From: Tetrahymena thermophila SB210
Lineage: Eukaryota; Ciliophora; Oligohymenophorea; Hymenostomatida; Tetrahymenidae
NCBI RefSeq assembly: GCF_000189635.1
Contig: NW_002476178.1
Coordinates: 478,725 to 542,724 of the forward strand
Length of the DNA stretch: 64,000 nucleotides
Direction: 5' to 3'
The translations under genes were made by a program, and so were the position numbers. The first letter of the stretch is position 1; each line of letters starts with the position of its first letter. The notes beneath the pieces are model-generated. The model had not been told where the DNA came from. It was given only the letters and a program-made list of their open reading frames with translations, and did not search any database. This document shows, piece by piece, positions 1-64,000 of the stretch.

Positions 1-932
1 ATAAATTAAAACTCTGTAATGCTTTTGGCATATATATCTTTGCTTAAAGAATATAAATAAAGGTTTTTTTAACAAAATGACTATCGAATTCTTTGGTTAA
101 GAATCAAATTATCAGTAAAAATTTGCTAAATTCAATATTAATTTTATTAAGGAAGTGACTTCATTTATAAGAATTATTTTTTTATTATATGAATTAAATA
201 AGCGAACTATTTTTAATGGATAAATTTTATATCCCACTTTTTGAAAAAAACATTCAAAAAAATAAATTTATCTTAACATATTAATAAAATTGTTTAAATT
301 TTATTAGCTATATTGACATGATATATAATAAAATAATGGATTTAAATCATTAATAAATAATTTTAAGTTTAAAATGTTAAGTAAAAAGCATATTTATTTT
401 ATAAATCTTTTAGCATTTTTTATATAATTTATTAGTTAGGTATATTTATAAAATTATCTGATTGTGATGTTAAGTATTGGGGAAATATCTATTATATAAT
501 AATTATATTTAAATAATTCAATCTAATTAGGTTAATGTTTTTAAGATAAGAAGAAACTTTTTATTTTGGTACATAGAAAATTCATAGAATAATTTAATTT
601 AAAAATGTGATAGAAAAACAAATTGTATCTCAAAATTTTTTTCTATAGAATATTTTTAGAACAAATTATGAAAATATATGTAAATGTAAGTGTTATAGCT
701 ACTTTTAATCTCTTTTAAATGTCAAAAATATACTTAGAAAATAACTATAATTTAATTATTCAATAATCTACATAACTTTTTCTAAAGCCATTAAAAAATA
801 AATTATCTTATTATGAGTTAGCTATAACATGATAAAGTGATAGAAATATAGAGCCCTATTAGCACATTCAGTAAATTAATTTAAAATTTTAAGTTTTAAA
901 AAACAAAATTTAATATTTTAGGAAGTTAATAC
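1..932. other. Non-coding stretch left of the first gene
   Basis: Very AT-rich sequence with no frame showing coding composition in the ciliate code and no recognisable RNA gene. It probably contains the promoter and 5' UTR of the + strand gene starting at 933. No telomere is present at this end, so the window boundary is an arbitrary cut inside the chromosome. Confidence 0.6.
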
Positions 933-3123
933 ATGATATCGAGGAAATAAATAAACTATCTATAAGGAGATGAAGATACCCACAAAGATCTAGCTTTAAG
1001 TTCTATAGTTATAGGCTCTAATATTAATATAGAAAGAAACTAAGAATAAACTCCTTCAAATAATTCAAAAATCGAACAAAATAATGCCTAAAATAATGAA
1101 CAATTAAATGAATTTTTAGAAGATGTGTAGTATGATGATTAAAAGGGCTACTAAGTAAAAAGCTTGAATAAATTTGAAGAAAAGGAAGATATAGAAAATT
1201 AAAAAGATAGATATGAGTTATAAAGGCTTAGCACTACAGCAGGCTTATTGGAAGATGAATACTTTGGCGAAGACTCTGAAAAGAAATAAAATAAAAGAAG
1301 CAAATATATTAATCCAGATATGTTTAATAAATTAAGAGATCATCATGTTGATTGGGATTATAATGTATTTTTTGAGATATTTTGGTATCATATTTTAAAT
1401 TATATGCTTATTGGGCCTTTCGTCACATTGGTTTATTACAAAAAAAGAGTACTTATGCGAAATTTGCAATTTTGGGGCAATACTTAAGCATTTTACATAC
1501 AAACAACTTTTTTTATTTTTAACGTATTTATAATCACTCTTTACTTTACCTCTTCCAGTTAAAATATATACCTAGTAGAAATTATATTCACATTCTTTAT
1601 TATGATTCTTCGTTGCTATATTATAGCTTGCAAGTATATTTTTATAAATTAATTTATTTAACTAAATATTAAGCATATATTTTTTTTACAAGGTATGCAA
1701 CCCTTCATCCTGATAAAATCAAACTTTATAGAGATTATGTATTAGATGTAAAATTAACAATAACAGATTACTACCTTACAAACTGGAAAGATTAAGATGA
1801 TAAAACATTATATAGAGAGACTTATAATGCTCTATAAAGAGGAGAATTTGATCCATCTATGTTTTATATATCGTAAGTTATTATTAATACTTATTTAAAA
1901 AAACTAAACTCTTTAAAATTAAACAAATAAGATTTTTTGTTGAACCTTCTAAGTAAGCTGCTGATGAAATGAACGAACTGAATTAAAATATTAGTAAACA
2001 CCACTCTTATACTACAGTTAAATACTAGCCTAAATGCATTTTCCCTGTTTAATAGACATAATATTTTTATGGATATTCTGTACTTGGATATTTGATTAGA
2101 TAGTATAGTAAATAAAATCGTGGTTCATCTCAAATCCTTCAGGCACTTATATTAGCTGGAATCAGAACAGCTGGACCTATAATATATAGATATATATACA
2201 GAGAAAATTTTGAATTTAGAGGAATAGAAATTGCCTAACTAGTAGCTTTATCGATAAATACATTTTTTGGATATTTATTCTCTTTCGTATTTTTATTTTT
2301 TTACATTCGTGATATGAAACTCAAAGATTTTATGCTAAATTAATGTAAGTTAATGCTTTAAGTTAAAAAAATTCATCTAAGTGAGAAAAAAGTACTTCCA
2401 ACTGTTGATATTATAAACCCTTATTCATTAAAAGGTAAATTTTTTTAAAAATTATTAAATGGTAAATAATAATTTATTTATTATTAAGGTTGGTCAATTT
2501 TGAGAAGAATCTGTTTAGATTATGGCAAATAATATGTACTTAGAATGCAAGCTTATCTTACAATTTACTTTTTTTCTATTTTTATCACAACTATAATTCT
2601 TATTTTGTGGGTCTTAAAGATATATAAGCTTGATAACATATACCCTATTATGTGCTTATATGAACTTATTGTTACTTTTTCAATATTGCTAGCCATATTA
2701 TATTAAGGTTGCCTTTTAAATGAATGTTTTGAATATTATAAAAATACTCTAGGTGATCACAAGGTTTTATTTTTAGATATTATGAGAATGAAAAATGTTT
2801 ATTTTAAAGATTAAAATTTTGTTGCTTCAAATTTTGTTCTTAAAAAGAGCTTAACAAAAATTAAATAAATTTTAAAAATTTCTGATTAAACTAAAACCCA
2901 TGACGAAAATATTAATGACTATCTTAACTAGCTTATGAATAGCATATCTGATTGTGAAAATGAAGTTGATTAAGATTTTAGAAACTAACCTTTTACATTA
3001 TATGGTATTACCATCACTTTAACACTGTTTTAATAGTTAGTAATTGCTTTACTAACAGTTGTTGCTGGTTTTGTCCAAATTTATTTATTTATTAATAATA
3101 AAATTTCAACTTCATCATTATGA
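933..3123 (+). CDS. Multi-pass transmembrane protein of unknown function
   Basis: I do not recognise the family. Read in the ciliate code it has four exons (933-1633, 1693-1872, 1932-2434, 2489-3123) joined by GT..AG introns of 54-59 bases, all splice phases agreeing, giving 672 residues. The N-terminal ~140 residues are hydrophilic and Q/N/E/D-rich. Hydrophobic helices follow: about three in the first half (one around F-V-T-L-V-Y-Y, then F-F-I-F-N-V-F-I-I-T-L and I-I-F-T-F-F-I-M-I-L), more near L-I-L-A-G-I-R-T-A-G and F-G-Y-L-F-S-F-V-F-L-F-F, a pair in the third quarter (I-Y-F-F-S-I-F-I-T-T-I-I-L-I-L-W), and one at the C terminus. There is no signal peptide, no Cys-rich module and no channel or transporter signature that I can see. 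Large families of unnamed membrane proteins like this are usual in Tetrahymena. Start choice: first ATG of the open frame. The exon model is strong; the function is unknown. Confidence 0.8.
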
Positions 3124-3713
3124 AAAATTTTGTTCTATTTTAATTTAAATGTATATTAAATATATATATATATATATAATCTGTAAAATATAAAAGATAA
3201 TATAAAATTAATTTATAATCAATTTTGTCTAACTTCAATTTTAATGTATATAAATTGTAAAATATAAAAAAACAATACAAAATATATTTTTTATTTATTT
3301 TAAAATTAATAGTTTTCTTTCAAACTAAAAAACTATTCACTTTTGAAAAACTCAAAATAATCAAAAACTTCCTTAGCTATAAAAGGATAAATAAACCATA
3401 GAATATAAAGATTAATTATGAATATTTTTTTTATCAAAAAAAACTAGAGATATCAAAAAAATTTCTTTTTATCAAGTAAGATTGATTTACTAAATATTTA
3501 AAAAATGTTTCTTTTATTTGCAACTGACTGAAAAATAAATTTATAATTATTATAATTTTGAAATTTAATTGAAAGAAATTTACTTCTATTCTAAATTTAT
3601 TATTTTTAAATGTTTTTATTTGATTAAATGGATAAAATGTATTTTAAAAAATAAAAAAATAAAAATATAAAACAAATAATTTTCATATTTGCCTCAATCA
3701 TATCATACTATTT
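3124..3713. other. Convergent 3' intergenic spacer
   Basis: AT-rich spacer between two genes that end towards each other. It should hold both 3' UTRs and polyadenylation sites. A (TA)n run lies at about 3159-3178. Nothing else is visible. Confidence 0.6.
3159..3178. repeat. (TA)n microsatellite
   Basis: About ten TA dinucleotides just after the stop codon of the first gene, in its presumed 3' UTR or spacer. Confidence 0.85.
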
Positions 3714-6700
3714 TCATAGATTATCTTCTTTAATTTTTTCATTAAGAGGATTTATAGTAACTTCTTTTTTTTTATTTGGAATAATTCCAAAATCGTCATT
3801 CTATTAAGCAGCTTACTAGACTGAGGCATTTTAAATATCTTCTAAGTTAAGATTTGATTCATTTCTAATGTTAAAAATGTCTTAATTACTTTGATTTAAA
3901 ACATGAACTGTTTGTGCTTTTGGGCCACTTTTGAAGCATGTTCTTCTTGCTATGTATATAATTATAATCATTGCAAGAATAGCTGAAATACATAAGAATA
4001 TATAAAACCACATGACATTTCCATTAGTCTCAGATTGCTATGCGAGCTCTTACGGACTGCGACAAACTGTCATTCCTGAGTCATCAACTTGTGTTTATGT
4101 ATATCCTGGATTACATATACACAAATTAGTATTACTTTACATCTAAAATCCATCTTCAGTCCTACAAGTAATACAATTAGTTGCTTTTACTGAGCAAGTC
4201 TTACAAACTTGGTCACATTTAGATGCTGCTTTTTAACCTGATTCAAAATATCCAGCCATAGGAACACAAGCACCAGATTAAAGCTATCTAAAATTAGCTG
4301 CATCACAAATAGTGCAATTACTAAAGCTGCTGCATTCAGAACATGAAATAGGACATTATGAGCAAATACCTTAAGTGTTCATATAATATCCTGGCTTACA
4401 AATACATGATTGCTTATCTTATGAGACTATTAAATTGTTTGCACTTGAACAAGGTTAGCATATTGGTTATATGGTACCACCAGAGGAAACTTAATAAAAT
4501 CCATCTTTGCAATCACAAGTTTTAGTGACAGGATTTATAACTCTATTGTCAGTACTTCTGCATCCTTAACACATAGAGTAAGTAGAACATGAAAAGCATG
4601 TGGGACTACAAGGCTAGCATATTCTTACTGCCGGATTATCAGGTGAAACTACCTCATAAAAGCCAACTTAACAAGCACATGTATTGCTAGCTGTCAAGTA
4701 TCTCTTAGATTCAAGTGAGCAGCTAAGACAATTGTTTTCTGCTGATCCATTACATGTACTGCACTATTATTAATTTTTATTATTGTATTATTTTTCACTA
4801 CTCAAAATATTAATTAAGTTTAAATATATTATGAATACAAACGGTCTATTTGTTTGTTAAAGTGATTCCAAAAAAAAAATTTTGTCTTTTTTAAAAAATA
4901 TACTGTAAAGTGGCAAGGTTGGCATCTCTAAATTCCTAATTGAGAATAATAGCCATTCTAGCAATCGCATGTCTATTTAACTTAATTATACTACCTAAAA
5001 TAGTTGACTGAGTCACAGCTGGTGCATGAATTCTAAATATTTTTAAATGAAATTAATTAAATTATTAAAGGGTTGTTTTAAAATGTACAGCATCTCCTTT
5101 CTGGCAAGTCTTACAAGTAAAGTTACATGGAGCACAAAGAGGAGAAAGTGTATCATCATAATATCCATCGTTGCAATCACATCTATTTGTTCCACTGTTG
5201 TATGTTCTTTAATTTGAAGCACTGCAAGATGTGCAGGCATTAGATGCTGTAGAAGAAGAACAAGCTTAACAACCTAATTATTTTTAATACCGTTAATACC
5301 AATCATTTATTTAGTAATATTTTACTGTAATGGCAAGGTCCACATCTTGCTTAATTTGGAATATTAAAGGTACCATCAATGCATTAACATAATCCTGTTA
5401 CAGAATTATAAATACGATTGTTTTGACTCAAGTTGCATGTGAGACAATTACTTGGTCCTGCTCCTTAACAAGTCTAACAAGAAAGGTCACAAGCAAGACA
5501 AGATTAAGATACTGCATCATCATAAAATCCATCTATACAACTGCATTTTTTTAAAGGTGCTACATAGTTTCTATGTACATTTACTTGGCAATCTAAGCAA
5601 TCATTTGGGCCTTATTAATCACAAGACCTACAAGAGTAATGACACTTTTAACAAACTGCTGTATTAGCATCAAAATACCCAGTAGTACATCCGCATTAGT
5701 TACCATTTTACTATCTTTAGCTATTTGCTAAATCGCAGCTAAGGCAGTTATTAGAATTAGGTCCATTGCATGTAAGACAGCTTTTTAATTTATCAATCAA
5801 TAAATTAAATTGATTTTTAACAAGAATTTTAAATGTTTTAATTTTGATACTATTTCAGTGATGTAAATTAATTCAATAATTACCTGTAATGACAAGGAGC
5901 ACATTAACTTTTTCCAGGAATATTGTAAAATCCATTGCTGCATTAACATTAATTTCCAACAAGAGTTCTATTTTTCAAAATTAACAAATTTTTATTTATT
6001 AGAAAATAAATTGCTTTCTTACCTATTATCAGTATTACTGCATAATGAGCATTATGTTGCTAATGGACCAGTGCATTAAAGACATGATCTTATTATATAT
6101 AAAAATATTTATTTATATCCTCTTTGAAAAAATAAGTTTACGGGTCACAAGGCTAGCAAATAGAATTGTTACTATAATATCTATTAGCACAAACACAAGT
6201 GTTTGTTTAAGGAGATAATATTTGACTTGAGTCACAAGCAGTACATTATTTTGCATTGCCATAGCATTGCAAACAATTACTATCGCATGGTAAACATTTT
6301 TAACTTCCTGTATCAAAATAATATCCAGATATACATCTACATGTGTTATCTGGCATTAATTAACGGAATTGATTAGCATCACATGCTGTGCAAGAAGAAG
6401 GGCCTGCACCATTACATGACAAGCAAGTTACATCACATTGTATGCATGCAGGTTAATTACCTTCGAAGTACCCATTAATACAGTTGCAACTATTTCCACT
6501 TTATATTCTATTATTAGCAGCACTGCATGAAAGACATTTACTCGTATTTGTTGGATCACAAGTTTTGCACCTAAAATCACATTTTTAGCATGCTTAAGTT
6601 AAACTTTTATCAAAGTAGCCATCGTTACAAAGACATTGATTATTAACTAATGTTCTATTAGATCCTATAGGACAAGATGTACAACTGTATTGAGTGTTAG

Positions 6701-9700
6701 ATGTGCACTAAAGACTTTATTTAAATAGCTTAATTAATTTATATTAAGTGCAAATTGTAAATACCAAGAATAGTGGCAACTAGAACATAACTTTGTATCT
6801 ATAATATCAAATAAGTTTGATTAGCATTGGCACTAGTTATTAATCAGAACTCTTTACATTGAGCTATCACAACTTGTGCATTGGTTATAGTTAGGTCCAT
6901 TGCAAGTGAGACATTTCTTGAGTTTATAAATATAATCAAAAAATTGTATAATTTATATAAAAACTTACATAGTGACAGCTTACACATTTTGCATTATTTG
7001 TGCCTATTGAAAAATAACCAACAGCGCATGGGCAAGTTTATCCAATTTAGACTCTATAAAAAAAATTTTTACTTTAAATATTTTATATTTAATATTTTAA
7101 TATTACCTGTTATTCGTAGGATCACAGCTTAGGCATTATGATGGAGAACTTCCACTACAAGTTAAGCAACTCCTAAATATTATTGTTATTAATATTATAA
7201 AATTTAAATTGAAAAATTAATATAAAAAATTAATTACGGATCACAAGGCTAGCAAACAGGATTACCTGGAATTTCGTAAAAACCTGTTTTACAAGGGCAA
7301 TTGCTACCTAGCAAAACCCTGTTATTTACAGCATTACAAGATAAGCATTAATTTGTAGTTATTGGTAAAGTGCTATCACAGGAAGCGCAACTAATAAATT
7401 TAAATTAATTTAACTATCATTTATTTTAAGAAAATTTACCTAAAATGGCATTGCTAACAAGCTTTTTAGTTAGGTATATCCATATATCCTGTGATACATT
7501 AACAATAGGTACCATTTTATTATCTAAAACTATTAGCATCACATGTCAAACAAGCATTGTTTGAACTACCAGTTATATCATTACATGTTTTACATGAGTA
7601 GTGACAAGAAGCACATTAAGAGGTATTACTATCAATATTATAATATCCAGCTAAACAAGCACATTATCCATTTTAAAAAGTTCTAAAATTAAGAGAACTA
7701 CACTATGTACAGTCTTAAAATGTACTTGCTTTACATTAAGAACAAGAAGCATGACAAGGTTAGCATACAGGCTCACTTAAACCTACATCTTCAAAATATC
7801 CAGGCTTGCAATCACATCTCCCCGTAACATAATTTAATTAACGATTGCTAGCAGGATCACATGTCAAGCATTCTTAATTGACTGAGTCACGAACACATGT
7901 TTTACAACTGTTTTAATTTAAAGATTAATTTTTTAGTTTAGAATTTTTTTTCAAAATGTATTTTTAAGCAAAATATAATTTTAAAATTCGTAATAAAGTT
8001 TTTATAAAAAATATGTTATATAGCAAAAGTAAAAAATATTTTTTATTTTTTCTTAATTTATAAAAGTTTGTAAAATTGGATTAAAGAATTTATTTTTGGT
8101 AAAAATTTTTAATTTTTTTTGAAATGTTCTTGCTTGATTAAAAAGTAAGTTTTAAAAAATAAAAGTTAATTAATATTTTAGCTTTGAAATAATAAATAAA
8201 AACACATTTTTAATTTAAATTTATTTAATTAGTTCATTAAATTAAAATTTAAAAATATTACTCATAAGGACAAGTTTTACATTAATACTATCCTGCAGCA
8301 TCGAAATAACCTACCATGCAATTACAAGAAAAAGTTATTCCATTACTATTTAAAGTACCTTAAACTCTAAAAGCTGTACTTTCACAAGAAGTACAATCAT
8401 ATTATCCTGGACCAGTACAATATTGACAACTATAATGGCATTTAAGGCACTGTTTATTTGGATAAACAGAATAATAATTTGGATTACATACACAGAGATT
8501 GTGAATATTTCCTTACTAATCTGTAACATTCTGTAAAGTTCTAGATTAAATTAAAAAATAAAAAATCTTTAAAATTATATATAATTATACCTCGTAGAAT
8601 CGCATGTTTAACAATCAATACCGGTTTAAGAGCAAGTGCTGCATGACCTTTTCAAAAAAGTTTATAAAATTTATTTTAATATAAAAAAATCTAAAATACC
8701 AGTCACAAGATACACATAATTGATTTGAATTATCATCATAAGTTCCATCAATACAAATACATGTTCCTCCATTTATTTTACGTCCTTAATTAATATCACA
8801 TGTCAAGCAATCGGTTTAATTGGGACCGTTACATGATTAGCAAGAATAATGACATTTTAGACAAGTAGGATTACTGATGTTTACAGGATCTACATAATAA
8901 CCTAACTTACAATCACATTTTTTTGTAGAGGTATTTAGCTATCTATTATTAGAATCAGAGCAGCTAGTACATTTTGTTGAACTGCTACTACATGTCTTAC
9001 ACCTTGCATCGCAAACTTAACAATTGGTTCCATCATCGTAATATCCTGGTAAGCATAAACACTAGTTATTTTGAAGGTATCTAAACTAACTAGATCTACA
9101 GCTTAGACAAGCATACGAATTGTTTTATTATAAACATGTTAAACATTTTGGGCTACACTTTATACATTGCGAATAAGTAGGATTTTAAGTATCTTCACTA
9201 TAACCATCCATGCAATCACAAGTACCAGTAGTCATACCAGTAATCTAATTAAAATTTCTATATAGATTTTAACCGTTAATTAAGGATGTACAATCTAAAC
9301 ATTAATTTTTTAATGGTCCTTAACACGACTTTGGACAACTCTTATCACATTATTAACAATTACCATCCCCTACATCATAATATCCAGTTTGACAATTACA
9401 ATTTGGAAGAACTCTATTATTTCCAAAGCAACTTTTGCATTAACCTGTTTACTTATCACAATCCGGACATACACTAGGACATTTTTAGCATACATCTTAA
9501 TTGCTAATATCTAAGCTAAAATATCCATTCTAACAAATACATTTATGGCTTGAAGAATCCAGAGTTCTATTATAATTATTAAATATAATTTTCATCAGTT
9601 TTTAAGTTATTGTGAAATAATTACCTGTTTTTTGAACTATCACAAGTTAGACAAGATCCAGTTGTATCCTAGCATGTAACACACTAAGGATCACATTAAA

Positions 9701-12700
9701 TGCATTGAGTAGCTCCATCATCATAATATCCATTTATACAATCACAATTTTAAGAAAGCGGATTGTAAACTCTATTATCACTTAATAAGCAAGATGTACA
9801 AACATTTGGTGAACCTTAAAGGCATTATGCACATTTATAATTACAAGGTACACAATTTTAATTTTTACCATCATCATAATAATAGTTTTAACATGGGCAA
9901 AGTGGTATTTATCCATTTAATCTAAATGAACCAGCAGCTGGACATGTCAAACAATTGTAGTTATTTGGTCCATCACAAGTAGCGCAAGAGTAATGGCATG
10001 CTTAACATTTAGGTTTATATGCTTCATAGAATGCATTTTTGCATGGGCAAGTTTACTAAGCACCAGAAGTTTGTAACTTTTTATAAAAAAAATTAGTATT
10101 AGTAATTAATTAAATTTGTTTAATTTTAAATGATATTTTATTTATTTTTCTCAAAATTTTAAAATTTTTTATTTTTTAATAAATTTTTATGTTTAAAATA
10201 ACGAATAATTGTGATAAAATAGTCAACACAAAGTGCAACCTTAAGTTATAATTAATAAATTAGAGATGCTCAAGAAAAATTAAAATCTATAAATAATATG
10301 CATATCATGATTAGTGAAAGAAAAATTTTCTTTTAGCTTACAAATTAACTTATTTTGGTATTTTAAATTTTTAGGTGGTTTAAAAAAATTAGATGAGCTA
10401 AATTTGATAATGTAGAGTTTTATAAAAGCATATTTTAAAAATTAAGTTTTGAAAAAATTATTTTTTTTTTCATTCCTGCTTATTATTTATGGATAAGCTA
10501 CAAAGTTTTATATCAAATAAATAATCTTATTTTTTTAATTTTAATGAAAAATTATTTTTTTGTTAAAATATTTTTTTACATTTCTTGTTGAATCACAGGT
10601 TAAACATTAATTATAATTAGGACCACTACAAGTTTAACAGCTGATATCACAATTAGTGCATAATGCAGTTCCTGACGAAGCTTAATAATTTGGTTTACAA
10701 TTACATTATCCAGGACCAGGATTAGGTGCAGTCGATAACTCTCTGTTCATATCTGGATCACAAGTCATGCACTAAGTATTCGATCCTCCTTAGCAAGTTA
10801 AGCTTTAATAATATTTTAATTATATTTTGAAAACATAAAAAACTTTACCAAGTATAATGGCACTAAACACATTCAATTGGATTTATTGTTGATTCAAATA
10901 AATTAGCTACACAATTACATGTTCCTGTTTAGTCGCTTTTAGCTGGATTGAATTAGAATATCCTAGTATAGTGAGCACAAGTCAAACAGTTATCTACTTA
11001 ATTATTATTTAAGCATGTTCCACAACTATGGTGACAAGGTAGGCAAGAATTAAGATGACCAGGCTAAGGATTCAAATAATATCCATTAGGACATGTACAA
11101 ACTCCATTTTTTAGAATCATTAAAGGATCAGAGCAAGAAAGACAAGTGTTTAAATTACTGCATAGTTTGCAGGATAAATTGCATTATTTACATGATTTGC
11201 TGATTGGATCATCATAATATTATTATTTACATGTACAAATAAATGTATTAGGATCAACAACTGTGTTCTAAATTAATGAATGAAAGTTAATACTTTTATA
11301 ATTTTTATAATAATATTTACTTAATCTCTATCAACTGGGCATGTAAGACATTAGCTAACACCAGGACCAGTACAAGAAGCACACGAGTAATGGCATTGCT
11401 AACAAGCTCCAGTTCCTATTTAGTCATAATATCCATCATTGCATTTACAAAGATAATCAGGAGTTAAAGTACTTTAATTAAATATTTTTTTATTTTTTAA
11501 AAATAATTAATATATTTCAAATATTTATTTAAATACCGGTTAAATGTATTATCACATACTGTGCAAACATTTATAAATTTTTTGGTAGGATCTGAAAGTT
11601 AAACTTAACAACCAGTTGGGCAATAGTATGGACAAGGCAGACACTAAGTACCATCATCTAAAGGAAATTAAGGAGGGCAATTACATGTATTAGAACCTAT
11701 AACTCTAAGGCTTTTTGGATCACAAGATTTACAATTAGTACTAGTTGTAGTGCATTCTAAGCATTTTGAGTCACATTACAAACATTTACTTGTATCTGTA
11801 GGAGAAGAGAAATACCCAAATGGGCATTTAACACATTAACTTAGGAATCCATAATCAGAATAATTTTCAGCTAAACATTAGCAATTATGTGTTGCATCTC
11901 TTTTTAATGGTTTAAAATAGAAAAAATAAGGTTATTTTACTAAAACGAAAAAATTGAATAACTTGAAATAAAATTAATTGTACAAAACATAAAATATATT
12001 TAATTTAAAAAAATATCTAATTAGAAATCAAATAGCTATAATTCATATTAAAATGAATAAAAACTTCAATCAACAATAGAAATAAAGTTTTAAGAAGTAT
12101 TTTTGCTAAATATTTAAAATATTATTATTTAATTAAAATTTACCTGTCACTTTTACAAGTTAAGCACGAAATACCATCAGAACAAGTCAAGCAATCTATT
12201 AAATATTTAAAATTTATTTCTAATACTTTAATTATAAAAAAATTACTGTTTTTGCATTGTTTACAAACCATGTTTGTCCCATCATCGTAGTATCCATGTT
12301 AACAGACACAAGTAGAACCTTAAAGTATTCTAAAACTTTAATGATCACATTATGTACATACAGTGTGATCATTGTTTGAGCATCTAAAGCAAGGATAATT
12401 ACATAAGACACAATTACCTGAAGCGTCTTATCCATATCCAGGCAAACATAGGCACTGGGTTCCATATAAGTAACGGTTTTATGTTGAATCACATGATAGA
12501 CATGTTTTCAGATCAGATAGGCAAGTTTTACAAAATTTGGTAGGGTCACAACTATTTAGTTAACATTGGTCTGTGTTTATAATATGTGAATCTGGATTGC
12601 ATTAGCAAGTATTGTTTGATTATAATAATAGTTAATTAGAACATTATAAGCAAAAGGTGGCTGAGTTAACGCATCTTTTACATCCGCTATTACATATTTA

Positions 12701-15700
12701 ACAGACATTTTCAAGCTTAAAATATCCATCTTTGCAATTTTAACAATAACCATTTGAAAAATTCATATTTGAATCAATACAACTTTGGCATTGATTAGCT
12801 TAAGGTCCTGTGCAGCTAAAGCAAGCTTTTAGTTTTAAAAGTTATTTTTTTTTAACAAAATAAATATTAAAATTAATGAATTTTACAAGGATGACATAGC
12901 AAGCAAATATAATTTTGAACTAAATAAGTTGATGTTACACAATCACAAGTTCCTGTAGCGGCATTAAGCTTTCTAATATTTTTATTTTTACTTTAAATTT
13001 AAAGAATATAGAAATAAAATATTATTACCTGTTTTAAGATTGATAGCAATCAGTACAATTGTTATTGTTTGAACCAGTACACGTTTTACAAGTAGGATCA
13101 CATTTATATGTTAAGCATCCTGTGTGGTCACATGTTAAACAGTTTGCAGCACAAGGACTGCAACTACCACTATTGTTATAAAAACCACTAACACACTAGC
13201 AAATACCATTGATATCAAATTAAGCATTTGGCAAACATTATATACATTAGGTGGATGTACACGTTTAACATAGTTATTATGAACATTACTGACATTTATT
13301 TCCATCAAAATAGTACTAATTATTGCAATAACATTTACCTGGAGAAGTACCAACCATGTAACTATTTGCTGCACAAGCTATGCATATACTAGCATCAAAA
13401 ACGCATCCTTATGTATCACATGTATTGCTGCATGGTAAGCACTAACCATTTAAAAAATAATGCCCAGCAGCACATTTACAGGTGTTGTCTGCTTATAATG
13501 TCAAAGAATAGTTACATGATGTGCATTAATTTTATTGCTAGCCACTACAGCTATTACATGTATAGTGGCATGTAATACAACTTGTACCATTATCATAATA
13601 TCCTGAAGGGCAAGAACAGTTATTACCATTTAGTACTAACTGAATACCATTTTCTATGATGCAAGATGTACATTTACCTAAATTAGCTTTAGAACATGAA
13701 GCACACTTTGCTGATGTGCACTATAAGCATTTAGTAGAAGTTGAATCTTCTGCATACCCACTTATACACACGCATTAAGCATTCGAATTTAAAATCCTAT
13801 TTTAAGTAGCATCACAACTAGTACATTAAGTGCTTGAGTTTTCACAAGAATTACAGTACTAAGAGCATTAGCTGCAAGTTCCTTCACTTGTTCTATAATA
13901 TCCTGGTGAACAATTGCATAACCCTGTATTAGGATCAAGTGTTGAATATGCAGGGTAATTGCTGCATGTTAAACATTAATTACTAAAAGGTCCATTACAA
14001 GTATTACAGCTAGCATGGCACTTTTAGCAAATCTAATTTATTGAATCTAAGTAATAACCATCTTTACATGCACATGTTGGTGGAGATTAAACAATTAGAG
14101 GATTGTATGGATTGCAGGTAATGCATTACGACAAACTACTACAAGAAGAACAATTAAAATTACATCTGATACAGTTAGAAGTATCATAAAAGTAACCTAA
14201 AGGACAGTTAGAACATTAAGAACTAACTAGTTAATATCCACTGTAGCATTAAATACATGAACTTGTTTAAGTTGAACTACATACTGAACAATTTTGATCA
14301 GCACATTTAATGCAATTTTCATCGTTATCTTCAAAGTATCCTTATCTGCAAGAACAGTTATAACCCTTTCCATAAATTCTATTTTTTGTTACATCACAAG
14401 CAGTACAAAAATTGCTTTAAAGACATCCAACACATTTTTTAGAGCACTAAGTAGAAAGTAAACTAGCTATATAAATTAGAATATTAATTAATTTTTTTCT
14501 TGATTTAGTCTTCAATAAAACTATCTTTAAAATATAGCAGTTCCTGCTTTAAAAATATATTATTCAATAAATTTTTTTGTTCTAAATCTTAATTATTTAC
14601 TTTATATTTATTTTTTAAATGCTTACCATAATTAATCAAAATACAGAAAACTTATTTCAAATTAATTTTGAGAGTAAAAAAATTTTTTGTAAATATGTTT
14701 TAATTTAAATATATTTAATTTGTTTTTATAAAATTTAAATTTATTACAGTTTATCACACTTGAACTACTTGAATTCATCACAATAGTTTTAGTTCTTATA
14801 TTATAATTAGCAAATTGATTAATACCAGCAGTGATATCTTCATTCGCCAACAATAGCTTGCTTTATTAACCTGTTAAAATATTATACTCTATCAAATAAG
14901 TAGAGAGCCCAGGGTCAACATATATCTAAATAAGCACATATCCCTATGATTAATAACTTGATATAAAATGAAATAAAATTAAAATTTTTAATTTACATAT
15001 GAGAACTCTAGATAAACAGTTTATGAAATTAATATAGCTGATGAGATAGTTGCAGTTGATGGAGAGATTGGAAATACTTTATTAAAAATTATTAAATAAA
15101 TGTATAAATTACTTAAAATAAAATATTACTTTGACATTACATAGGAGTATAATAACAACTAATAATATATTCTGTTAGCTAGTTTAAAGAAATTAATATA
15201 TTATTTTTGGCTGTTAAAATTAATATACCTATCCGTAGACATATGATACGCTAGTAGGTTAGTTAGAAAGAGTAGTTGTTGCTATTGAGTTTTAACTAGC
15301 ATCTAATACTAAAATATTAAAAAATAAATTGCAAAATACTTTTTTAAATTAAAAAATTACAATGTAGTTTATGAATAGAATCTATTACAAACCATTATGA
15401 TTTTTATTTCCATAATCCAATAAATACTATTTAACTAACAGAAGTGACTGTTATTGTATTTACAGTAGCTAAGTTTGATAATTGAACACCTTTAATAATT
15501 TTGAAGGGTAAAACTTTAAATTATCATGTAAGAATGATAAAAATTTACTTTAGATTTTTGCTTTACCTTCTGCCCAAAACAAAGTCTATTTAGAAAAATT
15601 ATTTTAAAATTGTTAATTTTGATGTAATTAATAAATAATAAGTTATAAATGACTTTTAACATATTAAATTATTTTTAAATCAAAAATTACATCTAAACTT

Positions 15701-16334
15701 GGATTATAAAGCATACTATAGCATGATGTTCCTGCTTAATAGCTTATTGAACTAGGTGTACCAAAGTTTAATGAGGGTATTAATATTTCAACAACTATAT
15801 TTATAAATTTATCTTAACTATTTTGAATAAAAATTATAAAAAATACTCTTGATTTTATCTACTGCTATAGCCACAAAGTATTTTCCCTATACCTTTAGTT
15901 AATATTATTTAAAAAATACGTAATTTGGTGAAACATCATTTTTATATTTACAACAGAGTTTATATCTTGAATAAAAGTAGGAGAAGTTGTCGTAATGAGT
16001 ACATTATTTAGATCCAAATTTTGTATAGGATCATATACTATTTTAATTTTTAAAGATCTTAAATATTTTACAATAGGTGCTGTTTTAATTACTGTAGATG
16101 TTATTATCTGCTCCAACATATACAATATATGGTTAAGTCTATTCATGCATTTTTATTTTTAATTATTATTTGATAATTGAATAATAATATAGAAAATAGT
16201 ATAATTACTTCGATAAAAATAGATGTCGCAATTACTGGATCAGAAGAGGTATTTAAAATATTAACTGGAGTTAGAGCTGTTCTAACTATAAAATATTTCA
16301 AGAAGGTCAAAATTAATATTATTAATTTTAACAT
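3714..16334 (-). CDS. Giant cysteine-rich type I membrane protein (furin/growth-factor-receptor-like modules), paralogue 1
   Basis: Probable cell-surface or secretory-pathway protein of roughly 3,000-3,500 residues. The start at 16334 gives a signal peptide (M-L-K-L-I-I-L-I-L-T-F-L-K-Y). A Cys-poor N-terminal ectodomain (about 14.7-16.3 kb) follows. From about 14.45 kb down to 4.05 kb there are dozens of Cys modules of about 50 residues, with repeated C-x-C-x-x-G-Y-[YF] and C-x-x-C-x-G-P-x-x-x-x-C-x-x-C patterns, typical of ciliate proteins matching furin-like/growth factor receptor Cys-rich domains. One transmembrane helix (N-V-M-W-F-Y-I-F-L-C-I-S) and a ~78-residue cytosolic tail end at TGA 3714-3716. 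Many introns interrupt the modules; the longest lie at about 10.08-10.58 kb, 7.91-8.27 kb and 14.47-14.73 kb. At the two checked (10.1 and 8.0 kb) the Cys module continues in phase across the gap, supporting one gene. Ligand and function are unknown. Not every intron boundary was resolved. Confidence 0.75.
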
Positions 16335-17258
16335 ATTAGCTTAAAGTAAAAGTCTAATTGAGTTTGTTGCTCCTTTTTTATAATATTTTAATTCTTATCT
16401 ATTTTTAATTATATTACTCTTACTCTCAAAATGTATTTTGAAAATTTAATTATTATAAATTGCTCAATCAATTTCTTTTGTTTTTATTATTATAAATAAG
16501 CTTCAAACAATTTCCATCTGCAGATTCTTTAATATAACATCTAGATATAGTAGTATCCTAATCTTATTTTCTCCATAGATCATTCAATCAATAAATCATA
16601 AATATTAACATACACACATCATATTTCTTTTAAAGTATTATATAAAATATCTTTTATTACTATTAATTTGAAATGTAACAAAAAATTAAATCATGGTTAT
16701 ATATTAATTTGATAATAATTCCATGTTATAAAATCAAAATTTGAATTTTGATATTATATTTAAGCTAGCTAAAAAGAATTTTAATATTATTCAAAAATAG
16801 AGATATAGTATTTTACTTAAGACCTTTTTTTACAAACAATTAAATTGCTAAAATTTAAAGCAAATCGATATTAATTTAAAGTTTAATGTTAATTTATGAA
16901 ATTCATAGTTTAAAATAAAGGTAATTATATTTTATGACTATTATTAAATAAATTTTTTAAATATAAATAAATATAAAAATTTTGAAAAATAATTCAATTA
17001 TTAAATCAGCTCTTTTAAATACAATAATTAATTTATTGCCATTTAAAATTTTATATTTAAAAACAAATAAATGTTTATTTAAAGAAAAAAATTTGTTTTT
17101 TTATTTATTTTTATTAATAAATATTTAAAATAACCAATAACTAAAAATATATTAGTAACCTCTAATTATTTATTTATAATAGTGAAAAATCATTTTCATT
17201 CAAATTTACTTAAGTTAAAAAATAAAAATTAGTTTTTAATATTATAATTTCAATAGTA
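16335..17258. other. Spacer between the tandem cysteine-rich genes
   Basis: AT-rich, about 920 bases, between the start of the left paralogue and the stop of the right one, both on the minus strand. It should carry the 3' UTR of the right gene and the promoter of the left gene. No ORF with coding character is visible. Confidence 0.6.
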
Positions 17259-20200
17259 TCACACTATCTAGTCTCCTCCACCAGGACTAATAGTTTGGTT
17301 TTGCACATTCTTTTTTTGAGCAAAGTTATAGTCTTGAGCCTGCTCAATTTTAGGTAGATTCTTATTATCATTTTCTAGCTGTTGTAAAGTTTCTTCTGGT
17401 CTTTGGTTGAATATGTCTTACTCGCTAATGTCTAATGCATGAATTCTTGGGTTATTTTAAGGATCTTCTGATTTCATACAAAATCTTCTGCCTAAATAGA
17501 CTATGATTATTAAGGCTAAGAGTCCTGATATACATAGAAATATATAAAACCACATAACATTATCTTAATTAGCACTTTTTTGGGCAAGACTCTAAGGACT
17601 TCTACACACTGTAATTCCAGTATCAACATCAGCTACTTCTTAGTAACCCTCCTAACAGACACATGTTTAATCCTTTGACATTGTATAACCGTCTTCTGTT
17701 CTACAACTGATACAATTAGTTGCAAAATTAACACAATTCTTACATTGCTAAGAACATTTTTAAGCAATAGCCTATCCTGTATCAAAATAACCTTACATTG
17801 GTATGCACTAGTAATTACTAAAAATCCTAAACTATGAACTAGAGCAAGAAGTGCACTATTTTGAATTTAAACATTCAGCACAGCTTATGGGGCATGGCAT
17901 ACAATTACTTGACGATGGATCTTCAAAGAAGCCTGGTTTACAAACACAAGACAATTTATCATTACTTACTACTCTGTTTGCAGCAGTGTTACATACCTAA
18001 CAACTGCTTAATGTACCAGATTATTATCTGACTTCGTAATAACCGTTTATACATTCACACTGCTATGTTACTATATTAAGTGACCTATAGTCTGATTAGT
18101 TGCATCCTGTACATTAGTTAAAGGTTGAGCATATATAACAAGTGGGAGAACAAGGAACACATATCTTTATATTGCTATTCTAAGGAGAAGCTATTTCATA
18201 ATATCCTGAATCGCAAGCACATGTATTATCTATTTACATGAATCTCTTAGCACTTGCTAGGCAGGCTGTACATTAATTAGGATTAGGTCCTCTGCATGTC
18301 AAACACTATTTGAATTTTTATTCAGTAGTTTTAATAAAAAAATAAAATAAATAAATAAGCAATTACTGTATAGTGGCAACTTTAACACTACTAAAGTCCT
18401 AACAAGCTGTAGTATCCACCCATGCAATCACATGTGCTTGTTTAAGAATTAAACTATCTCAAACTGTTTGCAGCATCACACTAAGTGCATTAAGTCTTAT
18501 TTTATAATTAAAATTCTCAACAAAAAATCTAAATATAAAATTGCATTTATTTACTTGTAATGATCCTATACAGTTTTTGCAAGAAAAGTGGCACGAAGCG
18601 CATTGAGAGGTATTATTGTCATAGTAACCATCATTGCAACCACATTTTCCTGAATCAAAGGTTCTAAAATCTGTTTACCTACAAGTTAAACAAGAGTTGG
18701 GTCCAGAACCACTGCATGTAGCACAACCTTTTTTAAAAATAAATTTTATAATAATTTATTAAAAATAATTTACTATAATGGCAAGGTAAGCACCTAGATT
18801 AAATAGGGTCATTATAGTATCCACTCATACAGTTGCATGTTCCTTATAAAGGGTTAAATTCTCTATAATTTTATGCACTACTGCAACTAAGACAATTAGT
18901 ATTTGAAGGACCGCTGCAAGTAAAACAAGTAGGATCACATTACTTACAAACTTTTTATCCACTATCATAGAAACCACTTTAACAAGCGCATTACTTGGAC
19001 TAAGAGTTGTATTATCTATATTATCCCGATAAGCAAGAAAGACAATCAAATTAGCTATCCTAAACACAACTTTAGCATGAATAATGACAAGGTTAACAAG
19101 TAGATATACCTGCATCATAAGTACCTAATATGCATTAACACTATGTACCTTAGAGTACTCTCAAATCACCAACAGAATCACATGAAGTGCATGAATTAGG
19201 TCCAAGACAAGTAAGACATCTAAAAAAATAAAAATATTTTTAAAAATTGAAATATATATTTGAGAATTACTAATAACTGCATGGATAGCACTATGATAAA
19301 CCTTACTAACTGAAATATCTATTTTAACATCTGCAGAATTTTTTCACATTAGGACTTTAATTAAAATAAATAATATTATTTTAAATTTAAATTATTTTAT
19401 TTTAATTACGCTTGTTATGCTGGTGTACACAGCTAACAATTAGTTTAACTCAAATCAGTACATTAATTGCATAATCTATTAATAAATAAATAATTTAATA
19501 AAATTAGGATAGCTCAGAATAAATATATATGTTAACCTAAAGTCTTATGCATCACATGTCAAACAATCTCCTGCAGTAGGGCCATTACAAGTGCTGCAAG
19601 TTCTAATTACATATTAAAAGGTATTATTTTTTTAAAAGTAAAATTTAAAAAAATAAATTTACATATCACATTATATACAACTAGAACCTTAGGCAAAATA
19701 TCCATTTTCACAAAAGCACTAATTACCAACTAATTTCATCAAAGATGAGCAAGAATTACAGTTGGTAGAAGTATTTGCACATGTTTTGCAATTATCATCA
19801 CATTTTTAGCAAGTTCCTGCAGATAAAAAGTAGCCATTCATGCAAACACATTAATTAGATGCATTTAAAGTTCTAAATAAGGTTGCATCACAACTTTAGC
19901 AGGATGAAGAACCTGGCCCTGAACATGTCCTACAAGTAGGGTCACATTATGAACAAAGAACATGAGAACCATCATCATAGTATCCTGGATTACAGGCACA
20001 TTAATTATTAACTAAACTTCTAAAGTAAGCTGGGTTGCAAGTAAGACAAGTTGAAGAACTTCCATTTGCAACTGAACAAGTTGCACAACTGTAATGACAA
20101 GATAAACATTTTTATTAAACAGGATCATCTATATTTCCTTCTTAGCAAAGGCATTAGGTGTTTACTAGGTTTCTTCCTGCAGGGCATGTCACACATCCAC

Positions 20201-23200
20201 TTGGAGTATTATCTGTGCAGGTAACGCTTTTTAAAAATTTTTTAGGAATAAATTTCATACAAAAAAATAATATTTAATTACCATGAATAGTGACATTACT
20301 GGCAAATCGGTGTGTCAAGTATATCAAATAAATTGCTCGGACAAACGCATTAACTTGCAGTTAATGTTCTTGAAGTTGCTGGGTCACAGGCAGTACATTA
20401 ATTACGATTTGATCCACTACAATTTTTACATGACTTTTTTCAATTTAGAAAATTAACTTATGTTTGCACTCTAATATAAACTTACATAATGACATTTAGA
20501 ACAAGCTGAATTAGGGGGTAAATCGTAATAATTATCAAGACACTAGCAGCTAGAATTACCTCCGTTAGTATAATATTATCTAAAATAAAAATACATTATA
20601 ATTTGCTTCTAAATAAACTAATTTACCTATTTTAAGTAGCATCACAAGTTAAACATTAATTTGGACCACTACCACTGCATGTTTTACATGTCCTTTTAAA
20701 AATATTTCATATTTAATTTTTCTAATTATATCATTGTTATTACCTATCACAAGGCTAGCAAGTTTAAGTTCCAGAGGTATAGTATCCACTCATGCAGTCG
20801 CATAGTTAAGATGTAGGATTTAGAACTCTAAACTATGAGCTATTACATGTTGCACAAGTAGTTATACTTGCACATGTAGCACATCTATAATATATTTATC
20901 AATTTAAAAAATATTTAAAATGTTAATTAATTACGTTTAATCACATTAGACGCATAGTTTGGAAACTGGATCCTAGAAGTATCCATTAATGCAAAGACAA
21001 TAATTTCCTTATTATTATCTAAATTATTATAAGCTACAAGAAGAGCATTAGTTTGGACCACCATTAGAGTTATCTTAGCATGTGTAGCAGCTTTAATCAC
21101 ATTAACCACAAGCAACTTACCCATTAATATTATAGTAACCTATCATACATACACAAATACCATTTTATAAGATTCTATTCTTGCTTGAATCGCATAAAGT
21201 GCAATCATATTAATTAGGGCCTCTACAAGTTAAGCAATTCTAAAAGCAAGGTTTGCAGACTGGACTACCATCATCATAAAAACCTTAATTACAATCACAA
21301 TAGCCAGTTAAGGCATTCATTTACCTCTATTAGGCTGGATCACAAGTACTACACTTAGTTGTATCAGCAGCAGAACAAGTTTTGCAGCTAATTAAAAATT
21401 TTATTATATAATTTAAGAATTATAATTAAAAGATAAAAATACTAATAAGGACAATCCTAGCATTAAGTTATACCAAAAACATCATATTTGTTAGAAGGGC
21501 AGGAGCATAGGCTTGTTGCGATATTATAGGTTCTAGATATTTAGCACTTAATGCAATCTGTTTACAATGGTCCTTAACAAGAATAGCAGGAGTAATGGCA
21601 AGGTAAGCATACTTAATTATTTGGAGACTGATAATACCCATCAATACAATTGCATGATCCAGAATAAGGATTTGATAGTATGAGTTTAAAAGCTCTATAT
21701 ATTAATATTAAAAACATAAAAATAAAGGATGTTAAAACACATGAAAATAATCTTTACCTTTGATAGCTACTTTAGCAAGATGTACAACCTGTATTGGTAT
21801 TATTTATACAAGTTTAGCAGCTCCTATTAGTGAATATATTTAAGTAAGCAAATAAATGAATATATTTTTAATATTAAAATATTACAAATCGCATGCTTGA
21901 CATACTTTATTTGCATTTTCGAAGGTTCCATCTTAGCAGATACAAGTCAAACTTATAGGATCAAGGATTCTTTTTTAAACACTATCGCAAGTCTTACAAA
22001 TATTAGGTTATATGCAACTTAAACAAGATTACTGACATTTTTGACAAACAGGACTATTACCATCATCATAATAACCAGTTTTACACAAGCAAGATCCATT
22101 ACTTAAATATCTATAATTATCTGGGTCACAACTCAAGCATTATAACTAAGGAGTTTGGAATTAGTTATATGAACAAGTTTTGCAAGTATAATTACAGTTT
22201 AAACAAACTGAAGAATTTCCATTATCATAATATCCATCCATGCAATTACAAGTACTACCTACTAATACTCTATTATTACTTGAGCTGCAAGATGAACATG
22301 AATTAGCATCATTTGCTGCTGAGCATGTTTAGCAAGTATAGGAACATGGCATACATTTTGGATTATTAGGAAGTGTCACATCTTCACTATAACCAGGTTT
22401 GCAAGGACATGAGTTTAAAAATGGATTGAATTATCTATTCAATGGATTTAATAAAGCATCTGAATTTAAATCACAAGGGTTTAAACATTAAAAAGGTGAT
22501 GGGCCAAAGCAATTGTATTTGCAACTATGATCGCACTAAATGCAATTAGGGTAATTGACAGAATCTTATATTAATGGAGGTGTGCATGTACATGCTGGAG
22601 GTGATGATCTATTTACTATACAAGTAATACAATTTCCGTTTAGAGGATCGCAAGAAGCGCATTTAGGATCGCAAGGTTAGCATATTCCTGTACCAGGATC
22701 ATTTAGTAAGTAATACATTTACTTGCATTAGCATTATTAGTTAGTTCCTACATCTCTATTTAGATATAATAAATTTATTTGATATTTAATTAAAATTTTT
22801 ATATTTAATGCTAATTTACCTATTTTCTTTTGTATTGCATGATTAACATAATGGCTTTCCCGAAGTTGCATCAGCTACACATGTAACACAATTTTTAGGA
22901 CAAGGTTAACACACTTTCATTGAATTTACTTAGTAGTATCCTTATTTGCAAACACAATCTTAGCCTACCAAAATCCTATTATCCGAGTCTAAGCAGGCAT
23001 GACATATGTTAATATCTGTTGAATCACAGGCAGAGCAGTACCCACCACAAAGAAGACATACTGCACTATAAGCAGAATTTGGACTTTCAGTGTAATAATT
23101 ATTACAAGGACAGAAAGGAATTTTAGAACTTCTGTTAGTAGTTACACCTCCACTGAGTAGATCACAAGTTTAACATTAGTAAGGATTGCTCCCAAAGCAA

Positions 23201-26200
23201 GTTAGACAACTTTAATGACATTATATACAAATACTTGATTTCTAATCATCATAATATTTAGAATTGCATGGGCAACTACCAAATAAATTTGGTGGTATAA
23301 CGGTTAGCTAAATTTAAAAAAAGGTAATTATTTAATTTAATTTATTTTTCTAGAAATTTTTACTGTTCTATTAATATCAGCACATGTTAGGCAGTCAGTA
23401 GCTAAAGGACCTTAGCATGTTTAACAACTATAATGGCACTACGTACATATAGGTTAACCTTCAGGTGCTTGTGTATCAGGAGGGCAAACACATAGGTTAC
23501 TACCATCAAAAATTCTATTTGCAGCACAAGCTATGCAATCAGTTTTCTAGTTTCCATGACATGATTAACTATGTTAAATATAGATTATATTAAATTTTAA
23601 GATATAATTAAGTACCAAGTATAGTGGCATTAAGAACAAATAGGACTTGGGCTATTATCATAATAATTAGGAATACACGGACATGTTTTTGTAGCAATAT
23701 CATAAATTCTAGTAGTATCAGAGCAAGTTAAACATTCATGATCACTAGTACCTGTACAAGTTGCGCAACTATGATGGCAAGGTAAGCATTAATTATCAGT
23801 AGGGCTATAATATCCTGTCTTACATTAACACTATCCATTAACTAATTACATATTTGGATCTGGGCAAGTTAAGCAATCATTATCATTTGGTCCTTTACAT
23901 GTCAAACATGAAATTTTACAATCATAGCAAGTAGGATCTCCAATTTTATCATACTAATTACTTGGGCAAATACATTAAAAGCCCATATTTTTTGAAGGAT
24001 ACTAGAAATTTAAGATATTAATTAAAATTAAATTAAATCCTCAAAAATTATACATATGATATTCTACCAGTTGGACAGCTTAAACAATCATTTATCCCAG
24101 GACCTATGCATTGGTCACATGAATAGTGACATTTTTTACAATTAGAATCTCCAGGAACGTTATAATATCCAGTATTGCAATCACAATGCGGCAGTTGCCT
24201 ATAAAATAATTATATGTAATTACATTAAATGTATAAAAGTTTTTACCTGTTGGTATCTGAGCATTAGTTGCACGTAACATCAAATTTTTATGTTACATTG
24301 TTTAGTGAAGATTGGCAATCAGTGCAAAAATATGGACAGGGTTAGCAATAATATGGATCTTAATTTTAAACAGCATACCCTTTCATGCAATTGCATGTAT
24401 TAGTAGATCCATCAAAAATTCTATTATATGCTAATTAGCATTTAGTACAAGTTGTAGCATTTCCAGAGCATTCTTTGCAAGATGGATCACATGGTTAACA
24501 ATATGAGAAGCTTGCAGCACTACTATAAGTACCTGAGGGACATTCAATACAAGAGTTCATGTTACCTAAATCATAAAAATTAGTATTACAAGCGCAATTA
24601 TGATTTGTATTATCCCTTTTATAGAAAAATTATTTTTAGAGCAAATAATTAGATATAATGTTTACCTATTTAGTCCACATGAGCTACAATTTCCATAGCC
24701 GGTAGCTGTGCATGTTTGACAAGCTTAATAATTTTTTAAATAAATAATTGTAAAATAAATTTTAAAGGAGGGAGTAAAAGAAAGAATAATAAGATTTTTT
24801 AAGATATTTTTAAAATTAATTTTGACTAAAAAAATATCATAACCTAGATAGAATTAAAAATAAACCCTAATAGTCTAAAATAATTAAAAATATTTAAAAT
24901 TTGATTTCTTTGTAATTGTTAATTATAATAGATAAAAGATTTTACAATAGTAACACTGTTAGCATATAAATTAAGTGGGATCAATAGTGGTATCTGGACC
25001 AGTAAAACCATTTTAGCATTTACATAAATTATTACTTAATGCTCTATTTTATTCTGAATTGCAGGTAAGGCATTTTGAGTAATCACTTGGGTCACACATT
25101 CCACATAAAGGATGGCATTTAACACAATTACCTGCATCCAAGCCATATCCATATATACAAATACATACACCATTCTAAAGGGTAAAATTATTATTAGTAT
25201 TACAGGTAATACAAGATGATGGATTTGTTGAGCTACAAAGTGCACAATTATCTCCTGCGTGACATGTATTTTAAGCGCATTATGTAGTGTCATCAAAATA
25301 ACCTGGAAGGCATCCACAAGTTTTATTTGTTAATAAAGTTTAATAATTCTTACAAAATGTGCAATATGTTGAAGAATAAAGACATTCTTAGCAGTTAGGG
25401 TCACATTATTAGCAAACTCCATCTTTCAAAAAGTAACCACTTTAACATTGATTACAATACCCTTCAGTACCTCCACTTAAAGCTATAAAATTATTATGAC
25501 AAGATGTACATTGATATGGATAAGGACCCACACAAGTTAAGCATGCTAATATTAAAATATTTATTTATTATTTAACAATTCATAAATTTTTATATTTTAC
25601 TTTCATGACAATCACAATCAGTTTGTAAAGGTCCATGGCAAGTTATACAACTTTAATAACATTTTAAACATAGTCCACTGCCAGCATCTAAATAATATCC
25701 TACTATACATGAATAGCCGTTACTAGGATCTCTAAATAATTATATTGCTTATGATATACAATCTGCTGGAGGAGTCGTCCATGTGCATGGAGAGCATTAG
25801 TTTGCATTTAAATAGAATCCTAAATTGCAAGAACATTATTTGCTTGGGCCAAGCGAAGCATTTGGTAAACACGTTAAGCATTAAGAAGATGATGAACACG
25901 TTTAACATAAGTTAGCTGGGGTGCATGGATCACAGTTATCTGTGGAACTATCATAATAAGTACCATCATTACAAAAACATTAATTGATAAGATAAGTTGG
26001 CTAATATGCAAGATGGTAACCTGATTTGCAATTTATACAATTATTTGGTAATTGCAAACAACCATTACAGTTTGAACTACAAGGAGCACAGTATTAATTT
26101 ATTTCAAAATGCTAATTTGAACAATTACATTTAAAATCTACTGTTACAGGATCTCTATTAGCAGTTGGATCGCAAGTATCGCAATTAATATTGCTTGGAC

Positions 26201-28902
26201 CATGACAAGTTTAACATGAATAATGGCATCTAACACAAGTTCCTATATTTAAATCTAAATAATAACCAGATGGACAATTGCATTTTCCATTTTAAAATGT
26301 TAAACTAAATCCATTTAAAGTTTAGCATACTGTACAAGTACCTGCTGCAGCACATGTTTAGCAAAAAGGTACACCACAAGAAGTGCAAGTTCCTGAATTA
26401 TCATAAAATCCTGGTAGACAGGCACATTAATTATTTTAAGTTAATTAGCGATTAGCTGAAGGGTCACATGTTAAGCAATAGGTAGAAATACCAGCACAAG
26501 ATTAGCATGATGGATCACAATTAATACATGTAAAAGTTTTGTCTAAAAATTAGTTTAATAATTTACATTAGCAAGTACCTTTAAACACTACTTGAGTAGC
26601 ATCTTTACAGGTGATACAAGTTGTAACTAGTGGACCGCTACAAGTAGAGCAGCTTTAATGGCATGGTAGACATAATTGAGTTGAAGGATCGGGATAAAAG
26701 CCATTATTACAATCACATTTATTGGCATTTAAATTATAGTTTGATGAATAACATTTTGTACAAATAGTTGATGAAGAACAAACTTCACATCCAGGTGAGC
26801 ATACTTTACAAGTGCTGCTGGAAGTATCAAAATAATACCCATCTGGACAACTACAAATATTTTATTAAGTAAGATACATACCAGGTAAGCAACTATAACA
26901 TGAATTTTATACTGTATCAAAGCAGGATTAACAAAAAGGATCTTAACAAGGAAAACAAAAATCTTAGTCAGTATCAATAAAACCACTATTACATACACAT
27001 TAACCTCCAATCAACTATCTATTATCAAATATGTTACATGTTAAGCAAGTAAATTAGTTATTTAATGTGCAAGAAGAACACTTTTTATTGCATTAAGAGT
27101 TGAGTATAAGTACTTTTTATTATTTTTAAAAAAAATTTTTTAATTCAATTATTTTATCTAGGAGTAAATTAATTTTATTGTTCACTCTTTCTAAAAAATT
27201 TTAGTATTTGTTGCAAAAAATTTTAATACTTTAAAAATTAAATTTCTCAAACTACCATGGAATGAATTTTTAGATATCATTTTATATTTATATATATTGA
27301 TAATGATAAGAAGGGCATGAGCAATAAATTAATTTGGTAATTTGATTTTAATTATAAGTAAATGATAAAAATACTTTATCCTGAATGAGATTAATAAAAA
27401 GCAATAACCCTTTTTTATAGGTTTACGAAATTTGGAGAAGGAAAACTAGCTAAAGAATATATTGCTTTTTAGGTTTAAGCAGCTGGTAAAATAGTAAAAT
27501 CTACATTCACTACTTTACCATTTTATTCAAATTAAAGTAATTAGCTTCCCTATTTTTAATAATTTTAATGTAAAATTTAATAAATAATGAAAATAATTAC
27601 ATATGAATATTCATAATCTGTAATACCTGTAAAATCTTTACCTTCTGTTAATGCCACTCCATTCGGAGTTAAAGCTTTAAAAAATAATATTTAAGTAAAT
27701 GAAAAAAAAAATGTATAGTTACTTGTTGCCTTCTTAGTGTTATCAACAATAGTATAGCATGTTGATCCCTTTAATTAGATTTAATATATAAATAAACTAA
27801 AAAATATTACTAAAAACTTACTTAATAATTATATTCCCCAACTTTTAAAATCTAATTTGTATATGGAGCAGAACTGTAAATTGCAGCAGCAAGTGAGCTA
27901 ACGCCATATACTAATTAATATATTAATTTATTTATATTGCTTTTAAATTCTTATTACCTAGCGCGCTTGTTGTTGCTTTATCTTATACAAAGTAATATTT
28001 CTTGTTGTTAGAAATATAGAATACAGTAGGGGTTATTGTAAAAACTATATTCGCTCCTTAAGCTAAGCTAAATATATTTATTGCTATATTTTTATAGTTA
28101 AATATTTTAATTATATTTTTATAAAATAAGTACTTTCGACATTAACAGTAGTTCCATCCCATGTGTAAATTGTCTGTTTTAGTATAAAATATTTAGGTGT
28201 AACAAAAATAAATAAAGTTATTTATCTAATAATATAATATAATTAATATAATTTACATCTGACAATCTTTTGTAATAGTAGGATACAAAAGCATATGGCA
28301 TTGTCTTTAATGTAGACAGATAAATATTATTACTACCATCATTGTATAAAGTTCCAACTTTATTTAATAATTATTTAATCATTTATTAAAATTCTTTTTT
28401 TAACTTTATCTTTTTTACTTTTTGGAATTGCTGCTCCATTAAGAAGAAATAATATTTAATACCCTATTGGCTTTTATTAATAAATAGCAAATATATTTTT
28501 TATATGATTAATTGTAATCTAATTTACTGTTTCTAAACAATCCATTTTTAAAATAGTAAGAGCACCAAGATTTGATTAGCTAGTATCAATTTGCAAAGTA
28601 GTTGTAGCATCTTAAATGCTAAGTACTATTTATTATTAACAAATATTTTTTACTATACTCTGCAAAATAAATTTACGGCCCATAGTTTTATCACTAAATA
28701 ATTGTGCAATGTAATTGGTATTTTATGCTCCAGCCTTTTTATATATGTATTTATGAGATGAATTTTTTCACTATGAAATATATATTACATTCACTTCTAC
28801 ATAGCACATTTCCAAAACACTTTTAGTTGTTGTAAAAGTCTTTAACTACTAGCCATAAACTAGTAAAACAGTGAGAGTAGTGGATAAAATTATAATCCAC
28901 AT
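17259..28902 (-). CDS. Giant cysteine-rich type I membrane protein, paralogue 2
   Basis: Tandem paralogue of the 3714-16334 gene, with the same architecture and strand. The start at 28902 gives a signal peptide (M-W-I-I-I-L-S-T-T-L-T-V-L-L-V-Y-G). A Cys-poor ectodomain encoded by several small exons (about 27.3-28.9 kb) follows, with stretches such as V-G-T-L-Y-N-D-G-S-N-N-I-Y. The region from about 27.1 to 17.6 kb encodes several dozen Cys modules with the C-x-C-x-x-G-Y-Y-D pattern. The C terminus has a transmembrane helix opening with the same N-V-M-W-F-Y-I-F-L-C-I-S string as the neighbour, then a ~77-residue tail sharing R-R-x-C-x-K-S and Q-D-I-F-N with it, ending in G-G-G-D-Q-I-V and TGA at 17259-17261. 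Spaced AT-rich introns break the modules (for example about 24.73-24.95 kb). This looks like gene duplication followed by divergence. Function unknown; adhesion, mating or environmental sensing are guesses only. Confidence 0.75.
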
Positions 28903-29574
28903 TTGCACCAAATATTTATAACCTTTTTTGTGACTTTATAATATCTAAAAAATTTCAAAATTACTCTGTTTTTCTTATTATTTTCTTTGACTAAATCAAA
29001 TGTAATATTCAATTATATTTTAATTACTTGATTCTTACTTTTATTTTTTCAATTGTTTTTTTCAATAAATTTCTAAATTACAAAATTGATATCTTAAAAT
29101 ATTGTATTCTTAATAATTTTTATAATAAAAAAATATTGAGGATAATATATGAATTTTAAATTTAAGTATAATTATTACCATTTGATTTATATTTGCTTAC
29201 AAATATAAAATACCATTTACTATAACAAATTAAAAAGAATTTTTTTATAATGAAAATATTAATTGCTACTATTTAACTTAGTTATTATTACATTTTCTTT
29301 TAATAATAAGTTAATATTGATTTATTTTATTTCCTAATTCAAATAAATTCTACAATTTATTTTAAAGAAATTAATTTATTTATATTTCAATATTAAATAC
29401 TTTTTTATTATTTAAAAAAATTGAATTTAATTAAAATATTTTTTGAAATATTTTTATTTTTAACTGAATATCTATTGAATAAAAAAAGATACCAAATCTT
29501 TATATTTTATTTATTATTGATAGACATAAAATATAAAAAATTATTTATTTAAATTAAAAATCAATAGTTATCTT
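28903..29574. other. Divergent intergenic region (putative bidirectional promoter)
   Basis: About 670 AT-rich bases between the divergent starts of the cysteine-rich gene (minus) and cactin (plus). It must contain both promoters and 5' UTRs. No specific element is recognisable by eye. Confidence 0.6.
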
Positions 29575-31614
29575 ATGGGAAGAAGAGATTATAAAAACAG
29601 ATCTTCTTCGCGATCACCATCCAATTAAGAGGTAGATGAGTAAAAAGATAAAAAGAGAAGATAAGATAGAGATAGATCGAGAAGAAGATCATCATCTTCA
29701 TCTTCTAATTCTCAAAGAAGAAAGGGAGATAAATAAAAGTAAAATAAGTAGCAATCAAGATCCAGATCAAAGGAAAATAAAAGTAGAAATGATAAAAAGA
29801 ACAAAAAGAAATAAAATAAGAATTAATCAAGGTCTTCTTCTTCTTAATCTTCTTCTTCTTCATCATCTTCCTCATCAGGTAGCGACGAAGAGGCTGAAAA
29901 GAAATAAGCTGAAGAATATCTTAAAATGACTAAAATGAGATAGGAAATAATAGAAAGAGAATTACAATATAAAGGAGAGGAGAATCCTTTTGGTGACAAA
30001 GATATTGCAGAAACATTAAATTGGGGTAAAAATGCCAATAATTAAAATAAATCTATTCATGAAATTATGGATGATATATAACGTGTTAAATAAATACGTT
30101 AGTAGCGTAAGGAAGATGAAAAGCGTTTAGAAGAAATGAGAAATAAGGCAATACAGGAAAGAGAGGAAGAGTAATATTAGTAATGGAAAGAAAAAGAGGA
30201 AAAGTTTCATGCATACTAGGCTCGTATAAGAGCCCTTGTGCGTATTACTCAAGGAAAAGAGACAACAGTAGATAAAATTAACAAAATTTTTTATATCTAT
30301 CGTCGAAAGATTAAATACAGTGAGCATTTAGATCCAATTATGAGCAATGTATAAGCCTTTATAAAGAAATAAGATGAAGAAGAACTCGAAAAAATATTAG
30401 CTCAGGCAATTAATCATCACAATTAATTACAAGACCCCGTAGCTATCAATGACTAATAGTATAAAGATGAAAGCGAAATAGTTAAATTTTCTTAGTTTTG
30501 GGAAAGTATAAGGTCTATCACTTAATATTATTTGGATGAATTTCGTAAGAGAGATTAGTAAAAGGAAGTGTTACCTGAGTTTGAAGAGGAAATAAAAGCT
30601 ATTTTTGAAGGTAAAAATCTGGAAGAACTTCTTGAGCTAGAAAAAGGAATCAACCAAAGTATATAACTCACAAAGTATGGAAGCTAAGAAGATCAATAAT
30701 ATTGGCAAAATATGCATAAAAGATTACAATTATATAAAGGAGATGCCATTCTAAAGAATTTTTATGATTATTTTTCTACTCATTAGAATGAGTTTCAAGC
30801 AGAAGATGCTCTTGAAATAGAAGTGGAAAATAAACCACAGCTTACTGAGGAATAATTATTAGCTGAGTAAATATAAACCGAGTAGTTAGAAGCTGAAGCT
30901 CATGTTTACTCTCCTATACTAATGCCTATCAGTGAAGAAACACTACGTTCTTCATAAACCTAATCAGAATTTACAGAGTAGGTTGTTTAACTTAGATAAG
31001 TCTATTATAACAAAATATTAAAACGAGCTTTAACAGCTTTAGAAAATAAGCGCGAAAAAGAATCTAAGCTAATAGATACATTTGTTCCCGTAATTGGTGG
31101 TTTAACAACTGTGAAACAAGATAGAGAAGATGTAGATGCTGCCACACTACATTTACTGGAAATGGAAAAGAAAAAACCAATGGAAGATGGAGAATAAGTA
31201 TTTGATGATCAGCAAGCTATTGAAGATAAAGACTATAATTGGTCTGACAAATACAAATCAAAGAAGCCTAAGTATTATAATCGTGTTAAATTAGGATTCG
31301 ATTGGAATAAATATAATAGAGCTCATTATGATTCTGATAATCCTCCTCCAAAGTACGTACAAGGTTATAAATTTAATATTTTCTACCCAGAGCTGGTTGA
31401 TATGTAAAAGACTCCAGAATATTTCTTAGAGCCTACAGATGAACAAGGATATTGTATTATCAGATTTACTGCTGGGCCACCTTATGAAGATGTAGCTTTT
31501 AAAATCATCAATAAAGAATGGGATTATGCAGACAAAAAAGGATTTAAATGTTATTTCAATCGTGGTGTTTTAACTTTGCACTTTAATTTTAAAAGAAGTA
31601 TTTCAAGACGTTGA
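29575..31614 (+). CDS. CACTIN: Cactin, spliceosome-associated protein
   Basis: Single-exon gene of 679 residues. Cactins are nuclear proteins associated with the spliceosome and needed for accurate pre-mRNA splicing, with family members also linked to NF-kB/Rel regulation in animals. Residues 1-100 are an Arg/Ser/Lys-rich region with long serine runs (RS-like). The middle contains the charged helical cactin-mid region (from about residue 165). The last ~125 residues are the signature cactin C-terminal domain: K-Y-K-S-K-K-P-K-Y-Y-N-R-V, F-D-W-N-K-Y-N-R-A-H-Y-D, N-P-P-P-K-Y-V-Q-G-Y-K-F-N-I-F-Y-P, then A-G-P-P-Y-E-D-V-A-F-K-I, finishing in H-F-N-F-K-R just before the end. The domain reaches the TGA at 31612, so the gene is full length. 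Only the ciliate code gives the continuous frame. The family assignment is very secure; the specific role in this organism is inferred. Confidence 0.96.
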
Positions 31615-33079
31615 TAAAAAAGTATTTAAAAATAAAAAGTAGAATAAATCAAAAATTATTTGCACAAATAAAAATATTATAAATATATTATTATATAATA
31701 TTTTAGTAAGAGAGTAAATTTGCTTGTAAAATGTATTAAATAATGATAAAATTTCTCATCAATGAAAGTATTATTTTAAAATAAAAAGAATTCGATTCTC
31801 TTTTCAAAAATAGGGAAAAATTACATTAAATTTTATATGATATGTATATCTTTCTTTTCTTCTTAAAATGTTTGCTTATCCAAATCTTATGAACAATAAT
31901 ACCGTCATTATTTAGAAATATTAAACAAATAGCGATGTATTAATTTGATCACCGAATATTCAAAAGATTTGTAATACTTCATCATTATACACATTAAAAT
32001 TAAAAATAATTTATAAAATAAAAAATATTTATAAAAATGTAAACCAATTTCAAAATATTAAATTATATACTAACCTTGATATATATAAGTAGAAAAATTC
32101 ATTTACACAAGCTTACTCCTTTATCCCATAAAGAAAGCTATAATTATAAAATTAGATTTAGCTTATTCCTTTTATTTTAAATTTCAATGAAGTAATTAAA
32201 TAGCAAGTGACAGAAAACTATATTTTTAATCCTCAAATCTAAATGAAAATGTTTATGCTTTTGTTTTACTTATGAGTCAATCAATCATTTTATTTTTATA
32301 CATTTTTAATTAAAAAAGATAATTCTACTGACTATGTTTAGTGTTAATTAAAAATAAAAAGGTTAAATCTATAAAAGTACTAAAATTTTATCAAAATTAA
32401 TTAATTTCTTATGAAAATTGCATGCCTTTAAGAAGTATAAAATTATATTTTTTATATTTAGTTTCTTCAGTGTTTCTTTTAAGCATTTAGTAATAAGAGT
32501 TTCATAAGAAAAAAATCATTTTATAGGACTTTTGAGAAAATTGAATAATTCTAATAATAGTAAAGTATATTTATTATTAATGAAGATATATTTAGATCTA
32601 GTACATACACAAAGAGCAATTTACTAAGACTATAACTATTAATTTAAAATAATTGCAATTTTCAATAAATAGTAGAATGAATGAACTTATAATATCTATA
32701 TATTCGGGGTTTATTTAACTCTTTATTTAGATATTTGATAAATTAGAAACAAATAAAGAAATCTATACCTTAATAAATAAAAACATGCATATATAAATTA
32801 GGTCTAGCTAAAGCTAAGCAAAATTTAAACATTACTAATAAAATTAAACCGCTTAATTTAATTCCTTGCTATATTTATTATATACCCATATTTTTATTTT
32901 GTCATTTATTAATTAATTTCTTACTTATATATTTATTTATTTGTCTTGACTTTAGTATAAATATTTTCTGGATTTATTAAGATTTATCAGATAATTTTTT
33001 GTTCATAAAAATAATAAAAACTTAATAGATAAATAAATAATTATATAGCAAACTTAAATATAAAAAGACATAATTAAAA
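31615..33079. other. Long intergenic region between cactin and CTP synthase
   Basis: 1,465 bases of AT-rich sequence holding the cactin 3' UTR and the CTP synthase promoter. I looked on both strands for a tRNA, a small intron-split gene or a repeat and see none I can defend. Confidence 0.55.
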
Positions 33080-35668
33080 ATGGATTAAGAACTCTAGGAA
33101 ATTTATGATAAGTTGTAAAAAATGGATTTAGATGAATTGATCGGTGAAGTAAATAAAACTAAGACTAAATTCTTAGTTGTTTGCGGTGGTGTTGCTTCTG
33201 GTATCGGTAAAGGTATTACTATTTCTAGTATTGCCTCTCTTTTGTAGAGGGCTGGATCTAGAGTTTCTCTCATTAAAATCGATCCTTACCTTGTAAGTTT
33301 ATTTTAATATATAAAATGTTTAATCATTCTCATTTTTGTTTAAAAACTAATACAGAATTAGGATGCAGGTACTATGTCTCCTTTTGAACATGGTGAATGC
33401 TATGTCCTTAATGACGGGTAAATATTTTGCATATATCATAGAAACTTTTTACCTCTACTATTGATAGTTTTTAAATATTTCTAAAATTTTTATAATTAGA
33501 GGAGAAGTCGATTTGGATTTAGGTAATTATGAAAGATTCCTGGAAGTTAATTTCACCAAGGACCATAATATCACTTCAGGAAAGGTTTACGATGATGTTT
33601 TAAGGTAAAATAAAGGAATATTTAATCATTTATTTCATATAATAAAAAAGCTTTCAAATAGAAATAAAATTACTTTAACTTTAAAAATAATGAAAATGAA
33701 TCTAAATATCTTTTATTTATTAATTTATTATTTAATAACATAAATAGAGGTGAAAGAGCTGGTAATTATTTAGGTAAAACAGTCTAATTTATTCCTCATG
33801 TGACAAACAAGATTAAAGAAAGAATTTTAAGAGTTTCTCAAATTCCTATTGATGGCACCCTATTACCTCCTGAGATTTGTTTGATTGAAATCGGTGGTAC
33901 AGTTGGTGATTAAGAATCTATATTCTTCTATGAAACAATTAGATAATTGAAGAACGATGTCAAGGATGTTTTGGTTATCCTTATTGCTTATGTCCCTAAG
34001 ATTAAAGACGAATATAAGACAAAGCCCTCCCAAAATGCAATTAGAGTAAAAATTATTCTTTTTTTTTTTTAAATTCTTAAAAGCTAAATTTAAATTTGTA
34101 GCCAAATCAAGCAATTCAATAGAATGAAAACTTTACAAATATAATCGGCTTTTTAAATACATAAAAACTAATTCAAATAAAAAAGGAGAAATCTAAATAT
34201 TAATATATTTTATTAAATATAAATAGAACATGAATTAACTTGGTTTGAACCCTAATATAGTAGTTCTTAGAAGTTAATAGGAAATCGATGAACATTCCTT
34301 AAGAAAGGTAGCAGCTTATAGCAACTTATAAGAATCAGAAGTTATAAATATTCCTGATAAGAAGATTCTTTTTGAAGTCCCTTATGTTATTGCTAAGGCT
34401 ATGCTTATCTAAACTATTTAGTCAAGGTTCAATCTCCCAATTAAATTAAGTGATCTTTATGTTTATAAATGTTTTTGCAGACATCTTCAAATAATTGAAG
34501 AATTACCTAAAATATAAATTTGCATTGTAGGAAAGTATATTACCTTTAAAGACGCTTACCTATCTATTATAAAAGCTTTCGAAGTTGCAGGTTTTGCTCT
34601 CACCGTTAGTTTAAAATTGTGTTGGGTTGAGTCTATTCAACTTGAAGATGATGTAACTTTTTTTATTTTATTGTATTTTTTAAAAAAATTTTTACTTTAT
34701 ATGAAACCTAAAATAGTTTGTTAAAGACGAAGAAACAAAATTATAAGCTGAAAAAGCTTGGGAAATAATTAAATCATCAAAGGGTATCTTTATTCCTGGT
34801 GGTTATGGAAACAGAGGTTTCAGAGGTAAAATTAAAGCTGCATAATATGCCAGAGAGAATAAAATACCTTGTTTCGGTGTATGCTTTGGTTTCTAAGCTA
34901 TGGTCATCGAATATGCTATCAATGTCCTTGGTATTGCTGATGCATATTCTGAAGAACATGAAGATAAATTCCCATCTAAAAATCATATCATTAAACTCTT
35001 ACCAGATACAAGTCTTGATATTTTAGGTGGTACAATGCGTCTGGGTACAAAGAAGACTATCATTTCGTAATTAATAAACATCAAAGAATTGTTTAACTTA
35101 TATATATTTTTTAATAAAATAAAGCGATAAGTCATCCCTTGCATATAAGATGTATCAAAAGAGTGAAATATTTGAAAGACACAGACATAGATATGAATTT
35201 AATAAAGATTATTTAGAATAGTATGAAAAAACTGGATTTAAATTTTCAGGTGTTGATGAAACTGGAATTCGTTATTCTGTAATTAATTTTTTTCTTTCTT
35301 TCTTTAATATTCACAAAAAGATTTTAAAATCCTAAATAAAGAATGAAACATACATATTTGTTTTATTGTTTGTTTTAGATAATAATTTATTAAATTTATT
35401 AAAAAAAAAACTAAATAAATTAAATAATATATTTCCATATAAAAATAAGGTTTTTGAATTTTAAAATCATCCTTTCTACTTTGGTACTCAATTCCATCCT
35501 GAATTTAATAATAAATATACTAAACCCTGCCCTACTTATTGCGCTTTCCTTGCATCAGCAGCTGGAAAACTAGAAGATAACTTAAAAAAGAATAATGGTT
35601 TATTTAAAATTTCATTATTAGATGCTTTCCCTGATGAGAAAAAAAATATTGCTAACAATATTGTTTGA
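33080..35668 (+). CDS. CTPS: CTP synthase (glutamine-hydrolysing)
   Basis: Makes CTP from UTP, ATP and glutamine, the last step of de novo pyrimidine nucleotide synthesis, in the cytosol. Eight exons (33080-33292, 33356-33417, 33500-33604, 33748-34045, 34227-34652, 34717-35066, 35125-35278, 35450-35668), all phases agreeing, give 608 residues, close to the ~590 of animal enzymes. The synthetase domain shows the P-loop [37 protein letters not shown] and E-I-G-G-T-V-G-D. The class I amidotransferase domain has P-G-G-Y-G-N-R-G, the nucleophile Cys in [22 protein letters not shown] and the His/Glu dyad in F-H-P-E-F. The 5' end has a 25-residue extension before the domain. The linker between the domains (exon 5) is poorly conserved, and the nucleophile elbow differs from the usual G-I-C-L-G-M-Q. 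All catalytic residues are present, so it is probably active. Confidence 0.97.
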
Positions 35669-36010
35669 TTTAAATTAATTATTAGTAAAAATGCTTTTTA
35701 TAATTAATTAAGTTTTAAATTTAATTTTATAAATTTTAGTATTTTATCAATAACTATTTATCTACATATGTATAAATTCACAAATATTAGTTTATTAATT
35801 AATTAAGTTACATAAAAATTAGTTTTTTATTAAGTTTTAAAATATTATTTCTAGTCTAAAGTTAAAAAGCAGGTTACTACTCTATTAATACTCTTTTTAA
35901 TTATATTTTTACATTATTAATCATATTTTACAATTTCTATATGTTCATGCAAAAAGAGCATTATATCAAAAAAGAATATGTAAATTTGAGTATTTATATC
36001 CTCGCTTTGA
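35669..36010. other. Convergent spacer between CTP synthase and the RPA2-like gene
   Basis: About 340 AT-rich bases between two converging stop codons, presumably the two 3' UTRs. Nothing else is visible. Confidence 0.6.
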
Positions 36011-37138
36011 TCACTAAATTGGCTGTATATGTTCCTCCTCTATTTACATATCCTTTTAAAGAATAGATTCTTTTAATGTTGATATTTCTATTCTATTCCT
36101 TTTTTCCATTTCTTCTCTTTATCTAAACAGAATAATTAATAAAAAAAATTAATTTATTATTTATGATTTTAATTTAAAAAGCATATGTTTATTTATCTTA
36201 AAATACTAAATATCTAAAACAATTAAACTTTGGTTATAATTTTAAATTAAAAAATATTATTTTACTTTGCTTTTATGTAAATTGGATTGTTTTATATAGG
36301 AGACTTCACCTTTTAGATAAGTCCATCTTTGCGTTCTAAATAGCATTTAATTACATCTAAGTTATGTTATGTTATTTCATTAGCGTTTTATATTATTTTT
36401 ATAGCTATGCAGTTATTTTTCCATACTGATTCTGTCACTGAATATTTTGGTTTAACTATTACTTTTACATAAGTGCCATTAAGCATTTTATCTGGGTTTG
36501 ACCTTTAATTAAGAAAAGTTTTTGTTTGTTTATATTCGGCTAATTAAAAACTTATAAAAAAATTATTTATTTTACTGCCAATTTTCAGTTCTTTTTAAGT
36601 ATTCTACTAAGTTTTCTTCATCATTAGTAGGTTAATACAGAATAGCTGAGCAAATTCCAGATAAATCACTGATTTATATTGCCATAAATGGTTATTCTCC
36701 CTTCAAGGTGTATGCTCTACCATAAAGCGAAGCACACACATGTCCAACTAATTCTACAAGTTCCACAGGTTAACCCTCAACTTCTAATCTCAAGTTAATA
36801 TTTGCTATAGCTTTATTGAGCATTAAGCAAGTCAAAGGAATTATTGATTGACTCCACTTCTTTTCTCTCTAAATTTTAAATTCAAGATATTATTAGATAT
36901 TAGATAAAATTGTTTAAAAATAAAATACTTCAAAGTGGTGGATAGATGAAGCACGGGTTTCTCCTTCAGGTGAAACCAATCCACCATAAGATACTTCTGT
37001 TGATTAAGAAACATTTATTTTTAACTTTTTTTTTTACACATTTGGTTTTTTTTGTTGTGGTATAACTATCATAGAGCTTTCATCTGAAGCTCTATTTGGG
37101 CTTTTGAGAAGACTTTAATTGAGTATTTCTTGTTCCAT
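36011..37138 (-). CDS. Replication protein A 32 kDa subunit (RPA2)-like OB-fold protein
   Basis: Four exons on the minus strand (37138-36929, 36868-36576, 36502-36266, 36122-36011), phases agreeing, 283 residues, near the ~270 of RPA2. Residues 1-70 are a Ser/Lys-rich tail like the phosphorylated RPA2 N terminus. An OB fold follows, from about 72 to 215: V-E-L-V-E-L-V-G-H-V-C, then A-I-Q-I-S-D-L-S-G (the beta-strand and turn seen as Y-K-I-D-D-M-T in animal RPA2), Y-V-K-V-I-V-K, and A-I-K-I-I-Q-N-A-N-E-I-T-Q-H-N-L-D-V-I, which matches the RPA2 pattern F-K-I-x-P-x-x-D-x-N-E-x-x-x-H-x-L-E-V-I. RPA2 pairs with RPA3 and RPA1 to coat single-stranded DNA; ciliates also use an RPA2-type subunit (Teb2) in the telomerase holoenzyme. 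The C-terminal ~65 residues are charged and helical, with no evident winged helix. Whether it is the general RPA2, Teb2 or another paralogue cannot be told by eye. Confidence 0.75.
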
Positions 37139-37697
37139 TTTACTAAAATAAAAATATTCAGTATTTTTTACAAAAATATGTTTAATAATTTAATTGTCTT
37201 TTCTTTAAAAATTAAATATTAAATAGTGAATTTAATAAATTAAAAAATACTTTGAAATCACTTCTGATTACCGCGAAGCCTTTATATTTTATTATCCATA
37301 AAGAAAAAACTAAAATTTTTAAATATAAGCATTTTAGAATTAAAACATGCCAGAATTATAAAGATTCGTTTGAATAATTTCAATTATTTTATTCTAACAA
37401 CATAATTAATTTCCAATAAAATTATCTATGTTCTCAAACAAAATACTAACATTTTATACAAACTATTATTACTTTACTTAAATAATTTAAACTTAAAAAG
37501 GGTTCACTAATACTTAAATACATTTAATCATCATTACCAACAAGATTTATAATTTCATAAAATCTTCATATTTTTTTTGTTTTTTTCTTTATATTTTAAT
37601 GATAAAATAATACAATTCTTGAACTTTATTATTCAAAAAATACTTTCTGCAAACACAAATATCAAAATAAATTACTGAAATTAAAATGTGTAAACAT
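37139..37697. other. Spacer between the RPA2-like and sugar transporter genes
   Basis: About 560 AT-rich bases. Both flanking genes are on the minus strand, so it holds the transporter 3' UTR and the RPA2-like promoter. No feature is recognised. Confidence 0.55.
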
Positions 37698-39161
37698 TCA
37701 TTACAGTTCCATATGAGGAACATTATTTATATCTGTGTTATTAATTTAGTAATATTCATTCTATATTTGATTAAATGTCTTGCCTTTTGTTTCGATAATG
37801 AAGAATATAAGAAACACTAAAATTAGAACGTTAATCATACTAAATATTAGGAATATAGTAAAAAGATTGAATATACTCATCAAAAATGGAACTCCAAGAC
37901 CTATGAATATTGTAAACAACCAACTGTTAAGACTCATAAAAAATACATATTTTTCTTCTAAAATTTCAACTATGTACACCCAAACAACTGGCCCAAAAGA
38001 AATAGAAAATCCTAATAAATGCGTTAAAATAGCAAATAAACTAAGTAGACCTAAATTTTAATGACTTGAAATAGTTACAACTACTAATCCAATTATGATT
38101 AGTACTTCTCCTAGCAGCAGCATCAACTTTCGGCCATATCTTTCTATGTATTTAGTCGAAATTAAAGTGAATACGGTCTGCAATATTCCTAAGATCAAAG
38201 TGTAGACTTTTGCTGATTCTCCACTTCCCATCTTTTAAAATATATCATTTGAGTAGAAAATTATGATATTTATCCCAGTGAATTAGAGACTTCCACTAAG
38301 TATGAATCCCACAGCAAATCTTTTCCAAAAGGATGAAGTTGCTAAATTGCTACTTTGGCTATGATAAATGCTAGCACTTTGCAAATTTCTGAATTGCTAC
38401 ATATCTTTAATTTCCTTTATTTTAATTTGCATTTCATTTTCTGTGTGGTATATTTTAGTGAAATAAGTTTCGTATTCCTTAATATTGTATTAAGGTGGAT
38501 TTAATTTTATTTTTCTCATTAATATAATTCTAAGTAGCATAAAGAGCATAGGAATTAACTAAATTAACTAAACTCTCAGCTTGTAATTTTATATGTAATT
38601 ATTCATCTATTTATTTGAGATATTTCCAAGTTCTTCAAAATCAAATTGCTATGGTATAAAAAAGCTTAAAGTAAAGCTTATTGCTAATCCTATGGTTACA
38701 AAAAGCTGATTAAATGTTCCAGCTTTACCAACTACTTCACTTGGCGATACCTCTTTAATATAAATCACACAAATGGCAGTTTAAACTCCTGTATATATCC
38801 CACAAAGTATCCTTCCAATATAAATGTAAATTGGGTAGAGGTCAATAATCATAATGGCACATGATAAAATACCAACAATATCCATAGCACTTGATTGAAA
38901 CTTATAAGACAAACCCACTTTCTAGAAAAAAAGAGCTAGTAAAGAACCAATTATAGCTCCAATAGCTAATAAAGAATTGCACAATCCTACAAAAATACTT
39001 TTTTAGCTGGGGTCATTTTATAAATCGTTATAGTAAACTTCGTATGCCTATATTGAATTAAAAACGCCTATAAAAAATCCAAAAACTAGAGATCCTATTG
39101 AAATAATAGCTGCATATTAATACACTATGCTATAGCTATTTTAAGTAGGGTATGAGTGCAT
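37698..39161 (-). CDS. Major facilitator superfamily sugar transporter
   Basis: Single-exon membrane transporter of 487 residues from the ATG at 39161, about the usual length of the sugar porter family, which moves hexoses or polyols across the plasma or organelle membrane. About 12 hydrophobic helices are visible in two blocks of six. Family marks: Y-I-G-R-I-L-C-G-I-Y-T-G in the first half, the central L-Q-F-T-G-I-N-I-I-I-F-Y-S-N helix 7 (sugar porters have Q-x-x-G-I-N-x-x-x-Y-Y), E-R-Y-G-R-K in the helix 8-9 loop, S-F-G-P-V-V-W-V-Y-I-V-E-I in helix 10 and the closing E-T-K-G-K-T-F. The first and last differ slightly from the classical P-E-T-K-G. The reading frame stays open upstream to about 39231 without an ATG (R-D-R-Y-Q-K-G-R-I-I-N), after an AG that looks like an intron end, so the true N terminus may include one more upstream exon. 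Substrate cannot be predicted. Confidence 0.88.
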
Positions 39162-39913
39162 TATCTTATTTATCTATATGGCTTTATCTATATTTATAAT
39201 TCTCCCTTTTTGATACCTATCGCGTTTTTAAAAACCTTAGATTTAAATAATTTAATATTTATTTTTTGTTGATTATATCTTTTACGAAAAATAATACTTG
39301 AACACCTGTAAATTTTATCAATATGTAATTTTTTACATTTAAAAATTGATTGAGAGAAATATTTATTATTTTAAGTGCATTTATATAATTATTAAAGAAA
39401 TAAATAAAGAAAACTTTGAATAATATTTTATTTGTGAATCTAGTATAACGTTAGAAACAAAAGATTTAACCTTAAAAATAAAAAGTATTCAAACAAAATA
39501 AAAGATAGTAATAGAAATTAAAAATATTTAAAATAGAAGAACTTCGTTTATTTTTGGTTATTTAAATTTTAATATAGAGAGATAATGCAGGCCTAGCCTT
39601 TATATTTCTGCGAACTTTCTTCAATATATTTCGCAATTGTAAGTTGAGCTTTGAACAATACTTAAATCTATTGAACATTTTTAATCTATCATTTTAAAAC
39701 TAATAAATAAAAAAAATAATGATAATATTTCAATTAAAAATCTTGGCTTAGGTTTTGATATTTCATTCTAATATTTTTTTCTACTCCCTTGAAGTTGATT
39801 GTATACAAAATAAAAATAAAATAAAGAAATATAAAAAATTAAAAATTAATTAGTCAAACACATTTAGGTATAAATATTATAATTCATAAAGTATACAAAA
39901 TATATAGAATAAA
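39162..39913. other. Divergent spacer, with a possible extra 5' exon and a possible small ORF
   Basis: About 750 bases between the divergent transporter and RNase-kappa-like genes. The first ~70 bases may be coding for the transporter (open frame without ATG). Around 39588-39665 the GC content rises and both strands offer a short coding-like stretch: on + M-Q-A-Q-P-L-Y-F-C-E-L followed by a gtaagt, on - A-Q-L-T-I-A-K-Y-I-E-E-S-S-Q-K-Y. I cannot extend either into a full gene. The rest is AT-rich and featureless. Confidence 0.45.
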
Positions 39914-40644
39914 ATGGTCTGTCTTGATTACTGCATGGGTGTTTCCCTTTTAGGAGTCGTTTTCTTAGTAAAATAATTTTTCAATTAACTAAATAGCATA
40001 TAATTAAGTTTTTAGCTTCTAATTTAAGTGAGCTTATTGAATATAAAATACAATTTATAATGTAAATCATAGTATTCAACTGCATTAATAATAACTTTAG
40101 AAAATATAAATCTGAAAGATCAAACATAAATCAAGGATTTAATTCAAGATGAAGCTAATTTTAACATACATATTTTTCTATTTAGATTAAGCTTTAACTC
40201 AATAAAAAAACATCATTTAAAGAAAACAGCTTTAAAAATAATAAATTTTATAAACAATTAGTTTTATTGGGGTATCTTAACTGCTACTGGTTCAGAATTA
40301 ATGTACTTACAACCTAAAAATAAGGGTGATGGCGCTATTTCTCTGTTCTTTGCGGCATTTGTAATAAATTTAAATATTAATTATTGAAATTTGTAAATTT
40401 AACAATTTAATTTTATTTAAAGGTTTATGCTTTGATATTTGGCATCTGCTACTACTTTAAATATTATGCTAAAGAAGGAAACGATGATGTTTCAAGGTAA
40501 ATAAATAAATAAATTACTTTATTTAAATGTCCTTGAAAAATGTTGTTAACAAACTATATTTAAATTATTTATAGATACATCCAAAGAGCTCAAATTAAAT
40601 AAGAAAAGCAAGAAGGAACTGAATTAAAAAATTTAAATGAATGA
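39914..40644 (+). CDS. Small two-helix membrane protein, RNase kappa / V-ATPase subunit f-like
   Basis: Four exons (39914-39967, 40262-40360, 40423-40496, 40575-40644) with matching splice phases give 98 residues. Two hydrophobic helices (G-V-S-L-L-G-V-V-F-L-F-Y-W-G-I-L and L-F-F-A-A-F-V-Y-A-L-I-F-G-I-C-Y-Y) flank a ~25-residue loop containing N-K-G-D-G-A; a charged tail follows. Size, topology and pattern (Cys near the start, a [DG]-D-G-x-[AI] loop, then A-A-x-V-Y-x-x-x-F-x-x-C) resemble the RNASEK/Ypr170w-B family, which is a subunit (f) of the V-ATPase membrane sector that acidifies endosomes and lysosomes. The match is by pattern only and weak at the residue level. The first intron is 294 bases, long for the gene. 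The exon structure is convincing; the family call is moderate. Confidence 0.6.
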
Positions 40645-40743
40645 AAAAGTAGAAAATAACTAGTATTATTAGAGATTCATTCAAATAAGCAGCATTAAAA
40701 AGGCTACTCAAAAATAAATATTTTCTATTATATAATTTATTCA

Positions 40744-41130
40744 TGTGATTTAAGTTTAGTTATAATATTTGTTTTTTTAACTTAAGTTTCTAACTAATAA
40801 CTATTCTACCATCTTATTTTTTTAAGCTATCTCTCTTAAATAAGTATATAAACGTTAAATTTATCATTAAAAATATCCTTTAATAATAAAGAAAACTACT
40901 TATTCAAAAATAAGTGATAAATATTTTAAAATTTCTTTAATAAACAAAATTAAATAATAAAAAAAAATTTACAAAAGAAAATTATTTATTTTTAAAGATT
41001 TTAAAGTTTTAAGATTATTTTTTCCTCTAAAAACCATTTTTTATATAATTTTATTAAATTGATTTATATTGCAATTCTTTTTGTTATCATAGATTTGATA
41101 TGGATTGATGACATCCTTTTATTATTTTAT
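40744..41130. repeat. Degenerate tandem duplication, copy A
   Basis: Similar in order and spacing to 41131-41525. Shared blocks include aagtttagtta followed by atatttgtttttttaac, then tttctaactaataactatt, accatctt, an A-rich stretch, aaaaccattttttatataat and atccttttatt. The unit is about 385-395 bases. Copy A is the more decayed: in the part matching the neighbouring gene's last codons the stop codon has been lost. Confidence 0.8.
41020..41115 (-). pseudogene. Relict 3' end of the Q/N-rich membrane gene
   Basis: On the minus strand, copy A reads K-D-V-I-N-P-Y-Q-I-Y and, in the same frame, Q-F-N-K-I-I-Q-K-M-V-F-R. The intact gene reads K-D-I-I-N-P-Q-Q-S-F and N-F-N-K-I-I-Q-K-M-V-F-R followed by TGA. 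In the relict, the stop is replaced (G-K-N-N follows) and the asparagine run is missing. It is a fragment left by local duplication, with no evidence of expression. Confidence 0.7.
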
Positions 41131-41525
41131 GATGTTTCAAGTTTAGTTATTATATTTGTTTTTTTAACATAGTTTCTAACTAATAACTATTCCACCATCT
41201 TCTTTTTTATACTATTTATCTTAAAATAAGTAGTAAATTTATCTTTAAAAATTTATATTAATAATAGGAAATAAATAAATCAAAAACAAGAAAGAAAATT
41301 TTTAAATTTCTTTATTATTTAATAAGAAAAACTTAATTATAAAAAAAAAAACAATTTACATACGAAAATTATTTAATTTTATAGATTTTAAAGCTTTAAG
41401 ATGATTTTTTCACCTAAAAACCATTTTTTATATAATTTTATTAAAGTTATTTATATTATTATTATTGTTGTTGTTGCTGCTGTTGTTAAAGCTTTATTAT
41501 GGATTTATGATATCCTTTTATTGAT
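41131..41525. repeat. Degenerate tandem duplication, copy B
   Basis: The better kept copy. It contains the 3' flank and about the last 38 codons of the minus-strand Q/N-rich membrane gene (stop at 41410-41412). It carries a trinucleotide expansion (41455-41497) absent from copy A. Confidence 0.8.
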
Positions 41526-44500
41526 TTTAAGCTGTTTCAAATTTATTTAAAATTTCAAGGTTTGTAAACGGAGGAATTATGTTTATGCTATTTTGTTATA
41601 GATTTTATATTTACATTAATTACTTGCTGTAAGATACATTTTTATTATTTTGAGAAGATTGAGGTGGTTTAGCTCCTGATTTAGATGTTACTTAATTAGA
41701 AAATTCAGTAATTAAATTCATGTTAGTTATTGATATGTTAATCGTATCTTGTTTGCTTGCTGAAAATAAATTTTCATTATTAAGCTAGGAGTTAGCTCTT
41801 CTTCTATGGTTTTTATTAGGAAAATATGCTATAGGGTCTCTCTCAAGGCTTTAAAAATCGCTTGCCTCAGTGTTAATTTTTTGTTTGGTATTTTAGTTAG
41901 ATTAAACTTATGCACATTTTTAATTTGAGAACTATTATGGTAGGTATTGCTGCTTGTAATTATATAAAATAGATCTAGAATTTACACTTAAAGAATTTGC
42001 TTAATTTGATGGAGTATTTTTTATAAAGCCTTGAGTCTTTGTAGATGATAATTATTCGAAATAAATTTGTTATTATTTTTTTTGCATACGTTGATATTAG
42101 CTTTATTTCATCTTCTTTCCAGATAAATCAGTCGAAAGTTTTAAACTATTTAGAATTTGGCGAGGCTAAGGTGAATTTATATTTTGGTTTACTCCATTGT
42201 TCTAACAATTAATTTAAGGAGCTCTCTAATTAATAATAATGTTATCAATTTATACATTCTTAATTTATTGTTAATTTTTAAAGTCTTGTGATTGATTAGG
42301 GTTAGTGCTTTTTTTTTAATTTTGCTATTTTACCACACTTTCTTCAAAATTTGACATGCTTGTTTGAGGTCTTTTGGGAATATTATACTAATTATTGTGG
42401 TTTGTGATTCTAATTAATTTTTCTAAATTTATTTAGCAGCCTTTTGGTTTAACTTAAATATCTTATTCTTAGCCTTAAGTGTGAATTCTTTCATCTCTAT
42501 AGCATGGTTAAATTGAATATTTCTTTTTGTTGCTCTATATTTAACTTTCGTTGTAATTATTTACTTTATCTTCAATACTAATTAGCTAATTTAATTAAAT
42601 TTACTAATCTTAGTGAATGTCAAAAGTCTTATTTAGATGATTTAAGTTAGTTTTATTTGAGCATGATTGTTAGTTTTGATCCCAAAATTTATCTTAAGTT
42701 TAATTAAATTTGTTGATGCAATTTGCATTTTGAAACACTGCTACACACTAATTTCCTTAGGACACCTCCACTAAGTTATTCTGTTAATTTTATTAACTAG
42801 TTTTAGAAAGGATTAATTATTGGATTGGTGTTGTCTAACTTAGTATCATTAATCCACTATTTCTCCTTTTCCTTTAATTTTGAGATTATAAACTTTTTCT
42901 TTCTTTAGATTCACTATTTTAAGTAGAGTTAATACAATTAGAGTTCACAGTTTTGGTAGTCATTTCAGGAAATTTAGCAAAATAAATAGTAAAATATTTA
43001 TCAATTGTTGATTTAATAATCTAATTTTTTGTTAAAAGTGAGCTTATCATTAGGTTTTTACCATTTTCACTAACTTCATTAACACTGCTATCATAATTCT
43101 TTCTCATATAATAACTGAGGACATTCTAAGAATTATCTAATTCTAAAATATTTCTATAATCCGGATAATGAGTTGCAGGAATAATTTTACCATATTTCTT
43201 GTTTTGACAATTTCCTTAATTTTCAAAAATTATTTTTTAGTAATTTGCATCATATTTCTTTGGTAAGTTTATATTTTAGTTATCACAACTCACTTGATTT
43301 CCATTCTGTGACAAATTTAAGCTGTTTGTTATTTATAGAGAAGAACCTTTTCTATGCTTGATAAATTATTTGATATGCTACTAACTGCTCATATTTTTTT
43401 TCCCTGATAATAATTATTAAATTTCAGTATTAAAATGTGCTTTTACGATATCTTCATTTGTTATTTTGTTTAATTTATTTTCTTCTATATCTTAGTTTGA
43501 TGTTGTGATGATATTAAAATCTTACTTTGTAGTTGAATTACTTTATTAAGACGAAGATGAAGTTGATGATTACGAATTAGCTTTAGGGTAGTTTTAGTTT
43601 TATAAATTAGCAGTATCTTAAATGTTTTATTTCTAAATTATTTATTATTCTGAGTTATTTTGAGTATTATTTTCATTTTATTAGCTGCTGTTGATAATAT
43701 TAACATTAATATTTAAAAATTTATTTTTATTTTAATTTTGCTAAACATTATTAGAAATCATGAATTGTGCCATTTGAGGAACAATAATAGCTTATTTAGG
43801 ATTAGAGGATTTTATGTATGTATTTTGATGTTCGTTGCTTTAAAAGTAAATTTCTTTTGCCAAATTACTTTTATTTAAGCTTTGATTAGGCTGTTAATTT
43901 TAAGGAGCTTTAATAGTCATTTTATTTATCACATGTAAATAATTGATAAATTCTTCGCTGCTTAAATTGCAACTATTTAACTTATTGCTTGCTGGAAAAA
44001 AGCCTTCAGTTTATATTCTCCCATCTGTTGATAGTCTAAATTTATTTTTTCTAGATTGCTATGTGCTATCTTAATATCTTACATTCTAAAACTATAAATT
44101 TGGCTATGTAGATTATTTGTCTTAGGTAGATTACCTAACTGATTAATAATTAATTCTTAATCCATTTAATTACTATGATTCGATGCAATTCTTTTAAGTT
44201 TCCTATGATATTTATAAAAAAAACAAATTTTTAATATAAATTTCTTTGATTAACAAATAAAAATTAATAATAAAATAAAAAAGTAAGCTAAATCAAAAAC
44301 TAGTGGTATCTGCATGAATATGTTCCATAAATTACTTCAAGAATTAATTTATGCAAGCTTACAAAATAATTAATACAATTATAAAATAATTCATCGAAAT
44401 CAATATGAAAAGCAATTTGAATAAGCCTTTAAAATAAATTACAGCTATTATACTTAGTCTGTTTTTCTAGTTAGTCTTTACTTCTTGAACAAGTTCTTGA

Positions 44501-45229
44501 CTTCTTTGAAAAATACACCTTTCAAATTTCTAACGTGATAAATCTATAAGCCATTTAAATAGTATAAGGAATGCAGGAATCTGTAGTAATTATAGAAGAT
44601 ATTTTTGTTAAAAATATTTTTTTTGTCAATTGTTTTATTTTTACTTTTTCTTATAAATTTTACTGATGGATTATATCTGTTTCGTTGTATTTCTTTAAGT
44701 CTTACTATTTTTTGAAAAAATGCTTGTAAGCTTTGGCTACATCTTCAAAACTGCCATTAAATTAATCATAATATTGAAAAGAGCTATCTATTCTTAGCAT
44801 AATATCCATGCTCTGGCTAAAAAAGAAGCTAGTTTTTCAAAATAAAAACAATATTAGTAAAGCGAGCTCAAAAATAAAAGATAAAAATTTATGTCTCTTT
44901 GCTATATTTTTAGTTTGATCAATTAAAAGAAAATGTAAATACTGAATATCTGAGCAAAATTCTAAATTATCCTAATTAATTTATTGCATGAGAGAGTTTT
45001 CCATTTCAATTCTTCTTTTTTCTTGCTTTTTTAAATTCACAATTTCTTTTATAAGAATATTGGATAGCTCTGCATTCTAAGCATCTATGTTAATCGAAGA
45101 TGGTGTAGGAATTCTGTTAACATTATTTATGTCAGTTTATAGAACCATTTTTTTATACTACTCAATTTTGATGTTAAAGCAAGCCAAAGAGTCTAATCTC
45201 TCATCAATAAACTCTTTAAGTTTATCCAT
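41410..45229 (-). CDS. Membrane protein with long Q/N-rich C-terminal region, unknown function
   Basis: Unrecognised family, about 1,150-1,200 residues. From the ATG at 45229 come ~130 charged, partly helical residues (M-D-K-L-K-E-F-I-D-E-R), then more helical sequence, then one or two hydrophobic segments (L-S-I-I-A-V-I-Y-F-K-G and F-I-L-I-S-M-N-Y-F-I-I-V-L-I-I-L) at about 44.37-44.45 kb. The remaining ~900 residues are low complexity, dominated by Gln, Asn and Ser, ending in an asparagine run and K-I-I-Q-K-M-V-F-R before TGA 41410-41412. Introns inferred: 44817-44849 (33 bases, removes an in-frame TGA), 44581-44644, 44202-44362 and one of 47 bases near 44.05 kb; phases agree. Alternative: two genes, 44293-45229 and 41410-44164 (the latter starting M-D-Q-E-L-I-I-N), only ~130 bases apart. 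I prefer one gene because of the canonical gtaagc..atcatag junction in phase. The tail looks prion-like in composition, which alone implies no function. Confidence 0.6.
41455..41497. repeat. Trinucleotide repeat coding for polyasparagine
   Basis: Run of tta, ttg, ctg and ttn triplets on the + strand, read on the minus strand as AAC, AGC and AAT codons. It encodes a Ser/Asn run near the C terminus of the Q/N-rich protein. It is missing from the decayed copy A, so it expanded after the duplication or was lost from the relict. Confidence 0.8.
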
Positions 45230-46187
45230 TTTATATGAAATTATGATATTAGACCAATAGCAATTAGCTGATTTTAGTTAAAATCTTTTTAGGCACCTAA
45301 TAATTATTCTAAAGTTATTTCTTTTTTAATTATAGTAATCAATATAAATTATATCAATGTTTTTATTATCTCATTATAGTAATTACGAAAGTATGTATAA
45401 TAGTTAATAACCCTTATAAATCCTTAATTAGCAATTCTATTAACTTTCACATCAAAATCATGAGAATCAAAACCTTTAAATAATGAGTAATTTTGTTATT
45501 TGTTCGCAAAAAATAAATTTCATAAATAAAAAACAACCATTTAATATAAATACTATTAAATTAAGTAAATTTGTACTTTGATATATAGCAAAAAGATTTT
45601 ACAATATTCTTTTTTTTTTTGTATTATTTTTAATTAATGTTAAATAATATTTTAAAATAAATTATTTTTACGATTAAATAATTAATTTTTAAATTTAGTT
45701 TTAAATTAAAATTTTAAAATATTTTAATTAATTTTTTTTTAGAAAAAAAAGATTTAATTTAATCATCGAAATAAAACTTTAAATTAAAAAGTTTCTTGTT
45801 TATTTTATTTTAGTTTTTTCAACAAAATATATTTTTTTAGCAATTTAAATAAGCATAAAATCTTATTCTAACTTATTTTTTAGTTTATTATTAAATTAAA
45901 GCTGTGAATAAATAATCGTTTGGCTGATATCTAAATCTTATATTTTTTAACTTTAAAAATATTAAATTGATGATTTAAAAATTTAAATTTTAATTAGATT
46001 GAATTTCATCAAAATTTATTCTGAAAATCAGATAACAAAAGAAATAGAATCTATTTCTTAAATTAAAGAGAGAGAAAATAGATATATAAAAAGCATAAAT
46101 TTTTATAAGTAAGTTAATTAACATTCATTCTATCTATATAAATAAAAGCAAGAATTATATTTGATAAAATTTAGCTGGACTAAGCAA
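45230..46187. other. Divergent intergenic region
   Basis: About 960 very AT-rich bases between the divergent Q/N-rich membrane gene (minus) and coiled-coil gene (plus). It holds both promoters. No element is recognised. Confidence 0.6.
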
Positions 46188-49100
46188 ATGAATTACTCAT
46201 CCATGATTAATTAAAGCAAAATTAAGAATAGCAAAGTCAGTTTTGAAGCTTCATAAATTTAAGGCAAAAACAATATAGATAATTCTTAGAATACTTCTGG
46301 TTTGGGAACTAAATTTAGTTATACTGACCCTTTGAGCTAAGCTTATCTTAACAAGGCTAAAAAAAAACCAGAAATAGATAAAGCAAGTTTTTATTCAAAT
46401 AAATATGCTGTGCCAATAGTCTAAACTGATGTAACTCAGATTATTGAAAGCTAAATTAAAGAAGACAGTTAAACAGTGTCATAAATAAAGCTAAATGCTA
46501 CCTAGAATACAAACAGCCTTCGTAAATAGGAGAAATTACAAAATAATTTGAGACTTTAATAGAAATTAGAATTTAGTAGATAAAGATTTTTATAAGAAGC
46601 ATAAGAAAACCTTAGCTTTAATAAGTTATAAGATATTTCTATTACTCCAGCATATCAATATTCTGAATCCTTAATTAACTAGATGAATTAAGCAAGAGAA
46701 AATATGATGAACGCAGAATTCAAGCATAGCAATTTGTTAGAAGAAAATATTAGTTTGAAAAAATAAATTTAATTACTAAAAGATGGAATTGAATTGCAAA
46801 ATATTAGATTTAAATACTACATTTAGTCTGCTTACAACATGCTTAGAGGCAACAGTATTTTTATTCTAGATGAAAGGTTATTTTATATTTTGCTTAAGAG
46901 TCTATTAACAGACTTAGAAGCATAAAAGGTAAATTTTAATTAGAAGTTAGTTGCTACTTTAGATGCAGTAAATCAGAAAGTAACTCAAAGTAGTAAATCT
47001 CTCTAGAGTTTGATTGTAGATAACGAAACTGTATTAAAATTTTTAGATCATGATTTAAATTTAGAGCATTTCAATACTCATTTAGCAGCTGAAACTTTAG
47101 AATAGCTGGAAAAATAGGAAGAAGGAAAGTAAGAAGCTATTATAAAAGCTTTACATTCAGTTATTTCAGAAAAAGTAATGGAAATAGAAAAATATAGAAT
47201 AGCAGATAACAATAACAGACAAATAATCAGCTTGCTAACAGCAAAAAGTGAAGAATATGAAAGACATATTTAAAGGATGATGATCAGCGCAGAAACAGAA
47301 CCTCTTAAAAATAATTTAAAGAGAATTATTGAATTAAAAAAAGATAATGATTTATTAGTAGGTGAAAATGAGAGTTTGAAAAAGATTATTGAGCAATATG
47401 ATGATTCTAATAAAAATTTAATTAATGAAAATGATTATTTGCAAGAAAAATGCATAATTTATAGTAAAAAAATATTATAGCTTCTATTAGATACTAACAT
47501 GAACGAAGAAGCAATAAAAAATTAAATGGACTAAATTCTTTAACAAGAAAATCTTGATTTTTACTTGAAAAAAAGAAATATGGAATTTATTAAAGAAAAA
47601 TACTCTGAAAATAGCGAGGTATAAAAAAAAAATGCTGTTTAAGGGTAGGAAATAGAAAGTTTATAATAATAAATTGAATTAGCAAATAAAACAATAGAAT
47701 AGATGGAAAAGAAATTAATTGATTAAACCTAAACCAAAGGATCTATCCCTGGAATTATTAATTTAGATGACACTAATTAGCTTTAACATACTATTTAACA
47801 GCTTTCTTTGATTCTTCTTTCCAAGGATAACGCAGTCAAAGTTGATTAGACAACATAGAGAATTATTAAATAAATGTTTTCAGAAAATTTCGATCAGGTA
47901 TTTCTTTATTTTCTATTTTTTTTTTTTAAAGTAATTTATTTTTAAATAGATGGTAGAATTCCAATAAGAAACAATAGATAATCTAAAGATAAAACTGAAT
48001 GAAGTAGAATAAAAGTACTTCTAAAGTGAGTCTAGGAGAATAGATTATCTAAATATTTCTTTTTATTTAAGTAATATTCTTGTCAGTATTTTAGATTCAT
48101 AGAAGGAGAGCTAAATAAAGGGAAAGTTGTAGAAAGAAAGAAATTAAATAATTAATTTTTATGGAAAATGTGTATAAGACTTTTAAGACCTAATTAAGCT
48201 ATAAAATCCTAAAAATATAAATCCTATTAATTAATGGTACGTCAATAAGCTAAAAGATAATTAAGAATAATCTATGAGAGACTCACAAAATTTAGAAAAA
48301 CTTAAAAGTGCTGATGAAAATATTCTATCTGACTTGACAATACTTTAGTAAATGGGAGTTAAACCCCTGTAAGAATATATTAATATGAGGATAGGCAGAG
48401 TTGAAGAAGAAAATGAAAAATTAAAAGAAAACCTAAAAAATATCAAAAAAGAGAATGTGACTGTAGCTGAACTGAAAAAGTAAAGACTTTTAGATGAAGA
48501 AAGGTATGAAAGATTGAGCAAAAAATTAAAGTCATTCTGCTAAGACAATATTTTTACTGCAAGTGAGAATAACGATTTAATAGGTCATTATAATGAAGAT
48601 TTTTTGCTCACTATGTTCATTCAGGCTAACACTATTGAGGAGATGATAAGCAAAACCCTTGAAAATGATGAAGAAGATGTTCACTCAAGACCTTCTGTAA
48701 CCAATGATAATAATTAAATATAAAAATATGACTCGTAACGAGATTCTGATCCCAGAAGCAACTTACCTCCAGTGTTAAACCACAGCATCATTGAAGAAAA
48801 ACCAGGGGAAGAAGATGAATTCATTGAAAATGGTAAAAGGGTTAAAGTCAGAAAGAGCTTTAGAAACTTATCTAGCTCCGGCCATTCTTAGTAAGAAGCA
48901 AACCATTAAAGAGAAGGAAGTGGATAAGGTTTTGATTAAAAAATTTAAATTAATATTTCAATATCATCACCTGATAGATCATTTTCCTCGTCTTTTAGTG
49001 GATAAGCACCTGCAATCGAAAACTAATCACAAAAAATGCAATAAATTGAAGATAACTACCCAAAAAAGCAATAAAACTAGTAATAGGCAATATCTTAAAA

Positions 49101-50409
49101 ATAATACGAAGAGGATATGAGCTATAATAAGCAATATACTAACAGCATTGGATAATATGGATAAGATTCAGATTCTGTTACATCCAGATCATCAGTAAAC
49201 ACAATCTAGCAAAACTAATAAACACAAGTACCATCAAAACCAACAAAATCATTTTTTGAATATTAATAACAATAGTTAATTATGTAAAATTAACAACAGT
49301 AATTGTTTAAAAATGTAGAATAACAATAAATATAGTAATAGAGATAATTAGACTAATAATATAATAATTAATAAGAACAATAAACTTTTATCTCTAATTC
49401 TCAAACTCCTTCATTCAAGAACACTCCAAAATCAACAAACAATAATTCTTTATCAAATATTCAACAATTAAGCATTACTCAACTACAATAAAATTTCTCT
49501 AATGTTAGATAAAATTTAGAAAATGAAGAATATATTCCCAGAGTATAAAAACCCACTTAATATGTTTAACAATTGAGTAATTAAATTTAAAGTAATGAAG
49601 AAAAGCAAAGGAGTAATAAAAGTAGCAAGCAAAGTAGCATCCACCAATCATAAGAAATGAATGAAATAAGCAAATAGAATATTAATTAACAAATTATCAA
49701 TGAAAAATTAAATAATCAGTAATAATAAATGAGATAAAAAGAAATTTAAGATCTAAAAAGATTTAGTGCATAAAGTACCATACAGTAGTTTATTGATCCT
49801 TAATTCAAAAAGAGATCTAGTGAACCATAAATAATATAGGGTTATTTTAATAAAGAAGAAGCTATGAATAACTTGTTGCAATCTCCTAAATAAAAAACAT
49901 CTAATTCATAAGTAATTTCCTCTTAGAATAATAAAGACGTATTATCCCTATCAAAAAATAGCTAGGAAGGATAAAAAATATTTCAAGACACAATAGGCTA
50001 GATTTCAGATATAAAACCAACATCGAAAAAGATGATAGATGATGATAATAAAACTTCTTTTAATGAAGATCATTTTGAGATGCTTTTTGGAAAAAAAAAT
50101 GAAGAAAGTATAGATTAATAAGTTGATAATAGTGATGATGAAAGTCCACGCTAAAACCATAAAAATTACATTCACATAGAAAATCGTAAATAAAAATAAA
50201 ACATGATGTAATAAGGAGATTCAGATAATGATTATGGATATAACGAAGATAGAGAATCCGAATTTAATAATTATGACCCTTAGTCAGATGAAGAGGGATA
50301 TGATTAAGAATAAAGTTAATAATATAAAGAAGATGATGATGAAGATGATGAAAATCATGATAATGACTCTTTAGAATAAGAGGCTCCTTATTTAAATTAA
50401 AATAAATGA
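46188..50409 (+). CDS. Coiled-coil protein with Q/N-rich, acidic C-terminal tail
   Basis: Two exons (46188-47897 and 47950-50409, both multiples of three) give 1,389 residues. Unrecognised family. Residues 1-130 are polar with low-complexity Ser/Gln. From about 150 to 760 there are long heptad-like stretches rich in Glu, Lys, Leu and Gln (for example N-L-K-R-I-I-E-L-K-K-D-N-D-L-L-V and E-E-E-N-E-K-L-K-E-N-L), predicting parallel coiled coil. A disordered region of ~550 residues follows, very rich in Gln, Ser and Asn, and the protein ends in an acidic block (E-D-D-D-E-D-D-E-N-H-D-N-D). No membrane segment or enzyme motif is seen. A cytoskeletal, basal-body or scaffold role fits the composition but is a guess. 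The start is the first ATG of the coding-like frame; the frame is open a little upstream, so an earlier start cannot be excluded. Confidence 0.8.
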
Positions 50410-51286
50410 TTTATTTAGTTGTTTATTCAAATTAATTATTATTAAAACAATTTTAAATTTTAGGTTTTATTTACTTACTCTTTAGTTCATTCAACAAATT
50501 TAAAAGATGGTCTTATAATCTATTAAATTACTTTTTAAAAAAGTTAATTGTTTTATCTAATTATTATATATTCTAATTCAATTTGCATATTAGCAGAATA
50601 TATAAAATATATACCGTAATACCTCAATTTTTATGACGAGCAACACTGACGAGGAAACCCTAAATCTGGGAAAAAAAAAATAACTTAAAATATTTTTTTA
50701 AAATAAACATATAAAAAAAATAGAATGTTTTATATTGATTGTTAAATAATAATTAAAAAATTAAATTGTAAAATTATAAGAACATATTTTAATATATTAA
50801 AAATATTTAAAAACCAGTAATAATTAATTGATTAATAATTAAATAAATAGAATAATAAAAAAATTAATAAATAAATTATTTAAAAATAATCAAGCAAGCA
50901 AGCAAGGAAAGTTATTTTACAAAAGATATTTTTCAAAAATTCTATAGAAAAATTATATTGCTGGCTATTTATTATTTTTATTAAAAACGAAATTTAATTT
51001 ATATATTATTTAAACTATAGATCTATAAAAATTTTTATTATATGTAGCAATAAAGGTAAATAATAAAAGCATACCTTCATTAATTTATTGTTTATTGATG
51101 ATTATACTTCTTATAATTTTTGTGTTTGAATTTTCATAAAGATAATTTGTTTATTTTTTAAAAAAGAATACTTTAATAAAATAGGAAGCAGTACTTTAAA
51201 AATATAGTTTTTTGTTTTTAAATAGTAATTAAATAAAATATAACAAATAACAAAATAGTAATATTTAATAACAATACCAAACAGTA
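50410..51286. other. Spacer between the two coiled-coil genes
   Basis: About 880 AT-rich bases between same-strand genes: 3' UTR of the first, promoter of the second. A short (agca)n-like run lies near 50891-50905. No gene is recognised. Confidence 0.6.
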
Positions 51287-54200
51287 ATGAATAAGCAAAG
51301 TTTGGGAAAGTTAGAAACATTAATGAAGGAGGTGGAGCAAAAAAACCACTAAATTCATAAAAATATAGAATCATCAGAGTAATCATAAAGAGAATAGAGG
51401 ATCATAGATTAATAAGCAACTGCATATAACCTTCCTAGATCTAGTTATACTTCTTAGTCGCCTGAAAAGAGGAATTTTTAATAATCAGATTAGAAGAATA
51501 GAATATAAACTTTTGGATAAACTAGCAGTTATAGTAATTTAAAAAGCAAAATAGGATTCAGCAATGATTCTGCAAAAAATCCATATATTTAAGGAAGCCA
51601 CTCTTCTTCTGTGGAACGCAAAAAGATTTCATTTACTCCTAGTAAAGATTAAATGACATTAACAAATTAGAATTAATAGCAGTAGAGTTCTATTGTTTAA
51701 GTTGTTTAAACTTAAAATAGCAGTAGGATACCAAAACTACCTATTTCAGTAAGCGGAAATGGAGCAAATTCTATTTCATAAACTATTCCTATAGTTGTTT
51801 AAGCAAGATGTAAATTATAAATGTTTTTAATTTAAATTTATCTAAAGATGTCCTGAAGTTTTTAATATTTTTAAACAAGCATATTTTCATTGTTTTTTTT
51901 TCAGAATCATAATTTTTATTTTGAAAATGATAGCAAGAAGTAGAGATAACAATTAATAAACTCAAACAGCAGAGCCTAAAGTTCATGAAAGATAAAATCA
52001 ATTAGAAATAGAAAGTACTCCACTTTAAGCTAATACTAGAAATCATGAAAGAAAGCACTAGCAATAGCGTATAGCCCCTTCATAAGAATAGCAAACGAGT
52101 TTGGAAGTGATGAAATAGGAGCATGAGTTATTAGAGAAGAAATACTCTAAGAAATAAAATTAAGTGAAGGAGTTAATTGTTTTAGTAACTCAGAAGGAGA
52201 AAGAAATTAAATAATTAAAGAGTTAATAATAGAGTATTTAGCAAAATAAAAATTAATTAATTTCTGGCAATGATGAAAAATAAAATTAAAATCATGCTTT
52301 TGGAAATTGTGTTTTGAATGATCAAAAATTGTTTGATTATTGCTTATTTTTAGAAGGATAATATCGCAGACTTGAGAGGAAAGTAAAGAGAAAGTCTAGA
52401 GAGATAGAAATACTTAGAAAAGAAGTTAAACCTGCTGTATATCAAAAAATTCATCAGGAAATTTAAAATATGAAATTTGAAGAGTGTGAAGAAGATTATA
52501 AATGGTTAATATAATTTTATAATGGCAGGAATATACCAACACTTAGCTAAAATAATATTTCATCTTCAAAAGAACTCTATACCTTAAGCAAGCAAATGAT
52601 GCAAGAGCAATCTGAGAATTTTAAGGAACTTAGAAAAAAGCTAAAAGAACAAGAAAAGATAATAAATAAGGAATAAGAAATCATTGTGAAGGAAATGGAA
52701 AGAAATCTTAAAAATTCTAAGGATGAGCAAAAGAAATATTAGATTTAATATGAAAACAAGAAGAAAGAGATTATTTAAATCAAGTAGAGCTTAACTATTT
52801 AAATCAACACTTTATCTCAATAAGTTGATTCTCTTAAAAGTGAAAATAGTTTACTCAAGCAAGAGATATAAAATATAAACATCAATCGCTAAGCTGAGTT
52901 AAATGAATTTGAAGAAGTCAAATTGTAACTAGAAAATGCTGAGCATTAATTATTTTAAATTCAAAGAGAGTACTAAACCAAGATTGAGGAAGTCAGCGAA
53001 AAAAAGTATGAAAACAGCTAAAATCATATTACAGTTTCTCAACTAAATGACCAAATCAATAGATTAAATCAAGAAAATGCAAATCTTCTTAAAGAGAAAG
53101 AATAAGTATTACGTAAATCTGAATCTGACAAAATGCGTATAGAAGAATTCTAATTAAAGCTTTCAAAGGTAAATGAGGTTTAGGAATAATATTAGTTAGA
53201 AATAAGATAGCTTTCAGTAAAGTTAGCAGATAAGGAAAATGAGATTTATGAAAAAATGCAAGAAATAGACTAGCTAAGATAGATTAGTAGTAATGATTTG
53301 GAGATTTAGTAGTTAAAAGAAGAAAATTAGAATTTAATTGATTAGATTAACTAATTACATGAAGCACAATAAACATTGGCCATACATAATGTGTAAATCA
53401 ATGACGAGTTACGCAGATTGCAATAGTAGAGCTCAGTTAATGTCTAGTAAATAATTATTGAAAAGACTTAGATTTAAGAAAGGTATACATACATCTTGAA
53501 AGAAATAGAAGAAAAAAATATCATCATCCATCAATATGAAGAGAAAGAAGATCAATATCAAGCAGAGGTTATGAATTTTACTAAGTAGTTGGAGAATCTT
53601 TAAGAGAAATATGATAGAATGAATGAAGAATTCGATGATTTATTGAATGAAAAAGAATAATTTTTAATTTAAATTTAAGATTTATAAAATAAATGCTAAC
53701 ATGAATAAGAGATAAATTAAAAATACTTAGATCAAATAGGAAAATACAAGCAAGATGATATTGATTAGTAAAATAGAGAGAAAAAGTACCTTAAAGAAAT
53801 ATAAAAACTCAAAGATGACATCGATTAGCTGTCAAAGTAAAGCAAGAAAAATTAACATGAAAATAATGAAGAAATCAAAGCTATGTTGACTTCTTTGCAA
53901 ACTAAAAATGAGAAACTGGAATAAGAAAATGCATAAATATTGTAAAGTAGTTAAGAATAACAAAATTAATTGTTAACTAATTTAGAGATGCTTACTTAGC
54001 AAAATATTGACGTATAAAATAATTTGGCTATTTTAGAAGAAGAAGTCAATTAAAAGGACTTGAAAATACAGCAATTAGAATAAGAATTGCAGCTATCTGC
54101 TTAAAAAATTGAAACATTTTTGAGTCTGTAGCAATAATATTTGTAATATTTTCAATTTTTATTTATTTTAAATGATTTTAATTAAATATTAATTTAGAGC

Positions 54201-57200
54201 TGAAGAGGAAAACAAAATAAAGCATGCATAGAACTAAGCCTTATTAAAACAGTAAGAATAGAAACTGGAAATAATAATCGATGATTTGAAGAACAAGATA
54301 GATAAGCTAAATTAACAAATTAAAGATCAATAGTATGAAAATAAGGAGGTGAAATTTGAATTAGAAAAATGCAGAGAAAGTAAAAAAGAATAAGAAGAAA
54401 AACTGTAAAAGTAAAAAGATAAAAATAAAGAACTTAAATAAAAAATTACAGAAATTGAAGCATTAAGTGTCAAATAAATTTCATAGTTATAGTAACAAAT
54501 TTCATAATATGAAATCTAAATCAAAAATTCGCAGAAGGTTGAACAAGACTTAAAAGATAAAATCACAGAAATAAAAGAAAAACTCTCTTAAAATCAATTA
54601 GAGCTTAGTAAACAAAAAGAAAAAAGTAGTAGTAGCAGCAGTAGTAAAAATGTTCTAAGAAGTGAATACATTTAAGAAATTGAAAAATATTAAAATCAAA
54701 TTAAAGAATTGAAAAACAACCTTGATGACAAAGAAAGAGAAACAAGAAAAATATTAACTGAATATAATGAGGCCAGGAATAAGATACTCTCTTATCAAAC
54801 AGAATAACTCGAAAATGAGGAGAAAATAGACAAGTTAAAAGAAGAACTCAAAGTTAAATCTAATAAATTAAATTAGTAATAAGAAACTATAGACTAGCTC
54901 CAATAAGAAATCTAGAAGAAATAAAACATCATCATGAGTGGCTCAAATAATCTGAATAACAGTTAAATAAGCTAAATCAATGGAAATAGCAATCAAAGAA
55001 GATCACTCAATAACATTATTGTAGATGAGAGTGGAATAAATAATACAAATCATGTCTCTTAACTGAACCAATAAATTAATGATCTTTAAAATTTATTACA
55101 AGAGAGAGAAAATATAATTAACAATTTAAAAGAAGAAAATAAATAGATTTAAGACTTCTATCATTCAGAATAGCAAGAAAAGGTCAATCAACTAGAAAAT
55201 TAGTACTAATAAATTGAAAATCAAATTAAAGAGAGGGATGATAAGATTGCCTACCAATCCTCTCAACTTGATCAAAAGTCAAAAGAAATTCAACAACTTA
55301 ATGATAGGATAAAGTAAATTACTTCAACAAAAGACCAAATTACTTAATAATACAGCAAGCTTTAAGAAAATAACTTGAAGTTACATGACTAAAACGTTGA
55401 GTTAACTGCTAAGCTAGAAAACTTCTAACAAGAGTTTTAAAAAATAATTGTTAAAGTAATTTTTAATTATTTTATTAAAATATTATTTATTACTATCGTT
55501 TATTTTGCTAAAATTCTAATTGAAAGAGTTAAATTTATAATTTTATTAAAACATTAGGTTAAGGAATAAGAATAAGCAACCAATTATAAAGATATGATCA
55601 TTCAGTAATTAGATGATAAAATAAAAGAATTGGAATAGGAAAAGCAAGAGGCTGATAAGGTTATAGACAAAGTAAAATCAAGCAAAAAGGACTAATTGAA
55701 TGATGCCTAATAACAATAAAAGAATTTATAAGCTAATAATGAGTAAAAATAAGCTTTGATTGACTAACTCAGCGCAAAAGTTGGTAAATAATAGAAATAG
55801 GTTGAGGATTTAGAAGTTTAATTATCAGAGACTTAAACTAAAATAAAATAATTATAAGATCAAGTTAATGATTTGGAAGAGTAAAAGTAAAACAAAAATG
55901 AAAAATTGCAAGAAAAGGAAAAGGAATTATTTGCTGTTCTATCTAAATCTAATGAAAAAGAGTAAAATTTAGAAAATTAGTTAGAAGATGTTCGTAGGAA
56001 ATTGAAAGAAGTAGAAGATAACTTGCAAAAAGCTCTTAATACCATAGAATAAAAGGAAACTGAACTAAAGCTAATTAAAGAGAGGTTAACTAAATCAGAA
56101 AAATCTGAAAAGAAACTAGAAAAAGAAAGAAATTAAAAGAGTGAAGAAGTTTAATAGCAATAAAAAGATGTAGAATAATTGTAATAGAGAGTTTAAATTT
56201 TAGAATAATAAAATTCAGAATATGGAAAGATTATTTAAGGAAAAAGTAATGATTATGATTCAATAATAAAGAGTGTTCATAAAGAACTAAATACATAAAT
56301 AGAAATTGTTTAAACCCATAAAACACTCTTAGATAAAGAGTAAAGCGAGCATGAATAAACTAAGAAAGAATTCGAAGATTGGAAGAATAAGCTATAAAAA
56401 AGTTAAGAAGAGAATAGATTGAAAACAGAAGAGATTTAAAATATCTAAGACTAGCTTATAGATACACAAAATGAAATAAATTCTTAAGAGGAAACAATAA
56501 AAAATCTAAATAATTAATATGAAAATTTATAAAAATAGAATGAATAATTAAATGAGGAACACAATAATTTAAAATCTAAATTGACTTCTTTGAACGAAGA
56601 ATATTCATTTAAGATAATAAGAATGGAAGAAACAATTAAAACACTTGAAGAAGAATTGAATTAGCTTAAATAAAATAATTATGACTTATAATAATTGATT
56701 TAAGAGAAAGATAATCTTATTCAAATAAACATTACTAAAATTAATTAATATGAGTAATAAATTATCAATTTCTAAGAAATTATTTAAGACTAGCAAGATC
56801 AAGCTTAAATTTAAAAGCAATAAATAGAGTTGCAGGCATAAACATAGGAAAGCACTTTAAAAAAGCAGAATGAATAAGTTATCGCTCAAATTAGAGCTGA
56901 ATTAGTTAAAGAAAATCTTTAAAATATCTAAAATTGTAAAGAAGAAACAGAAATCCATTTCCAAAATATCTTGCAAGAAAAAGAATAATAATATCAAGTC
57001 TTATTCTAGCAAACCACTTAATCATACGAATCTAAAATTATCTTAATATAACAAGAATTCTAAGTAATATTACAATAAAAATTAGAAGAGCTTGAGGCTG
57101 CTTAAAGTGCTATCTTGTAATAAAAGCTAAATGAGCAAGAAGCACAACATTAGAAGGAATTGTAAAAGCTATTGAAAAATTAATAAAACGAACTACAAAG

Positions 57201-60200
57201 TAAATTTTAAGAAGAAATGAAACATTTAGAAGCACAGTATTAAGAAAAATTGAATGAGTAGAGTGAGAACCATAACAAAATATTGAGTGAACAAGCTAAG
57301 TAAATTTAAAATAGTGAAAATCAAAACTTGTCATAAAAGATTATCGATTAATAGACTTAATTTGAATAAATTTTATCACAAAAATTAAAAGAATCTGAAG
57401 AAATTCATAATTAAATTTTATAAGAAAAAATAAAGGAGTGTGAAGGCAATTTCTAGCTTATTCTTTAAGAAAAAACAATAGAAATTTAAAATGAATAAAA
57501 TAAGGTTTTATTAGATAAACTCAAAGAGCAGGAAAGCCAACTCAATAAATAAATTCAATAAAAGCTTAGTGCAGATTTTTAATAATAAGTATAAACTTTA
57601 GTTGAAAAATAAAAGCAATAAGAAGAGAATTACAATAAAATAATTTAAGAAAAGGATTAATAAATTGCAAAAATGGATGAAATTTTGAAAGTTAATTCTT
57701 AAGAATTCTAGCAGGTCTTATAAGAAAAAGAGGCATAGATATTAGAAATTACAAATAATATTAATATCATTTAATAATAAAATAATATATAAATTTAACA
57801 AATTAATTAATAGCACAAGTAGGAAATAAATGAGATAGTATCCTCTAAAAATGAAATTACAAAATATACTAAGTCTTTAGAAGACTAAATTGCTGAATAG
57901 GAAATGAAGAATAAAGATAGAGATTAAGAAGAAAATCAATTAAAATAAGAGTTGAAAAAGCAAGAAGATAAAGTCCATGATTTAACTTAGAAGTATTCAA
58001 AATTATAAACAGAACTAGAAAATTTAAAAGAATAACACTAAGATTACGTTAAGCAGTTATAGAATTAGCACCTATAAGCTATTCAAGCCAAGGATTCTGA
58101 TATAGAAAAATTAAATGAAAATGTAAGAAATTCCAAAAAGAACTCACAAGACTTGCAGCTTCAATTATAGTCCTTGCAATAAACTAGGCACAACCTTGAA
58201 GAATAATTAAATGAATTAAGAACATTAAATAGCAAATCAGCTAATTAATAAAGTTAATAATTCTCTTAATTACAAGATGAATACAGCGAGCTGCAATAAA
58301 ACCTTTAACAAAAGAATCTTCAATTTAAATAAATGCTTAATGAGCATGAAAGCGAAAAGAGTTAATTGAATGAAAAAATAACTAAAATTGAGAAATAATT
58401 GAAGGATAATTAAACTATTTGCTAAGAACATTAAAACTTAATAGAATAAAACAATTTAAAAATAAAAGAGTAGCAATAAAAAATTAAAGAGTATGAAAAC
58501 TAAATTAGCTAAATGCAGCAATAAAATGAAGAATAAGCTAAAATACAATAAAAAGAATAAAATAATTTAGATAAAGAAATAGAAAAATTGAAAAAGCATA
58601 TTGAAAGCAATCAAAAGGAAGCTGCTGAATAGCAATAAGAACTAATTAAGAAGCATCAGTAAGAAATTGATAACATTCAAAATTAAAATGATATTCATTT
58701 GTAATAACAATTAAATTAACTGAAATAATAATATGAGGTATAAATTTAATAGATTACTAAATAGTAAAAAGAAGAGGCACAAAAACACAACTAATCAAGT
58801 GAATAACAAATTTAATAAATAACTGCTAAATATTAACAAGATATTTAAAATATCGTTTAATAAAATGAATAAAAAATAGCTGAATTAAATGAAGCCAATA
58901 AATAGTTAAGTTAAAAAGATTCAGATAACCAAATTAAAATACATTAGCTTTAACAAGAATCTGAAAATAATTCAACAAATTTTGAAACTAAAATATCTGA
59001 AAATAGTAAAATTTATGAAGAAAAAATAAGTTAAATTTCAATTACTTTTGAGACTAAAATAACTGAAATAAAATAATCATATGAAATATAAATAAATGAG
59101 CTGAAATAGCAATATGAGACAAAAATATAATCACTTTAAGAATCTGAAAAATAGACAAATGAATCAAGTAATAAAGAAAAGCAGGAATTAATTTCAAAAT
59201 TAAAGGAAGAATTCTAAAAAGAAATAGCTGAAAAGGATGAAAATCACAATAAATAAGTTAAAGAAATTTAAGATAATTTAGATAAATAAATAAATGATTA
59301 TGAATCTAAAATTAAAGCTTTGCAAGTTGATTATCAAAAATAAATTGAAGAATCAAAAGCAGACCATGAAAAAAATATTAAAGAAATTACTGAAAAATTT
59401 GAAAAATAAATTTCTGACTTAAATGAAAGATAATAGAAAGATATTGAAGGAATCTAAATTAACCACGAATTCATAATAAAAGAGTTATAAAAAAAGATTG
59501 AAACTCTAACAATAACTTTAGATGAAATCAACTAAGAAAAAGAAGATATTGTGAACAAAGCAAAGTAAAGTTTTATTTTTTTTAGATATTTTATAATTCA
59601 TTTTAAATTTAGGGAAGAAGCTGAATAAGAGATATAGAATATCGATTAGAAGTATAGAAGTTAAATTTAGCAGATGCACAAAGATCATAATGATTATATC
59701 CTTAATACAGAAAGTGATTAGTAAGATGCAATATAAACTGTTAAAGAACAATATGAGCTAGAGATTTAGGAACTCAAGCAAATGATACCTTCAGATTCAA
59801 ATGAATTAATATAAAGTAAGAAATAAAAAAATATTTCATGTTGTATTTAATTTTTTTATTACAGAATATCTTAATTAGATCAAAGAACTTGAAGAAAAAA
59901 TATAATAGCTTTAATAATAAGATACTTAGTCAAATGAAGAAAATTAAAGATTAGAGTTAACAATTATCTAATTAGAAGAAAAAATAATTCAAGTTGAAAA
60001 TAAGTATCAAATACAACTATCCAACGAAAGTGAAAGTCACAAGCAATTAATAATTGAGATAGAAACTCAAAATAAAGAAAAAATTGCAGAGTTGTAAAGA
60101 ATAGAAAATGAATTAAGAATTCAAATTGCTTCTCTTTTAGGTATGGATGAAAAACAAAAAGTTGATCAATAATAAAAAATAAATCAATAAGGTGCTGATA

Positions 60201-63136
60201 AAGAATAACAAATAGTAATCTTACAAAAAGAAATTCATACTATAGAGTCAACTTACTAGCTTAGGATATAAGAATTTGAAAAATAAATTTAAGATATACA
60301 ATTAAGGGAATCTCAGAGATATAGTTAATTAGCTTAGAGATACTTATTAATTTGTCTTGAATCAGAAAGATTAAAAAGCTCTGCAAATGAAAGAAACTCT
60401 TCTTCAGGCTCTAACACAAGTTAATATTAGAGTAGAATTAATGAATTAGAAATTCAAATTTAAAACCATATTGAAGTTATAAGTAAGCTACAGTAAGAGC
60501 TTAATATAAGCAGTACTACTATTAATCAATAAATCTAAAAAATATAAATTTATGAATAGCAAATTTAATCAAATAATTTCACAGATTAAAATCTACTTTA
60601 AAAATATCTTATTGTTTGTTTGGAGGCAGAGAGACTTAGGTAAGTTGCATTAAATTAATCATCTAAATCTATGGCTGTATCAAACTAACCTGTAGATTTT
60701 GATAAAGATTAGTAAATATCTAAACTATAAATATAAGTTTAATAATATGAACACAAAATGTCAGAACTACTCATAACAATAAATAGCAAATAAGAATTAA
60801 TATCTAAATTAGAAACAGAAATCAATATTCATATAGAAAAGGTTAGTATTCTTAATCAATAAATGCAATCATAATAAACTTAATCATCTGTTGACACTTA
60901 ACTTTTATAGAAATATCTTATAGTTTGCTTGGAAGCTGAAAGACTTAAGTTACAAAAAGGTACTTCTGGTATCAGTATTTAATAAAACTTTAATGATTCA
61001 GAGATAGAAATTTTAAAGTAAAGAGTTATTTAACTTGAACAAGAAGTTATCTACAAGTCTCAGATAATTAGTGAATTTGAAGAGAGTAAAGGTGTGAAAA
61101 GGTCCACTAAGTCAAGTTAAAATTAGGAATTGAGCTAACAGTATTTAGTAGTCTGTATGGAAGCAGAGCGTCTCCAATAGTAATTATAAAAATAAAAAGC
61201 AGATTATGAGAATTAAATAAGCGAACTGATTAAAAAAGATAAAAGAAACTAAGAATACCTCAAAATAAATGATGCTCAAATTAAGGCCTTAAATGAGAAA
61301 CTTAAATCCTCAAGCTAAAGCTCCTTAAAATCAAATCCATCCTCTCCGGTAAATGAAGATTAAGATAATAAAATTAAAGAAATTCAAGCTAAGTTAGAAA
61401 AAGCTCAAATGTAGATTGAGAGTTAAATGCAAAAAATAGAAAAACTTCACAATGAAAAAATAAATGTTGAGGATTCAAATGCTAACTTAAACAGATTTAT
61501 AAATGATTTGAAGGATTAAAAGTCTTCAATAGAAAAATAACTACATTAATTGGAAAAAGAAAATATTGAAAAATCTCATCAAATTGAAAAGCTAGAATAA
61601 GAAAAAATACTACTTCAAAAATCTGTTGAAGAGTTAGGTGAGAAATTAATTAAAATGCAAATTTAGTAAAGAGATGAAGAGGAATATGATGACTAAGTAT
61701 TCGTAGTAAATAGAAAAATGGATGCTTTAAAGAGTTTAGTAACTCAATTAGAAAGAGATGTAAAGAAGTATGTTGAAACCTCTTAAACTATGTAAAGAAT
61801 AGGTATTTCTTTATTCTCTGTCGATAGAGATTTACCTCTTGAAACCTTTGTAGAGCAACTAACATAAAATGTAAATGATGTTCTCAAATTCCTTGAACAA
61901 TAAATAGATGATAAAGATGCTTAACTTGAAGATCTCCAAAGGAACTTGTAAGCAAAAGATGACTAGATCTACTAACTCTAAAACAAGTATTTATTTATTA
62001 ATTTATTCATTTAATTTATATATAAATATTTAATTTATTGAATATCTTTTGAAATGATAAAAAGTCTTGAAAGTCATCAGTAATCATTCTTACAAAAAGA
62101 ATTCTAAACTGGAGAAGATAAAAATATGGAAAAAGTTAATGAAATTTTAGGTCTTTCTGCTATTGGTGCAGATATTGTTGAATAGAAAAAAGACTAAAGT
62201 TTCCTTTCAGACCATGACATCGAAAACATTGCTATTGAAGATAAAAAAATTTCTGTATAGATTTCCTATAGAGACAATGATGAAATATAGGAAAGAAACT
62301 CAAAGATGGGAGGTAGGCCATCATCTAATTAAGGATCAGTTTAGCATTCATATAATTAATAATCTTAAAACTAATCCTCAGTGCCAAATGTTGATAAAAA
62401 TATAAAAGAATAATATGATCATTAAATATAATCATTAAACGAAGTAACTAGATATAAAAATGTGAATAAATATCATTTAAATATATTATTTTTAATTTAA
62501 ATAGTAACATAGATCTATAAAGAGAAAATATGATAACTTATTAATAGAAAATGAAGACTTAAAAAGAAATCTTTCATCTTTCTATTCTTTGCAAGTAAAT
62601 AACCCTCTTAATCCTGCTGAAATTAATTTGATGAGACAGGAAATGGATTAGTAAAAAATGCAGCTTGACTAATTAAAGGAAGAAATTGAAGATCATGAAG
62701 AAAATGAAGAAAGGTATTAGCAACAGGTAATTCGTTAAATTAAATTGATTAATTTAAAAATTTTAATTTCTTTTTAAGTTTTTAATGAAATTTTAATTTA
62801 ATATATAAATTAATATAGATTGGATAATTAAAGAAGAAGATCTTTGAATTAGAAAAGCAGCTCAAAGAAAGTGTAGCAGGTCATTAATATTAAGCTGTTA
62901 AGGATAGCTTTTAGAATTTCTTCAAACTTCATTTTGATAAAAAGTAATTAAAATTGCTTATTCAGAGATTAATTTTTTTTAATATTAAAAGCTCTAAAAC
63001 TAACGAATTTATTAAAGCAGAAGAATATCTTAAGATCTTACTTAATTTACTAAATATCGGAGAATAATAAAAGAAAGAGTGCGTCTTAGTTTATCAGTAA
63101 GTGGTGGCTAATTCTAAAAAATTCAAATTTTTCTGA
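51287..63136 (+). CDS. Giant coiled-coil protein, telomere-proximal
   Basis: The last gene before the telomere, about 3,750 residues in about nine exons. The first intron is 51810-51933; others lie near 54.14-54.20, 55.46-55.56, 59.57-59.61, 59.82-59.86, 61.99-62.07, 62.45-62.52 and 62.73-62.82 kb. The N-terminal ~200 residues are polar and Ser/Gln-rich. Nearly everything after that is heptad-patterned Glu/Lys/Gln/Leu/Ile sequence, so the protein should be a very long rod. Four copies of a motif close to Y-L-I-V-C-L-E-A-E-R-L interrupt the rod at 60.34-61.18 kb. A less repetitive block follows (I-G-I-S-L-F-S-V-D-R-D-L-P-L-E-T-F near 61.8 kb). The C terminus (E-E-Y-L-K-I-L-L-N-L-L-N-I-G-E) loosely recalls the GRIP/GRAB domains of golgins but lacks enough marks to call. 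TGA is at 63134-63136. Golgi tether, basal-body rod or cortical fibre are all possible; function is unknown. Proteins of this type are often mis-annotated by coiled-coil similarity to myosin. Confidence 0.8.
54625..54647 (+). repeat. Polyserine trinucleotide run
   Basis: AGT/AGC triplet run inside the giant coiled-coil gene, encoding a short serine stretch that breaks the heptad pattern and may act as a flexible hinge. Confidence 0.7.
60335..61182 (+). repeat. Four diverged copies of a Y-L-x-V-C-L-E-A-E-R-L motif
   Basis: Within the giant coiled-coil gene the motif occurs at about 60341 (Y-L-L-I-C-L-E-S-E-R-L), 60606 (Y-L-I-V-C-L-E-A-E-R-L), 60914 (Y-L-I-V-C-L-E-A-E-R-L) and 61141 (Y-L-V-V-C-M-E-A-E-R-L). 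Each is preceded by Q-[KRQ] and usually a Leu. Spacing is about 230-310 bases (75-100 residues) with ordinary coiled coil between. The DNA differs at synonymous positions, so the peptide is being conserved. Confidence 0.9.
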
Positions 63137-63723
63137 AATAACTACAGAAGCCATCATAAAAATTATATAGAAGTGTTATTTAATGCTGCTCTATGTTAAA
63201 AAAAATTAAAAATTATATAATAAAATTTATTTAATTAAAAACTTTAGTCTTGATAATTTATAATTTCATATAGTTAAAATACAAAAATATGTTTTTAATA
63301 ATTCTAATAAATAAACTTTGAAATATATATTAATATCATGTTTATTACTTATTGTAAGGATGAAAAGTAGCGCTCTTGTTTCAAATTTTTTTAAACAAAT
63401 TTTAATGAACAACTAAAAGAAATTTACTTTTAATAAAATTCAAAATCAATCCATTATTTATAATTTTTTTAACAAAAATACTACCTATCTTTCATTATAA
63501 TTTTATTAAACTTCATAAATTAAATTTAGTATAAAAAAATATAAAATTCTTTTTTTAAATTGGTTATGAAAAAATAAAATGAAAAAAATATTAAATAAAT
63601 TAAAATTTAAGCTTGATTTTATTTTAATGAAATTATTGATTTAAATACTTTTTTATGTTTTAGATTAAAGATTCTTGCTTAAAATTTCAAATAAATTAAA
63701 CTTTAAATGATAATTTCATCAAA
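63137..63723. other. Subtelomeric spacer
   Basis: 587 AT-rich bases between the last stop codon and the first telomere repeat. It must contain the 3' UTR and polyadenylation site of the giant coiled-coil gene. I see no ORF, no repeat family and no degenerate telomeric repeat. Confidence 0.7.
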
Positions 63724-64000
63724 TTGGGGTTGGGGTTGGGGTTGGGGTTGGGGTTGGGGTTGGGGTTGGGGTTGGGGTTGGGGTTGGGGTTGGGGTTGGG
63801 GTTGGGGTTGGGGTTGGGGTTGGGGTTGGGGTTGGGGTTGGGGTTGGGGTTGGGGTTGGGGTTGGGGTTGGGGTTGGGGTTGGGGTTGGGGTTGGGGTTG
63901 GGGTTGGGGTTGGGGTTGGGGTTGGGGTTGGGGTTGGGGTTGGGGTTGGGGTTGGGGTTGGGGTTGGGGTTGGGGTTGGGGTTGGGGTTGGGGTTGGGGG
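63724..64000 (+). repeat. Macronuclear telomere, (TTGGGG)n
   Basis: About 46 perfect TTGGGG units, with one extra G at the very end. The G-rich strand runs 5'->3' towards the end, as in all ciliate telomeres. A homogeneous T2G4 repeat is the Tetrahymena-type telomere; Paramecium mixes G4T2 with G3T3 and spirotrichs use G4T4. Added by telomerase after programmed chromosome breakage in the developing macronucleus. The junction with unique sequence at 63723/63724 is abrupt. Confidence 0.98.

Follow-up and report, generated by a model that had tools for sequence, protein, structure and literature searches.

A short repeated helical motif with an invariant cysteine, possibly a docking site, near the C terminus of a giant ciliate coiled-coil protein

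In a very long coiled-coil protein of a ciliate, a short motif with an invariant cysteine recurs four times, is under protein-level selection, and, with the pattern used, occurs in no other gene of the genome. Our leading reading, which we hold tentatively, is that this is a repeated short helical docking motif that may bind one partner at four places. Near its C terminus, the 3,736-residue protein would break into four units of 76 to 103 residues, each made of a short coiled-coil stretch, one or more flexible linkers rich in Ser, Asn and Gln, and one motif helix of 15 residues. Pairing of the motif helices only with each other is the main competing explanation.

The motif lies in a window of 64,000 nucleotides (C314:478725-542724), which has a G+C content of 25% and is ciliate nuclear DNA. 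Reading TAA and TAG as glutamine is the precondition for long open frames here: no frame of at least 150 residues was present with the standard code, versus 156 with table 6. A telomere repeat ends the window about 590 bases beyond the stop of the modelled gene; among the matches listed, TTGGGG repeats were also found at the start of contig C4 and again from 465612. We built the gene model from the sequence itself, placing nine introns by hand according to GT...AG and frame-keeping, and it is least certain at the start codon and at the 48-base final intron, which is in frame. The modelled protein is rich in Gln, Glu, and Lys and contains 2 Trp and 13 Cys. The motif accounts for 4 of these 13 cysteines and for all 4 in its 708-residue exon. 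In searches of the organism's own genome (101,022,631 bases, 445 contigs), an 88-residue C-terminal piece matched its own gene alone, and an 86-residue N-terminal piece matched its own gene and one weak place on contig C441 (E 0.27). Neither piece found a clear second gene, so, judged by these two pieces, the gene appears to be single-copy. The coordinates of all features are collected in Table 1.

Table 1. Features of the window (positions counted from its first nucleotide)
Feature	Position	Strand	Residues	Remarks
Cactin gene	29575-31614	+		Pfam
Sugar transporter, major facilitator superfamily	37698-39305	-		Pfam
Modelled long coiled-coil gene	51287..63136	+	3,736 aa	10 exons; hand-made splice model
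Exons 1-5 of model	51287-51809, 51934-54142, 54198-55455, 55558-59564, 59613-59815	+
Exons 6-10 of model	59865-61986, 62065-62461, 62505-62726, 62819-62943, 62992-63136	+
Exon with all four motif copies	59865..61986	+	~708 aa	4 Cys, all in motif
Motif copy 1	60329..60376	+	2889-2904	LAQRYLLICLESERLK
Core copy 1	60341-60373	+		YLLICLESERL
Ser/Asn-rich linker after copy 1	60371..60448	+	2903-2928	composition rule; predicted helix break inside
Motif copy 2	60593..60640	+	2977-2992	LLQKYLIVCLEAERLR
Core copy 2	60605-60637	+		YLIVCLEAERL
Linker after copy 2	60653..60724	+	2997-3020	composition rule; predicted helix break inside
Linker before copy 3	60842..60913	+	3060-3083	composition rule, overlapping first motif residues; predicted helix break inside
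Motif copy 3	60902..60949	+	3080-3095	LLQKYLIVCLEAERLK
Core copy 3	60914-60946	+		YLIVCLEAERL
Linker after copy 3	60950..61006	+	3096-3114	composition rule; predicted helix break inside
Linker before copy 4	61097..61147	+	3145-3161	composition rule, overlapping first motif residues; predicted helix break at start
Motif copy 4	61130..61177	+	3156-3171	LSQQYLVVCMEAERLQ
Core copy 4	61142-61174	+		YLVVCMEAERL
TGA stop of modelled gene	63134-63136	+
TTGGGG telomere repeat, chromosome end	63724..64000	+		sequence

Other parts of the protein and its surroundings have features of their own. An N-terminal block, FGNCVLNDQKLFDYCLFLEGQYRRLERK...EDYKWLIQFYNGRN (window 52299-52556), is less coil-like and holds 3 of the 13 cysteines. 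A loose [IV]-L-[QS]-[EQ]-K repeat, distinct from the cysteine motif, runs through window 56900-57800 (residues about 1800-2070) and is in places spaced by exactly 15 residues (1834/1849; 1935/1950/1965). Upstream of the gene, window 46188-50409 (+) contains a long coding stretch in two frames, coil-like in part and Gln/Asn-rich thereafter, which had no Pfam family over the cut-off.

The four copies of Y-L-[LIV]-[IV]-C-[LM]-E-[AS]-E-R-L share one open frame (table 6), exactly where a preliminary description had placed them and with the cysteine and the Glu-x-Glu-Arg-Leu invariant, as it had claimed. No further match to this strict 11-residue pattern was found across the six frames of the window. 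Successive copies are 88, 103, and 76 residues apart. In a 30-residue alignment of the four copies, L, Q, Y, L, C, E, E, R, and L are invariant. We therefore prefer a 15-residue form of the motif, L-x-Q-[KRQ]-Y-L-[LIV]-[IV]-C-[LM]-E-[AS]-E-R-L. Composition predicts 2.6e-10 matches to the 11-residue pattern per 700 residues, but this is only a rough guide, since the copies themselves supplied the pattern.

The joint motif, rather than either of its halves, is what is rare in the genome. The pattern C-x-E-[AS]-E-[R/S] matched 7 places in 101 Mb, versus 2 in the reversed control; four of the seven belong to this gene and are the only ones that read E-R, and the other three read C-[IFL]-E-S-E-S. 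Because the pattern omits some codons (e.g., CTC, TTC, ATC, GCG, TCG, and AGY serine), the statement that the motif occurs only in this gene is valid for that pattern. The front half, Y-[LF]-x-x-C-x-E, had 23 matches (12 + 11) versus 18 (8 + 10) in the reversed control and is therefore near chance frequency when taken alone. Three of the 23 are in this gene, where copy 1 escapes because the pattern does not cover one of its codons; of the 20 remaining places, none runs on into E-R-L. The back half, E-A-E-R-[LF], had 20 matches versus 6 in the reversed control, and only two of the 20, both in this gene, are preceded by Y-L-I-V-C-L. When 18 residues of copy 3 served as a protein query, only copy 3 itself came back and the remaining copies were missed; such searches are therefore insensitive here, and the rarity claim rests on the patterns. 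By these, the motif is not at chance frequency, as the earlier reading had required, and is found in one gene in 101 Mb.

Selection on the motif can be read from the codons. Over the 15-codon motif, the six pairs of copies gave pS values of 0.77 to 1.06, which is saturated, and pN values of 0.03 to 0.29. The 11-codon core differed by 4 to 7 synonymous and 0 to 4 nonsynonymous changes per pair, and the ungapped upstream flanks (40 codons) differed by 1 to 5 synonymous and 33 to 38 nonsynonymous changes. Copies 2 and 3 are identical over 15 residues and about 8 synonymous changes apart; the single nonsynonymous step counted between them arises because paths are averaged between two leucine codons. 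Since the synonymous sites are saturated and the motif is kept, the motif is under protein-level selection, as the synonymous differences had already been taken to mean.

We also compared the coil and linker sequence pairwise across five segments, one preceding copy 1, three separating the copies, and one following copy 4 (ten pairs). The coils of units 2 and 3 aligned with a Smith-Waterman score of 88 (21 of 43 residues identical), which was reached by none of 500 shuffles and none of 500 coil segments from elsewhere in the protein, and pN for these two units is 0.03 in the motif versus 0.37 in the homologous coil. The remaining nine pairs were unremarkable, with 124 to 497 of 500 coil segments scoring as high. 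Segments 3 and 5 beat most shuffles but not other coils (score reached by 22 of 500 shuffles and 124 of 500 coils), and we therefore take their likeness as one of composition. Thus, the earlier statement that the intervening coil has no similarity fails for units 2 and 3. Because these two units are alike beyond the motif, the array grew, at least partly, by duplication of whole units. With synonymous sites saturated, this duplication is old, and the coil and linkers have drifted while the motif was kept.

The surroundings of the motif are segmented. Linkers were marked by a simple composition rule, and by this rule a linker adjoins every copy and flanks copy 3 on both sides. A short polar stretch that precedes copy 2, QSNNFTDQN, was seen by eye and is left unmarked by the rule. 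Residues 1204 to 2902 yielded just four, partly overlapping hits; therefore, the motif zone is segmented and the long stretch upstream of it mostly is not. Because linkers lie next to the copies, neither a rigid rod spacing nor an unbroken coil is to be expected. Of the earlier picture, the long protein with stretches of coiled coil remains, but an unbroken coil does not, since each copy borders a flexible linker. The copies had also been called regularly spaced, which we do not find, as 76, 88, and 103 are not multiples of one period.

An AlphaFold2 model was computed for 366 residues as a monomer from one sequence without relatives (mean pLDDT 63.3, pTM 0.25). It consists of helices and breaks only, with helices at 2-65, 71-154, 165-221, 230-252, 264-294, and 303-365. 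All four copies (46-56, 134-144, 237-247, and 313-323 in the model's numbering) fall in predicted helices, and the five breaks of this low-confidence model coincide with the five rule-marked linkers. Copy 3 is given a short helix of its own, with a pLDDT of about 48. Before copy 2, the predicted helix is unbroken, and a dip in pLDDT below 50 at 123-127 corresponds to the QSNNFTDQN stretch; a linker at this place is not supported beyond that low-confidence dip. A helical state of the copies is indicated only by this low-confidence prediction, as the linker pattern is indicated only by a simple rule.

The best heptad register is identical in all four copies and places L, Y, [IV], [AS], and L at core positions i, i+4, i+7, i+11, and i+14, with the other invariants (Q, L, C, E, E, and R) on other faces. 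The hydrophobic run YLIVCL, six residues long, covers more than one helix face and would thus fit a docking or packing segment. In the docking reading, the array would be the product of an old unit duplication in which only the motif was kept. Its heptad-core face would suit pairing with its counterpart in a second chain, the invariants on the other faces would bind one and the same partner protein at four points of the molecule, and four such sites could give strong multivalent binding. The docking reading draws on the restriction to four copies, the rarity in the genome, the selection, the common heptad register, and the helix breaks at linkers, from which we infer dimer pairing, partner binding, and multivalency alike. 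Conservation within one gene implies that the segment matters, not that another protein is bound. Two further points weigh against docking, namely, the poor AlphaFold2 monomer model and the hydrophobicity ranking, in which copies 2 and 3 are among the top 25 of the protein's 9-residue windows and copies 1 and 4 are not. A more specific version, in which an undescribed tetravalent docking motif, so far seen in one ciliate gene, would hold four partner copies through a helix with an invariant and possibly switching cysteine, seems to us unlikely.

Self-association fits the within-gene conservation almost as well. The motif helices might pair solely among themselves, within the dimer or from one molecule to its neighbor, and act as staples or register keepers beside the hinges where the rod is segmented. 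The best heptad core falls inside the motif itself (L-Y-[IV]-[AS]-L), the motifs border coil/linker junctions, and a six-residue hydrophobic run would, from its sequence, be expected in bundles of at least three helices. However, the conserved off-core Cys, Glu, and Arg would need another reason, and the quality of the AlphaFold2 monomer model is too low for any reading of the packing. We regard self-association as possible, though somewhat less so than docking, which leads with self-association close behind.

The invariant cysteine could itself be the point of the repeat, if S-acylation anchored the protein to a membrane or disulfides locked its chains. Its presence in 4 of 4 copies, in hydrophobic surroundings and in an exon without any other cysteine, is consistent with such a switch, but the Tyr and the Glu-x-Glu-Arg-Leu are equally invariant and are not needed for acylation, and we consider the switch improbable.

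Kinship with a module of another gene of the same genome (contig C39, L050), LEEKVA.xT.EIERLN, is more doubtful still. In a 16-residue ungapped comparison, the two show the same spacing of L, [KR], hydrophobics, and E-x-[ED]-R-L; the motif copies rank 8, 16, 14, and 12 of 3,721, and in the reverse direction four modules rank 3, 1, 11, and 7 of 579. The tail match is built in, however, because the C39 gene was found by searching for E-I-E-R-L-N, a type of pattern with 16 places in the genome versus 10 in the reversed control. Once the tail columns are removed, the copies drop to ranks 264, 637, 634, and 501 of 3,721, and the modules drop to ranks 22 to 74 of 579; that the motif is a diverged form of this module is thus very improbable. 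The module resembles our motif in its tail and heptad register and differs in that its close copies are 25 to 28 residues apart and, in the four copies compared, have no cysteine at the corresponding place. Weak matches on contig C392, with an E value of 0.005 at best, may point to a relative. Plain duplication of a functionless coil segment agrees with the coil that units 2 and 3 still share but is strongly disfavored, since the motif is almost unchanged over saturated synonymous sites and the other unit pairs keep the motif alone.

Relatives were sought in prokaryotic and viral sequences and in the window's own genome, along with Pfam and PDB. For the open frames that cover the exons, for the repeat region, and for the four copies, no Pfam match exceeded the curated cut-off; coil-type matches fell short of it, the best being HIP1_clath_bdg in a C-terminal piece (20.5 bits versus 28.8 needed). 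No PDB sequence matched the frame with the repeats at an E value of 1 or less. Five PDB matches to a motif profile (E 1.7 to 5.2) were taken as chance: EAERL is shared by three of them, all engineered proteins, and the other two are stringent starvation protein A sequences that read LIICLEAE. In viral contigs, 59 stretches fit a peptide pattern and none was confirmed. In prokaryote genomes, 24 stretches fit and 2 were confirmed, in Rheinheimera and Arsukibacterium; these are near-identical 66-residue frames that end in LLQRYLVICLECFLEF without E-R-L and were likewise taken as chance. These results agree with the earlier remark that the motif was not recognized from a named family. In the literature searched, YLIVCLE, YLVVCME, YLLICLE, VCLEAER, and EAERL as a whole word did not occur, and among the matches listed on ciliate giant coiled-coil proteins with repeat motifs, no title concerned this motif. 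By titles, EIERLN appeared in a proton channel context only. In the passages that matched, CLEAERL occurs in human SP6 (PMC12200857) and is also found in PMC11717014.

Long coiled-coil proteins are often without an assigned function, and their sequence says little, so a short, strongly conserved repeat gives a concrete handle. The 15-residue motif can serve as a peptide bait, be mutated, and guide searches of other ciliates. Binding to a partner would make it a new multivalent docking motif; a role in self-association only would still account for the architecture of the protein's last quarter.

Short helical motifs that recur within a long scaffold protein are a known kind, and we compared the motif with several of them. 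For the Sfi1, AKAP, LD, IQ, CC1 box, LC8, and export-signal patterns, no match begins at a motif copy or beside one; elsewhere in the protein, IQ had 1 match, the export-like pattern had 32, and the others had none. SP6, a human zinc-finger transcription factor with a Buttonhead box, has the seven letters CLEAERL in common with the motif, which we take as a chance resemblance. The AKAP helix for PKA-type docking domains was rejected, as its hydrophobic pattern had no match. GRIP-domain golgins are likewise very long coiled coils with a short helix-like C-terminal end, and this likeness led us to GRIP (PF01465), which had no match in this gene. Genome-wide, PF01465 gave 7 matches at an E value of 10 or less, none of them on this contig, and Pfam at the same threshold found no GRIP in the last 95 residues of the protein. 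The one match over the cut-off, on contig C82 (L042), is perhaps the genome's trans-Golgi golgin. The centrin-binding repeats of Sfi1 are, as here, a hydrophobic helix repeated in a long protein, but they are spaced by about 33 residues versus 76 to 103, and the pattern [AS]x7LLx3[FL]x2[WF] had no match in the 3,736 residues. Paxillin LD motifs are several short LDxLLxxL helices that are separated by long flexible linkers and dock to helical-bundle domains. The LD consensus is unmatched here (no match to [LV][DE]x[LM][LM]xxL in the protein), and the spacers of our array include coiled coil. The two systems have in common several copies of a short amphipathic helix with nonconserved stretches between them.
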